A stretch of DNA of 64,000 nucleotides from Pseudanabaena galeata CCNP1313. GTDB lineage: Bacteria > Cyanobacteriota > Cyanobacteriia > Pseudanabaenales > Pseudanabaenaceae. The DNA lies in NCBI RefSeq assembly GCF_029910235.1, contig NZ_CP112874.1, positions 310,001 to 374,000 of the forward strand. The letters are read 5' to 3'. Both the position numbers and the translations under genes were made by a program. Below the pieces are notes generated by a model. The model saw only the letters and a program-made list of their open reading frames with translations, did no database searches and was not told the DNA's origin. The first letter of the stretch is position 1; the number at the start of each line of letters is the position of its first letter. This document shows positions 1-64,000 of this stretch, piece by piece.

Positions 1-574
1 AGATGATCGTAGGAATTCTATCCACGTAACATCAGTAAGTTATTTAAGTATTAGGACTTACGCAGAACATCTCACCATAAGGGCAATTCATGAATTGCTC
101 TTATGGTGTCATGAGGGTGTTAAGTCTTTTTTGCGTAAGTTCTAGAAACTATTTAAGAATTAATTTCTGCGGTTAAAAGTCCTAAGAGTTCCCATCAATC
201 TCCCTCAAAAAGAGGGAAGATTTAAATTCTCCCCCCTTAAAAAGCTACCTTGTACGCACAAGTCGGACTTACTCCCTCTAATTCCCCCTTGCAAAGGCTA
301 CCATGTACACACAAGTCTCTCTGTCTACGTTTGAGGGTTTAGATCCCCCCAGCCCTCCTTAAAAAGGGGGGATAATTTTCTTCTTCCCCCTTTTTAAGGG
401 GGATTGAGGGGGATCATTAGTAACTCACGCAATAGCTGATGACTTGTGTGCACCCCTAGCCTTAAGGGGGGATGGGTGAATCTAGACAATTCTCAAATAG
501 TTTCTTAATTATCATCTCTTCACTTTATTTTTAACACTCATTAAGGAAGAATCAAAAATAGAATAGCACTAAAA
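1..574. repeat. Gene-free mosaic of miniature repeats
   Basis: No gene is visible. Bases 1-40 carry the right end of a family A element (CCACGTAACATCAGT). Bases 52-144 are a family C element: TAGGACTTACGCA at the left, GCGTAAGTTCTA at the right and the palindrome GCAATTCATGAATTGC inside. Bases 147-243 resemble 6241-6335 (family F, starting near TTTAAGAATTA and ending in a C-rich/G-rich palindrome). The block GCTACCWTGTACRCACAAGTC occurs directly at 244-264 and 297-317 and inverted near 441-460. The rest is C-rich and G-rich palindromic sequence around CCCCCTTTTTAAGGGGG. Confidence 0.7.
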
Positions 575-1861
575 TCACCAATGATCCAACATGAAATCTT
601 GATTTTCGTTCATAAACTCAAATAGTTCCACAGCGAAAAAATTACCGATGAGCCTTGCTGGACTTCGTGATCTCTGGTATCTATCCTCTGGCATCCATCC
701 ATTAGTTGTATTATTTAGCCATTGGATATTTGACGGATATTCTGCCGTAGCGCGATCGCCTCCAGTCACATTGACCATCACTACATCATTTTTAGGGAAA
801 TTGTCATTGCGAGCCATTTTTATAATTCCTGCGATCGCAGCCGATGCAGAAAAACATGGAGAAATACCTTCATACTCCTCTACTGCTTGACGTGCTTCCC
901 GAATTTCAGCTTCACTCACCGCAATGAAAGCACCATTACTCTCTATCACAATGCGTCTGATATGAGGATAAGCCCTCGTAGGATCTCCTCGTAAAATTGA
1001 TGAAGCAATCCCCTTGGGCTTTTTTACGACATATTCTGATGCGATCGTCTCGCTATTATTAGCAAAGGCGCGAACCATTGGCGCACAGGTATCTTGTTGC
1101 ACACACAATAGCTTGGGTAGGTGCTTGATCCGTTTAAGTTGATAAAGTTCTTTAGCCGCCTTATAGTTACCATAGACTCCCATCCCACTCGATACTGCTT
1201 GTACATACCAATCTATAGTCTGAGGGATTTGCTCGCTCGCCTCCAGAAAAGTCATTTTTAGCCCCTCGCGGCGACCGATATTAAAAAATCCTCGTTCGGC
1301 AACTAATTTGTTCTCGCGAGCGAAAACCCCAGCATATGCAAAAGCATCAACGAAACTAGCATCACGCAACCCAAAATGAGTTACTTGCGAATGGTCTGCA
1401 TGTTGAACGCGGGATACAAAATTTTCGGCAGTAAATAAATAAAGATGCATTTCGGGATATGCTTGAATCTCATAGGCGTATGCAGTCGAGCTATTGCCAG
1501 TGGAAGATATACAGAACGAACGCACTCCTCGCTCATAAAGATAGGCAAGTGATACTGCCGCCATTCGATCCTTAGTAGATCTGGTGGGTAATACCGTCTC
1601 ATTCTTCAAATAAAGTGAAGGCATCCCCAGCTTTTGCCCAAGTCTGGTGGCATGAATTACAGGAGTATACCTAGCAACAGGTAAGCGATCGTGTAAACTT
1701 TCAATCGGGAGTAGCTCAGCAAAACGAATAAAAGGATTAGGCGAATCGTATAGATGTACTTTTTCTAGAGGATATTTGACATCGATCATGCCGCCACAGT
1801 CACAAAATGGATGGAATCCTGTCGTAATCTCATTTTTGCAACTAATGCACAGGTGTTTCAT
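575..1861 (-). CDS. Fold-type II PLP-dependent enzyme, threonine synthase-like
   Basis: A 428-residue protein. The N-terminus has a small zinc-ribbon-like part (CISC near residue 5, CDCGG near 20) as in many threonine synthases. The probable PLP-binding lysine is in STKDRMA near residue 97, followed by STGNSSTAYAY, equivalent to the SGNTxxA substrate loop, and a glycine-rich phosphate loop SSGMGVYGNYKAA near 225. Length fits threonine synthase-type enzymes, but these motifs are not typical of housekeeping thrC. It follows the FAD oxidoreductase by 31 bp on the same strand, so both may act on one unusual amino acid. Fold is fairly certain; substrate is unknown. Confidence 0.75.
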   Translation of the reverse strand: MKHLCISCKNEITTGFHPFCDCGGMIDVKYPLEKVHLYDSPNPFIRFAELLPIESLHDRLPVARYTPVIHATRLGQKLGMPSLYLKNETVLPTRSTKDRMAAVSLAYLYERGVRSFCISSTGNSSTAYAYEIQAYPEMHLYLFTAENFVSRVQHADHSQVTHFGLRDASFVDAFAYAGVFARENKLVAERGFFNIGRREGLKMTFLEASEQIPQTIDWYVQAVSSGMGVYGNYKAAKELYQLKRIKHLPKLLCVQQDTCAPMVRAFANNSETIASEYVVKKPKGIASSILRGDPTRAYPHIRRIVIESNGAFIAVSEAEIREARQAVEEYEGISPCFSASAAIAGIIKMARNDNFPKNDVVMVNVTGGDRATAEYPSNIQWLNNTTNGWMPEDRYQRSRSPARLIGNFFAVELFEFMNENQDFMLDHW

Positions 1862-1892
1862 TTATATCTCTGTAATATATCTCTGTAAATAG

Positions 1893-3065
1893 CTAAGTTA
1901 AAAATAGTGAGATGTTAGCGTAATGATGATCGGAGCCAAGCGCCTTTCTTCCTTCTTGTCCTATCAAAAAGGAATCAACAGACAACTTTGTTTTTCCCTC
2001 CATCAGCAAATCCCGAATTACTTGGGCAATTCCCACGCTCAGTAATACGCCTTTGTTGCCTCCACCGTTAGCAAGATAGGCATTTTGCCATTTATGGACA
2101 CGACCCACGAGCGGTAATCCTGAACTCGTCATGGGACGTAACCCAACTACATGTTCCAGCAGTCTAGCCTCTCTAATTTCGGGAATAATCTGTGCTGCCT
2201 GATTAAGCATAGATTCTCTATTTTTGAGCGAAGGAGACAAGTCAAAACCACTGCGTTCAAAAGTCCCTCCTACCCATACTTGGTTTTTGCGTCTTTTATA
2301 AAGACAACTTGCTCCCCAAGTAAAGTCATAGTCCAATGGTTTCCCAGATAATTGCATGAGCAAAAGCTCCCCTTTTACTGGTTCTATATCAATATCAATA
2401 TCAATATCGAGACAAGCTTTAGTCTCACCTAACCATGGGCCAGTTGCGAAGATGATCTCATCACAGGCGAATCTATCCTGATAAGTTTCGACCCCTGTAA
2501 TGCGATCGCCCTTCTTGACGACCCCTAAAACTGCGTCATAAACATATTTAGCCCCAAGACGTTCGGCTCCCTGAGCTAAAGACATCGTAAGTAGATAACT
2601 ATCTACAGCAAGACTCCCCTTAGTGAGAATCCCAAAACGAACATTTTGGCTCAAACGAGGCTCTATTTGATGAAGGGCTTCAACATCTAATTCTTCAGCA
2701 GAAAAGCCCTCAGTATTAGTAAATAAATCAGTAGTTTTTTTTAATGAATTCTTTTTAGACTCATCTAATTCTAGTAGAATGCGATGTGAAGGGAGCAAAT
2801 CATAATGGGCACTTTTTAGCTCTGCTAATCCTATGGCGATCGCTTGATGCAAGCGAAATGATTCTAATGCAAATGGGAGTAAGGCTGAGGGTGTTCCATG
2901 GAGCGGATTTAAATTGCCTGCATTTTTACTAGATGCATTTGCTCCAATCGAAAGCGCTTCAAATAGTGTGACATCGAACCCATCCCGAGCAAGTACATAG
3001 GCGATCGCTGCTCCAAAGATCCCACCACCTACAATCGCGATTTTGCGTTTAGAAAATTCACTCAT
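1893..3065 (-). CDS. FAD-dependent oxidoreductase, DAO (glycine/D-amino acid oxidase) family
   Basis: A 390-residue protein. It opens with a dinucleotide-binding fold (IAIVGGGIFGAAIAYVLA, then an acidic residue in TLFEA). The C-terminal FAD signature is LRPMTSSGLPLVGR followed by NGGGNKGVLLSVG. These are the hallmarks of the DAO superfamily (glycine oxidase, DadA, ThiO), which oxidise amines of amino acids. The start codon abuts the stop of the upstream secreted-protein gene, so the two are probably translationally coupled. A (DI)4 run near residue 225 is coded by a 6-bp microsatellite. The substrate cannot be read from the sequence; the PLP enzyme downstream suggests amino-acid metabolism. 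Confidence 0.82.
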   Translation of the reverse strand: MSEFSKRKIAIVGGGIFGAAIAYVLARDGFDVTLFEALSIGANASSKNAGNLNPLHGTPSALLPFALESFRLHQAIAIGLAELKSAHYDLLPSHRILLELDESKKNSLKKTTDLFTNTEGFSAEELDVEALHQIEPRLSQNVRFGILTKGSLAVDSYLLTMSLAQGAERLGAKYVYDAVLGVVKKGDRITGVETYQDRFACDEIIFATGPWLGETKACLDIDIDIDIEPVKGELLLMQLSGKPLDYDFTWGASCLYKRRKNQVWVGGTFERSGFDLSPSLKNRESMLNQAAQIIPEIREARLLEHVVGLRPMTSSGLPLVGRVHKWQNAYLANGGGNKGVLLSVGIAQVIRDLLMEGKTKLSVDSFLIGQEGRKALGSDHHYANISLFLT

Positions 3066-3725
3066 TTATTTTGCTCTTAGCTTGGTAATCTCTTTAGCAG
3101 GCGCATTAACCTGTTCTATCATTAAAGATTTACCTTCGAGAAATTGAAGAATTGTCGCTAGCTCTTCATTAGTCAGTTTAGCTCTACCAACTAAGATTAC
3201 CCTGTTAATAGAGGGGACTTCAGACATGTAAGTCCTGAATGATTTAGTAAGCTCATCTTTTTCGTCGGCGATAGCGAACACAGATTTTGCAGGCTTAATT
3301 ACCTTTTCTGCTAGACCTCCTGGGATCAAAGTTTTTGAAGGCTTTTCGATCTGGTCACTCATCTCTTCCATAGTGAGATTAGCTTGGAGATCAGGAATCT
3401 CTTTAGCATAACTAGGTAGTTGGATTAATCTATTAATTGGTGATACTTCTTCACCCTTCACATGAATAAAAATATTTTGAACCTTAGGATTGCTAACTTC
3501 CTTAGCAATCTCTCCTATGGACAAATCTAGCCTCTGCAAACGATCTAATAAGTTTGTCTCTGATTGAGTTATACCACTGATGTTATTTTGATTACTGATT
3601 TGGGTAACATTAGTACTAAGGTTACTAACAGTCGATAAAGTCATATTTTGAGCCGATGCTCTACTCGCAGATACTAAAATATACATAGCTATCAAGTAGC
3701 TAAAAGATGCTTTTTTAGTTAACAT
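3066..3725 (-). CDS. Exported protein of unknown function, first gene of a three-gene operon
   Basis: A 219-residue protein that I do not recognise. The N-terminus is a Sec signal peptide (KK, then a hydrophobic stretch, cleavage near ASAQ at residue 26). The mature part is rich in Asn, Ser and Leu, with predicted helical segments (LLDRLQRLDLSIGEIAKEV) and no cysteines. The C-terminal third (INRVILVGRAKLTNEELATILQFLEGKS) looks like a small alpha/beta unit. Its stop codon touches the start of the FAD oxidoreductase. A role as a periplasmic or cell-surface partner of the two downstream enzymes would be speculation. Confidence 0.6.
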   Translation of the reverse strand: MLTKKASFSYLIAMYILVSASRASAQNMTLSTVSNLSTNVTQISNQNNISGITQSETNLLDRLQRLDLSIGEIAKEVSNPKVQNIFIHVKGEEVSPINRLIQLPSYAKEIPDLQANLTMEEMSDQIEKPSKTLIPGGLAEKVIKPAKSVFAIADEKDELTKSFRTYMSEVPSINRVILVGRAKLTNEELATILQFLEGKSLMIEQVNAPAKEITKLRAK

Positions 3726-4021
3726 TTATTTGTCCATAGAAGCAGTTTATCTGAACATCCACTTGTCCAGATTTTCGCAGTTTTTAAATCAAACCAAAGA
3801 ATTGGCACAACTTACAATAAGTGCGCCTTAGCTCTTTACCCACCCGTTAGATAAAAATCTTCTAAACGCTGCAATACAATGGCTTAAAAAGCCTGTAGAT
3901 GTTTTAATTGAATAGAGAGATACTGCAAAGAGTTATGTATAAAATACATAAAAATAGTTATCAAACAACCTATAAACTAGATTGAATTTTTTGGTATTCC
4001 CACCCGTTTTTGAATGGTCAC

Positions 4022-4058
4022 GAATCTTAATTTATTGCTTTGCAATAAATTAAGATTC
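4022..4058. terminator. 17-bp perfect AT-rich hairpin
   Basis: The arms 4022-4038 and 4042-4058 are exactly complementary around a TTT loop. It lies about 15 nt after the second CCCACCCGTT motif and could end a short transcript starting near 3983. There is only a weak T-run behind it, so terminator function is an inference. Confidence 0.4.
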
Positions 4059-4773
4059 TATTTGATTCTGGCTAATTGTCTTTTAAAAAGAAAATAAAAT
4101 AAAAAGACAATCATATTTTGTGATGGAATATACACAACTGCCTAAATAAATAAGAGTCTCCTCCTTTATAATCTTTATTTCGCAATACCCACCCGTTAAA
4201 ACTTTACTTACTATGTAGCAAGCCATTATCAATTTATCATAGATTTTGAAAATAGCAACTACTTAGTTTATTTCAATCATTTAGATAATTGCCAAGGCAA
4301 TGGTTAGTCAAATCGCGAGGGGGTAATCCGCGCAATGATAGTAACTCCAGCCTAAAAAAAGTCGATGCTCTGTCCAACTACCATAGCTGTTCAGCATGGC
4401 ATCTTTGTCCATCCGTAAACCATCGGATCTATACAATTAAAATATTCATGTTTGAATGCTTTTTCTGATTTTTTATAATATATTTTGTGATACATTATAA
4501 AATATATTTTTGTTCAATTAATTAGCAAATTCGGGGGGGACTCGATTTTGTATAGATATTGCCATTCCCGTTAGGACAAAATCAAGAACCAAAGAAGAGT
4601 TGTGGCACTTTGCACCTCAACTCTCTTTTGAATTGTATGTCCTGATACACTTGGCTATTTCTATTCACCCAGATAGATAATAAAAATAACCTTGATACGA
4701 AGATGTTATAGCGATCGCCTAAAATCAGAATCCTCGAAAAAAGCAATTAGAATTTCTTAGTTTTTTGCGATTT

Positions 4774-4834
4774 AATAAAGAACCAGATTTTAGTGGCGCG
4801 GCGAAGCCGCGCCACTAAAATCTGGTTCTTTATT
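4774..4834. repeat. 28-bp perfect palindrome with 5-nt loop
   Basis: Arms 4774-4801 and 4807-4834 are fully complementary. The apex is GCGCGG-CGAAG-CCGCGC. It belongs to the genome-wide class of long intergenic palindromes whose outer arms are unique to the site. It directly abuts a family A element. Confidence 0.85.
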
Positions 4835-4836
4835 TT

Positions 4837-4990
4837 AACTGATGTTATGTGGAAGCTTCTAAGCCCCTCACCCCTAGCCCCTAGCCCAAAGGGAGAGGGG
4901 AACAAGAATTCTCTGGGTTTTGCTCCCCCTCTCCTAGAGAGGAGAGGGGGCTGGGGGGTGAGGGAAATCTTCATTTCACATAGCATCAGT
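4837..4990. repeat. Family A miniature inverted-repeat element
   Basis: The ends are inverted: AACTGATGTTATGTGGAAG on the left and TTTCACATAGCATCAGT on the right. The interior is C-rich then G-rich (CCCCTCACCCCTAGCCCC and its complement near GGGGGGTGAGGG). A second full copy is at 13592-13745, and right-end pieces are at 1-40 and 16661-16685. It codes for nothing, so it is a MITE-like element. Confidence 0.75.
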
Positions 4991-5149
4991 AATAATATCT
5001 ACAAAAAGACAATTATCTGTTCCTTTAGTTCTTCCTAAGCAATACTTATCTCCAAAATCCGAATAAATCTTATAGATCTCTTGCAAATTGGAATTACTTG
5101 AAGTATATTAATCGTGGGAATAGGAAATAAACTTAAAGTGCTATAGCTA

Positions 5150-5521
5150 ATGAAAAATGTCAAACAAGCTACAAAGCTCAGCAAATCTCAGAATGGAAAA
5201 ACTATCCAACTTTTTATAGTATTAATTATATTGACAATTGGAGAATCCAAAATCTTTTCTTCACTAGTACTAGCACAAAGCAATGCTGTTGGTCTTGCTA
5301 TCTCAGAAAGTAATAAGGTAGCCTCAGCTACAGCTACCTATGAAGATTCTGGAAATCCAAATGTGAAAATTAATGCTACATCTAATGATGTGAAAATTAA
5401 TATTACGCCTAATGATACCTCTACTAAAGATTTGACAATTAACAATAATGATTTGTTATTTGAGGATGATCTAATAGAAACAGATACTTCTTTAATTGAT
5501 TTATTAGTTGATTTAGATTAG
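5150..5521 (+). CDS. Small exported acidic protein of unknown function
   Basis: A 123-residue protein I do not recognise. A basic start (KNVKQATKLSKSQNGK) precedes a hydrophobic stretch (IQLFIVLIILTIGES) and a likely signal peptidase site around VLAQS, residue 42. The mature part is rich in Asn, Thr and Asp with an imperfect internal repeat (NVKINATSNDVKINITPND) and ends in a strongly acidic tail (DDLIETDTSLIDLLVDLD). The first ATG is used. It stands alone between repeats, 142 bp ahead of the next gene. An exported, possibly calcium-binding or adhesive role is only a guess. Confidence 0.5.
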   Translation: MKNVKQATKLSKSQNGKTIQLFIVLIILTIGESKIFSSLVLAQSNAVGLAISESNKVASATATYEDSGNPNVKINATSNDVKINITPNDTSTKDLTINNNDLLFEDDLIETDTSLIDLLVDLD

Positions 5522-5669
5522 GAAATCCTCTTAGAGTCTGATTTTTAAATATAAATCTTTCTCAGTATATTTCATGTCATTGATAACAGGTTGCTTAGAA
5601 AAACTAAGTAACGAAAGAAACATTTTAAACAGCAAAATATAAATTTTCAACTCCCCTGCTATATTGCTT

Positions 5670-6206
5670 ATGGATAATATATCTGAAACAGAGTTATTTA
5701 CTATAGAGGTAGAATACGATAATGAAAATTTATCGATTGATATCTACAACTCCATAATTAAAACTGTTACTGAATTTAATGGTTTGCAACTGCTCCTCAT
5801 TTCTGGAGATGGTCAATTGCCTATAAAAGAAAGAAATATGTCAGATTCTCCACTATCTATATCATATGTATTGAGTTGTAAGAATCAAGTTTCTAAGCTA
5901 ATTGCGGCTGGTGAATATAGCTCAGCATTTCTATCCCTATGGCAATTTGCTGAGCATTTAATGGAAAGACTCACAAAACAAACACCGATACCAACAGAGA
6001 GTGTATCGAGTATTTTGATGATTCATCATCTCTATCAACAGTCTATAATCTCTCTGGAACAATTTGAAATTGCGATCCATCTAAATTCCCTTCAGGATAG
6101 ATTATCTAAGAAATATTCTAAAAATCTAGATATAAAACAAGACATAGATAAACTATGGGATCTAGTCGATGATTTTATTGCCTTAGAAGTTCGAGGCTAT
6201 CCATAG
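5670..6206 (+). CDS. Hypothetical cytoplasmic protein, helical C-terminal half
   Basis: About 178 residues from the ATG at 5670; a TTG at 5664 in the same frame is a less likely start. The N-terminal half is mixed alpha/beta with an acidic strand region (IEVEYDNENLSIDIYNSI, QLLLISGDGQ). The C-terminal half from residue 75 is all helical (LIAAGEYSSAFLSLWQFAEHLMERL). That amphipathic pattern resembles HEPN or DUF4145-type helical bundles, but the RxxxxH motif of active HEPN RNases is absent. No partner gene is adjacent. I cannot assign a function. Confidence 0.55.
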   Translation: MDNISETELFTIEVEYDNENLSIDIYNSIIKTVTEFNGLQLLLISGDGQLPIKERNMSDSPLSISYVLSCKNQVSKLIAAGEYSSAFLSLWQFAEHLMERLTKQTPIPTESVSSILMIHHLYQQSIISLEQFEIAIHLNSLQDRLSKKYSKNLDIKQDIDKLWDLVDDFIALEVRGYP

Positions 6207-6240
6207 AAATATAGAAAGCCTAAAATGAAGATGTGTAAGA

Positions 6241-6345
6241 AACCATTTAAGAATTACTTGCTGTGGTCAAAAGTTCTATGAGATCCCCCTCAATCCCCCT
6301 TAAAAAGAGAATTTGAATTCTCCCCCCTTTTTAAGGGGGGCTGGG
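6241..6345. repeat. Family F repeat copy
   Basis: This resembles bases 147-243: a shared start (TTTAAGAATTA, then CTGYGGT, AAAAGT) leads into C-rich and G-rich palindromic sequence (CCCCCTTTTTAAGGGGG). It runs directly into the remnant gene at 6341, so its insertion may have removed that gene's front. Confidence 0.5.
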
Positions 6346-6538
6346 ATCGAAACTGATTCAAGATGTACTAACCCCAGAACAACAAGCAACGTTTACTGCG
6401 GAATTAAAAAAGGGCGATCGCATTGCTGCTTGGCGACCAATGAACCTCTCGAAAGCACAAAGGGAAATCATCATTGCCATCGATAAGAGTGCTAGAGAGG
6501 AAACCTTAGAGATTCTGACTGCTAGTATTCCGAAATGA
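6341..6538 (+). pseudogene. C-terminal remnant of a Spy/CpxP-like periplasmic protein
   Basis: An open frame of about 65 codons ends at TGA 6536-6538 and has no start; an in-frame stop lies at 6332 inside the family F repeat. The translation contains LTPEQQATFTAELKKGDRI and, later, LSKAQREIIIAIDKS. Such LTPEQ...F helices are typical of the Spy/CpxP-like proteins common in cyanobacteria. The codon pattern, including a GCGATCGC across Asp-Arg, looks like former coding sequence. It is most simply a gene whose 5' part was lost when the repeat inserted. A frame that open could also arise by chance. Confidence 0.45.
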
Positions 6539-6752
6539 CTCTTGTTAATAACTCCAAACATTTAATTGGCAAAGCTATATAAATCGCTTTCAAACTCCCG
6601 TCAAAATCAATCTCAAGATCTACTAACTCTCCTGGGATTATTGGCATCAAACTGCGATAAATACTGGCAGAAAATTTATAAACTTTACCGCATTTAGTGC
6701 GAACATAGCCTTGCTGAGATTCGATACTATACTGAACAATTCTACCTTCCAT
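6522..6752 (-). CDS. Small cold-shock-like (OB-fold) protein
   Basis: About 76 residues from the ATG at 6752, which has GGAG upstream; a TTG two codons earlier is less likely. The pattern MEGRIVQYSIESQQGYVRTK, then KVYKFSASIYRS, GELVDLEIDFDGSLKAIY matches the strand order of a cold-shock domain (short turn, glycine-aromatic motif, 'G..V.F.id' strand). The RNP motifs of true CspA proteins are not conserved, so nucleic-acid binding is uncertain. Its 3' end overlaps the remnant gene on the other strand by 17 bp. Confidence 0.55.
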   Translation of the reverse strand: MEGRIVQYSIESQQGYVRTKCGKVYKFSASIYRSLMPIIPGELVDLEIDFDGSLKAIYIALPIKCLELLTRVISEY

Positions 6753-6758
6753 ATCCAA

Positions 6759-7654
6759 ATCTCCGAATTAAGATATTATCCTTATATAATTGACAACATA
6801 AAGTTTATTAGATTTTCTTTTATCTATTTCTCAATTGAGATTTTCTTAGCTATTGAATTTCGCCATTAGCCCTAGACAATATTTTGACTAACTCTCATCT
6901 TAATTTTACTTTGGGTTATTTCTAAAGATAGTGCTTACCAAAAAAAACAGTAGCGCCCTAGATTCAAAGTTGTAAGCGGAAAGTTATACATTTGGGATAT
7001 CTAAGGCAATCACGGCTATAACAAGTTACGCAACAGTGAAAGACTCTGTAACAATCGTAAACATGATTTTTTGTTAATAAAAAATAACTGCTAAAAATAA
7101 ATAAGTTTATACGTCCCTATTCCTAAGAAAAGTGACGCAAAACAAAAATAAATTAACAGAGTAATGACAATTTTAATAAATACAGCACTCTTTTAATAAG
7201 GTGTCCCCACCCGTAGGATAAACTTTCTAACTTTGTTAAGTAAGTATTTCTACAGTTCTCAACATGTAGCAAGTTTTGCATTATTTGAATTGTATTCCTA
7301 TTCCCAGAAGCAAGTTTAGCATGAATATTTGAATTACACAACCTTCTAATTCAAATATTTTCGCAATGCTTAGCTTTACTAGAAAAAGCCACAGGGTTTT
7401 CTTCCATTATCAAAGATCATTGTCTTTTGGAATGTTGAAGCCACAGGCTCAAATAGTTTTATGGTCACTCTGTTTATTTCTGCCATTGTTCGGATCTCTA
7501 TGCGTTGCATTTCATCCTTGAACTGGCTGCGAAATTATTGTATGTGGTAAAGGCAAGAATTGAGTAGCGGCGTGGAGCGCCACCAACCAATTCTTGCCTT
7601 TACCACATACAACAGCGATCCATTGCGAGGTTTGGGTAAAATAGCTAAAACCCC
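6759..7654. other. Gene-free leader of the kinase gene
   Basis: No gene is supported. A fourth CCCACCCGT is at 7206-7214, just after TAATAA (7194-7199). Some 110 nt later is a 13-bp AT-rich hairpin around 7323-7358 followed by TTTTC. The third and fourth motif units also share TGTAGCAAG further downstream. Arms of 25 bp at 7538-7562 and 7588-7612 form a perfect palindrome with an imperfect GGCG-rich apex, 42 bp before the kinase start. Confidence 0.5.
7538..7612. repeat. 25-bp perfect palindrome upstream of the hybrid kinase
   Basis: Arms 7538-7562 and 7588-7612 are exactly complementary. The 25-nt centre contains GCGGCGTGGAGCGCC, an imperfect version of the usual GGCG apex. In RNA it would form a large hairpin in the kinase leader or terminate upstream transcripts. 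Confidence 0.8.
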
Positions 7655-10600
7655 ATGGGAGCTTTCAGTAGAAATAATGCAATGAGCGATCGCCAATCAT
7701 CTCCTAATCCTTCTAAATCCCGAAAATTACCACTTAAATTCATTCTGATTGGTCAGTTTGTGATCTTGATCGTTGGTATATCAGGATTAATGGCATGGTT
7801 ATCTTGGCAAAGTGAGCAGAAGATGATCGCCAACTTAGTCGGAAAACTACAAAATGAAGTTAGCGATCGCATCAAGCAAAAGCTCTCTTCTTATCTGGAG
7901 ACTCCCCACCTAATCAATAAAATTAATGCCGATGCAGTGCGGCAAGGAACATTAAAAACCCAAGGCAAAGCTAGTGAGATTTATCTCTGGCAACAGATTC
8001 AAAATTTTCCTACGGTTTCTTGGATCTATTATGGAGGTGAAAAGGCAGGAGGATTTGTGGGAATTACTCGCCTAGACAAACAGCAAAATCCCACGCAGTC
8101 TTTCCAATTAGCGATCAATGTTGGCGGATTTCGGCGTTACTATTACAACCTAGACGCACAGGGAAATCGTCGTGAACTTAGGGGGAAGTCAGAGTTCTAT
8201 GATGCCCGTCAACGCCCTTGGTATCAAGCTGCTTTGCAAACAGATCAGCCTATTTGGAGTCCAATTTATCAAGATTCCACTTTGCCTGAGCAAGTGATTA
8301 CAGCGAGTCTACCTGTATATAATGCTGATGGAAAGAGAATAGGTGTCTTAGGAGCGGATCTGTCTCTAGGAGATATTAGCCAGTTTTTAGATGGATTACA
8401 AATTGGCAAGTCGGGAGAAGCATTTATTCTAGAACCTTCAGGATTATTGGTAGCTAGCTCGAATGGAGAAAAGCCCTATGAACCTAGCAGTGATCCACAA
8501 AAATTACAGAGATTGCCTGTTAAGAATATTAAGCAACCAATGATTCGAGATGCGGTGGGGTATCTAGAGAAACAAATTGGAAGCTTAGATAACATCAGCT
8601 CTGAACAGAATTTTAAGTTTTCTACTGAGGGGAAAAATATTTTTTTTAAGGTGTTACCCTACCGAGATGAGCGCGGGATTAACTGGTTAATTGCCGTGGT
8701 AATGCCCGAATCTGACTTTATGGAACAAATTGATATCAAGCGACAAAACACAATTTTGCTCGTTTGTCTATCACTAGCGGGTGCGATCGCTTTAGGTGTT
8801 TTGACGACTCAATATATTAATAAATCATTACGCCGTTTAACTTTGGCAAGCCAAGCCTTGGCAAATGGAGAATTAGATCGAGAAGTTCCCTCAGCAGCCA
8901 TTACTGAATTGAATATTCTCTCGCAATCCTTTAATCAAATGGCGACACAGTTAAAACAGTCTTTTGCGGAGTTTGGCAAGATTAATGAAAACTTGGAATT
9001 GCGAATTCAAGATAGAGTAAAAGAATTACAGGAATCTGAAAATAAGTTTAGAAATTTAGTGTCCAATTTTTCAGGGCTTGTCTATCGTTGTAATTGCGAT
9101 CGCGATTGGTCTATGGAATTCATTGGCGGTGCAGTTACAGAGCTAACAGGCTATCTTGCGGAAGAATTCATTGCTAATCAAGTTCGTAGTTGGACAAGTA
9201 TTATTCATCCTGAAGATCGAGAAACTGTAAAAAGAGTTATCAATGAAAGTCTAACTTGTCACGAACCCTTTATTTTAGAATATCGAATTATTGATTCTCA
9301 AGGTACTATTCGCTGGCTATATGAAAAAGGTCAGGGAATATTTACAGAAGAGGATCAATTGTTGTGGATTGATGGTGCGATTTTTGATATTAGCGATCGC
9401 AAACAAGTCGAATCAGAGCTTTTAGAACGTGTGCATTTATCAATTTTGATGGCTGAAGTTGGCTCTGCATCTACACAGCTAAATACCTTAGAAGAAGTTC
9501 TCCAAGCCTTTGTCGAATCCCTATGGCGACATATGAACATCTCTTTTGTGCAGATCTGGACAATCAATGCTTTTGGCGATGACTTAAATTTACAAGTCAG
9601 CACAGGAAACTATAACAAATCAGATAGCGATCGTCTCAGTAATCTCATCAAAAGAGAGCGGATATGGTCAGTTACTCAAGGAAGATTTCAGCCGCTTTTA
9701 ACCGATCAAATTGTGGCAGATTTAAGCGAATCCGATCGATTGTGGTTGCAAGAGCAAGGAATTGTTTCGTTGGTAGGACATCCACTAATTGTCAAAGGCA
9801 AAGTCATCGGAGTGATCCTGATGATTTCTCAGTTTCACTTAGACATGGATGTCCAGAATATCGACTTGATCGCCAATGCGATCGCCATAGGTATTGATCA
9901 TAAACAATCAGAAGAGCGATTGAGAGTGACCAATGCCGAAATGAAAGCTTTATTTGCGGCGATGGATGAAGTGATCTTAGTCCGCGATCGCATGGGACGC
10001 GTACTCAAAATCCCTCAAACCCGCAGACAATCAGTTTTTCTAGATGATAGTAAGGTAATAGGCAGACTCCCTTCAGAATTATTTTCCCCTGAGCAAGCTA
10101 GCCTCTTCTCTGGTTATATACAGCATGTTTTAGAAACCCAACAAGCTCTAAATGTTGAGTATCTGCTCTCCCTCACCGATCAACCGATTTGGTGGAATGC
10201 CAGCATCTCTCCCATTGATACAGAGACCGTGGTTTGGGTCGCTCGCGATATTACAGAGAGCAAAAAAGTCGAACAACAACTCAACCAAGCAAAACAGGCT
10301 GCCGAGGCTGCTAGCAAAGCCAAAGGTCAATTTTTGGCAAGTATGAGCCATGAACTCCGAACACCGTTAAACGCGATTTTAGGATTTGCTCAATTAATGG
10401 TGCGTGACACATCACTCAAAGACAATCATCGCTCCTATCTCAAAATCATTCATGACAGTGGCGAACATCTACTGGAATTAATTAATGATGTTTTAGATAT
10501 GTCAAAAATCGAATCAGGAAGGATTACGCTCAACATCACTAGCTTTGATCTGTATCATCTCCTCGATACCTTGGAAAAAATGTTTCGCCTTAAGGTTAAT

Positions 10601-11746
10601 GATAAATCTCTACAACTGTTGTTTAGGCGATCGTCTCAAGTCCCGCAATGGATTAACACTGATGAAGGAAAACTGCGCCAAATCTTAATTAACTTGTTAA
10701 GTAATGCCATAAAATTCACTAATCAAGGCTCGATAATTCTATCTATTGATATAGAATCAAACTCCAAACTAGAATCTCTAATCCAAGAGAAAACTCCAAC
10801 CATCTTAAAATTTACCGTAGAAGATACTGGTGAAGGTATTCCTGCCAATTATTTAGGGAAAATATTTGAAGCCTTTGAACAGACGGAGCTAGGCAAGAGA
10901 ACTGCGGAAGGAACAGGGCTAGGTCTTCCCATCAGTCTTAAATTTGCCCAATTTATGGGTGGTGAGATTACGGTTAGTAGTCAGTTAGGTGAAGGCAGCA
11001 TTTTTAGGGTTTATCTTCCAGTCAATGTGTCAGCATCTCCTTTACCGTTAAGGCAAACTAGCGATCGCTATATTATCGGTTTAGCCCCCCACCAGCCAGA
11101 ATATCGGCTTCTAGTTGTAGAAGACCGATGGGAAAGTCGGCATTTACTAGTAAAAATACTAGAAGCAGTGGGCTTTAAAGTCCGCGAGGCTGAAAATGGG
11201 GCGGAGGCGATCGCCATTTGGGAGGAATGGCAACCACATCTAATCTGGATGGATATGCGAATGCCTGTGATGGACGGATATGAAGCCACACGCCAAATCA
11301 AAACCTATTTAAAAGGACAAGCCACCGTAATTATTGCCTTAACCGCCAGTGCCTTAGAAGAAGAAAAAGCCATTATCCTCTCCGCAGGTTGTGATGATTT
11401 TGTGCGTAAGCCTTTTCGAGAAGCACTAATTTTCGATAAATTAGCTGAGTATTTAGGTGTAACTTATTTATATGAAGATGAAAGCAATCGCCAAATTACG
11501 GATAGAGATACAGATGATCTAGAAACTTTAGCCGCAAACCTTAAAATTTATTTATCGCAAATGCCTGACAGTTGGATCAGGCAACTACATCAAGCAGCCA
11601 CTCTCGCAGACAATGACTTAATTAGTGAACTGCTCAAATCTATACCAGAAAGTAATACAGTTTTAATTCATTCTTTAATCAGTCTTGTCGATAATTTTTG
11701 TTACAATCAAATCATGGATTCATCCCTGCAAGCTTTTAACAAATAG
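7655..11746 (+). CDS. Hybrid sensor histidine kinase (dCache-HAMP-PAS-GAF-PAS-HK-REC)
   Basis: A 1363-residue membrane kinase. It has a TM helix near residues 29-50, a large extracytoplasmic dCache-like sensor to about 350, a second TM near 364-386, then HAMP and a coiled coil to about 450. A PAS domain follows (460-590), a GAF domain (600-745), a second PAS (755-875), HisKA with H899 in MSHELRTPLNAIL, and HATPase with N box LLSNAIKF and G boxes DTGEG and GTGLGLP. A C-terminal receiver carries D1200 (WMDMRMPVMDGYE). The start is ATG 7655; ATG 7682 is an alternative. The next gene, a REC-GGDEF-EAL protein, follows by 32 bp and is the likely phosphotransfer target. The ligand is unknown. Confidence 0.93.
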   Translation: MGAFSRNNAMSDRQSSPNPSKSRKLPLKFILIGQFVILIVGISGLMAWLSWQSEQKMIANLVGKLQNEVSDRIKQKLSSYLETPHLINKINADAVRQGTLKTQGKASEIYLWQQIQNFPTVSWIYYGGEKAGGFVGITRLDKQQNPTQSFQLAINVGGFRRYYYNLDAQGNRRELRGKSEFYDARQRPWYQAALQTDQPIWSPIYQDSTLPEQVITASLPVYNADGKRIGVLGADLSLGDISQFLDGLQIGKSGEAFILEPSGLLVASSNGEKPYEPSSDPQKLQRLPVKNIKQPMIRDAVGYLEKQIGSLDNISSEQNFKFSTEGKNIFFKVLPYRDERGINWLIAVVMPESDFMEQIDIKRQNTILLVCLSLAGAIALGVLTTQYINKSLRRLTLASQALANGELDREVPSAAITELNILSQSFNQMATQLKQSFAEFGKINENLELRIQDRVKELQESENKFRNLVSNFSGLVYRCNCDRDWSMEFIGGAVTELTGYLAEEFIANQVRSWTSIIHPEDRETVKRVINESLTCHEPFILEYRIIDSQGTIRWLYEKGQGIFTEEDQLLWIDGAIFDISDRKQVESELLERVHLSILMAEVGSASTQLNTLEEVLQAFVESLWRHMNISFVQIWTINAFGDDLNLQVSTGNYNKSDSDRLSNLIKRERIWSVTQGRFQPLLTDQIVADLSESDRLWLQEQGIVSLVGHPLIVKGKVIGVILMISQFHLDMDVQNIDLIANAIAIGIDHKQSEERLRVTNAEMKALFAAMDEVILVRDRMGRVLKIPQTRRQSVFLDDSKVIGRLPSELFSPEQASLFSGYIQHVLETQQALNVEYLLSLTDQPIWWNASISPIDTETVVWVARDITESKKVEQQLNQAKQAAEAASKAKGQFLASMSHELRTPLNAILGFAQLMVRDTSLKDNHRSYLKIIHDSGEHLLELINDVLDMSKIESGRITLNITSFDLYHLLDTLEKMFRLKVNDKSLQLLFRRSSQVPQWINTDEGKLRQILINLLSNAIKFTNQGSIILSIDIESNSKLESLIQEKTPTILKFTVEDTGEGIPANYLGKIFEAFEQTELGKRTAEGTGLGLPISLKFAQFMGGEITVSSQLGEGSIFRVYLPVNVSASPLPLRQTSDRYIIGLAPHQPEYRLLVVEDRWESRHLLVKILEAVGFKVREAENGAEAIAIWEEWQPHLIWMDMRMPVMDGYEATRQIKTYLKGQATVIIALTASALEEEKAIILSAGCDDFVRKPFREALIFDKLAEYLGVTYLYEDESNRQITDRDTDDLETLAANLKIYLSQMPDSWIRQLHQAATLADNDLISELLKSIPESNTVLIHSLISLVDNFCYNQIMDSSLQAFNK

Positions 11747-11778
11747 TTAAATAATCGCCCTATGGATACGACTAAATA

Positions 11779-13575
11779 ATGACTAGAAATTATAGTGGCG
11801 ATATATTAATAGTCGATGATATGCCAAATAATTTGCGCTTTCTATCGACAACTTTGACCGAGCAAGGCTATAAAGTCCGTAGCGTCACTGAAGGGTTAAT
11901 GGCGCTGACTGTTGCTGAAGCTGCCAAACCAGATTTGATTTTGCTAGATATTATGATGCCGAATATCGACGGCTATGAAGTTTGTCAGCGACTAAAAGCT
12001 AACGAGCAAACCTGTGATATTCCTGTGATTTTCTTAAGCGCTTTAGATGAAGTATTGGATAAGGTGAAAGCTTTTAATGTTGGTGGTGTGGACTACATTA
12101 CTAAACCATTTCAACTAGAAGAAGTCTTAGCTCGAATTCAAACCCATTTAAGTTTAAGATTTGCTCAAAAAGAGATTAGCCAACTAAATTCCGAACTCGA
12201 ACAGCGTGTACGACAGAGAACCGCCCAGTTAGAACAGGAAATAGCTGAGCGCTTGCAAGTCCAAGAGCGCCTATTACATCTAGCCCTGCATGATGTGCTA
12301 ACAGGACTGCCCAATCGAACTTGGTTTATGAAGCGCTTGGAGCAGTTACTGCAACAGGTTAACCAACAGGCAGGCTACCGTTTTGCAGTTTTGTTCTTAG
12401 ATTGCGATCGCTTTCAAGCGGTTAACGACTCTCTAGGACACTTAGTTGGCGATCAGTTATTAGTATCGATCTCCAGAAGAATTGAACTTTGTTTAAAACC
12501 GGGGACAATGCTTTGTCGTTTGGGGGGAGATGAGTTTGCCATCCTGTTGCAAGATACCGAAAAGGCTTCTGATGCCATCAAAGTCTCTAATGACATCCTG
12601 CTTGAATTAGCAGCACCCTTTCAAATTGGAGACTATCAAGTATTTACGAATGTCAGTATTGGCATTGCCATGGGTAGTGATATTTATAAACAACCCGAAC
12701 ATATTTTGCGTGATGCAGATACAGCTATGTATCGGGCTAAGGCAAATGGTAAAGCTTGCTATCAAATGTTTGAGCAAACTATGCATAGCCGCGCACTGCA
12801 TAACTTTCAGTTAGAGTCCGATCTCAGACATGCCTTAGAACGTCATGAATTGGTGGCTTATTATCAGCCGATTATTAATTTAGTTAATAACCAAATAGAT
12901 TCTTTTGAAGCCTTAGTACGTTGGAATCATCCAGAAAAGGGACTAATTGATCCCAGCAAGTTTATCCCAATCGCTGAAGAAACAGGGCTAGTAATCGCGA
13001 TCGACTTATTTATTCTGCAACAATCCTGTCAGCAGCTACGTAGCTGGCGAGATGAAGGTATTGCCGACACGTCCTTAACGATGAATGTTAATCTGTCTGT
13101 GAAACATTTTATGAGTTTTGATTTGCTGGAGCATATTGATCGTGTTCTTCAGGAAACAGGAATTATAGGAAATTCTTTAAGGCTAGAAATCACCGAAAGC
13201 GACATTATGGAGAATGCTGAATTTGCTGGCAAAATTATCTCCCAACTACGCGATCGGCAGATTAAATTGAGCATTGATGATTTTGGTACGGGTTATTCTT
13301 CATTGAGTTATCTGCATCGACTCCCCATTGATCATCTCAAAATTGATCGCTCCTTTGTGATGAGAATTGGCAAAAATGGCAAAAATACAGAGATCATTAA
13401 GGCGATTATTGCATTGGCGAAGAGTTTGGACATGTTTACGATCGCTGAAGGTGTAGAAACTCAAGATCAACTCGATCAGATCCGCGAATTAAAGTGTGAG
13501 TTTTGCCAAGGATATTTATTCTCTAGACCCGTTGAAGCATCTCAAGCTAGAAATTTATTGATTGCAGGTTTTTAA
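11779..13575 (+). CDS. Response regulator with GGDEF and EAL domains
   Basis: A 598-residue c-di-GMP enzyme. The N-terminal receiver (DDMPNN; phospho-acceptor in LLDIMMPNIDGYE; K in TKPF) is followed by a coiled coil near 130-165, a GGDEF domain with an intact RLGGDEFA near residue 248, and an EAL domain with FEALVRW near 377. The EAL residues are all present: NVNLS, LEITES, IDDFGTGYSS, LKIDRSF, AEGVE and CQG. It could therefore both make and degrade c-di-GMP, with balance set by the upstream kinase. The two genes are probably one operon. Confidence 0.93.
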   Translation: MTRNYSGDILIVDDMPNNLRFLSTTLTEQGYKVRSVTEGLMALTVAEAAKPDLILLDIMMPNIDGYEVCQRLKANEQTCDIPVIFLSALDEVLDKVKAFNVGGVDYITKPFQLEEVLARIQTHLSLRFAQKEISQLNSELEQRVRQRTAQLEQEIAERLQVQERLLHLALHDVLTGLPNRTWFMKRLEQLLQQVNQQAGYRFAVLFLDCDRFQAVNDSLGHLVGDQLLVSISRRIELCLKPGTMLCRLGGDEFAILLQDTEKASDAIKVSNDILLELAAPFQIGDYQVFTNVSIGIAMGSDIYKQPEHILRDADTAMYRAKANGKACYQMFEQTMHSRALHNFQLESDLRHALERHELVAYYQPIINLVNNQIDSFEALVRWNHPEKGLIDPSKFIPIAEETGLVIAIDLFILQQSCQQLRSWRDEGIADTSLTMNVNLSVKHFMSFDLLEHIDRVLQETGIIGNSLRLEITESDIMENAEFAGKIISQLRDRQIKLSIDDFGTGYSSLSYLHRLPIDHLKIDRSFVMRIGKNGKNTEIIKAIIALAKSLDMFTIAEGVETQDQLDQIRELKCEFCQGYLFSRPVEASQARNLLIAGF

Positions 13576-13591
13576 TTTTGAAACAATTAGA

Positions 13592-13745
13592 AACTGATGT
13601 TACGTGAAAGTTCCCAAGACCCTCACCCCTAGCCCCTCTCCCAAAATGGGAGAGGGGAACAAGAAATTAGTCCTACTCCCCCTCGCCCTTCATGGGAGAG
13701 GGGGCTGGGGGGTGAGGGCGATCTTCGTTCCACGTAACATCAATT
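13592..13745. repeat. Family A miniature inverted-repeat element, full copy
   Basis: AACTGATGTTACGTG at the left is inverted as CACGTAACATCAATT at the right. The centre carries CCCTCACCCCTAGCCCC and the complementary GGGGGCTGGGGGGTGAGGG. It lies between the convergent ends of the REC-GGDEF-EAL gene and the FHA flavoprotein gene and may act as a bidirectional terminator. Confidence 0.8.
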
Positions 13746-13768
13746 AGAAAGTAATTCTTAAAAGATTT

Positions 13769-15784
13769 CTAAGGTGATTGATTTTTAACCCATTTCACCC
13801 ATTGCACAAACGATCGCCAGCCATTGAGATTATGCAACTGGGGAGCGCGAGCCGAAACTAAACTATCAACCGATCGCAACGCCGCAAATTGTAAACCTAA
13901 AAAGCTATCGACTGCGGCATAGGAATTCCCTAACGTTGCGGCTCCCGATGCATAGACTCTACCATCATCATTACGAAACTCAGCAATCTCAAAGTCATTA
14001 GTCACATTTAATCTACCCAAAGCATTGATCGGTATCTGATAGCAATCAAGCAAATCGGCATAAATTGGATTAGTTTGCACCTTCGCATCTAAACCTGTGG
14101 CATCAATAATAAAATCGGCGGTTAACTGCAAAACTCCTTCCATTTGGTGCGGACGGATATAGGTAGCAGTGCGCCGATCTGGGAGTTGTTCCACCTTTTC
14201 GACAGCCCCAAAGGTAATTTGATACCAACCTTCATTTAAGCCAGTTTGCACAATCTGTTTCCAGTCACGGCGATCAGCTGTAGTTGTGCCGCCCCAATCC
14301 TTGAGCAAAGTTTGTCGAGTCTGCGGATCAGCCTCTTCAAGAACAGCGCGTAAATCTCCACCCCAACAAGCCTTGGGCCAGTTAAATGGCTGAAATTCGT
14401 AATGGTTTTCGACGGGACGTTGAGTATGACCGTAACTATTGCCTTGCGCTTTCGGCGATCGCATCAGGTGCAAGAGATTAATTTTTTGCTGTGGCGATCG
14501 CTGACGCACTTCATGAATACGCTGCACGATCCGCGAGGCAACAATGCCACGTCCACGGATTAATACAGTCCCGCCATGACTTTCTAGATGTTGATAAATA
14601 TGTTCATGCTCCTCATAGCCATTGACCACGGCGCGAAAGTCTTCTGTCTGGCTACGATAGGCTTGCAAATCTGGCAAGAACTGAATAGCTGCATAACCCA
14701 TCGCTAGATGTAGATATTTGGCAACTAAAAAAGCATGATAACCCTGCCCAAGCGAATAGGCGATCGCATAGCGTCCATCATTGGTTTTCCGTAGCGATCG
14801 CACTCGCCCATAACGATAAATCTGATCCCAACCAATTCGACGAACCTCGCGATCGATGGAGTCAAACACATTTCCAGATCTCGGTGTATAGGTTTCCGCT
14901 AAATCAGGTTCCGCAAACACCTGCCAAAGATATTGGCAAGCCTGATTAATCTTGCCACGAGTGAAATCATGCCAAGCCTCACGCCATGCATAACTAGGAA
15001 ATCCCCAAATATTATCTGGACAAGAATCAGAATTAGAGCGCAACCTCTCATATAAAGGAATCTGTGAATTGAGACAGAGCCGTTTATACCGCGCATAGGG
15101 TTGAGGCTCCAAACCTAACGCCACAATTTGATCAGCCGCCACCCCAAAAATCCGTAGATAATCCACCCAAATATAACTTCCCAATCCTCCTCCGATCGCT
15201 CCGTAAGTTGTTTCATGCACAGGCAGCCCTGTTCGATGTAGCGACTGCACTTCCACGACTGGCAATTGAAAGAAGTCGGGCGGGAAATTTGACGAACCAG
15301 CTACACTAGGCTGAGTGATATTCGCGTGGGGTAAACCTGTTTCGGGATTAAATAAAATTGTGGGCGGAGCAGATGATAGCTGAATGGTGTTATTGGGTGA
15401 TCCAGTAATCACCGTTTTACCTAAAGCCGACCCATCAAAGGCGATCACTATTTCATATCGTCCAATCGTGAGGCGATCACCAGTGGCTAGCACCTTGCGA
15501 AGTTCCATTCCCCGCCCAACTAAAATCCCATTAACTAAGATTCCATTAGTACTATTTTGATCGATAACTACTACATTTCCCTGCTCAAAAATTAGCAAAG
15601 CATGGTATCGAGACACTGAGCGATCGCCCAATATCAACTGTGATACTTGATTTCCATCTAGATTCTCTGGCAATGAAGTTTCGTCTTTACCAATGGCGAT
15701 CGGTAAATCCAATTGCAAAGATTGCGGCTGACTGGTGGTTATTTCTAACCAACTTAATTGAACAGAGATCTGCATAGGTTTCAA
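13769..15784 (-). CDS. FHA domain fused to a flavoprotein/monooxygenase-like module
   Basis: A 671-residue protein. Residues 25-115 form an FHA phosphothreonine-binding domain (GDRSVSRYHALLIFE, DQNSTNGILVNG). After a Pro/Ser-rich linker, residue 190 onward is dinucleotide-binding: GAIGGGLGSYIWVDYLRIFG, then GGTVLIRGRGIVASRIVQRI, IIDATGLD and a C-terminal GRVYASGAATLGNSYAAVDSF. These ATG and glycine-rich motifs are seen in FAD/NAD(P)-dependent oxidoreductases and monooxygenases. The pairing of FHA with such a module is unusual. It is 4 bp downstream of a second FHA gene, suggesting one phosphorylation-controlled complex. The substrate is unknown. Confidence 0.75.
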   Translation of the reverse strand: MKPMQISVQLSWLEITTSQPQSLQLDLPIAIGKDETSLPENLDGNQVSQLILGDRSVSRYHALLIFEQGNVVVIDQNSTNGILVNGILVGRGMELRKVLATGDRLTIGRYEIVIAFDGSALGKTVITGSPNNTIQLSSAPPTILFNPETGLPHANITQPSVAGSSNFPPDFFQLPVVEVQSLHRTGLPVHETTYGAIGGGLGSYIWVDYLRIFGVAADQIVALGLEPQPYARYKRLCLNSQIPLYERLRSNSDSCPDNIWGFPSYAWREAWHDFTRGKINQACQYLWQVFAEPDLAETYTPRSGNVFDSIDREVRRIGWDQIYRYGRVRSLRKTNDGRYAIAYSLGQGYHAFLVAKYLHLAMGYAAIQFLPDLQAYRSQTEDFRAVVNGYEEHEHIYQHLESHGGTVLIRGRGIVASRIVQRIHEVRQRSPQQKINLLHLMRSPKAQGNSYGHTQRPVENHYEFQPFNWPKACWGGDLRAVLEEADPQTRQTLLKDWGGTTTADRRDWKQIVQTGLNEGWYQITFGAVEKVEQLPDRRTATYIRPHQMEGVLQLTADFIIDATGLDAKVQTNPIYADLLDCYQIPINALGRLNVTNDFEIAEFRNDDGRVYASGAATLGNSYAAVDSFLGLQFAALRSVDSLVSARAPQLHNLNGWRSFVQWVKWVKNQSP

Positions 15785-15788
15785 ATCT

Positions 15789-16283
15789 TTATAAAACAGA
15801 TTGTGACGGTAAAATACTGCTAGCTGCTCCCGCTAGCGAAGTACCACACCAAGGACATACTAAGGCAATTCGCTCATAGGGAGAAATTTTGGCACATTTT
15901 AAATTGGGGCATTGCAATCCATATACATGATCGGGATTTTGCGAAATAAGTGCTTGACTTGGTAGATCAATTTCAATATTTGTGACTTGTAATATTTGTT
16001 GACCTAAAGCGATCGCACTATTAGTTTTTAATTCAACTTCCCCACTCAATAACCTTTGCCCATCAACTACAGGAGGATTAGACTCGCGCATATTTCTCAT
16101 CCAAAAGCTCTGCTTTTGTGGATCGAAATAAATTACCGCATGTAACCCTGAAACTGTGGGATGCGTCAAAACTAAATCGCACCGAGCAGGATCGCGCCCA
16201 ATTCGAGTCATTGTCAGACCAATCCTATAACTTTTGGTAATCCCTGCTTCTACCCAAGCCAAAGTTAGTTCTGACATAATCAC
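15789..16283 (-). CDS. FHA domain protein with C-terminal zinc ribbon
   Basis: A 164-residue protein. The FHA core is clear: TRIGRDPARCDLVL, then HPTVSGLHAVIYF, and later a conserved Asn-containing loop (MRESNPPVVDGQ). The C-terminal 40 residues hold two Cys pairs, CPNLKC and CPWC, a likely zinc ribbon. FHA domains bind phosphothreonine, so this looks like an adaptor read by a Ser/Thr kinase pathway. It is the first gene of a two-gene operon with the FHA flavoprotein. Confidence 0.8.
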   Translation of the reverse strand: MIMSELTLAWVEAGITKSYRIGLTMTRIGRDPARCDLVLTHPTVSGLHAVIYFDPQKQSFWMRNMRESNPPVVDGQRLLSGEVELKTNSAIALGQQILQVTNIEIDLPSQALISQNPDHVYGLQCPNLKCAKISPYERIALVCPWCGTSLAGAASSILPSQSVL

Positions 16284-16383
16284 TTACAAAGCCAAAGCTG
16301 TTTGATTTCAAATATATAGCAATCCTCAAGTAAGAGCTAGCAAATGGGGCAACCACGGAGGGATTGCCCCTACCCCGTAAATT

Positions 16384-16500
16384 TTAACGTCAGTTCGACG
16401 AAAGCGAAAAATGGTAAGAATCGCTAAGCGATTCTTACCATTTTTCGCCATTTGCGGCGTGCGAAGCACGCCGCAAATGGCTATATCGAACTCACGTTAA
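16384..16500 (+). repeat. Family B element, copy 1
   Basis: A 117-bp unit bounded by TTAACGTCAGTTCGA and TCGAACTCACGTTAA. It contains two stacked palindromes: AATGGTAAGAATCGC with its complement, and CATTTGCGGCGTGC with its complement. Other copies are at 36167-36282 (reverse), 55652-55768 and 60503-60619. No coding capacity. Confidence 0.85.
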
Positions 16501-16544
16501 ATTTTAGATCTCGTAGGGGCTGCGCCCCCGTGCCAGCCCTAGAC

Positions 16545-16650
16545 TTATAGCTGTCGCCATTCTTGTTAGGACATAAAACCCAAATAGTGTGAGGCGGCGC
16601 AAAGCGCCGCCTCACACTATTTGGGTTTTGATTTGTGGCTATAGCTATAT
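16545..16650 (+). repeat. Family E element, copy 1
   Basis: The outer parts read TAGCTGTCGCCAT...TTAGGACA and GATTTGTGGCTATAGC. The centre is a 26-bp perfect palindrome, arms 16575-16600 and 16604-16629, with apex GGCGGCGC-AAA-GCGCCGCC. It is nearly identical to 48902-49019, apart from a paired change in both arms. Confidence 0.8.
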
Positions 16651-16693
16651 GACATCGCTGGAATTCCTTCCACGTAACATCAGTTATGAGATT

Positions 16694-16744
16694 AAATAGT
16701 TGATAAGAGTGCGTCCCTTCGGGACGCACTCTTATCAACTATTT
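16694..16744. repeat. 24-bp perfect palindrome
   Basis: Arms 16694-16717 and 16721-16744 are exactly complementary, with loop TTC and apex GCGTCCC-TTC-GGGACGC. It ends 11 bp before the next start codon, so it would fold in the mRNA leader or end transcription entering from the left. Confidence 0.85.
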
Positions 16745-16755
16745 AGAATTAAGAT

Positions 16756-17196
16756 ATGACTCCTACATTAATCGGAAGATGGCAAACTCGGATCTTACTG
16801 TTGGGAACATTGGGAGTACTCGTCACCATTCCCTTTAGCCTCAATGGTGATCCGCTCTATTTTCAAGTTCTCCTCGCGATCGCCGTTTTAGGATGTATGT
16901 GGGATATCGTTTACAACCAATTGCAAACCCTCCGTTGGGATCATGATTGGTCAGCGATTTTGCAATTAGCCTCAGGGATTTGGGAAGCCTTTTTCTTTTA
17001 TGTTCCCTTCAAGTTTTTGATTAGTAGTATCTTAAAAATTGGCTGGTTAAATACCGACATTCCCCTCGACAAGTTTTTACTCCACTATTCCTGTATTTGG
17101 CTAGCTGTATTTACAGCCTCACAAACGCTCATGCGAGTCATCTTTCCGCGTTGGCGATTTTATGGCGGCGAATGGTTTAAAACCAGAAAGCGCTAA
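16756..17196 (+). CDS. Small integral membrane protein of unknown function
   Basis: A 146-residue protein with four likely membrane segments: ILLLGTLGVLVTIPFSL, VLLAIAVLGCMWDIVY, FFFYVPFKFLISSILKI and LHYSCIWLAVFTASQTL. The middle is aromatic-rich (LRWDHDWSAILQLASGIWEAFFFY). The protein ends in a basic tail, TRKR. I do not recognise a named family; it resembles small cyanobacterial membrane proteins. The final four codons and the stop lie inside the left arm of a long palindrome. Confidence 0.65.
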   Translation: MTPTLIGRWQTRILLLGTLGVLVTIPFSLNGDPLYFQVLLAIAVLGCMWDIVYNQLQTLRWDHDWSAILQLASGIWEAFFFYVPFKFLISSILKIGWLNTDIPLDKFLLHYSCIWLAVFTASQTLMRVIFPRWRFYGGEWFKTRKR

Positions 17197-17234
17197 AGAT
17201 TGTTGCAAAGCAACAATCTTTAGTGCTTTCTGGT
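17182..17234. repeat. Palindrome that includes the end of the preceding gene
   Basis: Arms 17182-17205 and 17211-17234 match at 23 of 24 positions. The left arm contains the last codons and the TAA stop of the membrane protein gene (stop at 17194-17196). A second short palindrome follows at 17239-17273 (AAACAAATGGAACGC and its complement). Likely a terminator in effect. Confidence 0.8.
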
Positions 17235-17510
17235 GTAAAAACAAATGGAACGCGAAGCGTTCCATTTGTTTCGTGTTTAAGCTATTTAGCTGATGTAAAA
17301 ATCATGCTTATTTGAGACTCTAAAAACAGCAACATAGATGTTTCGTTAAGCCCATTTGCAGCGAGATTTAAACTAACAAGTTTGGATCTCGCTATTTTTT
17401 TGCTGTTTTTATAGAGTTTTTGAAAAAATATAGCTACTTGCGTAAGCTTATTTATTGCAAGTTAGTATAGTAACATAAAATGGAAGATCTGGTCAGAATT
17501 TTTTGTCTTT

Positions 17511-18101
17511 ATGGATGCAACCCTTATTCGTCAACTTGTATGGCTAGACTATCGATTAGCTCTGCTGTTTCTTGTTTTTATCCCCTTCGGTTTATTAGTC
17601 TGGGCTTTACGAAGTGATAGTGAAGCTATCAAGCGATCGCTACTTTTATACTGGCGTGTTGCGAGTTTGGTACTAATTACGATTTACTTAGCGATCGGTA
17701 GTTTAGGCATATCTTATATATCAGGAATTTTGGCTGCGATTTTAATCGTTCTCGCGCTTTGGTTTTGGCAAGATCTCAATGAGGATATTGAAGCTTCACG
17801 CAAAAGTCTTACCCCTATTTATTTGGGATGGCGCTGGGCGACAACGGTTTACTGCTCTCTAAGTGCCGTATTTCGGCTAATGTTCGCTAATTGTGCATTT
17901 ATGAATGTTGAGCAATTAAGCGATATTTGCAAAATTTGGTTTGAGCCACCGCTAAGCTTTAGCACCACATTTCATAATGGTGTACCTGTTGAAAACTTGG
18001 CATTTGCGGGTGCGGTTGGGGGAATTGTTTATATCTTGTATTTATTTGTATTTCTTGCTTTTAGCCTACCGAAAACAGGTCGAATTGCGTTTCGTGACTA
18101 A
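17511..18101 (+). CDS. Membrane protein, DUF3177-like
   Basis: A 196-residue protein with about five membrane helices (LALLFLVFIPFGLLVWAL; VASLVLITIYLAIGSLG; ISGILAAILIVLALWFW; and two near the C-terminus, including VGGIVYILYLFVFLAF). The start, with LVWLDYRLALLF, and the overall length agree with the DUF3177 family, which is confined to cyanobacteria. Function is unknown. The 314-bp gap before it holds a palindrome pair and an AT-rich promoter region. Confidence 0.65.
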   Translation: MDATLIRQLVWLDYRLALLFLVFIPFGLLVWALRSDSEAIKRSLLLYWRVASLVLITIYLAIGSLGISYISGILAAILIVLALWFWQDLNEDIEASRKSLTPIYLGWRWATTVYCSLSAVFRLMFANCAFMNVEQLSDICKIWFEPPLSFSTTFHNGVPVENLAFAGAVGGIVYILYLFVFLAFSLPKTGRIAFRD

Positions 18102-18133
18102 TGTACAGCGCTTTGCGCTTCAATTAAAACCAT

Positions 18134-18164
18134 AAAAAAAGGGTTGCTTCGCAACCCTTTTTTT
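18134..18164. terminator. Rho-independent terminator, bidirectional
   Basis: A 14-bp perfect stem A7-GGGTTGC / GCAACCC-T7 with TTC loop, between the converging DUF3177 and NAD kinase genes. The T-run on both strands fits a bidirectional terminator. A second stem (AGAGGGCGC/GCGCCCTCT) at 18171-18191 abuts the NAD kinase stop codon. Confidence 0.85.
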
Positions 18165-18192
18165 ACCAGAAGAGGGCGCATAGCGCCCTCTC

Positions 18193-19122
18193 TTAGTTTC
18201 TGTACTGATTGGGATAACGCACCCTTGCACCTGCCCACAGCAACTTTTGCCGCAAAGCTTGATAGTAGGAATATTCTTCTCGAAGGACAATAAACTGCGC
18301 TTGACACTCTGACATCTGGATATCTACTCTCTGCCCAGGAAAAATTGACGTAGCAATTACGCCATCCGTCCATAGTTTTAAACTAAAGTCATCCGTAGAC
18401 AGAGGCCAAATGCTTACAGTTAATTTGGGCGGAATCACGATCGCTCGACTCGATAAGCTCAAAGGACAAATCGGTGTAATCGCGATCGCGTGCATTCCTG
18501 AATGCACAATCGGTCCATTCGCCGCCACAGTATAAGAAGTTGAGCCAGTGGGAGTCGCCACAATTAACCCATCACCATGATATTGATCGACCACCTCACC
18601 ATCAATTTCTAGTTCTAGAGCCGCCGTGACCATGCGATCGGGCGAAGCTGGCTTCACACACATCTCATTGAGACATAAAAAGGGACCACAGGGCTGACCT
18701 AAGCGAGTGCCTAAGCCCTCATCCACAGTTACCACTTTTGCCTCTAACATCATTCGTCGCTCGATCGCAAAGCGATCGGACAAAAGCCGTTCCCAGATTT
18801 CGACAGTATTTTCACATTCCTCAATCGAATGCGTGAGAAATCCCAAATGCCCCCCAACATTAATCGCTAAAATCGGAACCTCAAGTTTTGCTAAATATCT
18901 AGCTGCACCTAAAGTTGCACCATCTCCACCTAAGACAATCGCAAGATCAATATCTTGGTGCATTGATTCGAGGAATACAGGATAGGGATTATCAGTTGCG
19001 CCTGTTGGACCAATTAATACTTTGACCCCAAGATTTTCTAACTCACAGCTACATCGCTCAGCCCACACTTTGCCAATTTGGCTACCCGCCTTATAGGCAA
19101 TGATTGCTTTACTAATCTTCAC
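18193..19122 (-). CDS. nadK: NAD kinase
   Basis: A 309-residue enzyme making NADP from NAD. It shows the diagnostic GGDGATLGAARYLA, then NVGGHLGFLT, NEMCV...PDRMV, and GDGLIVATPTGSTSYTVAANGP near residue 175. Cyanobacteria usually carry two NAD kinases; this length and motif set fits one of them, but which one cannot be told. The gene stands alone, facing the DUF3177 gene, with a stem-loop right after its stop codon. Confidence 0.93.
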   Translation of the reverse strand: MKISKAIIAYKAGSQIGKVWAERCSCELENLGVKVLIGPTGATDNPYPVFLESMHQDIDLAIVLGGDGATLGAARYLAKLEVPILAINVGGHLGFLTHSIEECENTVEIWERLLSDRFAIERRMMLEAKVVTVDEGLGTRLGQPCGPFLCLNEMCVKPASPDRMVTAALELEIDGEVVDQYHGDGLIVATPTGSTSYTVAANGPIVHSGMHAIAITPICPLSLSSRAIVIPPKLTVSIWPLSTDDFSLKLWTDGVIATSIFPGQRVDIQMSECQAQFIVLREEYSYYQALRQKLLWAGARVRYPNQYRN

Positions 19123-19578
19123 AGGTTCCCCTCAAATTGGGATTAATGGTTGGCAAACTTCACTCTAAACATCACGAGCTAAATCTTGCGCTACAGGATT
19201 TAGCTCGTGCCACAAGATTTAGCTTTTATATTTAATTGCACTTAGCTACTTAACCTAATTCTAAATCTCTATGTCAACTCTTTATTTAACGTGAGTTCTA
19301 TAGCTGTCGCAAAGCAAAACCCAAGAAGAGAATGGCGGCGCTTCGCGCCGCCATTCTCTTCTTTTGTGCTAACACAATCGACAGCAGTATATATAGCCAT
19401 TTGCCTCGTGCGAAGCTCGAGGCAAATGGCAGAAAATGTCTCTTTTGGGATCAGTTTTGATCAGTATTGTCGTAATTGTTATGAATATTTTTCAATTCAT
19501 GAAAATTAATGATACAAAAAACAAATTTTTGAGCTAAGATTTGACACTAGGTAAAATTCTTGGTGTGAAGGGTAAGTC
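19123..19578. repeat. Gene-free region with three palindromes
   Basis: Palindromes lie at 19173-19209 (CACGAGCTAAATC arms), 19323-19363 (19-bp arms, GGCGGCGC-TTC apex) and 19396-19430 (GCCATTTGCCTCG arms). TTTAACGTGAGTTC at about 19283-19298 resembles one end of family B, and TATAGCTGTCGC beside it resembles an end of family E. The last 80 bp are AT-rich and probably hold the promoter of the downstream coiled-coil gene. Confidence 0.65.
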
Positions 19579-20664
19579 ATGAGTCAGGCAGGATTTGGCG
19601 ATTCATCATCACAAGAGAGCATTAGTTCATCAATGCCAGAGCCGCAAACCCCGCTTCAGAGTGTATCTCCGAATGTAATCGGTGAGCCAACCACTCTGTT
19701 TAACGCCTTGCCAAGACAAGTCTTAGAGCAAGAGCTACAGTTTTGCAATGAGCGTAGTCAGCAAGCGCAAATTTTGTTGCGTCAAGCCCAAGAACAACTG
19801 CAACTGTCGCAGTTAGTCATTCAAAGACAGGAAACCCTCACCCAAACCCTGCAATCACGTATCGACCAACTGGAAAGCGAGTTGCAAGATGTGCATACTA
19901 ATTGTGATGAATTGCGCGATCGCCTCAAGCGTCAACAACATCACACCTCACAACTCAAAGCAGCCCTCGAACGCTGCCTCGACACTTCAACACCTGCACC
20001 TAATGACATGGCGCTTAATGACATGGCACTTTCTGCCTTAGAGTCTTGGTCGATCGCCAAACTTGCCGACGAAAAGATTACTCCCGTTGAGGCGAGCCAT
20101 GATTCTCCTATGCAGAATGTAGTCAAAATCGTACCTGCACCTCAACCAATTGAGCTAGATTCACATCAAGAACTGAAGCCATTTATTTCAGAATCACAAT
20201 CCCTTGAAGTAGAGGAACCTGTCCAGTTATCCATGCCTGCTAAGACGCAAGCAATTTCGCCTTTGATTGTGAGACCACATAAAGCTTCGCAAGGTTCGCC
20301 GATCGCCCCTAACTTACCAGCGTTACAGGTGGTTACGGAGCCAAAGGAACAATCTATAGTTAATTGGCGCATTGAAAAACAGCCCGATCATCAGGCGATC
20401 GCTGCTATAGGTCAAAATACGACCACCGACGAATCAGCTAGCTCTCTAATTTCTTCAAGCTCTGCTGTAACCAACTCATCAATGGCTTCTACTGTTGCTA
20501 TGCCCAAGTTTATGCAGGCTCTGTATGGTAATGCAAATAGTCCTGTTAACGAAGGAAGAGAAGAAGATACTCAGCTAGCGATCGCTAATGCTAACCCACG
20601 TAAAGCAGTGACTTCTCTGGCGGCTGTACAACTTCCTCAGTTTCCTCCTTTGCCACGCCGATGA
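19579..20664 (+). CDS. Coiled-coil protein of unknown function, coupled to ruvA
   Basis: A 361-residue protein. Residues 50-135 are a heptad-rich coiled coil with many Gln and Leu (LEQELQFCNERSQQAQILLR, QTLQSRIDQLESEL). The remainder is low-complexity, rich in Ser, Pro and Gln, and probably disordered, ending PQFPPLPRR. The start has an AAGGG ribosome site. Its stop overlaps the start of ruvA (ATGA), so the two are translated together. No catalytic motif is seen; a scaffold role is only a suggestion. Confidence 0.7.
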   Translation: MSQAGFGDSSSQESISSSMPEPQTPLQSVSPNVIGEPTTLFNALPRQVLEQELQFCNERSQQAQILLRQAQEQLQLSQLVIQRQETLTQTLQSRIDQLESELQDVHTNCDELRDRLKRQQHHTSQLKAALERCLDTSTPAPNDMALNDMALSALESWSIAKLADEKITPVEASHDSPMQNVVKIVPAPQPIELDSHQELKPFISESQSLEVEEPVQLSMPAKTQAISPLIVRPHKASQGSPIAPNLPALQVVTEPKEQSIVNWRIEKQPDHQAIAAIGQNTTTDESASSLISSSSAVTNSSMASTVAMPKFMQALYGNANSPVNEGREEDTQLAIANANPRKAVTSLAAVQLPQFPPLPRR

Positions 20665-21305
20665 TTGGTTTCCTGCGTGGTGCGATCGCGGCTTGTAAAG
20701 CATCGGATAGTTCTCGAAAAAATACGCCTTCCTATTGGCTCACCCTTGATGTTCAAGGTGTAGGTTACGATATCCAAATCACGGCTAGCACTGCGAATAA
20801 GTTGCCACTCGTGGGAGAAGAGACGCAAATATTTACGCATCTCATCGTCCGTGAAGATCAAATGACTTTGTTTGGTTTTCCTACTCTCGCCGAGCGTGAG
20901 CTATTTCGCCAACTAATCAGCGTTTCAGGTATTGGCACTCAAGTTGGTTTGGCTTTGTTAAACAGTTTAGGAATTCAAGATCTCGTTAAGGCGATCGTTT
21001 CAGGCAATACAAGAGTATTAAGTTTAACCCCCGGAGTCGGCACAAAAACGGCTGAGAGACTTGCCCTAGAACTCAAAACCAAACTTGCTGACGGTCGCTT
21101 AGCGCAAGTTGGGGCAACGCGATCGCTAGGTAATACTTTAAGTGTGGCTCTACAGGAAGAGTTAGAAATGACTTTGTTAGCGCTAGGTTATACACCCGCC
21201 GAAATTAGCAATGCCCTCAATGAGATCGCCAGTTTACCGATTCTTGCCAAAACTCAAGATATCGAAGCTTGGATTAAAGAGGCGATCGCGTGGCTTTCTC
21301 GATAG
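20661..21305 (+). CDS. ruvA: Holliday junction DNA helicase subunit RuvA
   Basis: A 214-residue protein. The N-terminal OB domain contains LDVQGVGYDIQI and HLIVREDQMTLFGF. The middle has the helix-hairpin-helix segments LISVSGIGTQVGLALLNS and SLTPGVGTKTAERLALELK. A C-terminal three-helix domain (LLALGYTPAEISNAL) contacts RuvB. It binds four-way junctions and targets RuvB for branch migration. The start overlaps the coiled-coil gene by 4 bp. No ruvB or ruvC is next to it, as is usual in cyanobacteria. Confidence 0.95.
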   Translation: MIGFLRGAIAACKASDSSRKNTPSYWLTLDVQGVGYDIQITASTANKLPLVGEETQIFTHLIVREDQMTLFGFPTLAERELFRQLISVSGIGTQVGLALLNSLGIQDLVKAIVSGNTRVLSLTPGVGTKTAERLALELKTKLADGRLAQVGATRSLGNTLSVALQEELEMTLLALGYTPAEISNALNEIASLPILAKTQDIEAWIKEAIAWLSR

Positions 21306-21327
21306 ACAACCCTGCTCAAGCCCACTT

Positions 21328-21545
21328 TTCGCTTCCGTCGAACTGACCTTAAAACCTTTGCAAAGCAATGGTTTTAAGGCTTTTACTAAGGATCGTTCAC
21401 TCGATAACTACTGTAAAAAAGCGCTATAGCAACGCAAGAGATGGATAGGACAAATCAAAACCAAAAAGATGAGTGGCGGCGCGAAGCGCCGCCACTCATC
21501 TTTTTGGTTTTATGTCCTAAGCAAAACTTACATTGCTATATGATT
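21328..21545. repeat. Family B end fragment plus family E element
   Basis: CGCTTCCGTCGAACTGACCTTAA at about 21329-21351 matches the inverted left end of family B without the rest. A small palindrome follows (CCTTAAAACC...GGTTTTAAGG). Then comes a family E element in reverse orientation, about 21422-21543, with 26-bp perfect arms 21457-21482 and 21486-21511 around GAA. Confidence 0.7.
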
Positions 21546-21556
21546 CATTTTCGTCT

Positions 21557-22390
21557 CTAGACAAGTCCATTCTTCTTAAACCAATCCTGTAGACGCTTCC
21601 AGCCATCTTCTGCTTCGACTTGACGATAGGAAGGACGATAATCAGCATGGAAAGCGTGAGGTGCATCGGGATAAACTACGATCTCGGAATTGTTACTGCA
21701 ACCCTTGAGCTTTTCGCGCATTTTCTCAACCGTATCCAGAGGAATGCTCGTATCTTTACCACCGTATAACCCCAGAACTGCTCCTTGTAAATTCATGGCG
21801 ATATCAATGGGATGCTTTGGCGTAAGTATTGTTGATTCACCAACCAGTCGCCCATACCAAGCCACACCTGCCTTAACTTGGGGATTGTGAGCAGAGTATA
21901 ACCAAGTAATCCTACCGCCCCAACAAAAACCTGTAATCCCCAACTTTTGGGGATCTCCCTTCGCCGATGTAACTGCCCATGCTGCGGTGGCATCAAGATC
22001 GGACATAACTTGTGAGTCAGGGACTTGACTAACTACTTTGCGAATCTCAGTAATATCTGTCAACTTAGACACATCCCCCTGTCGGTAAAACATTTCAGGG
22101 GCGATCGCTAGATAACCTAATTTAGCAAGGCGACGGCATACATCTTGGATATAAGCATGAACTCCAAAGATTTCTTGAATAACTAAGATCACAGGAAAAT
22201 CTTTGCCCAAAGTTGGTCTAGCTCTATAGGCAGGGATCGTGCCATCTTTGACAGGGATTTTGACTTCACCTGCGACGAGCCCCTTGTTGTCAGTGGTAAT
22301 TACTTTCGCGGAAATTGGCTGCACGGCGATCGCAAAGCCCGCCGTGAGGCTAGTAACTGCGATGAATTCGCGTCTGGTAAGTTTTGACAT
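21557..22390 (-). CDS. Dienelactone hydrolase family protein, Tat-exported
   Basis: A 277-residue alpha/beta hydrolase. The N-terminus [18 protein letters not shown] is a twin-arginine signal. The fold's catalytic triad is visible: Cys in GFCWGG near residue 155, Asp in [10 protein letters not shown] and His in [12 protein letters not shown]. The Cys nucleophile is the dienelactone hydrolase type. Homologues are often annotated as carboxymethylenebutenolidase; the true substrate in cyanobacteria is not known. The gene is monocistronic. Confidence 0.87.
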
Positions 22391-22490
22391 GCAAGTGAAC
22401 CTTTACAAAAATATAGATGGGGACAAGCCTCGCTTGTCCCCATCTATATTTTGCAACCTAAAACTAAAAATGAGTGTCACCTCAAAACCC

Positions 22491-22532
22491 ATATAAATGA
22501 AAGCGGCGCTTTGCGCCGCCTTCATTTATATG
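22491..22532. repeat. 19-bp palindrome with GGCGGCGC apex
   Basis: Arms 22491-22509 and 22514-22532 match at 18 of 19 positions. It lies between the hydrolase start and the gpmI end. The adjacent 22540-22620 carries two inverted copies of TAGGGTGCGTTA. Confidence 0.75.
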
Positions 22533-22643
22533 ATTTGCTGTAGGGTGCGTTAGCCATAGCGTAACGCACGATCCAATGCTAAGTAGGGTGCGTTACGCTG
22601 CGCTAACACACCCTACAAGGTGAAGTAAGTAGGATTCACTAAA

Positions 22644-24248
22644 CTATTTGCCAATTTTGACTGGGGTTTTAGTGGCTTTGATCTCATAAATTGCTTTTTC
22701 TAGCAAAGAGACTCCTGTCATTTCTTCTGGTTGGGGAACTTGCAAAATTTCTAAAATCGTTGGTGCTATGTCTGCGAGACGACCGCCAGTCTGCTTGAGT
22801 CTTACATCAGCACCATGACCATAGATCTTGCGACCTTCACCCTCTACCAAAATAAATGGGACAGGATTGCTGGAATGAGCCGTCCAAGGGTTGCCATGCT
22901 CATCACACATATATTCAGCATTACCATGATCGGCGGTGATTAAAGCTGTACCGCCAGCATTCGCAATGCTAGACAGTAGTTTGCCCAAACATCGATCCAC
23001 ATGTTCGAGAGCCTTAACTGTTGCTTCAAAGTTGCCAGTATGACCAACCATGTCGGGGTTAGCATAGTTAATCACAATTAGTGAGTAAATCCTCTTCGCG
23101 ATCGCCTCCGCAGCGATGCGGGTTACCTCGGTAGCCGACATGGCTGGCTCTTGATCATAGGTAGACACTCGCGGACTGTTGACCAATACCCGATCATCGC
23201 CTTCACTAGCTTCTTCCAAGCCACCATCAAAGAAATAGGTAACATGGGCATATTTCTCAGTTTCGGCGAGGCGTAACTGTTTTAGTCCATGTTGAGCGAC
23301 AACTGGCCCCAGTAGATTAGTTAAGTTTTGGGGCAGGAAGGCAACAGGCACAGGTAAAGAGCTGTCGTACTGGGTAAAAGTGGCATAGGCGAGATGCTCA
23401 ATAGGTTCGCGTTCAAACCCTGTAAAGTTTTCGGCAACAAGAGCTTGAGTGATCTCGCGGGAACGATCGGGACGGAAGTTAAAGCAAATTACACCGTCAC
23501 CTGAGGCGATCGCCCCATGGGCTACGCGTGTAGGCGGCAAAAATTCGTCGGTAATTTTGTCTTTGTAGGCGGATTCCAATAAGTCTGTTGGCTCAGTTAG
23601 CTCAGTTGTAATTTGATCATTGGTCAAGACTTCATAAGCCTTTTGGACACGATCCCAGCGCTTGTCACGATCCATGACGAAATAACGCCCACTGATCGTG
23701 ACAATGCGTCCAACACCAATTTTTTTAATGTGTGCTTGTAAAAGCCGAATAAAGTTGATCCCTGAATGGGGCAAGGTGTCGCGACCATCGGTAATCACAT
23801 GAATGCAGACATTTTCAATGCCTTGGGACTTAGCTAAATCCAGTAGCCCTAAGAGATGTTCAATATGTGAATGTACACCACCATCAGAGCAAAGCCCGAT
23901 CAGATGCAATTTGCTATGGTTAGCTTTAACCTTTTCACAAACTTGTACTAATACAGAATTTGATAATAACGAGCCATCATCGACGGCATCAGAAATTCTT
24001 ACTAACTCTTGGGGGACAACTCGACCTGCACCAATATTTAAATGTCCAACTTCAGAGTTGCCCATTTGACCTTTTGGTAAGCCAACATCTTTGCCAGAGG
24101 CTTGGAGGAGAGTTTTGGGGTAAGTACTCCACAGACTATCCATGACGGGAGTATTTGCTGCGGTGATCGCATTGCCCTCGGTTTCTTTCCTATATCCCCA
24201 GCCGTCCAAAATGATCAGAACCAGTGGAGAAACAGACCCCGTTTGCAT
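22644..24248 (-). CDS. gpmI: 2,3-bisphosphoglycerate-independent phosphoglycerate mutase
   Basis: About 534 residues from the ATG at 24248, which has AAGGAA 10 bp upstream; longer in-frame starts lack support. The Mn-binding and catalytic motifs are visible: LIILDGWGYR, GNSEVGHLNIGAGR (catalytic Ser), CSDGGVHSH, DGRDT, NFRPDRSREI, NYANPDMVGHTGN and TADHGNAE. It interconverts 3- and 2-phosphoglycerate in glycolysis. The gene is transcribed alone. Confidence 0.96.
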   Translation of the reverse strand: MQTGSVSPLVLIILDGWGYRKETEGNAITAANTPVMDSLWSTYPKTLLQASGKDVGLPKGQMGNSEVGHLNIGAGRVVPQELVRISDAVDDGSLLSNSVLVQVCEKVKANHSKLHLIGLCSDGGVHSHIEHLLGLLDLAKSQGIENVCIHVITDGRDTLPHSGINFIRLLQAHIKKIGVGRIVTISGRYFVMDRDKRWDRVQKAYEVLTNDQITTELTEPTDLLESAYKDKITDEFLPPTRVAHGAIASGDGVICFNFRPDRSREITQALVAENFTGFEREPIEHLAYATFTQYDSSLPVPVAFLPQNLTNLLGPVVAQHGLKQLRLAETEKYAHVTYFFDGGLEEASEGDDRVLVNSPRVSTYDQEPAMSATEVTRIAAEAIAKRIYSLIVINYANPDMVGHTGNFEATVKALEHVDRCLGKLLSSIANAGGTALITADHGNAEYMCDEHGNPWTAHSSNPVPFILVEGEGRKIYGHGADVRLKQTGGRLADIAPTILEILQVPQPEEMTGVSLLEKAIYEIKATKTPVKIGK

Positions 24249-24311
24249 AAAAGACAGTTCCTTGTTAAATACATGTTCACTCCTCACTAGGCAATCATAC
24301 CATCGGAGCAA

Positions 24312-24696
24312 ATTTACGGATTATCTTAACAATACTTGGCAATTTGCGCGATCGCAATGTATCGTAAAAAACTTTTAATTATTCCCAAAATAGCTTTGCT
24401 TTATGACAATTGCTGATTTATACAAATACACAAAAGTGTCGTCGCGCTTTTGTGTATTCAAAACCAGACCCAGTAATGCCGAACTGCAAAATGGCTTAGC
24501 AATTTTGCAGTTCGGCATTACTGGATTCAAAACTAATTTTGGGGTTTGCCACACCGTGACAGCAGCCCAAAAAATTTAGTTTCATAATGAGATTAGCTAA
24601 CGTGAATCACCTGATTCTATTTTGCCGATCGCTAACGAATGTATGATGATTACTCTGCAATAAATTCTTTCCTCGGTTAAAAAATTTCCCTCACGA
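24312..24696. repeat. Promoter region with two palindromes
   Basis: Divergent start region of gpmI and lysC. It contains a palindrome at about 24424-24459 (AATACACAAAAGYG arms) and a 23-bp perfect one with arms 24470-24492 and 24502-24524. AT-rich segments on each side probably hold both promoters. TTTCATAATGAG near 24579 resembles one end of family D. No gene is seen. Confidence 0.65.
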
Positions 24697-26526
24697 ATGG
24701 CGCTAATAGTTCAGAAATATGGTGGCTCTTCCGTAGCCGATGCCGATCGCATTAAGGCAGTCCGCGATCGCATTAAGCGGACAGTTGATGCTGGCAATCA
24801 AGTTGTAGTAGTGGTTTCAGCGATGGGTAAAACCACTGATGGTTTGGTGGCTCTCGCCGAGTCAGTGACAGCAACGCATACTCAAACCCTCACGGAAATT
24901 GCTGCAAAAGAGCGAGAAATGGATCTGCTCTTAGCAACGGGTGAGCAGATCACGATCGCCGCCTTAAGTATGGCATTGCAAGCAATAGGACAACCTGCGA
25001 TCGCTATGAATGGATCTCAAGTAAGAGTGGTTACGGAGCCAAACCATACTCGCGCCAGAATTTTATACGTAGAACCAGATCAAATTAGATCGGCGCTGGA
25101 TCTTGGCAAGGTCGTAGTGATCGCAGGATTTCAAGGTGTGGCGATTGATCGAGCCACGGGCTTACCGAGCAATGAAATTACCACTTTAGGTCGCGGAGGT
25201 TCTGACACCTCGGCAGTGGCGATTGCGGCGGCGATCGAAGCTGACATTTGCGAAATATATACTGATGTCCCCGGAATTTTGACCACTGATCCACGTATTG
25301 TCCCCAAGGCACAAATGCTTGCGGAAATTACTTGCGACGAAATGCTAGAGCTAGCCAGTTTAGGGGCAAAAGTTTTGCATCCACGTTCTGTGGAAATTGC
25401 CCGTAACTTTGGCGTAAAAATGTGTGTGCGATCTAGTTGGCTAGATGATGCGGGTACGGTGATTACTTCGCCGCGCATTGGCACGGGCAATCTAAAATCC
25501 TTAGAAGTGAATCGTTTTGTAGAGACAGTTTCAATTGATTACGATCAAGTCAAAATTGCGCTGTTACAAATTCCTGATCGCCCTGGGATCGCATCCCAGT
25601 TATTCAAATCTCTCGCCGATCAAGGGATCAATGTTGACTTAATTATCCAAGCAGTGCAAGAAACCGAAGGGGTCAATGACATTGCCTTTACGATTCCGCA
25701 AAACCAGCTACAACTTGCCGAAGTAGTCACCCGTGGTTTAGAAATTGGCGCAAGTTTAGTCACCGTTGACTCCACCATTGCCAAAATCAGCATTATTGGT
25801 GTGGGCATGATCGGACAACCAGGTGTAGCCGCGCAAATGTTCACGGCTCTGGCGGACTCAGGGATCAATATTCAAATGATTTCCACTTCTGAAATTAAAA
25901 TTAGTTGTGTGATAGCGGCGGCTGATGGTGAAGCGGCGATCGCAGCGATCCAAAAAACCTTCGATGTCCCAGTGCAATCGCATCAAGCCTGTGAGATCGC
26001 ATCAGAGAGTAAAGCCGATGTTTCGCCTGTGCGTGGGGTCGCGCTAGATCGCAATCGCGCCAGAATTGCCGTGCAGCAAGTCCCTGATCGCCCAGGGATG
26101 GCGGCAAAAATCCTTGAGCAGCTTGTTGAGCAGAATATTAGTTTGGATATGATCGTCCAGTCGCAATCCAATCGCGATGTTAATGAAATTGCTTTTACGG
26201 TAGCGATCGCTGATCTTGCCAAAGCTGAAACCGCCCTCAAACAATATACTAAAGAGCTTGGCTATGGCGCAGTAACTTGCGATGCTGATATTAGTAAAGT
26301 CAGTATTGTGGGAGCAAATATGATCCATCAGTCGGGAATTGCCGCCCGCATGTTTAGTGCTCTCGCTGATTCAGGTATTAATATTGAGATGATCGCTACA
26401 TCTGAAATTAAAGTAAGCTGTGTAGTGCGCGATCACCAAGCGGAACAAGCACTGAAAGTTATTCATCAAGAATTTAACCTGTCAGGTGATCGCGCAATCG
26501 AAGTTCCCAGTGCTTTGAGCAAGTAG
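24697..26526 (+). CDS. lysC: Aspartate kinase with four ACT domains
   Basis: A 609-residue enzyme phosphorylating aspartate, the first step toward Lys, Thr and Met. The kinase domain starts VQKYGGSSVADADRIK and contains VVSAMGKTTDGL, GRGGSDTSAVA and ITCDEMLELASLGAKVLHPRS. From about residue 265 two tandem pairs of ACT domains follow, seen as repeated QIPDRPGIASQ/QVPDRPGMAAK and SGINIQMISTSEIKISC/SGINIEMIATSEIKVSC. The four-ACT form is the cyanobacterial type and predicts feedback inhibition by Lys and/or Thr. Start is the first ATG. Confidence 0.96.
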   Translation: MALIVQKYGGSSVADADRIKAVRDRIKRTVDAGNQVVVVVSAMGKTTDGLVALAESVTATHTQTLTEIAAKEREMDLLLATGEQITIAALSMALQAIGQPAIAMNGSQVRVVTEPNHTRARILYVEPDQIRSALDLGKVVVIAGFQGVAIDRATGLPSNEITTLGRGGSDTSAVAIAAAIEADICEIYTDVPGILTTDPRIVPKAQMLAEITCDEMLELASLGAKVLHPRSVEIARNFGVKMCVRSSWLDDAGTVITSPRIGTGNLKSLEVNRFVETVSIDYDQVKIALLQIPDRPGIASQLFKSLADQGINVDLIIQAVQETEGVNDIAFTIPQNQLQLAEVVTRGLEIGASLVTVDSTIAKISIIGVGMIGQPGVAAQMFTALADSGINIQMISTSEIKISCVIAAADGEAAIAAIQKTFDVPVQSHQACEIASESKADVSPVRGVALDRNRARIAVQQVPDRPGMAAKILEQLVEQNISLDMIVQSQSNRDVNEIAFTVAIADLAKAETALKQYTKELGYGAVTCDADISKVSIVGANMIHQSGIAARMFSALADSGINIEMIATSEIKVSCVVRDHQAEQALKVIHQEFNLSGDRAIEVPSALSK

Positions 26527-26600
26527 TAAATGTGGCACAAAGCGCCATACTTACTAACTAAATACGCTTTAAGATAAGTACATATCCCGCGAGCATTTCT

Positions 26601-27293
26601 ATGTCATCTGATAAATCTGGCGATCGCCCAAGCAATCCGCCCACTGATCCCAAGCAAGCGCCACCTGTACCTAAACAAGAAAATTCTTTTAAAAATTTCT
26701 TGTCTGATAACTTGCCTACCGTCACAGTGGCTATTTTGTTGGCAGTTGGTGTAAGAGTTTTTATTGCTGAGCCACGTTATATTCCTTCTAGCTCAATGGA
26801 GCCGACTTTATTAATTGACGATCGCTTAATTATCGATAAGCTTTCAATTCGTTGGCGCAAGCCTGAACGCGGTGAAATTATCGTTTTTAATCCACCTAAT
26901 GATCCCGTTGTGCCTGATGCGTCTAAGGTGTATATCAAGCGAGTAATTGGTTTGCCAGGCGATCGCATCAGTATTCGTGATGGCAAAGTATTTATCAATG
27001 ATGCGCCTCTAAATGAGCCATACATTGCAACACCGCCAAATTACACTTTGCCAACCCAAGACGATGCTCTCTGCCCTAGATGTTTCCGCCCTGACAATGT
27101 GCAATCTAGTAAGGGTTTTCCATTTTTCACAGTGCCTAGTGGTAAATATTGGGTAATGGGGGATAACCGCAATAATAGTTTGGATTCTCACGCATGGGGA
27201 TTTATGCCCGAAGAGAATCTAGTTGGAAGAGCCATGTTTCGCTACTGGCCCTTTGACAATCGTGTTGGTAATTTAAGCGTTCCTAAATACTAG
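26601..27293 (+). CDS. lepB: Signal peptidase I, with CPRC insertion
   Basis: A 230-residue membrane serine protease that removes Sec signal peptides. After a Pro-rich cytoplasmic start comes one TM helix (TVTVAILLAVGVRVFI), then the nucleophile Ser in PSSSMEPTL, the general-base Lys in KVYIKRVIGLPGD and box E GDNRNNSLDSHAWGF. Before box E is an insertion with CPRC absent from the second copy, a possible disulfide or metal site. It precedes a second lepB by 71 bp. Confidence 0.93.
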   Translation: MSSDKSGDRPSNPPTDPKQAPPVPKQENSFKNFLSDNLPTVTVAILLAVGVRVFIAEPRYIPSSSMEPTLLIDDRLIIDKLSIRWRKPERGEIIVFNPPNDPVVPDASKVYIKRVIGLPGDRISIRDGKVFINDAPLNEPYIATPPNYTLPTQDDALCPRCFRPDNVQSSKGFPFFTVPSGKYWVMGDNRNNSLDSHAWGFMPEENLVGRAMFRYWPFDNRVGNLSVPKY

Positions 27294-27364
27294 ACCCTCC
27301 CCCCATCCCCCTCTATCAATAAGGAGAGGGGGAGAAAGATTTGTCCTCTTATAGAAATTGATAC

Positions 27365-27943
27365 ATGTCCACAGAAGTTAAGTCAGATTCGCAAGTTCCC
27401 ATTAAGCCTTGGTGGCAACAACATGGTGAAACCATTCGTATTTTTATTGTGGCTCTTGCGATCGCCTTATTTCTGCGTGCGTATATTGTCGAGCCACGCT
27501 TCATTCCCTCTGGCTCTATGGAGCCAACTTTGCAAGTGGGCGATCGCATCCTAGTCGATAAAATCTCAATGCAATGGCAAGAACCCCAACGTGGCGATAT
27601 TTTGATTTTCTATCCACCTAAGTCTCCTGCGATTGAAGACAACACTAAAGCTTATATTAAGCGTCTAATTGGAATCGAAGGCGATCTCATTGGAGTACGT
27701 GGTGGCAAGGTCTATCGCAATGGGGAAGCACTGAATGAGCCATATATTGCGGAAGCTCCTAAATATATGATGCGTACTGTGACTGTGCCAAAAGGTCATT
27801 ACTGGATGATGGGCGACAATCGCAATCACAGTAATGATTCACATATTTGGGGATTTTTGCCAAAGGAAAATGTCATCGGTAAAGCGACTATTAGATTTTT
27901 TCCTTTTGGCGATCGGTTAGGTTCAATTACAACGAGTAAATAA
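27365..27943 (+). CDS. lepB: Signal peptidase I, second copy
   Basis: A 192-residue protease. The TM helix is IRIFIVALAIALFLRAY; the nucleophile is in PSGSMEPTL, the Lys in KAYIKRLIGIEGD and box E in MGDNRNHSNDSHIWGF. It is shorter than the upstream copy because the CPRC insertion is missing. Cyanobacteria often have two leader peptidases, one linked to thylakoid and photosystem proteins; which one this is cannot be decided here. Tandem duplication is likely. Confidence 0.92.
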   Translation: MSTEVKSDSQVPIKPWWQQHGETIRIFIVALAIALFLRAYIVEPRFIPSGSMEPTLQVGDRILVDKISMQWQEPQRGDILIFYPPKSPAIEDNTKAYIKRLIGIEGDLIGVRGGKVYRNGEALNEPYIAEAPKYMMRTVTVPKGHYWMMGDNRNHSNDSHIWGFLPKENVIGKATIRFFPFGDRLGSITTSK

Positions 27944-28023
27944 TACCCAACAGAAAATTTACGTGTAGCAACAGTTGGACTTCATCACTTAAAATTGATT
28001 AAAGTTTATAGATAAAAAATAAG

Positions 28024-28260
28024 ATGATTTCATTAGCACATGCGCTAAGAATAAAATATGGTCTACATAATGATCCTTCTGATGCTCAGATAAAGAAATG
28101 GGTTGATAGAGTTCATTTTTACATAGATACTGAAGGTAAGGCTGGAGAAGAATCTGGGCTGCTTGCTGCAAAGGAAGTTTTCTCAGAATACGGCTCTATG
28201 GCTTACTTCTCAGAAGCAGATACCATTTTAGCTTTGCTAGCAGCAGCAGAAAAAAAATGA
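28024..28260 (+). CDS. Small hypothetical protein, first of a coupled pair
   Basis: A 78-residue protein I do not recognise. It is helical and mixed-charge (AQIKKWVDRVHFYIDTEGKAGEESG, then ADTILALLAAAEKK). There is no signal peptide. Its stop overlaps the ATG of the next gene (ATGA), so the two are probably co-translated. The layout of a small soluble protein plus a small membrane-anchored partner resembles toxin-antitoxin or defence pairs, but no family motif supports that. Confidence 0.55.
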   Translation: MISLAHALRIKYGLHNDPSDAQIKKWVDRVHFYIDTEGKAGEESGLLAAKEVFSEYGSMAYFSEADTILALLAAAEKK

Positions 28261-28757
28261 ATAAGTTGCTAGACTTTTTGCGAACAAATGCAAGTGTGTT
28301 ATTTCCTATTATTACGTTTATTCTAGGTTTTCTATCTTCCAGATTCACGATGACGAAAAAAGAAACAAAAGATCTTGAGCAAAAGTTATTTGAGAACTCC
28401 AAAAATCTAATGCTTGCTCAAAATGATAGATTTCAAGATTTTTCATCTGTAATGCACAAATATGCAAGTAAACAAGGAGAACCGACATTAGATGACTTTT
28501 ATGAAGTATCTACGACTGGAGAGAAGTATTTCTACCAGTTAAAAATTATTAGTGACGCGATTTTAGCAAATCAGGTAGATAAACGTTCACGAGATAATAC
28601 TTTAATTCCTAAAGTGAGAGAAGCTGTCGAAAAAACTTTGCCCTCTTTCTATGATACCCTAACGAAAATATCTCAGAAACGTGGACTTAATTATACAGGT
28701 TGTCTGAAGCGGGAAAACTATGAAAGCTTATACAAGGTTTTAGAAAGATACAATTAA
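28257..28757 (+). CDS. Hypothetical protein with N-terminal membrane anchor
   Basis: A 166-residue protein. A membrane helix (SVLFPIITFILGFLSSRFTM) near residues 12-32 is followed by a charged coiled-coil-like helix (KKETKDLEQKLFENSKNLML) and a helical C-terminal domain. No family is recognised. It is coupled to the 78-residue protein by a 4-bp overlap. Codon use is AT-rich compared with neighbouring housekeeping genes. Confidence 0.55.
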   Translation: MNKLLDFLRTNASVLFPIITFILGFLSSRFTMTKKETKDLEQKLFENSKNLMLAQNDRFQDFSSVMHKYASKQGEPTLDDFYEVSTTGEKYFYQLKIISDAILANQVDKRSRDNTLIPKVREAVEKTLPSFYDTLTKISQKRGLNYTGCLKRENYESLYKVLERYN

Positions 28758-28780
28758 GTTAAGCATAGTTAGTTTTCTTT

Positions 28781-28838
28781 ATTATAGTGTGATCACCAAT
28801 CTCATAAAAATTATAGTGCGATCGCCAATTTCGTAAAA
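28781..28838 (+). repeat. 29-bp tandem repeat, two copies
   Basis: Copies 28781-28809 and 28810-28838 differ at only four bases, all transitions. The first contains GTGATCAC where the second has GCGATCGC (HIP1). It lies about 100 bp upstream of the protease-pair operon. Confidence 0.8.
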
Positions 28839-28937
28839 TGCGGCAATGAAACGTAATACACCTAATTTTGTTTAGGGTATTATGCTAAACAGCAAGGTTA
28901 ATATCATCAAAATCACCTAGATATCAGGAAACAGCGT

Positions 28938-29210
28938 ATGCAAGCAATTTTTCTAAGCCGTCAGGAAGTTGCCCATCGTGCAAGACAATTGTACGAAACC
29001 AGCATCCGTCAAAAAGTGGAGACAGAAGAAAATATCGGCAAAATGGTAATCGTCGATATTGAAACAGGTGCTTACGAAGTTGATAAAAATGGCATAAAAG
29101 CAGCCCACAATCTGATGGCAAAACATCCCTATGCAAGACTGTTTGGCATTTGTATTGGATACAATGTTGCGGCTTCGTTGGGCGGTGTCATGGAGCGCGT
29201 CAATCAATGA
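28938..29210 (+). CDS. Small partner protein of a retropepsin-like protease
   Basis: A 90-residue protein with an AGGAAA ribosome site. It is charged and helical at the start (FLSRQEVAHRARQLYETSIRQKVE), then has a beta-like segment (GKMVIVDIETGAYEVDKNGIKAAHNL). I do not recognise a named family, but it is compact and shares a 4-bp overlap with the aspartic protease gene, so they are likely one functional unit, possibly adaptor and protease or antitoxin-like and effector. Confidence 0.65.
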   Translation: MQAIFLSRQEVAHRARQLYETSIRQKVETEENIGKMVIVDIETGAYEVDKNGIKAAHNLMAKHPYARLFGICIGYNVAASLGGVMERVNQ

Positions 29211-29572
29211 TTTCTGGTATTGTGACTGATCGACACGCTATCATTTCGTTGACATTTCTGCTGCCAAATAATTCTACATTCCCAATTGAATTTGTCGTAG
29301 ATACAGGCTTCACCGACTATCTATGTTTACCACCAGAAGCAGTCAGTTTATTGGGGCTACCCTTTCTCTACGATCTACCCGTAAACTTGGCAGACAACAG
29401 CGAAGTTTTATTAGCAGTGCATGAAGCAATAATTATTTGGAATGGAGAAGAACGAGAAATCCGTGTACTAGCTACAGGACGAAGACCATTGCTTGGCACT
29501 GCTTTACTAGATGAACATGAACTTGTTGTACAGTTCACGGAAGGTGGACTGGTTACGATTGACGAATTGTAG
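29207..29572 (+). CDS. Clan AA (retropepsin-like) aspartic protease
   Basis: About 121 residues from ATG 29207, which overlaps the upstream stop (ATGA); the longer in-frame start at 29150 would overlap the partner and is less likely. The motif FVVDTGFTDYLCLP carries the catalytic D-T-G of single-domain, dimeric retropepsins. A second hydrophobic-GR segment (VLATGRRPLLGTALL) matches the C-terminal flap and ILG-type motif. Similar proteins are known as clan AA aspartic proteases of the AF_0612 type. The substrate is unknown. A broken copy of its 3' end lies 1.3 kb downstream. Confidence 0.78.
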   Translation: MISGIVTDRHAIISLTFLLPNNSTFPIEFVVDTGFTDYLCLPPEAVSLLGLPFLYDLPVNLADNSEVLLAVHEAIIIWNGEEREIRVLATGRRPLLGTALLDEHELVVQFTEGGLVTIDEL

Positions 29573-29634
29573 AGTGATCGCAGCTTTAATGCATATTTCA
29601 AAAAATAAATACTTAAAAAATTTGAGACAAACTT

Positions 29635-30237
29635 ATGACTACTAAAAAACAACGTTTTTCACAGATTGATTTGCGTAGTGCGTTGCAAATTATAGGGATT
29701 AATGAATTAAAAGAATGGCAAATAAAATTCACACCTAAACAAGCTTCAGAATATTATTTGACAAGCGCCCAAAAATTAAAAGCACATTTTGACTTATCCT
29801 TATCTGAATCCGCTAAATCATTATTAATTGATGCTATTTTGCTCGAAGCAATTGATAGTTATTCTGCATTAAAAATCTGGAAGGAAGCAAAATTACAAAC
29901 TGAAAAATTAACTGGAGTGGTTGATTATTTAATCGCTGGACAGGGGAAAGTATATCGATCACCTTTATTATGTATTGTCGAAGCTAAAAAAGATGATTTT
30001 GAACAAGGCTTAGCACAATGCTTAACGGAAATGTATGCCTGTCTAACATTGAATCAACCACAATATTCATTTCCTATATATGGCATTATCACTAATGCAA
30101 CAATATGGAGATTTTATAAATTAAGCAGAGAAGAATGCTACGAGAGTCTAGCTTATTCAGAAACCCAGCTAGCCGATATCCTCGGAATTTTAAATTATTT
30201 ATTTGCGGATTGTCAGTCTAAACTTTTAAATCACTGA
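29635..30237 (+). CDS. PD-(D/E)XK nuclease-like hypothetical protein
   Basis: A 200-residue protein. A helical first half is followed by TGVVDYLIAGQ, then LLCIVEAKKDDFEQGLAQCLTEM. D (of VVDYL), E-x-K (VEAKK) and a Gln further on match the active-site order of PD-(D/E)XK nucleases. The tail (IYGIITNATIWRFYKLS) completes a restriction-like core. Such standalone proteins are common in cyanobacteria, and the target is not known. It stands alone in an island of unusual small genes. Confidence 0.65.
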   Translation: MTTKKQRFSQIDLRSALQIIGINELKEWQIKFTPKQASEYYLTSAQKLKAHFDLSLSESAKSLLIDAILLEAIDSYSALKIWKEAKLQTEKLTGVVDYLIAGQGKVYRSPLLCIVEAKKDDFEQGLAQCLTEMYACLTLNQPQYSFPIYGIITNATIWRFYKLSREECYESLAYSETQLADILGILNYLFADCQSKLLNH

Positions 30238-30257
30238 GACTCTTGTTATTGAGATAG

Positions 30258-30357
30258 CGGCACTGGACAGCTAAATCGTGATCGACGTATTTGAGTCTTT
30301 TTTGTCGGTATGAAATGGACGTTTCAGAACCCATCTCACATTAGCTGACCAGTGCCG
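30258..30357. mobile_element. 100-bp element with 17-bp terminal inverted repeats
   Basis: CGGCACTGGACAGCTAA at 30258-30274 is inverted at 30341-30357 with one mismatch. The interior has no coding capacity. TIRs of this kind suggest a MITE moved by a transposase elsewhere in the genome. A clear target duplication is not visible. Confidence 0.55.
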
Positions 30358-30866
30358 AGTAAAAATATTGGAGAGATTCTTATGAGGGAACAAAACTCCT
30401 TCATCTAGTAATAATTTTAAGTATTTAGAAATGTCTGCTTTTTCCGCAAAGTTCTTGTGGAACTCTACAGGTTTACCACTATAAACCTTGCTTCGGCATA
30501 TTTTGTTTACAGTTAATCCAAACTAATATTTAGAAATGACGGGCTGATCTAAATTACCAAGCGATAATGTGGTTGCTTTGACAGCATTCATAACTGGTTA
30601 GCACTTAAAATACTTAAAGCTACAGTAATTCTCATTATGGAAATTTTGTCTTGATTTAGCTCAGCTTACTGAGAATATTTGTAATAGCTATCCTTGAAAA
30701 GCCTATACATTCGTCCAAAATTTGAAAGCCTAGACAAACTAAAAGTCATAATGGGAATTGCTGTATTGATAGAATGTCTTAGTACAGTTCAACTCAGGTG
30801 CAATATGTCGCCAATAAGCACCCCACCCAAATTTCAAGTAACCGATCCACCTTTTTGTTGGATTGA

Positions 30867-30946
30867 TTGGGACTAATTTAGTAGATGAACATGAACTTGT
30901 CTTACAGTTCATAGAAAGCGGGTTGGTTACGATTGACGGATTGTAG
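30867..30946 (+). pseudogene. 3' remnant of a retropepsin-like protease gene
   Basis: The translation GTNLVDEHELVLQFIESGLV, then TIDGL and a stop, matches the last 25 or so residues of the protease at 29207-29572 (GTALLDEHELVVQFTEGGLV, TIDEL). DNA similarity continues past the stop (GTAGAGYGATCGC). The upstream catalytic part is missing, so this is a truncated, nonfunctional duplicate. Confidence 0.75.
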
Positions 30947-31074
30947 AGCGATCGCCGTCTCATTCAGGCAGACTGTAATGCAAATTGATCTAAGGATTTA
31001 GTGTTGGATTTGTTTAATGTAAGCTTATTATGTAAAGAAGCATAAAGTATTGTAAACAAATCGTAATTTTTAAG

Positions 31075-31791
31075 ATGCAAAATAAAGTTGTTGTCGTTGT
31101 CGGTGCAACAGGCGGAATTGGTTCGGCGCTTGTCCCAAAATTAGCATCAGCAGGCGCGAAGTTAGTTCTTGTAGCAAGAGATGTCGCCAAGTTGGAAGCA
31201 CTAGTCAACAATCTCGAAGATGACTATGATATCGAGGCGATCGCAGTTCCTACTGACATTACTAAATATGAGCAAGTTGAAGGAATGGTGCAGCAGGCGA
31301 TCGCGCAGTTTGGACAGATTGATGTCCTAGTAAATGCCGCAGGTGCAGGCGTGATGAAGCAATTTCTGCGTATTGAACCGCAAGAACTCGATCAAATGCT
31401 TGACCTCAATCTCAAGGGCAATTTTTATACCAGTCAAGCGGTAGCAAATGTCATGAAAGATCGCAAGATTGGACATATCTGTAATGTCATTGGTATTCTT
31501 GGCAAACATCCGATGGCGATGGCGGCAGCTTATTGTGCATCAAAATTTGGGGCGATCGGATTTAGTAAATGTATGGCTGATGAACTTCGCCGTTTGGGGA
31601 TTAAGGTAACTCTATTCTATTTCGGAGGAATTGATTCGCCATTTTGGGATAATGTCAGCCTGAAGGTAGATCGCAGCAAAATGCTAACAACTGAGACAGC
31701 CGCAAATGCAATTATGTTTGCTCTCTCTGCTGATCCACAAGCAGTTCCGATGGAAATCAATATTCAACCTGAAAGTCATTTGTTCATTTAA
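31075..31791 (+). CDS. Short-chain dehydrogenase/reductase
   Basis: A 238-residue classical SDR. The cofactor loop is VVGATGGIGSALV (TGxxxGxG type), followed by NAAGAGVM (NNAG position) and the catalytic Tyr-Lys in YCASK near residue 153. The Arg in VARD after the second strand favours NADP(H). Substrate unknown. It is followed by a strong terminator at 31797-31839, so it is monocistronic. Confidence 0.9.
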   Translation: MQNKVVVVVGATGGIGSALVPKLASAGAKLVLVARDVAKLEALVNNLEDDYDIEAIAVPTDITKYEQVEGMVQQAIAQFGQIDVLVNAAGAGVMKQFLRIEPQELDQMLDLNLKGNFYTSQAVANVMKDRKIGHICNVIGILGKHPMAMAAAYCASKFGAIGFSKCMADELRRLGIKVTLFYFGGIDSPFWDNVSLKVDRSKMLTTETAANAIMFALSADPQAVPMEINIQPESHLFI

Positions 31792-31796
31792 AGCTC

Positions 31797-31839
31797 AAAA
31801 AAATAGAGTCGGTGCTTAAAACATCGACTCTATTTTTTT
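31797..31839 (+). terminator. Rho-independent terminator of the SDR gene
   Basis: An 11-bp stem (AAATAGAGTCG/CGACTCTATTT) followed by T8, starting a few bases after the SDR stop codon. The A-run on the left also allows termination in the other direction. A second, 26-bp imperfect palindrome lies at 31937-31991. Confidence 0.88.
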
Positions 31840-32032
31840 TGCGGATGATTTTTTGTTGCAAATTAATGAGATGTAATTCTGTCTCATCCAAATCACGTTT
31901 AATGTATAGGAGGATATAAGAGCTTCGCCGTAAAATAAGAGCCAAATTTTTGGCGGCGTGGCTTAGCCACGTCGTCAAAAATTTGGCTCTTGATTAAATT
32001 GCAGAAGCTTAACTTAGAATTTGGAGATCGAA

Positions 32033-34381
32033 ATGCAAAAGCGACATCTATATATATTGTCTATATTCGTCACTATCTTCTCGTTTGGCATCGCACTCAA
32101 AGCGACAGAAGTATTTCAATCTCTGACAGTGAAAATACCTAGTCCATCGGAAATGTCAAAACTAGCGGATTCCTTCAGTCCCCAAGAAATCTCACAACTG
32201 GAAATCGATGATGTCCTGCGCGATCGCCTTCGCTTTGATCCTCAATGGCAAGAAATCGCTCAAGCTGTGCGCCAAGATATTATTGTCGCTAAATGGGGAC
32301 GCGATCCTGTTGAAAATCCAGTTTGGGAAAAATATGGAGCTAAAGCCTATCCATTACTGAGTTATTATGCTCGTTCCCGTGATGAAACCAGACAAAAGTA
32401 TGGTATCAAAGGTATTCGTCGCCTTGGCAAGCCCTATACAACTTTATGGATGCGGGGACAGATTCAACGACGGATGACTTATCCCAGTTTTTATGAAATT
32501 GCTTCCTATCTGTCAGAGGCTCAGAGCAAAGACTGGGAGAAAGAATTTGGCTTAGATGATCCTCAAGTGCGTAAAGAGTTAATCAGTCTTGCCAAAGCCA
32601 ATCTTGAACCGAGAAATTCACCGCGATATTACGACCAGTTCAATCTAGATTTTTTAACGCGTTTGTTGGGGTATGAAGCTGTACATGGCAAAAATCCCTA
32701 TGAGAAAGGTAAAAACTTTGTCGGTCTATCCGAATGGTTGACCTACGAGCAACTGCAACAACCAACAGATATCCAAGTCAAAGCGGCGATCGCCCTCTAT
32801 CAGAAATTATCTAGTGATGCTCAAGAGCATATTTTAGTTGAGAGACTAGGGGCTTTAAAGGCGGGGGAAATTACATCTTTTGCGCGAGCATTCTTCCGTG
32901 CTTTAGCTAATGAACGCTCAGCTAGCGATCGCATGTGGGCGATCGCTGAACTTGATCGACATGGAGATACCCAAGGGACAGAACTCCTCAAACATATTTT
33001 AAATAACGATCTATCCCAGCTTCATTCTCTCTCCAAGATTGTCAGTTACGAAAATTTTGAGCGAAAGGGTGACTATGCCTATTATCTGCTGTTGGGAATG
33101 GTGGAGAAATATCCACAATCAAAATTTGCGATCGCCTGTCGTGAATATGGCGATTTGACAGGACGCTCATATTTCAATGCTGAGCCACGCGAGCCAGCTA
33201 TCCTTGCTCGCAATGCCAAACGTACTGAGAAAGAACATCTCAATGCTTGGCAAGACTGGCTGAAGAGATATGCTGATCATTCTGGAGCCGATGATGCCAA
33301 TTATTTTCTGGCGCTGAGATTGCAAGATAACAATGATATTGTCGGAGCAATGCGTCTCTGGATCAAAATTATGGCGCAACCAATGGGCGATCGCGATGCT
33401 CTTTATCTTGCTTTCCCCCATGTTCGGACTCTCCTTGATGTTGGCTTGTCCATCGACCAAATGCAAACCCTCTTACAAGAACCAGAAAATCAAGTCCTTG
33501 CACCACTTTTACAATATGCGATCGCCATCCAATATGCGAGATCACACAACTATGCCAAAGCCTTAGAGATCTCAGGAAATGTCCAGCTAGAAACTATTCC
33601 TGACCAGATTCTCGAAGCATACTACTATCCACAAGGGCGTTGGTGGCAACAAGATAATCAGGTCGAGAAATTTAAGAAAGAAGCTCAATCACTATTGGGT
33701 GAACAAAAATTACGCTGGCAAAAGCTTCACCAATGGCAAATCAAAAACACACCTGAATCACGGTATCAGATCGCCTCTGATTGGGCAGGTATGGGTGGAT
33801 GGAAAAACGGTTATTTACCTATTTGGGATGGATTTCGAGCTTATTACTTACCAACAGACTGGAATTGTCGCGAATGGTGGGTATGCGATCGCTCTAAACG
33901 CAGTGATGCGGAAATTCTTGCTAAATATCAAGCGGGCAGTCAAAATGCGATCGCTCTTTCCCTCTATCAAAAATTACTTGACGATAACCAGCTTTCATCA
34001 ACACTGCGAGAAAAGTCCCTGTACATGGTAGCAATGACACTTCTTGACCAGTGGGAAAACCACACTTTCTCAGAAACCCAACGTATCCATCCACCCCTAG
34101 GAGTGGCTACTACCAAGCAATATCAACCAACACAACGTAGCTATTCTTTCCAAGATTACGCGCAACGCGAAAATATCATACGTTCTGACTATCAACGACG
34201 GATTGATGGCATCATCACTGAATTACAAGTGAAGTTTCCTCAGAGCCAATATATTGATGATTTGCTGTTTTCTAGCTTCTTTCTTAGCGAACAGTCTAAT
34301 TATTTGCAAAGATTGGTTGATCGATATCCCAACAGCGATCGGGCCACCGAAGCCAAATTCCTCCTAAACTTAAAAAAATAG
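32033..34381 (+). CDS. Large exported helical-repeat protein of unknown function
   Basis: About 782 residues from ATG 32033, preceded by GGAG; a TTG at 32021 is less likely. The N-terminal hydrophobic stretch (LYILSIFVTIFSFGIAL) is a signal or anchor. The rest is almost entirely helical with many paired helices and segments such as DNNDIVGAMRLWIKIMAQ, QYARSHNYAKALEISGNVQ and VDRYPNSDRATEAKFLL, typical of TPR-like solenoids and lytic-transglycosylase superhelices. No catalytic SLT domain is visible at the C-terminus. Probably a periplasmic scaffold. Confidence 0.7.
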   Translation: MQKRHLYILSIFVTIFSFGIALKATEVFQSLTVKIPSPSEMSKLADSFSPQEISQLEIDDVLRDRLRFDPQWQEIAQAVRQDIIVAKWGRDPVENPVWEKYGAKAYPLLSYYARSRDETRQKYGIKGIRRLGKPYTTLWMRGQIQRRMTYPSFYEIASYLSEAQSKDWEKEFGLDDPQVRKELISLAKANLEPRNSPRYYDQFNLDFLTRLLGYEAVHGKNPYEKGKNFVGLSEWLTYEQLQQPTDIQVKAAIALYQKLSSDAQEHILVERLGALKAGEITSFARAFFRALANERSASDRMWAIAELDRHGDTQGTELLKHILNNDLSQLHSLSKIVSYENFERKGDYAYYLLLGMVEKYPQSKFAIACREYGDLTGRSYFNAEPREPAILARNAKRTEKEHLNAWQDWLKRYADHSGADDANYFLALRLQDNNDIVGAMRLWIKIMAQPMGDRDALYLAFPHVRTLLDVGLSIDQMQTLLQEPENQVLAPLLQYAIAIQYARSHNYAKALEISGNVQLETIPDQILEAYYYPQGRWWQQDNQVEKFKKEAQSLLGEQKLRWQKLHQWQIKNTPESRYQIASDWAGMGGWKNGYLPIWDGFRAYYLPTDWNCREWWVCDRSKRSDAEILAKYQAGSQNAIALSLYQKLLDDNQLSSTLREKSLYMVAMTLLDQWENHTFSETQRIHPPLGVATTKQYQPTQRSYSFQDYAQRENIIRSDYQRRIDGIITELQVKFPQSQYIDDLLFSSFFLSEQSNYLQRLVDRYPNSDRATEAKFLLNLKK

Positions 34382-34754
34382 CAACTATAGCGAGGTTTAA
34401 TCTGTCTAAGGCAAATTGAACCCCGCAAAGTTGTTGTCTTTTAAAATTACACTAATTTTCTAAATAGCAAAATCTTTTTAAAAAGCCAAACAGCCTGCTA
34501 AATAAGGCTTTCAATTCTTGAGAGTGTAATTATACTTTCAAGAATTAATCTTATGCAGCAAGAGATGGGCAATGATAAACGCGCCTCTGTCTTCTAAAAA
34601 AAATAGATAATGGTGAGAATTCTTTCTAAACTATTGCGAGTTCTCTCAAAACATGATAGAACGAAATGATGAGTTTCTTCCATCATAAGAAAAAGTATGA
34701 GGAAACAAACTAATCAAATCAATCAATCATTACTATCTCTTTGGTTTCCATAAT
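34382..34754. other. Intergenic region with imperfect stem-loop
   Basis: No gene. A stem at about 34512-34545 (AATTCTTGAGAGT / ACTTTCAAGAATT, one mismatch) could end the upstream transcript. The downstream 150 bp are AT-rich and probably contain the promoter of the H1-like gene. No recognisable repeat family. Confidence 0.5.
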
Positions 34755-35897
34755 ATGACTATAGATCTACCTGTAAGTTTGCAGCCAGACGGATTTGGTG
34801 CGTCTTTACAAGCTTTGCAAACCCATTTGCAAGGCTTCCTCTCTGAATATGAAGATAAAGTCGCTCAAGCCCGTGCTCAACTCGCTCATGTCGAAGCCCT
34901 CCTAGGAAGTTTGCCTGCCGAAGCTCCTAAGGTTAAAGCTAAAAAGAAAGAAGTCGTAGCCGTTGCTCCTGTTGTAGCTGCTCCTGTAATTGCTGAAGTT
35001 CCACCCGCCCCCACTAAAGGTCGCAAACCTAAAGCCATCGATAAGCCTGAAGCAGCCCCTGCCGCTACACCTGCTGCTAAAGGAAGAGGAAGAGGACATC
35101 GTCGTGGTTCTTTGACAACTCGTCCTGCTTACGAAGGGCTGACCCTCACAGAAGCGATCGAAAAGATTTTGAATGAACGTCAAGGTCAAGCTGTCAATGC
35201 TGATGATGTAGTCAATATCCTTTACGGTGATTTGACAGAGACTGTATTCCGAGTTGCTAAGGAGCGTGTAACCAAGAATCTATCTAAAGGCAAAGGCGAA
35301 AATAGATGGAAGCGTGTTCCTAACCAACTTGGTTACTACACACTATCTCTAGAAACCTTAAAAACTGTTCCCATCTCAACTATTAAGAGAGGTCGTGCTG
35401 CATCTGTAAAAGCTGAAGTTCCTGCTACTAAAGCTCCTAAAACTCCTAAAGCTCCTAAAGCTCCTAAAGCTGCGGCTAAAGTTGCTCCTGCTCCTAAAGC
35501 AAGCAAAACAACTAAAGCTCCTAAGGCTACCAAAGCTGTTGCCCCTAAGGCTCCCAAAGTTGCTCCTAAAGCATCCAAGAAAGCTGAAGCAGAGGCAGCT
35601 AGAGCGCCACAGCCGAAGAAGTCTGGGCGCATGAGTTCTTTGGTAATGCGTCCTCTCTATCAGGGCAATACTTTAACTGATGCGATCGAGAAGGTTTTAC
35701 AAGAGCGCAAGGGTGAATTTGTCAATGCAGATAGTGTTGTCAAAGCTTTGTATGGCGATCTTTCGGTAGAAAATTTCCGCCAAGCGAAGGATCGCGTTAC
35801 CAAGAACTTGTCTAAGGGCAAGCTTGATGGTAAGTGGGAGAGAGTTCCTAACCAGTTGGGTTATTACACCTTGTCAATGTCTGCTGTCAAAGCATAG
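34755..35897 (+). CDS. Histone H1-like protein with two HARE-HTH-like domains
   Basis: A 380-residue protein. Residues 1-57 are a coiled coil (FLSEYEDKVAQARAQLAHVE). Two homologous domains of about 85 residues (approx. 117-205 and 293-380) share LTxAIEKxLxER, NADxVVxxLYGDL, AKxRVTKNLSKGK, WxRVPNQLGYYTLS. This order resembles winged-helix HARE-HTH domains. They are joined by a Lys/Ala/Pro linker of repeated KAPKA units like the histone H1 tail. That suggests a DNA- or chromatin-binding protein of the nucleoid. The assignment is by pattern only. Confidence 0.65.
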   Translation: MTIDLPVSLQPDGFGASLQALQTHLQGFLSEYEDKVAQARAQLAHVEALLGSLPAEAPKVKAKKKEVVAVAPVVAAPVIAEVPPAPTKGRKPKAIDKPEAAPAATPAAKGRGRGHRRGSLTTRPAYEGLTLTEAIEKILNERQGQAVNADDVVNILYGDLTETVFRVAKERVTKNLSKGKGENRWKRVPNQLGYYTLSLETLKTVPISTIKRGRAASVKAEVPATKAPKTPKAPKAPKAAAKVAPAPKASKTTKAPKATKAVAPKAPKVAPKASKKAEAEAARAPQPKKSGRMSSLVMRPLYQGNTLTDAIEKVLQERKGEFVNADSVVKALYGDLSVENFRQAKDRVTKNLSKGKLDGKWERVPNQLGYYTLSMSAVKA

Positions 35898-35921
35898 GTT
35901 CTGGGCTAAGTAGCCGAACCA

Positions 35922-35957
35922 AAAAATAAAGACTCGCTTTGCGAGTCTTTATTTTTT
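35922..35957 (+). terminator. Rho-independent terminator
   Basis: Stem AAAAAATAAAGACTCGC / GCGAGTCTTTATTTTTT with TT loop, 24 bp after the H1-like gene stop. The U-run and A-run make it usable in both directions. Confidence 0.9.
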
Positions 35958-35996
35958 GCTTGTGTTAGGCGTAATCATGCTTTAGAATAACCAACG

Positions 35997-36081
35997 GGAG
36001 AGATGGCAGAGTGGTCGAATGCGTTCGACTTGAAATCGAATGTTGTGAAAGCAACCGAGGGTTCGAATCCCTCTCTCTCCG
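35997..36081 (+). tRNA. tRNA-Ser (TGA)
   Basis: The acceptor stem GGAGAGA pairs with TCTCTCC (discriminator G). The D-arm is GCAGAGTGGTCGAATGC, the anticodon loop is CTTGAAA with TGA, a long variable arm follows (GTTGTGAAAGCAAC), and the T-loop is GGTTCGAATC. The long variable arm and TGA anticodon identify serine. A terminator (36091-36127) follows. Confidence 0.96.
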
Positions 36082-36090
36082 TAACTATAA

Positions 36091-36127
36091 AAAGAAGGGT
36101 TACCCATCGGGTAGCCCTTCTTTCTTG
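36091..36127 (+). terminator. Terminator after tRNA-Ser
   Basis: A 15-bp stem (AAAGAAGGGTTACCC with its complement, one G-U pair) around ATC, followed by T-rich sequence, 10 bp after the tRNA. Confidence 0.85.
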
Positions 36128-36166
36128 TTATACCAATTCACGATAGTCTAGCAACACTTTTGTGAA

Positions 36167-36282
36167 TTAACGTGAGTTCGATATTGCCATTTGCGGCGTG
36201 CTTCGCACGACGTAAATGGCGAAAAATGGTAAGAATCGTTTAGCGATTCTTACCATTTTTCGCTTTCGTAGAACTGACGTTA
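36167..36282 (-). repeat. Family B element, copy 2 (reverse)
   Basis: Reverse-oriented relative to copy 1: begins TTAACGTGAGTTCGA and ends AGAACTGACGTTAA. Both internal palindromes are kept with a few unpaired substitutions (GTTTAGC; ACGACGT), so this copy is older or less constrained. Confidence 0.8.
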
Positions 36283-36433
36283 AATAATCTCAGTTCGGGT
36301 TAATTTCAAACCACCTTCCTAGATAGGGTTAGCTGCGCGAACCCTATCTAGGAACCGAAACAGTAAAAGCCTCGCTTAGCGAGGCTTTTACTGTTTCGGC
36401 TCTTAAAATTTTGTAGCTTATCCCCAACTCACG

Positions 36434-36476
36434 TTATACCAATTAACGAAAGTGTTGCCACACTTTCGTTAATTAA
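36434..36476. repeat. Family G short palindrome
   Basis: TATACCAATTAACGAAAGTGTTGCC with a complementary CACACTTTCGTTAATT. Related sequences are at about 36129-36170 and 49101-49150. No coding content. Confidence 0.6.
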
Positions 36477-36537
36477 AAACCAAACCCAGTAAGAGCTTTA
36501 AAAACACAAAATGGCGTAGCCATTTTGCGTTTTGGTG

Positions 36538-37287
36538 TTAATAATCCTTTTCGATCTTTACCATCACTTTATCTTCTACGATTGGAAATATTACAGATGG
36601 TTCCTGTTCAGACTGTAACTTCGGCTGACTAGGGTTAGAAGCATGAATTTTTTTAGCATTACGCCAAGTGATAAATCTTTCTTTGAGCCAACGGAAGGCT
36701 GGTGGGGTGGCAAACCATAACACTACACCACTTAGAATGATAGAACTAATCCTCACAACTCCAGAGACTAAGGTCTCTAAAGGAATCAAAGTACCAGCAT
36801 AGTAGGCAACGCCTGTGGTCACTGCTCCCCAAACTAATGCACCTGTGGCATTAAAAAAGAGAAATCGGGAATAGGACATTCCTGATAAGCCCGCCATTGG
36901 TCCTGCAAAAATTCGCAAAATGGCAATGAATCGCCCAAAAAAGACGGCGCGATCAGCACTACCTCGAAATTTTTCGCGGGCGATCGCAATTTCATCACTG
37001 GGCATCCGAAATACTTTGCCAATTTTCTCTAATGCTGGTAAGCCACCCCAACGACCTAACCAGTATCCCGCACTGTCCCCTAAAATCGCTCCTGCAACTG
37101 TACAGAGCAGAACTAATGGATAACGCAACTCGCCATTGCCAGCTAAAAATCCACCAACTAGGGTGATCGTTTCGCCTGGCAAGGGGATACCTGCGTTCTC
37201 AAGCATGATGCCAAAGAAGACTAGCCAGTATCCATACTGCTGCGTCCATTCTTGAATAATTTCTAACGAAAAAAACTCAAAATGCAT
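36538..37287 (-). CDS. DedA family membrane protein
   Basis: A 249-residue protein of the DedA/VTT superfamily. It shows GYWLVFFGIMLENAGIPLPGETI near the start, GDSAGYWLGRWGG and FGRFIAILRIFAGPMAGLSGMSYSRFLFFN, where the conserved Arg and Gly-Pro elements sit. Four to five membrane segments are evident. DedA proteins help recycle undecaprenyl phosphate or act as lipid scramblases. The C-terminal 40 residues are charged and soluble. The stop codon is directly followed by a palindrome. Confidence 0.9.
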   Translation of the reverse strand: MHFEFFSLEIIQEWTQQYGYWLVFFGIMLENAGIPLPGETITLVGGFLAGNGELRYPLVLLCTVAGAILGDSAGYWLGRWGGLPALEKIGKVFRMPSDEIAIAREKFRGSADRAVFFGRFIAILRIFAGPMAGLSGMSYSRFLFFNATGALVWGAVTTGVAYYAGTLIPLETLVSGVVRISSIILSGVVLWFATPPAFRWLKERFITWRNAKKIHASNPSQPKLQSEQEPSVIFPIVEDKVMVKIEKDY

Positions 37288-37451
37288 GAGTTATGACTCA
37301 AAATTTGATGGGTTAAATTGTTTGTGAAAAATTGTTACTTTTTGTATCATTATAGGCGGTTATTGCGATCGCATACCAGTTGTTGATTATTTGTATCGCA
37401 GGACTATGCCGACAATGCAATCTTAATTAGGGAGACACGAGATTTGTCCTG

Positions 37452-37856
37452 CTATAGGTTAATAGAGATAGCGTTGACTGGACAAGCAGTAATGCATTGC
37501 TCACAGACCACACAGCGCGATCGCAGAAAGTTGAGTTGAAAGGTTTTTGGATCAAGGGTCAGGGCTTCAGTGGGGCAAACACCTGTACACAAGCCACAAT
37601 CAACACAGGTCGTATCGTCAATTACAATTTCGCGACCATGTAATGAAACCTCGATATCTTGCGATCGCATCCAGTCCATCGCTTCTTCAAGCTGGTCAAT
37701 ATCGCCCGATAGCTCCAGTACCATCTTGCCCATTTTGTTGGGGGCAACTTGGGCGCGGATGATATTGGCAGCAATATTAAAATCTTTGGCAAGCCGATAG
37801 GTGATCGGAATGCTGATTGCTCGCTTGGGAAAGGTAAGATTAACTCTTTTTTTCAT
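37452..37856 (-). CDS. NIL-domain ferredoxin (two 4Fe-4S)
   Basis: A 134-residue protein. Residues 1-75 form a NIL domain (ligand-binding; ITYRLAKDFNIAANIIRAQV, GKMVLELSGDIDQLEEAMDW). Residues 80-134 carry two 4Fe-4S motifs: CVDCGLCTGVCPTEAL and CVVCEQCITACPVNAI. This architecture is typical of a small, widely conserved cyanobacterial protein thought to act in electron transfer. Single gene, with its promoter toward 37900. Confidence 0.92.
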   Translation of the reverse strand: MKKRVNLTFPKRAISIPITYRLAKDFNIAANIIRAQVAPNKMGKMVLELSGDIDQLEEAMDWMRSQDIEVSLHGREIVIDDTTCVDCGLCTGVCPTEALTLDPKTFQLNFLRSRCVVCEQCITACPVNAISINL

Positions 37857-38425
37857 AGTTGGTGTTTTTGGAAGATTCCCGCCCTAATAAATCAGCAATA
37901 GATCACTTTGGATTTTGCCGTAGGCAAAATCCAAAGTCAAAAACCTTACTGAGATTGATTTTTGCTTTATAAATGCATTCATTATGCATCCATAGAGTGT
38001 TGTATTAATTATGAAACCAATTTTGATGTTTTTACCATCGAATCTTAATCCTGTAGCTGTTGCTAATCATGCTAGGAAAACCCCAAGCCCAAAAGTTAGT
38101 GGCGGCGCTTTGCGCCGCCACTAACTTTTGGGCTTGGGGTTTGATTTATAGCTGTCGCCTTTTTTGACCCAAATAGTGTGAGGCGGCGCGAAGCGCCGCC
38201 TCACACTATTTGGGTTTTGATTTGTCCTGTTTTTGAAAGCCCGTCGTTGGCGAGCTTTCAAAAAAAAGGATTTGGGTGTTTCCAGCGCCGAAGGCGCTGG
38301 AAACACCCAAATCCTTTTCATAATGAGAATTGCTGTGTTTTTAATAATAAAAAGTCAAACAGGACAAAAGCTGATAGACTTACGAAGACTTTTTTGCTTG
38401 CTGAAATGGACTGGCAGATAGGAAT
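37857..38425. repeat. Gene-free repeat cluster
   Basis: Holds a 15-bp palindrome at 37905-37937, a family E-type 31-bp perfect palindrome (arms 38078-38108 and 38112-38142), a 23-bp perfect one (38167-38189, 38193-38215) and a family D element in reverse (about 38234-38331). The last has 26-bp arms 38264-38289 and 38293-38318 and ends CATAATGAGAATT. No gene is supported. Confidence 0.8.
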
Positions 38426-39814
38426 ATGGGCAAAATATTTATTTCCGCAGGTCACGGTAGTTTTGAAGGCTCATTTCGCGATCTAAGCGAGATGACAGGT
38501 GGAACGACGGAAACTGCTGAATTAGTCGCTACAAGAGACTTGGTAATTGCCGAGCTGAGATCGCGTGGGATTACGATCGCCATACCTAGCGACGATCTGA
38601 ATTTAGCTGAGGCGATCGCATGGATTAATACAAGGTCAGATCAGCAAGATGTGGCTTTATCGTTGCAACTAAATATTGCCAATGCTCCTGAATTACGTGG
38701 CACAACCGCCTATTACATTACCAATAATGCACTGCGTAAAAGACAAGCAGAAATACTCACCAATGCCTTAACTAAGCGTGTACCTGAAATCACCAATCGT
38801 GGCGCAAAGGCCGATACGATCGCTAGTATTGGCAGTTTAAGTTTTTGCCGCCAAATTTCAGTGCCTTCTATTTTGCTGGAATTAGTTTTTTCTAATAGTT
38901 CGCAAGATCGGCTGCTGATGCAAACAAGAAGGCGTGACTATGCGATCGGTATTGCCGATGGTTTGCAAGCATGGATTAATGAAACTGCCACCACAATTCC
39001 TGTATATACACCAGCCAATCGCCCAACTAATCTACAACCGATAACTTATCCAGAGATTAATATCAATCTCAATGGGCAGAGTTATGCCGAAAAAGGGATT
39101 CTTGTATCGGGAAATGTATTTGTACCTGCGGATTTAGTCGATCGCCTTGGCTTTGAGCTTAATCAGATTCCGCTCAATTGTCGGTTGCGTTATCAAAGTA
39201 TTGTCTATGTACAGGCGATCGCCTTACGTGAGTTAAATACTTCTGTTTCTTGGGATAGCACAACCCGCACACTTCATTTGAAAACAATTTTCAAAGTTTT
39301 TACGGGGCAAATCGCTCAGATCATGGGTGTGGGTAATGCTTCGGAAGTGCAGTTACTGATGTTTTTGAAAAACAATAATGAATCTGCTCTGACGAACTAT
39401 GGCGATCTTCCCCATTTATATCGTGAAGAAGCGGAGATTGAAGGGGTAAACCACGATATTGCTTTTTGTCAAATGTGTATTGAAACTAGCTTCTTGAGAT
39501 TTGGGAAAGGTATAGAGCCTGAGCAAAATAATTTTGCTAGTTTAGGAGCCGTAGCTAGTTCGGCAGCAAAAGCATCGGGTGCAAGTTTTGAGGATCAGCG
39601 AACAGGTGTAAGAGCGCATATTCAACATCTCAAGGCTTATGCCAGCAATGCTCCGCTATTTCAACCTGTAGTTGCGCCCAGATTCCATTTAGTTGCGCGA
39701 GGTATTGCCCCAGTTTTAAGTCAACTAACAGGACGATGGGCGATCGATCCTCTCTACGATCGCAAAATCCTCGCTCTCATCCGCCGCCTTTACGAATCCG
39801 CAGGTATTTTCTAG
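38426..39814 (+). CDS. Amidase_3-like/glucosaminidase-like cell-wall protein, zinc site altered
   Basis: A 462-residue protein with an AGGAAT ribosome site and no signal peptide. Residues 1-185 resemble N-acetylmuramoyl-L-alanine amidase (Amidase_3): ISAGHGSFEG with H10, E29 in TTETAEL and a final LLELVFSN. The usual SIHxN motif is LSLQLN with Q81, so a zinc-binding His is missing. Residues 210-295 form a stalk (copper amine oxidase N-like) domain. Residues 310-462 resemble glucosaminidase (CQMCIETSFLRFG, QNNFASLGA). The amidase part may be inactive; the glycosidase part could cleave peptidoglycan if exported. Confidence 0.75.
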   Translation: MGKIFISAGHGSFEGSFRDLSEMTGGTTETAELVATRDLVIAELRSRGITIAIPSDDLNLAEAIAWINTRSDQQDVALSLQLNIANAPELRGTTAYYITNNALRKRQAEILTNALTKRVPEITNRGAKADTIASIGSLSFCRQISVPSILLELVFSNSSQDRLLMQTRRRDYAIGIADGLQAWINETATTIPVYTPANRPTNLQPITYPEININLNGQSYAEKGILVSGNVFVPADLVDRLGFELNQIPLNCRLRYQSIVYVQAIALRELNTSVSWDSTTRTLHLKTIFKVFTGQIAQIMGVGNASEVQLLMFLKNNNESALTNYGDLPHLYREEAEIEGVNHDIAFCQMCIETSFLRFGKGIEPEQNNFASLGAVASSAAKASGASFEDQRTGVRAHIQHLKAYASNAPLFQPVVAPRFHLVARGIAPVLSQLTGRWAIDPLYDRKILALIRRLYESAGIF

Positions 39815-39862
39815 ACTCAATTAATACAAGCTAAAATTAGTAAATTCATATACGTTGTATAA

Positions 39863-40093
39863 GTGAGCAAAAAAGAAAAACTACTTAACAAAGCCAAACA
39901 AAATCCTAAAGGATTGCGTTTTAGTGAATTTGAATCTTTACTGGAGATTTGTGGTTGGATTTGCGATCATCAAACGGGAAGTCATCGTATTTGGTACTCT
40001 CCTGAGAAAGTCCGTTTATCAATTCAGCCCACAAAAAACAACGAAGCCAAAGAATACCAAGTTAAACAATTTCTAGCTTTGCAGGAGAAATGA
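39863..40093 (+). CDS. hicA: HicA-type toxin (mRNA interferase)
   Basis: A 76-residue protein starting at GTG. The dsRBD-like fold (LRFSEFESLLEICGWI, then GSHRIWYSPEKVRLSIQPTKN) contains the HicA catalytic His in GSHR. HicA proteins cleave mRNA and are blocked by HicB. It lies 1 bp before hicB on the same strand, the classical order. Confidence 0.85.
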   Translation: MSKKEKLLNKAKQNPKGLRFSEFESLLEICGWICDHQTGSHRIWYSPEKVRLSIQPTKNNEAKEYQVKQFLALQEK

Positions 40094-40094
40094 A

Positions 40095-40415
40095 ATGAGC
40101 CAAATCGCTAAAAATGTTTTTGATGGGTTTAGTATCAAAATTTTCCGAGATGAAGATGGTGATTGGATAGCACATTTTATTGAAATGCCAAATGTTTCTG
40201 CATTTGCAGATACTCCTCATGAGGCTCTAGATGAACTAGAAATTGCATGGAACGGCGTTAAAGAAAGTTATCAAAAGCATGGTGAAGATATTCCTACTAA
40301 GATTTCTCAAATGTCTTTACAAAATTTAGTTGAGACTAAAAATACAGTCGAGAATACAGAAAAAGAATATTTTGATATTCCCAAGGAAAAGATTACTGTT
40401 GCGGCTAACGTATGA
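40095..40415 (+). CDS. hicB: HicB-type antitoxin
   Basis: A 106-residue protein with AGGAG upstream. Its partial RNase H-like HicB fold is visible (FSIKIFRDEDGDWIAHFIEMPNVSAFADTPHEALDELE). The C-terminal third has no obvious HTH or AbrB motif, so autoregulation is uncertain. It overlaps the Uma2 gene by 4 bp. Confidence 0.85.
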   Translation: MSQIAKNVFDGFSIKIFRDEDGDWIAHFIEMPNVSAFADTPHEALDELEIAWNGVKESYQKHGEDIPTKISQMSLQNLVETKNTVENTEKEYFDIPKEKITVAANV

Positions 40416-41053
40416 ATGTTCAATTAGCTTTACGTCAGTTAGAGATTCCCGAAGGGCAAAGATTGCGCTTGCATGATCTTAGTTGGCAAGAATTTGAAGC
40501 AATTTTGGGAGAGATGGGTGAACACCGTGCTTCTCGGATCGCTTATTTTGATGGGATATTAGAGGTGCGAAGGCCTTTACCAGAACATGAAGTTGACAAG
40601 GAACTGATTGGGGATATCGTCAAACTAATTTTAGATACTTTTGGGATGGAGTTTGAATGCTTTGGCTCAACGACATTTAAACGTCAGGAGAGGAAAAGCG
40701 GTATTGAACCAGATACTTGTTTTTATATTGCTAATCATCACAGGATGGTTGGGAAACGGAGGCTCAATCTCGCTATCGATCCACCACCTGATTTATCTAT
40801 AGAAATAGATGTCACTTCATTTACTCAACTAAAAGCTTATGAAGCTTTACAGGTTCGTGAGTTATGGTGCTACAGCGATCGCCAATTATCAATTTACATT
40901 TTGCAAGGCGATCGCTATATTCAGACAGAAATTAGCCCTACCTTCCCAAATCTAAAAATTACCGAAGCAATCCCCAACTTTGTAGCGATCTCCATCAATC
41001 AAGGTAGAAGCGCCGCTATGAGAGCTTGTCGTCAATGGCTTTCTGAAGAATGA
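40412..41053 (+). CDS. Uma2 family putative restriction endonuclease
   Basis: A 213-residue protein. It has the Uma2 PD-(D/E)XK pattern: DGILEVRRPLPEHE, KSGIEPDTCFYI, PPPDLSIEIDVTS (the D and E-x-D of the active site) and QVRELWCYSDRQLSIY. Uma2 proteins are highly multiplied in cyanobacteria and their function is unknown. It is translationally coupled to hicB (ATGA). Its stop overlaps the sdhB end on the other strand by 22 bp. Confidence 0.85.
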   Translation: MNVQLALRQLEIPEGQRLRLHDLSWQEFEAILGEMGEHRASRIAYFDGILEVRRPLPEHEVDKELIGDIVKLILDTFGMEFECFGSTTFKRQERKSGIEPDTCFYIANHHRMVGKRRLNLAIDPPPDLSIEIDVTSFTQLKAYEALQVRELWCYSDRQLSIYILQGDRYIQTEISPTFPNLKITEAIPNFVAISINQGRSAAMRACRQWLSEE

Positions 41054-42024
41054 TCGCTTTTCGCAGAAGCGATCGCCTCAATCAATGCTTTAGCTTCGAC
41101 TGCTCCTTCTGATTTTTGAAATTGCCAAGGATAGGGCATTTTACCGCTTAAAATCATACGAATGCCGAGGGGGAAAATGCTGAGTAATCCTTTTAAATCT
41201 CGGAAGTTATCGCCAACAACCCGCACCCCAAATTTACTTTCATCGATCCAACCGTCTTCTTTGACTAGCTCGACCATTGTATGACGATGACGCTGAGCAG
41301 TGGATTCTGGTAGATCGGTATTAGCGAGGATCTCATGTTTGATTTGGGAAATTCGATCTAAGGGTTGCACTTCCACTGGACAGACTTCATTGCAGTTATA
41401 GCAGCGCGTGCAGTCCCAGACAAAACCTGATTCATTATATTTTGCGACTCTCTCCTCTGTCTGATCATCGCGGTTGTCTGCCATGACTCGATATGCCTTT
41501 GCTAAAGCATGAGGTCCCACAAAGCGATCGCTTACAGCCGCAACATTACATTCAGAATAGCAAGAACCACAGAGAATACAATTAGCAGCAGCTTGGAGTT
41601 TGGCACGTTGCGAGGGAGTTTGCAGAAATTCTGTTTTACTGATTTGTCGTGATGCAGTGGAGACATAGGGATCGACTTTGTGAAGGTTATCCCAAAATTT
41701 AGTCATGTCTACGATTAAGTCTTTAATTACAGGCAGATTTTGCATTGGCTCAATTACCAGTTCTGAATCATGCTCTCCCATCACTTCACTGATATGCTTC
41801 TGACAAGCTAAGCCCGATCGCCCATTAATTCGCATTGAGCAAGATCCACAAATAGCATTACGACAATTACGCCGAAAACTAACGGAGCCATCCTGTTCGC
41901 TCTGAATCTTGATTAATGCATCTAATACTGTTGTGCGATCAGGATCGGCTTCGATTTGAAAAGTCTGATAGGTGGGTTCGCTAGTGCGCGATGTTTGGCG
42001 GCGAAGCTTGACGGTAATATTCAT
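41032..42024 (-). CDS. sdhB: Succinate dehydrogenase/fumarate reductase iron-sulfur subunit
   Basis: About 330 residues from the ATG at 42024; an upstream in-frame ATG at 42093 would add 23 residues not typical of the family. It has a 2Fe-2S domain (CRNAICGSCSMRINGRSGLAC), a 4Fe-4S motif (CILCGSCYSEC) and a final CTRCYNCNEVCPVEV cluster region. It passes electrons from succinate oxidation to quinones in thylakoid or plasma membrane. No sdhA is adjacent, as in other cyanobacteria. Its tail overlaps the Uma2 stop region. Confidence 0.92.
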   Translation of the reverse strand: MNITVKLRRQTSRTSEPTYQTFQIEADPDRTTVLDALIKIQSEQDGSVSFRRNCRNAICGSCSMRINGRSGLACQKHISEVMGEHDSELVIEPMQNLPVIKDLIVDMTKFWDNLHKVDPYVSTASRQISKTEFLQTPSQRAKLQAAANCILCGSCYSECNVAAVSDRFVGPHALAKAYRVMADNRDDQTEERVAKYNESGFVWDCTRCYNCNEVCPVEVQPLDRISQIKHEILANTDLPESTAQRHRHTMVELVKEDGWIDESKFGVRVVGDNFRDLKGLLSIFPLGIRMILSGKMPYPWQFQKSEGAVEAKALIEAIASAKSDHSSESH

Positions 42025-42125
42025 GGGTGATATTGGCGATCGGGCTTGGGGCATCAAGTCTAACTTTAACTCAATGTTTGGTTGATGGGGCAAATGATTT
42101 ACAGCGCAAAGCGCTATAAATCATT

Positions 42126-42228
42126 TAGGACTTACGCAAAATAGACGTAAAACAGCCAAAAGTAGGGGCAATTCATGAATTGCCCCTACGCTAGAATCAG
42201 GATTTCAAATCATTTTGTGTAAGTACTA
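42126..42228. repeat. Family C miniature element
   Basis: Left end TAGGACTTACGCA, right end GTGTAAGTACTA, with the central palindrome GGGCAATTCATGAATTGCCC. It matches bases 52-144 in plan and much of the sequence. It sits between sdhB and csp41b, flanked by palindromes at about 42091-42125 (AAATGATTTACAGCGC arms) and 42229-42268. Confidence 0.8.
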
Positions 42229-42274
42229 TGATTTATCGGAAGTATGCGGCGCATACTTCCGATAAATCACAAAA

Positions 42275-43216
42275 CTATTTCAAGATTTGGTCATCTGTGG
42301 AGAAATCAATATCGGCGTGCTGACGATTGGAAGGAATATAGTCATACTCAAACGATGTTTTCAAGCCAGACAAGAGATCATACTTAGGATTCCAGTTTAG
42401 ATCTTGCTGGGCTTTGGTGACGGTCGCAAAGAAATGCTGCAAGCGGAAGGGGAAAGCTTTCTTTTTGCCAAAGTCAAAATCTTTGGGATTGTAATAAACA
42501 AAGTTAAGTTGACTCGGATCTTTACCTGCGGCGATCGCGCATTGTTTAGCAAGTCCGATAAAAGTCACATAGCGGGTATCGGAAATATTGTATATTTCGC
42601 CGATCGCCTTTTGATTATCCAAAACTGCTGCCATCGCCGAAGCGAGATCTTCGACATGACCAAGTTGAGTAATAAACTTGCCATTAGCAGGGATCGGCAT
42701 TGGACGATCGCGGACAATTCGATCAAAAAACCAAGCTTCCACATCGTTATAGTTTTGTGGTCCATATATATAAGTAGGACGAATGGAAGTATAGGGGAAT
42801 CCTGATTCAGCGCGTACCTTTTGCAAATATGCTTCGGTGTCTAACTTGCCCTTATGTCGGCTTTTCGGATCAGTGGCATCGGCTTCGTGATAGGGCAGAA
42901 TATCGCTATCGAGATATACACCTGCGGAACTCATGTACACAAAGTGCTGAAGGCGATCGCGAAAGATTTCTACAAGGGGCTGGGTGTCACTTAGTTCCCG
43001 ACCATTGTTATCAAAAATCGCATCAAAGGATTCACCACCAAGCTTGTCTTGTAATTGCTGTGAATCAGTGCGATCGCCGATAATTGTTCGTAGTCCTGCA
43101 ACGGGTGAGGGCTTTTTACCGCGATTAAATAGAGTTACTTCATGTCCTTGGGACACCAACAATTTGACTAGCGACACACCGATAAATCTTGTGCCGCCCA
43201 TTACTAAAATTTTCAT
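42275..43216 (-). CDS. CSP41b-like NAD-dependent epimerase/RNA-binding protein
   Basis: About 313 residues from the ATG at 43216. The Rossmann start MKILVMGGTRFIGVSLVKLL is followed by FDAIFDNNGREL, YMSSAGVYL, PKSRHKGKLDTE, IRPTYIYGPQNYN, QLGHVEDLA and FDFGKKKAFPFRLQHFF. These match the chloroplast stem-loop binding protein CSP41b closely, which stabilises plastid RNAs and arose from a cyanobacterial SDR. The catalytic Tyr/Lys of active epimerases is altered. The cyanobacterial function is unclear. Confidence 0.88.
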   Translation of the reverse strand: MKILVMGGTRFIGVSLVKLLVSQGHEVTLFNRGKKPSPVAGLRTIIGDRTDSQQLQDKLGGESFDAIFDNNGRELSDTQPLVEIFRDRLQHFVYMSSAGVYLDSDILPYHEADATDPKSRHKGKLDTEAYLQKVRAESGFPYTSIRPTYIYGPQNYNDVEAWFFDRIVRDRPMPIPANGKFITQLGHVEDLASAMAAVLDNQKAIGEIYNISDTRYVTFIGLAKQCAIAAGKDPSQLNFVYYNPKDFDFGKKKAFPFRLQHFFATVTKAQQDLNWNPKYDLLSGLKTSFEYDYIPSNRQHADIDFSTDDQILK

Positions 43217-43332
43217 TTTTAACTGATTCTCATTACATTTCCTAAACACAGAATATATCGTTTTGCGCTGTCCCTAGATCAATGGAGTTATAATATAAAC
43301 GATGTTTTCCTAAGGCAGATGGGGCAAAAATT

Positions 43333-43572
43333 ATGGTTACCCAATATCAAATCCGTCTGTTTCGCAATGGACATAACCAAGCTCTGAATATTCCCCAAGC
43401 ATTTGCTATGTCTAGTAATAATGTGATTATTCGCAAAGAAGGAGAAAGACTAATTATTGAACCCTATAAGAAAAAATCTTTATTAGATTTATTACCAACA
43501 CTTGACGATATTGATGAAGAATTTCCCGATATTGATCAAGATTTACTTCCACTTGATGATATTCAATTTTAG
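43333..43572 (+). CDS. Orphan AbrB/VapB-type antitoxin
   Basis: A 79-residue protein. The N-terminal swapped-hairpin DNA-binding fold reads QIRLFRNGHNQALNIPQAFAM, then NNVIIRKEGERLIIEP, as in VapB antitoxins. The acidic tail (DDIDEEFPDIDQDLLP) normally binds a VapC toxin. No PIN-domain gene follows; the next gene is a cell-wall amidase 78 bp away. Either the toxin was lost or this acts as a simple regulator. Confidence 0.75.
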   Translation: MVTQYQIRLFRNGHNQALNIPQAFAMSSNNVIIRKEGERLIIEPYKKKSLLDLLPTLDDIDEEFPDIDQDLLPLDDIQF

Positions 43573-43650
43573 TTATGACTTATTTTAAAAACCTCCATAG
43601 AGATAATATTAGTAATGATTTACTGCATCACTAATTAAGTAGTAGGAATT

Positions 43651-45510
43651 ATGCGGCGACTGATTAGAATATTTGTGATTGGACTGTTGAGCTTTGTCTT
43701 TGCGATCGCAGTAGGCGCTCAAAACTTTGTCCCCCCCACACAACTACATCTCACCTATCCACCGCTACAACATAAAACCACCAGCGATCGCCTGTTTTTT
43801 ATTGGTACGGCTCCCAAAGAAGGCAAGGTCAGTATTAATGGCAATCCCATCGAACGTACTGATGCTGGACATTTCGCTCCAAGTTTGCCGCTTGCCCTTG
43901 GAGAAAACAAGTTTGAGATCAAGTATGTCGATGCAACAGGCGATCGCCGTAATGAACGCCAGATCAATGTCAAAGTCTTACGGGAGTCTCGCATCACCTT
44001 ACCTCCTAAAGATATTGGTTTTATCCCAGAATCTCTATTCCCCACTGTCGATATTGCGCGACAACCCAATGAAAGAATCTGCTTCGATGCGATCGCCACA
44101 CCCAACGCCACGGCTCTAGTCAGAATAGGCGATCGCGAAATCCCCTTGTTACCTCGTCGTCGCAATATCCAATTACCACCAAATTCTTCAGTATTGACAG
44201 GCAATAACGAAGCCACTAGCGAATCACCTTCAGGATATTTTCGTGGCTGCACTACCTTTGAAACCGCCAGTAAACTAGGTCAACCTGAGTATGAAATGCG
44301 GATCAAGGATCAATCTGGCGATCGCGTGGTCAAGCAAAAAGCCAAAGGTAAAGTGGAGATTCTCTCTTCTCAAAATATCCAAGTTGCCGAAGTAACCGCG
44401 ATCGCTGCGGATGCTAGAACTGGTGCAAGTACTGATTTCTCACGACTCACGCCTTTACCTCAAGGAGTCAAAGACGTAGTTACAGGGCTTCAAGGCGATT
44501 GGCTCAGACTTGGCTATGGCGGCTGGGTACGCAAGAGCATGACGAAGATCCAACCAGCCGAGACTCCACCACCCTCAATTGTGCGAAGTATTAATACTAA
44601 GCGAGTTGTCAATCAAGCCAATCAAGCTGACTATCCTAATAATGTATGGACAGAGGTGACCATTCCCCTAGAAGTACCAGTACCAATCGCCATTAAACAG
44701 GGCGATCGTCTATTTACGCTGACACTATATAATGTGACTGCTCAAACAGATACGATTTCAATCGATCCAGAATCGATTATTAATAAGCTGGAATGGGTAC
44801 AAACTGACCCAAATAAGGTGACCTATACAATTAGTCTCAAACCCAAGCAGCAATGGGGATATAAAGTTCGCTATCAAGGGACAAACTTAATCTTATCCCT
44901 CAAGCATCCACCGATTCTTTCGTCTAATACATCAGATAATTCTCAACCACTTCAAGGCGTAAAAATTCTCATTGATGCAGGCCATGGCAGCGACCAAGAC
45001 CTAGGAGCGCGAGGTCCCACAGGATACCCCGAAAAAGATGTCAACCTGATCACATCAAAACTGTTCCAAACTGAATTGCAAAATCGTGGGGCAAAGGTGA
45101 GCATGACCCGCAATGATGATTCCGATATCCTATTGGAACCAAGGGTTGCCCAAATTGATCGTGAAGAACCAACACTAGCGATTAGCATTCATTACAATGC
45201 TCTGCCCGATCATGGCGATGCAATTAATACGTCAGGGATAGGAACCTTTTGGTACAATCCCCAAGCGCAAGATTTTGCCAAGTTTATTAATACCTACCTT
45301 TCTAAAAATCTAAATCGTCGTGATTATGGCGTTTTTTGGAATAATCTTGCCCTAGTCCGTCCCACAACTGCTCCATCCGTACTTTTGGAATTAGGTTTTA
45401 TGATTAATCCTGTTGAATTTGAATGGATTATCGATCCACAACAGCAAATGCTACTTGCTAAGACCCTCGCTGACGGCGTTACCGAATGGATTTTGAATGC
45501 TGCTAAGTGA
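43651..45510 (+). CDS. amiC: N-acetylmuramoyl-L-alanine amidase
   Basis: A 619-residue exported hydrolase. A signal peptide (LIRIFVIGLLSFVFAIAVGAQ) is followed by a long region with Ig/SH3-like segments (GKVSINGNPIERT; WLRLGYGGWVRKS) and a C-terminal Amidase_3 domain from about 430. It has all zinc/catalytic residues: LIDAGHGS, E in YPEKDVN, ISIHYNA and LLELGFM. It splits peptide from peptidoglycan and is needed for daughter cell separation in cyanobacteria. The next gene overlaps its 3' end. Confidence 0.93.
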   Translation: MRRLIRIFVIGLLSFVFAIAVGAQNFVPPTQLHLTYPPLQHKTTSDRLFFIGTAPKEGKVSINGNPIERTDAGHFAPSLPLALGENKFEIKYVDATGDRRNERQINVKVLRESRITLPPKDIGFIPESLFPTVDIARQPNERICFDAIATPNATALVRIGDREIPLLPRRRNIQLPPNSSVLTGNNEATSESPSGYFRGCTTFETASKLGQPEYEMRIKDQSGDRVVKQKAKGKVEILSSQNIQVAEVTAIAADARTGASTDFSRLTPLPQGVKDVVTGLQGDWLRLGYGGWVRKSMTKIQPAETPPPSIVRSINTKRVVNQANQADYPNNVWTEVTIPLEVPVPIAIKQGDRLFTLTLYNVTAQTDTISIDPESIINKLEWVQTDPNKVTYTISLKPKQQWGYKVRYQGTNLILSLKHPPILSSNTSDNSQPLQGVKILIDAGHGSDQDLGARGPTGYPEKDVNLITSKLFQTELQNRGAKVSMTRNDDSDILLEPRVAQIDREEPTLAISIHYNALPDHGDAINTSGIGTFWYNPQAQDFAKFINTYLSKNLNRRDYGVFWNNLALVRPTTAPSVLLELGFMINPVEFEWIIDPQQQMLLAKTLADGVTEWILNAAK

Positions 45511-46453
45511 TCCCAACCAATTTTGGTCTATCTTCCATTTTGGCGAACTGATCAATGCTTATATCCCATTGATGCTATGGACGGGCGTTGGTTTGGTAGC
45601 ATCTAGATTTGCGCCAATCAATACTTCCAAATTCATGGGTGTCACCCTTTATTGGGTAGGAGTACCACTGCAATTATTTGTCCTTGCCAGACACACGCAA
45701 TTTTCTGATACTCCCTATATTCCCTATGTGGCGATCGCGGCGCTGATTCTCAGTTGGCTATTGGCTCTAGTCGGTTGGCAGTTTGCAAAACAGGAAGATA
45801 GCGATCGCTCTAGTTTGGGTAGCTTTATTTTGGCGACGATGCTAGGCAATACAGGATTTGTGGGCTTGACTCTGACAACTTCTCTAGCAAGTTCTACCTA
45901 TGCGGATTGGGCAGTTTTATATAGTATCGCCAGTAATGTCGCTGGTAACTATGGAATTGCGGTTTTTATTGCTAGCTATTTTGGCAAAAGCGATGTGAAG
46001 CCGCCTTGGTGGAAGTTATTGCTGGATGTGGCGACTGTGCCGAGTCTCTGGGCTTTTGCGATTGGTTGGTATACGCGCCCCATAGGTTTACCTGAGGTGA
46101 TCGAGTCAGGGCTAGATATGGGGATATGGGTGACGATCGCCTTTGCTTTGTCTCTAGTGGGATTGCGATTAGGCAAAATCGAGAAGTGGGACAGTCTGAA
46201 ACCTGCGGCGATCGCTGCTTTTTTGCGTGTGGGAATTGTACCTTTAGCGATCGGTTTGGGAGCGACAATGTTTGGACTGCGCCATGATCCGCGACTAATT
46301 CTTACTTTAATGTCGGGTACGCCCACGGGTTTATCGGTGCTAATTCTTGCAGAAGTTTACAATCTTGATCGTGATTTACTAATTAGCACGATCGCCTTTT
46401 CTTTCATCGGACTAATCTTTATGCTGCCGATCTGGATCGTATTTTTTGGCTAA
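45497..46453 (+). CDS. AEC family transporter
   Basis: A 318-residue membrane protein with about ten membrane segments and the AEC (auxin efflux carrier-like) pattern: LWTGVGLVASRFAPINTSKFM near the start, LATMLGNTGFVGLTLT in the first half and TLMSGTPTGLSVLILAEVYN in the second. It probably exports organic acids or similar solutes. The start overlaps the amidase gene by 14 bp; a later start is possible. Confidence 0.85.
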   Translation: MLLSDPNQFWSIFHFGELINAYIPLMLWTGVGLVASRFAPINTSKFMGVTLYWVGVPLQLFVLARHTQFSDTPYIPYVAIAALILSWLLALVGWQFAKQEDSDRSSLGSFILATMLGNTGFVGLTLTTSLASSTYADWAVLYSIASNVAGNYGIAVFIASYFGKSDVKPPWWKLLLDVATVPSLWAFAIGWYTRPIGLPEVIESGLDMGIWVTIAFALSLVGLRLGKIEKWDSLKPAAIAAFLRVGIVPLAIGLGATMFGLRHDPRLILTLMSGTPTGLSVLILAEVYNLDRDLLISTIAFSFIGLIFMLPIWIVFFG

Positions 46454-46522
46454 AGAATTCAATTCAATAAGGAGGCGATGTTTGATGGCGCAGCGAAGCC
46501 GCGCCATCAAACATCGCATCTT

Positions 46523-47143
46523 TTAATTCTGCAAAGTCTTGAGAACTGATGACATATCATTGTTCAAAATTGCGGTTACATTTAGCCACAAACCTAAAAA
46601 CTCTTGGCTACGGATAATTCCTGATTGATCAGGTTCTAATCTACTATATTTGCCATTTTCGAGAATGAACCAATCGATTTGACGATCTAATGTTCGCCAG
46701 ACGATGTATTCCTTTACGCCGTTACGTTCGTAGGTACGTTTTTTGCTGTGTAGATCGTAAGAAACTGTACTAGCAGCAATTTCAGCAATCAGTTCGGGTG
46801 CACCTGAAATATAACCATCATCATCTATTTTGGCACTGCCATCAACACGGAAAAGTACAGCATCGGGTTGAGGTTCGTTGTCGTCATCAAGCCTGACTGT
46901 TGGCTCAATACCAACTTCTAGCCCCTCGACCATTGATTGATAGGTAACTAGCCAGCCAATGATTTGGCTATGGGGTTTACCATGTGGGGTAAAGCGTAGG
47001 GGAGATGCCACGTGTACGATGCCTTCGATTAGTTCTGCTTTTTTGATATTAGATGCTGTATAACGCCGCTCAAATTCGTCTCGATTAAGGCGATCGCCAT
47101 TTTCGAGAATGGTTAGTGGTGATGAAGAGTTGGCAATAACCAT
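46523..47143 (-). CDS. Uma2 family putative restriction endonuclease
   Basis: A 206-residue protein. The PD-(D/E)XK pattern is EPQPDAVLFRVDGS, then APELIAEIAASTVSYDLHSKKRTYERNGVKEYIVW, the standard Uma2 core with D, E-I-A and K. It is the second Uma2 gene in the window and stands alone. A palindrome of 17-bp arms (about 46479-46517) lies directly downstream of its stop codon. Confidence 0.85.
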   Translation of the reverse strand: MVIANSSSPLTILENGDRLNRDEFERRYTASNIKKAELIEGIVHVASPLRFTPHGKPHSQIIGWLVTYQSMVEGLEVGIEPTVRLDDDNEPQPDAVLFRVDGSAKIDDDGYISGAPELIAEIAASTVSYDLHSKKRTYERNGVKEYIVWRTLDRQIDWFILENGKYSRLEPDQSGIIRSQEFLGLWLNVTAILNNDMSSVLKTLQN

Positions 47144-47227
47144 AGCTTTTATGAAGTTGTGCTTTTGGATATTTTAGCAGTGTTGGCTTTGGTTAGAGGC
47201 TTAGAGTTCCGACTTTTTTGGTGGTTT

Positions 47228-47284
47228 TGAAGGTAATAGCGAATCAAGAAATGGCTACGCCATTTCTTGATTCGCTATTACCCT
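47228..47284. repeat. Palindrome upstream of cysS
   Basis: AATAGCGAATCAAGAAATGGC and its exact complement meet at the centre TACG. It lies between the diverging Uma2 and cysS genes, about 110 bp before cysS. Confidence 0.8.
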
Positions 47285-47393
47285 TACTAAGTTTAATTAT
47301 CAATTGGTAAGTAGCATGATTAACAGATATTTTCGTAGCAAAGCCATGCTGTATAATTGCTTCGCGCCTAGATAATCGAAAATACTCAAATCC

Positions 47394-48836
47394 ATGACCC
47401 TTCGCCTCTACAACACACTTACTCGTCGCAAAGAAGACTTTATTCCCCTCGAAACGGGGATTGTGAAAATGTATGTTTGTGGTGTAACTGTCTATAACTA
47501 CTGCCACTTAGGTCATGCTAGAGCCTATGTAGTTTGGGACATGATTCGGCGCTATTTGGCGACAAAATATCAAATTAAATATGTTCAGAATATTACGGAC
47601 ATTGACGACAAGATCTTAAAAAAGGCGCAAGAAAATGACACAACCATGCAGGCGATCGCAGAGCAATATATCGCTGCCTACGATGAAGACATGGCAAAGC
47701 TGAATATTGCCCAAGCCGATGATTATCCTCGCGCTACAGAGACAATCCCCGAAATTGTTGATTTGATCCAGCAGTTAATCGATCGCAACTATGCCTATGC
47801 CTCTGGTGGCGATGTCTATTATGCAGTGCAGAAGTTTCCTTGCTATGGCAAGTTGTCGGGACGCAAACTCGAAGATATGCAAGCAGGGGCAAGTGGTCGC
47901 GTAGATGAACAGGAACCCTATAAGCGTTATCCCTTTGACTTTGCCTTATGGAAATCCGCTAAGCCCAATGAGCCTTTTTGGTCATCACCTTGGGGAAATG
48001 GAAGACCTGGTTGGCATATCGAATGCTCAGCGATGGTGCGATCGCGGTTAGGTGAAACGATCGATATTCATGCAGGTGGCACGGATTTACAGTTTCCCCA
48101 CCATGAGAATGAAATCGCGCAGTCCGAAGCGGCTTATGCAAAGCCACTTGCCAACTATTGGATGCATAACGGATTTGTGAATATTGATGGCGAGAAGATG
48201 TCGAAATCGCTAAATAATTTCACAACTATTCGGGATCTGGTTACTCATTTCCACCCAATGGCAATCCGTTTATTTATCTTGCAAGCGCAATATCGGCAAC
48301 CGATTGACTTTACCGAAGAAGCGATTAATGCGGCAACGAAGGGCTGGGAAACGATTCGCGATGGAATGCTGTTTGCAGCAGATTTTGGCGCAAAGTTAGG
48401 TTGGGAAAATATAGAAATTCCTACTCGAAGCGATGTAGGAGAAGCGATCGCCTGTTTTGAAGAAGCGATGGATGATGATTTTAATACTTCTGTGGCGATG
48501 TCCCATGTGTTTGAACTAGCTAAGAAATTACGCTCAGAGCGCAACTCGCTATCCCATGCAGGTAAAACTGCTGCGAGTTCTGAGGTTCTATTTCAAGATT
48601 GGCAAGCCCTTAGCTATATGACCAGCATTTTGGGTTTTGTTGCGAATATTAGCGATCGCCAAGTCACGGTGGAAAACATTAGTGATCCAGAAATAGAATC
48701 GCTAATTCAACAAAGGATTGAGGCTAAGAAGGCAAAAAATTATCAAGAAGGTGATCGCATTCGAGATGAGTTAAAAGCTTTAGGCATTACCCTCGTTGAT
48801 CAAAAAGATGGTACAACCCGATGGCTCAGGGCGTAA
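47394..48836 (+). CDS. cysS: Cysteinyl-tRNA synthetase
   Basis: A 480-residue class I synthetase. Motifs: MYVCGVTVYNYCHLGHAR (HIGH), QNITDIDDKI, WHIECSAM (zinc site with Cys and His), GGTDLQFPHHENEIAQSEA and KMSKSLNN (KMSKS). The length is as expected. It charges tRNA-Cys. The C-terminal DALR-type helices end at RWLRA. Confidence 0.97.
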   Translation: MTLRLYNTLTRRKEDFIPLETGIVKMYVCGVTVYNYCHLGHARAYVVWDMIRRYLATKYQIKYVQNITDIDDKILKKAQENDTTMQAIAEQYIAAYDEDMAKLNIAQADDYPRATETIPEIVDLIQQLIDRNYAYASGGDVYYAVQKFPCYGKLSGRKLEDMQAGASGRVDEQEPYKRYPFDFALWKSAKPNEPFWSSPWGNGRPGWHIECSAMVRSRLGETIDIHAGGTDLQFPHHENEIAQSEAAYAKPLANYWMHNGFVNIDGEKMSKSLNNFTTIRDLVTHFHPMAIRLFILQAQYRQPIDFTEEAINAATKGWETIRDGMLFAADFGAKLGWENIEIPTRSDVGEAIACFEEAMDDDFNTSVAMSHVFELAKKLRSERNSLSHAGKTAASSEVLFQDWQALSYMTSILGFVANISDRQVTVENISDPEIESLIQQRIEAKKAKNYQEGDRIRDELKALGITLVDQKDGTTRWLRA

Positions 48837-49525
48837 TTAATCATAAACTCACTAAATATATGGATAAATATCAACAGGTAAGAGAAGTCGGTACAAATGG
48901 CGATATAGCTGTCGCCATTCTTGTTAGGACATAAAACCCAGATAGTGTGAGGCGGCGCGAAGCGCCGCCTCACACTATCTGGGTTTTGATTTGTCCTGAT
49001 ACAGGTGGCTATAGCTATAACATCTCTCTGATGAGAATTATGGATTTGAGCTACTTAAGCGATCGCTTGTGATCAATAAAACAGTTCCACTATGGTGGGA
49101 TTAATACCAATTTATGAAGGTGTGCCAACACTTTTGTGAATTGATATTAATCATCGACGCTATCAAATTTCGTAAACACATCGAGAAATCTCCACTATAG
49201 GGCATCTCTAAAAATAGGCGTAGCATCTATTTTTAGAGATGCCCTTAAGGATTTTGTATAGTGTTGTGAGAGTGCGCCCCTTTGGGGCGCACTCTCACAA
49301 CCTATTTAGGATTGCTATAGTCTTGGATTGTACTCAAAAAAATTGAGAGGCTAATTGTCGTGAAAGCAGGATAATAGTGGATATTACTTGCTGGTGTTAT
49401 GATTCTAGCGCTTGCCCTATTAGAAACTATCATTGAAATTAAAAAGTGATTAGAAGACTCGACTCATGGGCTTACTAGACCATTGAATTAGTTTGTCGAA
49501 AGAAATGCAACAAAACCTTTAAATA
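48837..49525. repeat. Gene-free region with family E, G and other palindromes
   Basis: Contains a family E element (about 48902-49019, arms 48933-48958 and 48962-48987), a family G palindrome (49101-49150), a 19-bp palindrome (about 49199-49245) and an 18-bp perfect palindrome with TTT loop (49263-49301). No gene is supported; the last 100 bp is probably the radA promoter. Confidence 0.75.
48902..49019 (+). repeat. Family E element, copy 2
   Basis: Nearly identical to 16545-16650. The 26-bp arms are perfect, with a G at 48941 matched by C at 48979 where copy 1 has A (16583) and T (16621). The apex loop is GAA instead of AAA. The outer parts carry TATAGCTGTCGCCAT and GGCTATAGCTATA. Confidence 0.85.
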
Positions 49526-50959
49526 ATGGCAAAAGCAAAAAGTCGATATGTATGTAATAACTGCGGTGAAGACTTCCCGCAGATGTATGGGAAATGTCCC
49601 GCTTGCTCCAGTTGGGGAACCTTGCAAGAGGAACTGATACCTGTCATGTCTACAAATACCAATGCGATCGCCACATTCTCGCATCTTGGTACAGCCAAAT
49701 CCACGGGCAAGGCAAAACCTAGAGAATCCTTAACTCTCTCGCAAATTACCGACAATGACCAAGCCCGATCTCCTTCTGGGTATGAAGAACTCGATCGCGT
49801 ATTGGGTGGTGGCATTGTCGCAGGTTCCCTTGTGCTGATTGGTGGAGAACCGGGGATTGGCAAAAGTACGCTCTTATTGGGTATGGCGCAAAAATTGATG
49901 AGCCGCTATCCCACGCTCTATGTCTGTGCCGAGGAGTCAGCGCAACAGGTAAAACTGCGATCGCAAAGGTTGGGGATCTTAGAAGAGAATTCTGATGATC
50001 TCTATTTGTTAGCGGAAACGGATTTAGAAACTGTCTTAAGAGAATTACAATCTCTTCGACCCACGGTTGCGGTAATTGATAGTATTCAAGCGCTCTACTT
50101 CTCCAACTTAAATGCTGCCCCCGGTTCCGTTTCGCAAGTACGGGAATGCACGGCGGCGTTGATGCGAGTGGCTAAACGTGAGAATATCTCACTATTTATC
50201 GTTGGTCATGTGACTAAGGAAGGCTCGATCGCGGGGCCCAAAGTGTTAGAACATATGGTGGATACAGTTCTCTATTTTGAAGGCGATCGCTTTGCTACTC
50301 ATAGATTATTGCGATCGGTCAAAAATAGATTTGGAGCAACGCAGGAAATCGGTGTTTTTGAAATGATTGATCGCGGCTTGCGTGAGGTTTCCAATCCTTC
50401 GGAATTATTTCTCGGTAATCGTGATGAATCTGTCCCCGGAACTGCCACAATTGTTGCCTGTGAGGGAACACGCCCGATTGTGGTGGAATTGCAAGCCCTT
50501 GTCAGTCCTACCAGTTATTCTTCTCCACGTCGCACGACAACGGGTATTGAAACCAATCGCTTTCTGCAAATTCTCGCAGTTCTCGAAAAAAGAATTGGGA
50601 TTCCTTTATCAAAACTTGATGCTTATGTGGCGGCTGCGGGTGGATTGAATGTGGCGGAACCTGCGGTGGATTTGGGAGTAGCGATCGCTGTTGCTGCAAG
50701 TTTTCGCGATCGCACGGTAGATCCGCGCACAGTGATGATTGGTGAAGTGGGACTTGGTGGGCAGGTGCGCCCCGTATCGCAATTAGATTTACGTCTAAAG
50801 GAAGCGGCGAAGTTAGGATTTAAACGAGCCATTATTCCGAGTATGCAGGTGATGCAGGACTATGGAATGGAAGTTATTCCTGTGAGTAAAGTGCTCGATG
50901 CGATCGTGGCAGCTTTGCCACGCACTAAGTTTGAAGTTGCTAAACCTATCGATGAATAA
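49526..50959 (+). CDS. radA: DNA repair protein RadA
   Basis: A 477-residue protein. A zinc finger (CNNCGEDFPQMYGKCPACSSW) opens it. The RecA-like core has Walker A GGEPGIGKSTLL near 107, Walker B in VAVIDSIQAL and the KNRFG motif. A C-terminal Lon-like domain (SKLDAYVAAAGGLNVAEPAVDLGVA, then IGEVGLGGQVRPV) completes it. It is a branch-migration helicase acting in recombination with RecA. The stop codon is the first base triplet of a 45-bp palindrome. Confidence 0.96.
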   Translation: MAKAKSRYVCNNCGEDFPQMYGKCPACSSWGTLQEELIPVMSTNTNAIATFSHLGTAKSTGKAKPRESLTLSQITDNDQARSPSGYEELDRVLGGGIVAGSLVLIGGEPGIGKSTLLLGMAQKLMSRYPTLYVCAEESAQQVKLRSQRLGILEENSDDLYLLAETDLETVLRELQSLRPTVAVIDSIQALYFSNLNAAPGSVSQVRECTAALMRVAKRENISLFIVGHVTKEGSIAGPKVLEHMVDTVLYFEGDRFATHRLLRSVKNRFGATQEIGVFEMIDRGLREVSNPSELFLGNRDESVPGTATIVACEGTRPIVVELQALVSPTSYSSPRRTTTGIETNRFLQILAVLEKRIGIPLSKLDAYVAAAGGLNVAEPAVDLGVAIAVAASFRDRTVDPRTVMIGEVGLGGQVRPVSQLDLRLKEAAKLGFKRAIIPSMQVMQDYGMEVIPVSKVLDAIVAALPRTKFEVAKPIDE

Positions 50960-51055
50960 GTACTTGTGCAAAATAAATTACCAAAACCCGTAAAGTTGCG
51001 CCCCGAAGGAGCGCAACTTTACGGGTTTTGGTAATTTATTTTGCACAAGTACTTA
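50957..51055 (+). terminator. 45-bp perfect palindrome starting at the radA stop codon
   Basis: Arms 50957-51001 and 51011-51055 are exactly complementary over 45 bp, with a 9-nt loop. The left arm begins with the TAA stop of radA. Such a stem would terminate or protect transcripts, but it is far longer than a normal terminator and has no T-run of its own. Confidence 0.85.
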
Positions 51056-51229
51056 AGACGGTGTTTGAGAAGTTTTTTACCCCCTCTAACCCCCCCCCTT
51101 GCAAAGGGGGAGGATTTAAGTTTCTCCCCTTTGTAAGGGGGGATTAAGGGGGGTAAATGCAGAAATTTATGCTAGACAGGAGACTTCTAAAACAAGCTCT
51201 AAGTGATTGCTTGATTTATTCATCACTTT

Positions 51230-51748
51230 TTACTCTTCTACATTGATGGCTCCGTGAAACATATTCATCCCACAGGAAAATTGATAACTTCCTACGGTTT
51301 GCGGCGTAAACTCGATTGGGGTGGTTGCATTTAGCACCAAATCTTGAGCGATGTGGAACTCAGGAAATAGAACCTTTTCCAAACAGCTACTAGGATCGCG
51401 ACGTATAAACTTTAAGCGCACAGGTAGTCCACGTTTCACGTTTACTAGCGAAGGACTATAACCACCATCTACAGTGATGCTGATTTCTTGTACACCATTA
51501 CTTGTTTTTGCTTGTTGAGACTTTGGCTTACTGAAAAGAAACCACCATAGCTGAGTGCTGATTAGGGTTAGACCACCTACAGTTAAGCCGATTTTAAGCG
51601 CAAGAGGTTGTTCAATTCTTTGAAATTGAGGCGATCGCGTAGTATGGTCCTTAGCCATTCCACTCATTTCTGCTGCCGATGCACTTGAGGCGATCGCTCC
51701 CATAAAAGAGAGGCTAAGCATGAGGTTGATCAATTTAAGTTTTAGCAT
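51230..51748 (-). CDS. Cupredoxin-domain protein of the copper locus
   Basis: A 172-residue protein. A signal peptide (LMLSLSFMGAIASSASAAE) precedes a Met/His segment, one TM helix (IGLTVGGLTLISTQLWWFLF) and a cupredoxin-like domain from about 90: ISITVDGGYSPSLVNVKRG, SSCLEKVLFPEFHI, GSYQFSCGMNMFHGAI. The Cys, His and Met residues are those that bind copper in such domains. It follows copA by 11 bp and is therefore likely a copper-delivery or -storage partner at the membrane. Confidence 0.85.
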   Translation of the reverse strand: MLKLKLINLMLSLSFMGAIASSASAAEMSGMAKDHTTRSPQFQRIEQPLALKIGLTVGGLTLISTQLWWFLFSKPKSQQAKTSNGVQEISITVDGGYSPSLVNVKRGLPVRLKFIRRDPSSCLEKVLFPEFHIAQDLVLNATTPIEFTPQTVGSYQFSCGMNMFHGAINVEE

Positions 51749-51759
51749 AAGTGTATTTT

Positions 51760-54024
51760 CTAGTTAGTAACATTGGGACGGAATCCGCGTAGCCGCAAAG
51801 CATTAGTGACCACAGAGACAGAACTAAATGCCATCGCGCCACCTGCAATAATTGGATTGAGTAGCCACCCAAAGAAGGGGAAAAGAATCCCTGCGGCGAT
51901 GGGAATACCTGCAACGTTATAGATAAAAGCAAAGAAGAGATTTTGTTGGATATTGCGAATCGTGGCGCGGCTGAGTTGGATGGCGGTGACAATCCCTTGG
52001 AGATCGCCTGAGATCAGGGTAATATCGCTGGCGGCGATCGCCACATCCGTACCCGTACCGATCGCAATACCGACATTTGCTTGAGCCAAGGCAGGAGCGT
52101 CATTGATGCCATCGCCGACCATCGCGACGATCTTGCCTTCGGATTGCAACTCCTTGATTTTTGCCGCCTTTTGATCGGGACGCACTTGAGCAAAGACTCT
52201 CTTAATGCCAACTTCACGGGCGATCGCTTCAGCCGTTGGCAAATTATCACCTGTGAGCATCACAACTTCGATTTTCATTCGTTGTAAAGCATCAACCGCC
52301 GCATGGGAAGAAGCCTTAACTTGATCGGCTATTCCAATTAATCCTCTGGCTACGCTATCAACCGCAATCAACACCACTGTTTTACCGCCCACTTCCCAAG
52401 CATCTTGATATTGGTGCAATGCACTCGTATCAATTTTGAGTTCATCCATCCAGCGTCTTGTTCCAACTTGCACCAACGTATTACCAACTTTGCCTTGGAC
52501 TCCGCTACCAGAAATCGCCTCAAACTCAATCACATTAGGTAGATCCAGCCCTTGCTGTTTGGCATATTCTACAACTGCCTCCGCTAAAGGATGCTCTGAA
52601 TTACGCTCGATCGCTGCCACCAGTTGCAATAATTCTCTTTCTCCCCTCTCCTCTGTGGGAGAGTGGCTGGGGGTGAGGGCAAAAAAGTCCGTTACAGTGG
52701 GTTTACCTTCCGTAACGGTTCCTGTTTTATCTAAAACAATGGTTTGAATTTTATGGGCTAGTTCCAAACTGCCAGCATCTTTAATCAAGATGCCATTTTC
52801 TGCGCCTTTGCCAGTTCCCACCATAATCGAAGTAGGAGCCGCTAAGCCCAATGCACAAGGACAGGCAATAATCAGCACACCAACGGCGGAAATAGTCGCC
52901 AGTGTCAAGTTGCCCATAACGTTGAACCAGATCAAAAATGTCGCGATCGCGATGGAAATAACCACAGGTACAAACCAACCTGTCACTTGATCCGCCAATC
53001 TCTGAATCGGCGCTTTCGAGCCTTGAGCCTGCTGCACAAGCTGCACGATCTGTGCTAGTACGGTATCTTTGCCCACATGACTAGCTCGAATCTGTAAGCT
53101 TCCAGTTCTATTCATGGTCGCACCGATCACGCGATCGCCACTTTTCTTCTCAACGGGAATACTTTCGCCTGTAATCATGGATTCATCGACAGTGGAGTTA
53201 CCTGCGATCGCTTCGCCATCGACAGGAATTTTCTCCCCTGGACGCACAAGTACGACATCACCAATCAGCACATCTGCAATGGGAATATCAAATTCTTGAC
53301 CATCACGGAGGATTCGCGCCGTTTTTGGTTGCAATCCCATTAACTTCCGAATTGCGTCGGAGGTTTCTCCCTTGGCGCGATTCTCAAACAGTTTACCCAG
53401 TAAAATCAGCGTAATTACCACTACAGAAACCTCGTAGTAAACCTCAGGCTGTAAACCTTGAGCGATGAAGAAGCTAGGATTTAAGGTAACGGTGAGGGAA
53501 TAGCAAAAAGCCGCCATTGTACCTAATGCAATCAATGTATCCATCGTGGCGGTGTGATTCTTAAAGGCTTTCCACGCACCGATATAAAAAGAATTTCCAC
53601 ACCAAATCTGCACAGGTAGAGCAAGAACAAGCTGTAACCAAAAATTATGTAGCCAAGCAGGAATAAAGGGAATATTCAATCCTGTCATCATCGGTAGCGA
53701 ACCGATTACTAAAATTGTGCTAATCACACCACCTAATCCAACTTTGCGAGTTAAGTCCTGTAATTCAGTTAACCGTGCTTCTTTATCTGCATCTTCGCCA
53801 TTTGTCGATAAATCTGGCACAAATGCTTCATAACCAAGGTTAGTGATCGCTTTTTGAATCGCATCAGGACTAGTTTTTTGAGGATTGTAATCGATCGCTA
53901 TTTGCTCGATCGCAAAGTTGACATTACTGCTAGCCACACCAGCCAGTGATCGGGTCATTGATTCGATGCTACTGGCGCAAGAGGCACAGTGCATTCCTCG
54001 GAGCTTCATTGTTATCTTTGCCAT
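51760..54024 (-). CDS. copA: Copper-translocating P1B-type ATPase
   Basis: A 754-residue pump. One N-terminal metal-binding domain ([13 protein letters not shown]) is followed by TM helices, the actuator (GESIPVEK), the TM metal site [10 protein letters not shown], phosphorylation site [19 protein letters not shown] and hinge [15 protein letters not shown]. The CPC motif and HMA domain mark a Cu(I) transporter of the CopA/PacS/CtaA type. The gene is in an operon after the MerR regulator. Which membrane it serves cannot be told from sequence. Confidence 0.95.
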
Positions 54025-54056
54025 TGGTTTTGCTTTTCTAAATAAGTATTTTGAGT

Positions 54057-54090
54057 GATGATGTGCCGCACTCTGGGCGGCACATCATCA
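54057..54090. repeat. Palindrome overlapping the merR stop
   Basis: Arms of 14 bp (TGATGATGTGCCGC on the minus strand and its complement) around a short centre. The TGA stop of the merR gene is part of the arm. It separates merR from copA and may cause partial termination. Confidence 0.8.
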
Positions 54091-54525
54091 TTGCTGCTGT
54101 AAAATTGGACAAATCTCTTCTGTGGCAGACTTTGCCGTGGGAGTCCAGTCATCGAGCAATGCGCTAATCTCACCACGCAAAGTCATCAATTCGGTAACTC
54201 GCCGATCAATCTCTAGGATCTGATGCTCCAGTTGTTGCTTAATCTCAGCGCAAGGAGCCAAACCACGATCATGAACTTTCAAAATCTCTGCAATCTCTTG
54301 TAGGCTCAATCCCAGTTTCTGTAACCGTTTGATAAAAGCTATTCGGGCGATCGTATTAGGAGCGAATAAACGAAATCCTCCTTCAGTACGTTCTGAAGAT
54401 TTTAATAAGCCGAGTTCTTCATAATAGCGAATCGTTTTAATCGGAACTTGACTCTGGACTGCGACTTGACCTATTTGAAGTAATAGCTGATCTTTGTTTT
54501 GGGTTTGAGATAATGTATCCACCAT
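54088..54525 (-). CDS. MerR family heavy-metal-responsive regulator
   Basis: A 145-residue activator. The N-terminal winged helix (IGQVAVQSQVPIKTIRYYEELGLL, RTEGGFRLF) is followed by the dimerisation helix and a metal-binding C-terminus. Cysteines are in APCAEIKQQ (the position of Cys79 in ZntR) and EEICPIL (Cys120 of CueR). The residue matching CueR Cys112 is absent. It should activate its own operon from the MerR-type promoter at 54584-54615. Metal choice is uncertain. Confidence 0.88.
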   Translation of the reverse strand: MVDTLSQTQNKDQLLLQIGQVAVQSQVPIKTIRYYEELGLLKSSERTEGGFRLFAPNTIARIAFIKRLQKLGLSLQEIAEILKVHDRGLAPCAEIKQQLEHQILEIDRRVTELMTLRGEISALLDDWTPTAKSATEEICPILQQQ

Positions 54526-54583
54526 AGTTAGATCTTTGCCTCCTAAAAACTCAAGTGATTTAGATGCAAATCAACTTAAACTA

Positions 54584-54615
54584 CTTATACACTCTCCAGC
54601 CAAATGGAGAGTCAA
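54584..54615 (-). promoter_or_regulatory. MerR-type promoter/operator of the merR-copA operon
   Basis: On the minus strand, -35 TTGACT (54615-54610) and -10 TATAAG (54589-54584) are separated by 20 bp. The perfect dyad ACTCTCCA-6-TGGAGAGT (54591-54612) fills the spacer. This overlong spacer and dyad are the hallmark of MerR-activated promoters. Transcription would start near 54577 and read merR, copA and the cupredoxin gene. Confidence 0.9.
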
Positions 54616-54772
54616 GTCCTGCAAGTTATATTTTTTTAGATATTTATGGAATAAGCATAAAGTAAGGTCTAGTAAGCATTGTACGCTTGTTAAGTTTCCT
54701 CTCAAAAGAGTAGATTTCATTCTGATTTCATTTTCTTGAATTAGTGTAGAAATATAACGTTAGGGAAAATCT

Positions 54773-55507
54773 ATGAACTCTAAAGATTCTCAAGACTCTG
54801 CCAGAGAAAGTCAGAATAGTCCCAAAAAATACAAAGCATTACTCTTGGGTGTAGCGAGTATTCTCGTCGGTAGCACAGCCGTAGCGATCGCATCTACCAA
54901 CATCGTTCAAGCAGAGCAAACACCACAAGCCTCTACAAGTACAAAGCCAAGTTCAATTACTCAAAGACCAATGATGCCTCAACAAGGCATGATGATGCAT
55001 GGCATGATGATGGCAGGTGAGCAAGCTGATCGCCATTTTATCGAAATGATGATTCCACACCATGAAGGGGCAATCCAAATGGCAGATCTAGCCCTCAAAC
55101 TCTCTAAACGTCCTGAGATTAGAAAGCTTGCCGAGTCAATCAAGAACGATCAAACCCGTGAAATCGGGCAAATGAAGTCTTGGTATAAGCAATGGTATGT
55201 TACAGATGTTCCGACTGCCATGAATCATCGCAGCATGATGGGAATGAAAAAGCCAATGGTAACGAAAAGACCGATGGGAATGCAGAACATGATGGCAGTT
55301 GATCTGAAAACCCTCGAAACTGCTCCTGATTTTGATAAAGCCTTTATTGCTGAGATGATTCCCCATCACAAAATGGCGTTGATGATGTCTAGCATGATCG
55401 TTGACAGCGATCGCGCTGAAATGAGATCTCTCTCTAATGCGATCGTTCAATCTCAAAGTCAAGAAATCGAACAGATGCGTCAGTGGTATCAAACTTGGTA
55501 TAAATAG
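54773..55507 (+). CDS. Exported DUF305 protein, Met/His-rich
   Basis: A 244-residue protein. The TM or signal helix is ALLLGVASILVGSTAVAIAS. Two DUF305 repeats follow: ADRHFIEMMIPHHEGAIQMADLAL...MKSWYKQW and DFDKAFIAEMIPHHKMALMMSSM...MRQWYQTWY. Met/His-rich segments (MMPQQGMMMHGMMMAGE, NHRSMMGMKK) suggest copper binding. It is divergent from the merR-copA operon, making a copper-handling role likely. An AGGGAAAA ribosome site precedes the ATG. Confidence 0.88.
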   Translation: MNSKDSQDSARESQNSPKKYKALLLGVASILVGSTAVAIASTNIVQAEQTPQASTSTKPSSITQRPMMPQQGMMMHGMMMAGEQADRHFIEMMIPHHEGAIQMADLALKLSKRPEIRKLAESIKNDQTREIGQMKSWYKQWYVTDVPTAMNHRSMMGMKKPMVTKRPMGMQNMMAVDLKTLETAPDFDKAFIAEMIPHHKMALMMSSMIVDSDRAEMRSLSNAIVQSQSQEIEQMRQWYQTWYK

Positions 55508-55992
55508 CCCAATTCAGCACCTATTGCAGAATTAAAACTTCAAATCCTCTTACTCCCTTCCCAGTGAAAGAATAGACGTTGCGGCGCTTCGCGCCGCAAC
55601 GTCTATTTCTTGGTTTTATATGTCTATTTCTTCGGTGGGAAGGGAGTAAAGTTAACGTCAGTTCGACGAAAGCGAAAAAAGGTAAGAATCGCTTAGCGAT
55701 TCTTACCTTTTTTCGCCATTTGCGGCGTGCGAAGCACGCCGCAAATGGCTATATCGAACTCACGTTAAAGTTGTTTTCTTGCCTTAAAGCCATTGCAGCA
55801 ATAGCGCAAAAGTTGGTACGCGAAATAGCCTTTATAGCTGTTGTCACTTGATATTAGTACGCAAAACCAGAAGACGAGTTGCGGCGCTTCCATAGTTTTT
55901 ATTTTTTTAGCGATCGCATTTGACATAAATCTCGATTTGCGCGATTATAGACAAGCTAATAAATTAATTAGTAATTTAATTAGCAAACTTCT
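55508..55992. repeat. Repeat-filled stretch before tRNA-Ala
   Basis: Contains a 17-bp palindrome (55571-55607, GCGGCGC-TTC apex), a family B element (55652-55768) and a degenerate family E end (TTTATAGCTGTTGTC, about 55831). No gene is supported; AT-rich sequence before the tRNA could hold its promoter. Confidence 0.75.
55652..55768 (+). repeat. Family B element, copy 3
   Basis: TTAACGTCAGTTCGA to TCGAACTCACGTTAA, 117 bp. Compared with copy 1 the first palindrome reads AAAGGTAAG/CTTACCTTT where copy 1 has AATGGTAAG/CTTACCATT, a compensatory pair. Confidence 0.85.
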
Positions 55993-56065
55993 GGGGCTAT
56001 AGCGCAGTTGGTAGCGCATCTCAATGGCATTGAGAGGGCCAGCGGTTCGAATCCGCTTAGCTCCA
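55993..56065 (+). tRNA. tRNA-Ala (GGC)
   Basis: The acceptor stem GGGGCTA pairs with TAGCTCC (one G-U), discriminator A. D-arm GCGCAGTTGGTAGCGC, anticodon stem CTCAA/TTGAG with loop containing GGC, T-loop GGTTCGAATCC. CCA is not encoded. Confidence 0.96.
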
Positions 56066-56120
56066 TACTAAAATAGGGAAAGTGCAAAGCGCTTTCCCTA
56101 TTTTCTTGTGACAAGAAATT

Positions 56121-57494
56121 ATGTATCAATTTATGTCTAGTGCTGTAGTCGCGATCGCCTTTTTACTCGCCGCTACCCCATCTCAACCAGTCAAAGCCCA
56201 AACTCCACCGATCCGTGCTTTCCAGACTAAAGCTACGGCGATCGCTAGAGATGCTCAAATACTAGACCAGAAACAAAAGGCAAATCCAAGGAGATTTGAC
56301 CTCAAAAAATATCCAATTACAGACAGCAATGCGACCCATTGGCAAGAGTCTCTATGGGCGATCGGGGTTTTAGCGCTAGACAAAAGCTATGCCGTGCAAG
56401 CCCTCGAAAATGTTTTAAAGCTGACCACAGCCGCAAATCTCAGTGATCCGCAAAAGGGGATCATTGATATGGCAATGCAGGTAAGTTTAGACATGTATAC
56501 GCTTAAGCCTGATGTTTATGGCAAGCTGCAACCACATTTTTTACGCACAATAAATTCCAGTGATGATTCTCAATGGGTCGCGCTATCTTTAGCGGCGATC
56601 GCTAAGTCTACAAATGCTGACCCGAACCAACTTGCAAAACTTAAACTCAAGGTGCAACAACGCTTTCCTAAGTGGCAGCAAGATCTCCATCTGCGTGTTA
56701 CATTGCAAAATCTGCCTAGCGATCGCCTCGTAGCCGACAAGCCAAAAACAATTCCCAATCTTACGGATTTACTAAAATGGCAAGTTGCGCCTCAGCAAGC
56801 CCATGTATATGTTCTCTGTCGTCCTAATCGCGATGTTTTATGTCTAACCCTAATCAAAGATCGCAACGGCAAATTTTTAAAACAGGGGCCGCAGCTTTGG
56901 TCAGTGCCATTATTACTTCAGTCTGTTCGCAATCTGGACTGGTACTTTACAAATGGTCGCACACCTCAAGGGCTATATCGAATGGAAGGAATTTCACGGC
57001 AACCTGATGATGAGTTTTTTCATGCCTATGGACAATTTTCGCTAGTAAATTTGTTTGTGCCTTTTGAGGATGGTGTGAATGCTTTTTTACCAAACCAAAA
57101 AGGTAAATTTACGGGTAATTTACAAGCATATCAAGCTCTTTTGCCTCCGTCATGGCGGGCTTATGCACCGATTCAGCAAACCTTTTGGGCGGGAAATGTG
57201 GGACGATCGCTATTTCGGATACATGGCAGTGGTGCAGCGATCGACTTTTTCCGTAATAAAGATAAAGTGGTCAATCCCAAAAACTTTGACTGGAATGCCA
57301 CCTTGGGATGTCTCTCAGCGATCGAAATTTACGACGATCGCGGCAGTTTGATCAAAGCTGATATGCCCAAAATTCTTGATGCTTTAAATACGGTCGGCAA
57401 AGGCAAAATCGAGGGCTATCTCATCGTTGTCGATCTCCCCAGTGAATCGAATGAGCCTGTCACCATTGCCGAAATTGCGAAATATCTCAAGTAA
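56121..57494 (+). CDS. Exported protein with L,D-transpeptidase-like C-terminus
   Basis: A 457-residue protein. A signal peptide (VVAIAFLLAATPSQPVKAQ) is followed by a helical domain to about 210 and a beta-rich C-terminal half. Near the end, RIHGSGAAIDF followed by NPKNFDWNATLGCLSA carries a His-Gly and Gly-Cys-x-Ser in the order of YkuD L,D-transpeptidases (HG...S-x-G-C), which cross-link peptidoglycan. The spacing and motif are not standard, so this is tentative. Its stop lies in a palindrome. Confidence 0.6.
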   Translation: MYQFMSSAVVAIAFLLAATPSQPVKAQTPPIRAFQTKATAIARDAQILDQKQKANPRRFDLKKYPITDSNATHWQESLWAIGVLALDKSYAVQALENVLKLTTAANLSDPQKGIIDMAMQVSLDMYTLKPDVYGKLQPHFLRTINSSDDSQWVALSLAAIAKSTNADPNQLAKLKLKVQQRFPKWQQDLHLRVTLQNLPSDRLVADKPKTIPNLTDLLKWQVAPQQAHVYVLCRPNRDVLCLTLIKDRNGKFLKQGPQLWSVPLLLQSVRNLDWYFTNGRTPQGLYRMEGISRQPDDEFFHAYGQFSLVNLFVPFEDGVNAFLPNQKGKFTGNLQAYQALLPPSWRAYAPIQQTFWAGNVGRSLFRIHGSGAAIDFFRNKDKVVNPKNFDWNATLGCLSAIEIYDDRGSLIKADMPKILDALNTVGKGKIEGYLIVVDLPSESNEPVTIAEIAKYLK

Positions 57495-57530
57495 AAAGTA
57501 CGGCGCAATGCGCCGTACTTTTTACTTGAG
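57486..57530. repeat. 22-bp perfect palindrome including the last codons of the upstream gene
   Basis: Arms 57486-57507 and 57509-57530 are exact complements; the left one contains the final Leu, Lys and TAA of the upstream gene. The apex is CGGCGCAATGCGCCG. Another palindrome (CCCCAAAAAAGAGG arms) about 57541-57583 lies against the ABC ATPase stop codon. Confidence 0.85.
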
Positions 57531-57584
57531 TCTACCGTAGCCCCAAAAAAGAGGTGGCGCGAAGCGCTGCCTCTTTTTTGGGGT

Positions 57585-58568
57585 CTAAACACTTCCAGCA
57601 CGGAAAACGCGACCAATTACTTCTTCGATCGCAGGTTCATTTACTGATAAATCTAGAATTTCTAATTCGGCAAGAATTTGAGAAACAGTCTTAGTCAAAT
57701 CTTCCCTTGGCACTAAAAAACAAACCGCTTGACCATCGATATTTAGAATTTGACCGTACTTTTGTAAATCCTCGCGATCGCCTATCGGTTGAGCTAACTC
57801 CACCCGCACTTCCCGATAGGGAGCAAAGTTATCATGCAAGCCATCGAGACTACCATCATAAATTAGCCCTCCTTCGTGGATTAGCAGCACGCGTTTACAT
57901 AGCGCCGTGATGTCCGCCATATAGTGACTTGTCAGCAAAATCGTCGCTTGGTAGCGCTGATTATATTCCCGCAAAAACTCCCGCACACTTGCCTGAGCAT
58001 TCACATCTAAGCCCAAGGTTGGCTCATCTAAAAATAAAACTTGGGGTTGGTGCAATAGAGCCGCTAATAATTCGGCTTTCATCCGCTCACCAAGGGAGAG
58101 CTTTCGCATGGGTTGAGTGAGTTTGCCTTCCAGCGATAGCATCTCTGTAAGTTCACCGAGTCTATGCTTAAAAACTTTTTCAGGAATGTCATACACCGCC
58201 GCATTCATTTTTAATGAATCTAGGGCTGGCAGATCCCAAATTAACTGCTGTTTCTGTCCCATGACTAAGGTAATTTTTTGCAAAAAATCAGAGTTTCTGC
58301 GAAAGGGAATATGCCCTGCAACTTGAATCTGCCCAGCCGAAGGGTGGATTAAGCCTGTCAACATTTTCAGTGTTGTAGTTTTGCCTGCGCCATTTGGACC
58401 TAAAAAACCAACTATTTCGCCTAGGCTAATCTCAAAGGAGATATCTTTAACGGCTGCAATTGATCGATATTGACGATGCCAAAAATGTTTGATAGTGCCA
58501 ATTAGTCCTGAATCCTTGACGGCAATACTATAAATTTTGCTCAAACCTTCAACTGTAACCATCGCCAT
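57585..58568 (-). CDS. ABC transporter ATP-binding protein (ABC-2 type)
   Basis: A 327-residue ATPase. Walker A GPNGAGKTTT near 57, Q loop, signature LSLGERMKAELLAAL, Walker B VLFLDEPTLGLD and H loop LLTSHY are intact. The N-terminal insertion SGLIGTIKHFWHRQYRS and C-terminal extension are typical of ABC-2 exporters for polysaccharides, drugs or viologens. No permease gene is next to it, so its partner is elsewhere. A second ATG lies at 58562. Confidence 0.9.
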   Translation of the reverse strand: MAMVTVEGLSKIYSIAVKDSGLIGTIKHFWHRQYRSIAAVKDISFEISLGEIVGFLGPNGAGKTTTLKMLTGLIHPSAGQIQVAGHIPFRRNSDFLQKITLVMGQKQQLIWDLPALDSLKMNAAVYDIPEKVFKHRLGELTEMLSLEGKLTQPMRKLSLGERMKAELLAALLHQPQVLFLDEPTLGLDVNAQASVREFLREYNQRYQATILLTSHYMADITALCKRVLLIHEGGLIYDGSLDGLHDNFAPYREVRVELAQPIGDREDLQKYGQILNIDGQAVCFLVPREDLTKTVSQILAELEILDLSVNEPAIEEVIGRVFRAGSV

Positions 58569-58987
58569 AACGCTCTAACCAAGATGCATTCTGATATACT
58601 GTCAACAATATCGATTCTTTCATTGATATGGTTATACAGTGCTTTGCGCTTTCTTGAAAGCCAAGAAATTTTTTAAAAGGCTCGATTAGCGAGCCTTTTA
58701 AAAAATTTCTTGGACTATACAAAGCCTCAACGGACTGTATTGACTGACTTAGATAACGTTAACTCAACAATTCTGTAAAGACACAATCAAAAAAACAGTT
58801 AATACAGTTAGTGTTGATTGGGTAATGTTGATAAGGCAATATTCTTAACCTTATCTTATTTTTAAGGTTTTAGAAATTTTATGATTGCATTAGCAATTGA
58901 TCGTTCTAAACTGACTTAATTCTTAAAAGTATTGAGTTTTGATGACGATGTACGCTAGCGCACAATTGGAAAACAAGGAAAGCAGTC
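58569..58987. other. Intergenic region with 24-bp palindrome
   Basis: Divergent starts of the ABC ATPase and receiver genes. A perfect palindrome with arms 58661-58684 and 58690-58713 (CCAAGAAATTTTTTAAAAGGC) lies in the middle. The remaining sequence is AT-rich and presumably carries both promoters. No gene is seen. Confidence 0.65.
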
Positions 58988-59359
58988 ATGGTAAAAGTCC
59001 TCGTAGTGGACGATAGTCCGATGGTGTTGGAGATGGTCTCGGCACATTTAAAGCAACATGGTATGGAAGTTACAGAAGCAAACAACGGTGCTGAGGCAGT
59101 AGAAAAGCTCAAAGCTTTAACGCCCGATCTCGTTGTTACTGATGTGGTCATGCCTCAAATGAATGGTTATGAGTTATGCCGTTGGATCAAAAATAATACC
59201 TCTACGAAGGATGTACCCGTAATTATGTGTACAACCAAAAGTGAGGAGTTTGATAAGTATTGGGGCATGAAGCAGGGAGCCGATGCTTACTTAACTAAGC
59301 CCTATCATCCACCTGAATTAATCAAAACAATTAAGCAGTTACTTAGCCAAGTCAAGTAA
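58988..59359 (+). CDS. Single-domain response regulator, PilH/CheY-like
   Basis: A 123-residue receiver. Acid pocket VVDDSP, phosphoacceptor in VVTDVVMPQMNGYEL, Thr in IMCTTKSEE and Lys in LTKPYHP. The segment FDKYWGMKQGADAYLTKPYHPPEL resembles PilH/PixH receivers of cyanobacterial pilus-phototaxis systems. It has an AAGGAAA ribosome site. No kinase or other pil genes are adjacent, so the pathway is inferred only from similarity. Confidence 0.85.
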   Translation: MVKVLVVDDSPMVLEMVSAHLKQHGMEVTEANNGAEAVEKLKALTPDLVVTDVVMPQMNGYELCRWIKNNTSTKDVPVIMCTTKSEEFDKYWGMKQGADAYLTKPYHPPELIKTIKQLLSQVK

Positions 59360-59397
59360 AAACAGAGAGAGGCGCGTTGCGCCCCTCTCTGTTTTAT
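59357..59397 (+). terminator. Terminator of the receiver gene
   Basis: Stem TAAAAACAGAGAGAGGCGC with a near-complementary right arm (one mismatch) ending in GTTTTA. It starts at the TAA stop codon of the receiver gene. Confidence 0.75.
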
Positions 59398-59471
59398 AGA
59401 GAGATTTTAGGGTAGGCAAAAGGGGCTTAAGCCCCTTGTTTGTAGAATTTGTATCTCAAATGTCAAGCTGC

Positions 59472-59594
59472 AATTCTCATTATGGAACCGATATTAGTGT
59501 TTCCAGCGCCTTCGGCGCTGGAAACACTAATATCGGTTATTTGAAAGCCCGCCTTTGGCGGGCTTTCAAATAACCGATATTCATAATGAGAATT
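59472..59594. repeat. Family D element
   Basis: The ends AATTCTCATTATG and CATAATGAGAATT are perfect inverted repeats. Inside are a 25-bp perfect palindrome (59486-59510 / 59514-59538, apex CCAGCGCC-TTC) and a 15-bp one (59539-59553 / 59557-59571). A reversed relative lies at about 38234-38331; single ends occur near 30625 and 24579. Confidence 0.85.
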
Positions 59595-59621
59595 ACTGAA
59601 TGTCAAGAGCATTTCAAGAAT

Positions 59622-60506
59622 ATGAGTTCTAATTTTTACTTAGGTTGTGCGGTTTGGGCTTATAAGGGTTGGGTAGGTGATTTTTATCCTAGGGGTAGTC
59701 GTACAACGGAATTTTTGCCGCTTTATAGCGATCGCCTAATGACAGTAGAGGTGAATTCCACTTTTTATGTAATCCCCGATCGCCAAACCATCGAGCGTTG
59801 GGCAAAGGATACACCCTCAGAATTTCGCTTTTGTCCAAAATTCCCGAAACATTTCACCCATAATGGTTTGCTGATGTCTTATATCGAGCAGGCTTTCAAG
59901 TTTTTAGATTTGATATCGGGTTTTGGCGATCGCTTAGGTGTGTCATTTATCCAGTTACCACCCAGCTATAGCCCTGCAAATTTTGCTGATCTCAAAAATT
60001 TCCTGAAAGCATTACCGACTCAAGATTATCAAATCGCTTTAGAAGTGCGTCATGCTGATTGGTTTAAGCCAAATCATAGCGATCGCCTCAATCAGTTATT
60101 ACAGAGCTTAGGGATCGGTCGGGTATTGCTAGATTCGCGCCCCATATATGATTTGCCCTTTGGTGATGACATTGATCCTGCTTTATCGATCCTAGTTCAA
60201 CAGGAGCGCCGCAAGCCCAATTTACCTTTGCAACCTCTGGTGACAGCCCCTTTTAGTATTGTGCGGTTTATCAGCCATCCTGATCGCAATTTGAATATTC
60301 GCTTTTGGCAAGAATGGGAAACTTATTTACGGGAATGGCTCATACAGGGAACCCAAATTTATTTCTTTATGCATTGCCCGATCGAAGAGCGATCGCCCCA
60401 TAATGCCAAATATTTTCAGGAAATGTTAGAAAAAGCCAATATTCCTGTGCCAGCATTACCTTGGGATACACTAATTGCGCCACCACAACAATTAACTCTC
60501 TTTTAA
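59622..60506 (+). CDS. DUF72 family protein
   Basis: A 294-residue protein from ATG 59622; an upstream in-frame ATG at 59586 lies inside a family D repeat and is unlikely. The TIM-barrel motif set of DUF72 is clear: YLGCAVWAYKGWVGDFYP, TVEVNSTFYVIP, FRFCPKFPKHFTH and RLGVSFIQLPPSY. The function of DUF72 (YecE-like) is not established. The last base of the coding frame reads into a family B element that supplies the stop codon. Confidence 0.9.
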   Translation: MSSNFYLGCAVWAYKGWVGDFYPRGSRTTEFLPLYSDRLMTVEVNSTFYVIPDRQTIERWAKDTPSEFRFCPKFPKHFTHNGLLMSYIEQAFKFLDLISGFGDRLGVSFIQLPPSYSPANFADLKNFLKALPTQDYQIALEVRHADWFKPNHSDRLNQLLQSLGIGRVLLDSRPIYDLPFGDDIDPALSILVQQERRKPNLPLQPLVTAPFSIVRFISHPDRNLNIRFWQEWETYLREWLIQGTQIYFFMHCPIEERSPHNAKYFQEMLEKANIPVPALPWDTLIAPPQQLTLF

Positions 60507-60619
60507 CGTCAGTTCGACAAAAGCGAAAAATGGTAAGAATCGCTTAGCGATTCTTACCATTTTTCGCCATTTGCGGCGTGCGAAGCACGCCGTAAATGGC
60601 TATATCGAATTCACGTTAA
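60503..60619 (+). repeat. Family B element, copy 4
   Basis: TTAACGTCAGTTCGA to TCGAATTCACGTTAA. The TAA of the DUF72 stop (60504-60506) is within the first four bases of the element. The second palindrome has one mismatch (CGCCGTAAATGG). A 21-bp palindrome (60629-60649 / 60659-60679) follows. Confidence 0.85.
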
Positions 60620-60698
60620 GTAAACTAAAAAACCAGAAGCTGTCCCGCCTGCGTAGCGGGCGGGACAGCTTCTGGTTTTAGGTTTTAATTATGATGCG

Positions 60699-62438
60699 CT
60701 ACTTAAAACTTTGAGCAGCGATTAGATTGGTCGCCGCAGTTGCGTCAACTGGTGGAGAAAACAGAAACCCCTGTCCATAGTCACAGGAAAGCGATCGCAA
60801 AACGTTAGTATGTGCTTCTTTGTCTATCCCCTCAGCAACTACCTTCAATTTCAACTGATTAGATAAGTTAATAATCATCGAAGTAATTTCTAAGCTATTT
60901 GAATTAGTGTCAATATCTTTAATAAATGAACGATCAATCTTTAGGGCAGTGATGGGTAAGGATTGGAGATAAGAAAGAGAAGAATAACCTGTACCAAAAT
61001 CATCAATTGAAATTCCAATAGAGCGTTCCCGCAGTTGCGCTAAAACATTGACCGCAGTTTTGACATTTTCCATTAGAACACTCTCAGTAATCTCTAAATT
61101 CATGCTTTCCCCATTCAAGCCTGCGGAGAGGAGACTGCGATCGATATCTTCCAATAGCTCTGAATTAGTTAGTTGTAAACTCGATAAATTAACGCTAATA
61201 CTTTCTGGGCAAATGTCAGGAAATTGATGTTTCCATCGCCCCATTTGAGCGCAAGCTTCTGACAAGAGACAACGACCTAATGGAACAATTAAACCTGTTT
61301 CTTCTGCCAATGGAATAAACTCTAGGGGTGAAATCCATCTCTTATTTGGGGTTAGCCAGCGAGCTAAAGCTTCAAAGCCTTTGATTTTTCCTGTCTGCAA
61401 TGAAAAAATTGGCTGATAGTATACTAAGATTTGCTTAGCTTCTATCGCTTCTTGCAAATTGACTTCAAGGTTGACTCGGTGGATAGCCTTCTGTTGCATA
61501 CTATCATTAAAGAAAATCGTCCCCTCCCTATCATTTCTTGCATAGTCGAAGGCTGTATCAGCCGCTCTCAAAAAGTCTTCTGGTTGGCTATCTTCTAAAT
61601 CGCTAGTGACTACTCCTATATGAGTTTTTGATGATACGCTAATCTCCTCAAGCTGAACAGGAAGGTTGAAAAGTTGATGAAGTTGTTCAATGTAGTTCTC
61701 AATAGCCGATAAATCCTCAACATCCTCTAGCAGTATCGCAAATTCGTTGTTTTCCAATCTGGCAACAAACTTAGATGGAATGTCCCAGTTTTCCAATCGA
61801 CGAGCAATTTCAACTAAGAGGCGATCGCTAAGTTTATGACCAAATCCAGATTTAATGATGGGATAGCGTTCTACATCTAGCTTTAATACAGCGAAATACA
61901 TTCCTTTTGATCGCTTTATTTCAATACATTTAGCGATTTTTTGGAGTAGTCCATAGCGATTACTTAAGCCTGTCAGTTGATCGTAAAAAACTAGACTATG
62001 GAGGCGATCTAGGGTTGATTGCAGTTTTTGCTTTTGTGCGCGTAAATCGTGAACAAATGCTAGAGTTTTGTTAATTGTAATTTCTAAATCTTCAAAGTCA
62101 ATGGGCTTCATCAAAAAGTCAAACGCCCCACGATTCATCGCGGTGCGAATGTTTTTCATGTCGCCAAATGCAGAAATAACTACGGCTTTTAGGGGAGATT
62201 CAAACTCTGCTAAGTTTGTCAATAAGGTTAATCCATCCATCTTTGGCATTTGGATGTCAGTCAAGATCATGTCAATCGAATTTGATTCTCGGATAATCTC
62301 TAGTGCTTCCACCCCATTTTGAGCAAATTGAAAACTTAGCTCTCCATTCCGAATTCTTTTTCTAAATATCTGCTTAAACAGGCGTTGAATTTCAAACTCA
62401 TCATCAACGACTAATACTAAATTTGTCCCTTCTTTCAT
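60699..62438 (-). CDS. Response regulator with degenerate GGDEF and intact EAL
   Basis: A 579-residue protein. The receiver (VVDDEFE, LTDIQMPKMDGL, MKPIDFE) is followed by a coiled coil, a GGDEF domain in which the active site is RLENNEFAI (ENNEF instead of GGDEF), and an EAL domain with FEALARW, NLSS, LEITES, IDDFGTGYSS, LKIDRSF, AEGID and GQG all intact. Prediction: a c-di-GMP phosphodiesterase, with the GGDEF as regulatory pseudo-domain. It follows a sensor kinase by 74 bp on the same strand. Confidence 0.92.
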   Translation of the reverse strand: MKEGTNLVLVVDDEFEIQRLFKQIFRKRIRNGELSFQFAQNGVEALEIIRESNSIDMILTDIQMPKMDGLTLLTNLAEFESPLKAVVISAFGDMKNIRTAMNRGAFDFLMKPIDFEDLEITINKTLAFVHDLRAQKQKLQSTLDRLHSLVFYDQLTGLSNRYGLLQKIAKCIEIKRSKGMYFAVLKLDVERYPIIKSGFGHKLSDRLLVEIARRLENWDIPSKFVARLENNEFAILLEDVEDLSAIENYIEQLHQLFNLPVQLEEISVSSKTHIGVVTSDLEDSQPEDFLRAADTAFDYARNDREGTIFFNDSMQQKAIHRVNLEVNLQEAIEAKQILVYYQPIFSLQTGKIKGFEALARWLTPNKRWISPLEFIPLAEETGLIVPLGRCLLSEACAQMGRWKHQFPDICPESISVNLSSLQLTNSELLEDIDRSLLSAGLNGESMNLEITESVLMENVKTAVNVLAQLRERSIGISIDDFGTGYSSLSYLQSLPITALKIDRSFIKDIDTNSNSLEITSMIINLSNQLKLKVVAEGIDKEAHTNVLRSLSCDYGQGFLFSPPVDATAATNLIAAQSFK

Positions 62439-62512
62439 AGTTGAGTTTTGGCGTAGGTATCCTTAAATACCAGTTTGTAAATTATTTTGGTTTGGAATTA
62501 GTAGCTTATTTC

Positions 62513-64000
62513 TTAAGTATATCTGTAAGGTATGGTAACAATTATTTCAGTAAATTGACCAGCATTTGGATTAATAGTTAAAGTACCTTTATGTTGCTTA
62601 ACGATTATATCGTGAGTAAGGAAAAGCCCTAACCCAGTGCCTTCTCCTGGAGGTTTAGTTGTAAAGAAAGGATCTAAGATCTGGCTTTGGATCTCTGGGG
62701 GAATACCACAACCATTGTCACGAATCCTAATCTCGACGCGATCGCCGAGACTGAGCGTCGAAAGGCTGAGTGTTGGACGATAGTTTTCTGCGTCTTTAGA
62801 GGAATCTAGGAGATTCTTTTGGTAACGCATGGCATCACAGGCATTTTCAATGATATTAATGAAAGCCCTACTCATCGATCCCGTTACTAGATCAACTAAA
62901 TCTAAATTAGCAGTATAGTCAGTCAGAATTGTGATGTTGAAGTTGTTGTCTAGCATTTTTTTACTGTGATAAGCCAGTTTTAAGGATTGGTCAAGCAAAT
63001 CATTAATTTGAGTCAGTTGTGGGGCTGCCTTAGCCTCATCAGTACGCGCATGTTGCATCATATTAGAGATGATATTTTCGGCTCTTTGACTATGGTTACA
63101 AATCGTCGTGGCATTTTCTTGGATATCGGCGATCACAGTTGTGACAAAATCTGAGGTGTCGAGATCCAAAGAAGGGAACAAAGGCTGAATTGTCTCTAGC
63201 AATTCTTGACTGAGTTCAATCGAGCCTTTTGCATAGTTTGTGACAAAGTTTAGAGGATTGCGTAACTCATGGGCTATACCAGCAGTGAGTGTACCAAGGG
63301 ATGCAAGTTTTTCTTGGGCAATAATTCGATCTTGAGCCTTTATGAGTGCAGTGGTTCGTTCTTTAACTCGCAGTTCGAGACTTTTGTTTAGTTGAGATAA
63401 TTCTTGGAGAAGCTGATCGCGTTCTAGTTCCGTGGCTTTGCGATCGCTAATATCTTCAGAAATACAAATCAAATAATCGGGGTTACCATGCTCATCGAAT
63501 ATAGGAACTTTAATAGTATGAAGAATTCTCCGCCCCAACGACAAACTATCAATTGGTTCTTCAGGAATATCTTCAATTCTACCGAGCGCAAATGACGAAC
63601 GATCCTTTTTTTTAAAGAAATCAGATTGCTCTTTTGGAAACAAATCATAAAGAGAATTACCAATTGCCTGCTCTCTTGTCAAACCAAACATCCTTTCACA
63701 GGTATTATTACATAGCAAAAATTCGCCAAAATTTTCTTCTTTGCCATTTTTGACAAATAGAGCCACTGGTATATTTTCAATAATTGCTTCTAAAAAGTTA
63801 CGTGCTTTTGACAGTTCCTTTGTTCGTTCTTGTACACGCTGCTCCAGCTCGGCATTTAATACTTGCAAGTCTTCAAATACTTGCATTCTCTCAAGTTCGG
63901 CAGATGCTCTCGCACCAAAAATCCTCAGTAATATTTCCGCCCGTTTTGGATTATCTAAAGGTTCGTGATTTAATACGCAAATCACCCCAATCTTCTCTCC
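62513..64000 (-). CDS. Sensor histidine kinase, 5' part outside the window
   Basis: The frame is open to the window end, so the true start is beyond 64000. Visible 495 residues: the end of a GAF domain ([22 protein letters not shown]), a coiled coil, a PAS domain ([12 protein letters not shown]...[11 protein letters not shown]), a second coiled coil, HisKA with [16 protein letters not shown] and HATPase with N box [18 protein letters not shown] and [10 protein letters not shown]. Nothing follows the ATPase domain, so it is not hybrid at this end. It likely phosphorylates the REC-GGDEF-EAL protein downstream. Confidence 0.9.

Follow-up and report, generated by a model that had tools for sequence, protein, structure and literature searches.

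NsiR1 of Nostoc sp. PCC 7120, as described in PMC9045159, is a small RNA (sRNA) of ~60 nt encoded by a row of 12 tandem gene copies, and every copy has a separate promoter. Seven of these copies have the same sequence and five are somewhat diverged; they lie upstream of hetF and have DIF1 promoters (PMC9045159). LhrC1-5 of Listeria are multicopy sRNAs in which a C-rich UCCC motif pairs at the Shine-Dalgarno site of mRNAs, and their expression depends on a two-component system; the five copies are near-identical, 111–114 nt long, have three motif sites per RNA, bind Hfq and have known targets (PMC4132741). Yfr1, a short RNA present across cyanobacterial lineages, carries a conserved C-rich segment, ACUCCUCACAC, unpaired between two stem-loops, and has a GC-rich terminator (PMC2190773).

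The locus described here lies in a 64,000-nt stretch of the genome of Pseudanabaena galeata CCNP1313, referred to below as the window. An initial annotation had proposed a tandem family of small RNAs within it. A promoter-like tandem set is indeed present and recurs at five places, but its units are unalike outside a shared 9-mer. The array is plausibly a candidate sRNA array restricted to the genus, and of a general type already known, that of tandem sibling sRNAs such as NsiR1.

The repeated motif and its units

As initially reported, the 9-mer CCCACCCGT occurs at 3839, 3999, 4188 and 7206. All four sites are on the forward strand, and they are its sole exact copies on either strand of the window. 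The first three sites have the decamer CCCACCCGTT, the fourth the 9-mer. Four copies compare with 0.09 expected, and none of 100 shuffles reached four. Random-sequence models of orders 1, 2 and 3 were trained on 2,635 non-coding bases around the motif sites (300 sequences each); CCCACCCGT was absent at orders 1 and 2, appeared at most once per sequence at order 3 (in 11 of 300), and never exceeded one copy across the 900 sequences. As a control, any GC-rich 9-mer (7 of 9) with four copies arose in 0, 11 and 48 of 300 sequences at the three orders, a less favourable result, to be read with the caveat that high-order models reproduce pieces of the training text when it is this short.

The whole genome holds 21 copies of CCCACCCGT, against 34 for a reversed control. 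Of the 21, 16 lie inside long stop-free frames; the other five, which have no stop-free frame of 100 codons, are all in array copies or in the outlying unit c4, the fifth being part of a diverged second copy of the array (C2, below). CCCACCCGT is not enriched outside genes genome-wide, and its clustering is the unusual feature. The pattern TATA-N6-34-CCCACCCG gave 19 matches in this genome against 12 for its reversed control; 11 are one repeated element, three are units A and B and the A unit of C2, and, of the remaining five, all but C1:3992027 (L193) are located in long frames. A literature search with the motif returned no cyanobacterial RNA, by title, among the matches listed.

All units lie on the forward strand. 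Unit c1 (3813–3856) consists of TACAAT (3813–3818), 20 nt and CCCACCCGTT (3839–3848), and a clear terminator was not seen. Unit A (3970–4068) has the -10-like box CTATAAACTAG (TATAAA at 3971–3976), 22 nt and CCCACCCGTT (3999–4008), with a hairpin (4022–4058) and a weak T-tract in its 3' part. Unit B (4167–4283) has TATAAT (4167–4172), 15 nt, CCCACCCGTT (4188–4197) and a conserved tail (about 4246–4283). Unit c4 (7192–7369) has TTTAAT (7192–7197) or TAATAA (7194–7199), then CCCACCCGT (7206–7214) and an AT-rich hairpin (about 7319–7369). A further hairpin, with a run of seven Gs across stem and loop, lies 3' of the array at 4525–4551 on the same strand. The third and fourth units (B and c4) have TGTAGCAAG in common, as had been noted; outside the 9-mer, similarity among the four units is at chance level (best p 0.047 and 0.07 in 24 tests).

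A -10-like hexamer had been placed 7–25 nt upstream of every motif. This holds for three sites (20, 22 and 15 nt) but not for c4, where TAATAA stands at 6 nt and fits TATAAT at 3 positions only, the five-of-six match being TTTAAT at 7192. The best matches to TATAAT upstream of sites 1–4 are 5, 5, 6 and 5 of 6, and the distance from box to motif ranges from 8 to 22 nt (c4 counted from TTTAAT). Boxes with at least 5 of 6 matches occur at 528 of 2,512 background positions (21%); a single box thus means little, and all four together would arise with a probability of ~0.002 if independent. No -35 element was found at the units, and a promoter scan returned 14 sites (17.5 in shuffles), with the units not among them.

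Both AT-rich hairpins of the initial annotation, at 4022–4058 and about 7323–7358, are present. The former is a perfect 17-bp stem (unit A fold z -5.9); the region of the latter (7230–7370) folds with z -2.4. Units c1 and B in the window fold no better than shuffles (z -0.5 and -1.3).

Recurrence and conservation within the genus

A search of relatives, as suggested at the outset, located the array (c1, A and B, 3813–4283, or A and B) at five places in 3 of the 145 genomes searched, P. galeata included, all of one genus. Two unlinked copies with differing flanks are found both in P. galeata (the window copy, C1, and C2) and in genome G012 (C40 and C47); the fifth is in G019 (C51) and was detected with E 5.6e-7 by a model, R1, that excluded G019. 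Unit c1 has an ortholog in G012 C40 and, visible only in a multiple alignment, a diverged G019 counterpart with an eroded motif. No relative of c4 was found in the 26 genomes of the genus searched, P. galeata included.

Eight weak R1 matches in other genomes were read (L081–L087 and L105) and dropped, their similarity being, by reading, mainly via the hairpin; among the matches listed, 30 loci were examined, and apart from the known array copies none carried the 9-mer, even with one mismatch allowed, at the matching position. A second model, R2, was built from the five array copies, which it matches by construction, and was searched with stricter filters. On reading, its weak matches in G009, G024 and G015 C47 were set aside, and those in G016 C14 and G015 C225 contain only part of the unit B tail. 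A pattern scan of genome contigs matched two contigs of Phormidium tenue FACHB-1050; a match in Tuberibacillus, its sequence unread, was taken as chance.

Among C1, G012 C47 and C2, identity is 0.88 and 0.89 in the -10-like boxes and 0.93 (A) and 0.78 (B) in the motifs, against 0.48–0.67 in other segments. The spacing from box to motif is constant per unit type (21–22 nt in A, 14–15 nt in B). Adding G019 lowers motif identity to 0.72 (A) and 0.67 (B). The C-rich segment is therefore less conserved than had been claimed: in G019 the -10 boxes are retained and the motifs of all three units are eroded, and the B motif has changed to CCCACTCGT in G012 C40, CCCTCCCGT in G012 C47 and TCCTCCCAT in C2. 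The A motif of G012 C47 is TCCACCCGT. Between C1 and G012 C40, changes number 4 of 123 in the box-to-motif stretches and 48 of 876 overall, so that these stretches do not appear clearly poorer in changes.

The expectation of a terminator after each unit was not borne out. No conserved terminator was found in c1, B or c4; that of A alone recurs, with its weak T-tract, and in two of the five copies its folding does not exceed that of shuffles (unit A z -5.9 in C1, -3.4 in G012 C40 and -3.7 in G012 C47, against 0.3 in C2 and 0.1 in G019). Unit B folds strongly in C2 (z -7.5), the other three copies giving z -1.0, -0.4 and 0.5. Across the five copies, 82.4% of the 85 cells of the A hairpin are paired, compared with at most 48.2% when the structure is slid, and both sides have changed in 4 of 17 pairs. 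Column shuffles reached this number of two-sided pairs in 105 of 500 cases and the covariation score in 42 of 500, for a structure derived from one of the tested rows. The hairpin covaries in part, with some compensatory changes. A G-run hairpin like that at 4525–4551 is also found 3' of the C2 array, both lying ~210–330 nt 3' of a unit-B motif; the hairpin at 4525–4551 may be a terminator, a decoy or a target.

Candidate RNAs and competing explanations

We propose, at about even chances, that 3813–4283, with 7192–7369 as an outlier, holds small RNA genes arranged in tandem, each standing on its own. This reading is favoured because the array recurs, box and motif are kept, A has a hairpin and no single gene lies 3' of all five copies. 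Transcription of the units, the RNA ends and base pairing are inferred. Each unit would have its own short promoter, marked by the -10 box and presumably activator-dependent, since no -35 element was seen. Each RNA would start ~7 nt after the box, and the C-rich CCCACCCGU would fall, mostly free of pairing, in roughly the first 25 nt; the RNA of unit A would end at the AT-rich hairpin. The C-rich segment would serve as a pairing region for G-rich stretches in other RNAs.

That these stretches are Shine-Dalgarno regions, as had been suggested, is unsupported by a search of the P. galeata genome for the 8-nt complement before ATG (CGGGTGGG-N0-16-ATG), since no gene start was judged to be among the 30 of 36 matches read; the reversed control gave 27 matches. 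Eleven of the 36 derive from a single repeated element that has, by reading, a transposase-like frame. The frames from the ATG are mostly <45 aa in the matches read; in L153, L162, L163 and L171 the frame runs on upstream of the ATG (by reading), L158 has its ATG directly next to the motif, and L166 is antisense to a 450-codon frame at site L008. The leader of a 123-aa ORF (5150) was considered as a target and rejected: its complementarity to unit A and to DNA 3' of c4 is missing from the aligned G012 leader, and was discounted as such matches are also not rare in 3.9 kb.

A long shot is a self-contained RNA circuit, in which diverging sibling sRNAs with UCCCACCCG (as in A) would have the linked G-run hairpin as decoy or target. 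The G run CGGGGGGGA is complementary to UCCCACCCG at 8 of 9 positions, with a central A-G mismatch, and the C2 hairpin at 7 of 9 (hand count). Pairing segments in such a circuit would coevolve fast with their targets, and this would account for the altered motifs of G019.

The 9-mer and the -10-like box are all that the units share, and the motif has one orientation, 3' of the box. It might thus be a DNA site through which a local regulator, such as the response regulator of a nearby kinase, acts on several short promoters, the RNA being inert. A Cache-PAS-GAF histidine kinase gene lies 3' of c4 (the other window neighbours being a DAO oxidoreductase, a TPS/POTRA-like remnant and small ORFs), and a CBS-PAS sensor-like ORF adjoins the C2 array. 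We nevertheless think this unlikely, as the motif is non-palindromic and at a variable distance from the box, the frame test gave no further non-coding copy among the 21 in the genome, and the A hairpin would be left unexplained.

We also doubt that the array is a decaying 5' region (promoters, leader) left by chance after the loss of surface or glycosylation genes. Gene remnants do occur nearby. A 219-aa ORF in the window has a TPS-like N-terminus fused to a POTRA-like piece (Pfam scores below cut-off), and a C-terminal remnant 3' of the array is common to C1, G012 C40 and G019, its full-length relative in G015 matching Pfam Glyco_transf_41. An acyltransferase-like fragment (weak) follows the G012 C47 array, and the eroded G019 motifs would also fit decay. 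Against this, the shared remnant is absent from the stretches read at C2 and G012 C47, and boxes and motifs are kept better than their surroundings in three copies. Moreover, two of six relatives of the remnant were covered with full upstream sequence, the full-length ones in G015 (2.9 kb) and G011; neither is preceded by an array or by a motif within one mismatch, and on this basis a role as GT41-type gene leader was rejected for the array.

It is very improbable that the array belongs to a small mobile or repeated element, with the motif copied along. The two unlinked copies in each of two genomes, with their differing flanks, would suit such an element, as would two AT-rich inverted pairs around units A and B in the window (3899–3916 with 4428–4445, 89%; 3904–3922 with 4503–4521, 79%). 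However, no genome yielded more than two full copies, none of units A, B and c1 is a copy of another, and there was no match in a plasmid collection (distant DNA search with two array copies) or in viral contigs (one exact pattern). That a 9-mer merely clustered by chance in the AT-rich DNA, a view for which the genome-wide count and the order-3 control might be cited, is scarcely credible against the window count, the modelled sequences and the retention of the motif in diverged paralogs.

If transcribed, the array of small RNA genes would add further cyanobacterial tandem sibling sRNAs in which little beyond the putative pairing segment and the box is alike, and would lend itself naturally to testing how sibling sRNAs diverge and gain separate targets. 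At present it is a clearly delimited candidate, suited to a simple experiment on transcripts.

Comparison with described RNAs

At gathering score, Rfam matched only two tRNAs in the whole window; a permissive scan of 3700–7500 gave 21 matches, all under gathering scores, and these were disregarded. The initial view that the motif is not that of Yfr1 was upheld. Like Yfr1 as described in PMC2190773, the putative short RNAs would have a C-rich segment, here predicted to be largely unpaired, but this segment is CCCACCCGU, and the units carry CCCACCCGT rather than the undecamer ACUCCUCACAC. A C-rich motif in multiple units is common to the array and to LhrC (PMC4132741); the pairing at ribosome-binding sites described for LhrC was not encountered here among the matches read. 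NsiR1 lies upstream of hetF (PMC9045159); the neighbours read around the array are the oxidoreductase, remnant, small ORFs and kinase named above. Set beside the tandem repeats of NsiR1, the array has tandem units with conserved -10-like boxes, but the similarity between its units is confined to the 9-mer and the box.

A clustered C-rich motif in putatively non-coding DNA

The C-rich 9-mer CCCACCCGT occurs four times in the window, always on the plus strand and at the positions first reported (expected number, 0.09). Each copy follows a -10-like box. Three of these units form an array, c1 (3813-3856), A (3970-4068) and B (4167-4283), and the fourth, c4, is an outlier at 7192-7369. The cluster is real and statistically solid: in modelled sequences, clustering of this particular 9-mer lies far beyond chance, and some GC-rich 9-mer reached four copies in 0, 11 and 48 of 300 sequences at orders 1, 2 and 3, respectively. 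Outside the 9-mer, the four units were no more alike than background in 24 tests (c1 and c4 downstream, 8/20 matches, p 0.25; A and B upstream, 10/20 matches, p 0.047; local score of B against c4, p 0.07). They are either old duplications that kept little but the motif, or unrelated promoters in which the motif arose.

The CCNP1313 genome (5.84 Mb, six contigs), with the window at C1:310001-374000, holds 21 copies of CCCACCCGT compared with 34 of the reversed control, and 16 of the 21 lie inside frames open for 100 codons or more, so the 9-mer is not enriched outside genes genome-wide. The initial annotation had named equal frequency of the decamer within genes as grounds for refutation, and read literally this would count against a small RNA. 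What stands is the clustering, and that all five copies lacking such a frame, the four in the window and one at C2:213574 on a second contig, are members of the array family.

No convincing gene was found at 3726-5149. Beside this stretch are a minus-strand 219-aa ORF (3066-3725), a large histidine kinase of Cache-HAMP-PAS-GAF type at 7655 and, between the stretch and the kinase, small ORFs at 5150, 5664 and 6522. The 219-aa ORF has the appearance of a deletion fusion. Its residues 1-104 resemble the N-terminal part of large TPS-like proteins, whereas the segment 151-216 resembles ORFs of 552-562 aa, located 2.5-4.1 kb from TPS-like proteins in three searched genomes (G008, G017 and G019); its Pfam matches to TPS and POTRA_2 are both under cut-off. 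Two dispersed repeats are also present. For the intergenic one at 4833-4990, the 61 matches listed (40 of 316 candidates scored) include at least about 37 further sites in this genome. The other, 92 nt long at 7389-7480, has nine more copies here with 80-83% identity and is matched in 13 of the 25 other genomes of the genus. AT-rich inverted pairs flanking A and B (3899-3922 with 4428-4445 and 4503-4521) may be due to chance.

Recurrence and conservation of the array

A DNA search of 58 genomes, CCNP1313 included, found an ortholog 94% identical on contig C40 of a congener, G012, a diverged copy on its contig C47 and a further copy on C2 of CCNP1313. Two contigs of Phormidium tenue FACHB-1050 carry the same pattern as the G012 copies. 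A unit-A covariance model built from the four copies in C1, C2, C40 and C47 added one on contig C51 of another congener, G019 (E 5.6e-7). A unit-B sequence model built from all five and run over 145 genomes recovered its sources, each at E 3e-20 or better, and partial tails in G016 and G015; other matches, G076's apart, were rejected as array copies. A precedes B at all five places in the alignment, and c1 lies ahead of them in C1 and C40 and, by multiple alignment, in G019. For c4, only the adjoining 92-nt repeat and three short weak stretches were matched among 26 genomes of the genus. Among the genomes searched, the array is confined to part of one genus.

Among three diverged copies (C1, C47 and C2), identity in unit A is 0.88 for the -10-like box, 0.93 for the motif and 0.48-0.67 for other segments; in unit B it is 0.89, 0.78 and 0.58-0.67. 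The exact 9-mer of unit A is retained in C1, C40 and C2 and reads TCCACCCGT in C47; that of unit B has become CCCACTCGT in C40, CCCTCCCGT in C47 and TCCTCCCAT in C2. In G019 the aligned place reads CCCCCTATG in unit A and CCCACTCCC in unit B, and that of c1 holds unrelated sequence. Its addition leaves the boxes at 0.88 (A) and 0.83 (B), and the motifs drop to 0.72 and 0.67. On these identities the putative boxes are firmly conserved and the motif in part only, and its erosion in G019 is a serious caution against reading the locus as a small-RNA array. C1 and C40 differ at 48 of 876 columns, with 4 of the changes in the 123 box-to-motif positions, where a deficit is not clear.

Hairpins, downstream genes and possible function

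Unit A ends with a hairpin (4022-4058) that is perfect in C1 and strong in C1, C40 and C47 (z -5.9, -3.4 and -3.7), whereas in C2 and G019 it is no more stable than in shuffled sequence (z 0.3 and 0.1). In the five-row alignment 82.4% of cells are paired, compared with 25.9-48.2% when the structure is slid. At four of the 17 pairs both partners have changed, in one case in two rows. When columns were shuffled, at least as many such pairs arose in 105 of 500 trials and an equal or higher covariation score in 42, so the covariation is no more than suggestive. Of the unit-B copies, four lack a stable fold (z -1.3, -0.4, -1.0 and 0.5), whereas the one in C2 forms a hairpin of great strength (z -7.5).

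Downstream of both arrays of this genome lies a second hairpin carrying a G run (TTCGGGGGNGACTCGATTTTGT), at 4525-4551 of the window and at C2:213899-213920. A version with two mismatches occurs at 187153-187174 of G012 contig C45, where there is no array, and nothing within three mismatches was found at C47 or in G019. Alone it beats shuffles (z -4.5) and in a 71-nt context it does not (z -0.3); its closing pair reads G-U, A-U or G-C across places. This hairpin in the window and that of unit A are among 11 terminator-like sites found by consensus scan, compared with 1.8 in shuffles. The same scan found no sigma-70 promoter at any unit.

Predicted self-standing RNA genes fit the array best. 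It might instead be the decaying 5' region of lost surface or glycosylation genes. In favour of this, C1, C40 and G019 have in common a C-terminal gene remnant (about 4712-4789), which has a full-length relative in G015 with a match to Pfam Glyco_transf_41 (8.6e-10). We consider this reading improbable; against it, neither that relative nor the one in G011, also of full length, has an array upstream. That the array is the leader of one conserved gene is unlikely, because these relatives are array-free and no single gene lies downstream of all five copies: C1 and C2 share the G-run hairpin and a block at about 5001-5128, C2 leads to a 95-aa ORF that over residues 1-65 has no match in the 25 other genomes of the genus, and C47 leads to an acyltransferase-like fragment.

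The locus is a reasonable candidate small-RNA array, and the C-rich 5' segment of the putative transcripts suggests base pairing. The Shine-Dalgarno regions proposed as its targets gave a negative result in this genome, where none of the 30 sites inspected, out of 36 with the 8-nt complement ahead of an ATG, was judged to begin a gene.

Elsewhere on C2 (near 73098-73122; 1510-1550 of locus L179), a hairpin with a T-run behind it contains CCCACCCG. It lies between two divergently oriented genes, one encoding a ParA-type ATPase and the other an ORF that weakly matches a zinc ribbon, and may represent another C-rich RNA. Eleven identical stretches with CCCACCCG lie in a transposase-like frame of one element on contigs C1, C3 and C4 (e.g. 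C1:1499234).

Comparison with known small-RNA arrays

By the tests made, the array in the window probably belongs to neither the NsiR1 nor the LhrC family. LhrC is described as a set of multicopy C-rich small RNAs with action at a Shine-Dalgarno site (PMC4132741), and NsiR1 as tandem sibling small RNAs with individual promoters, an arrangement in use in cyanobacteria (PMC9045159).
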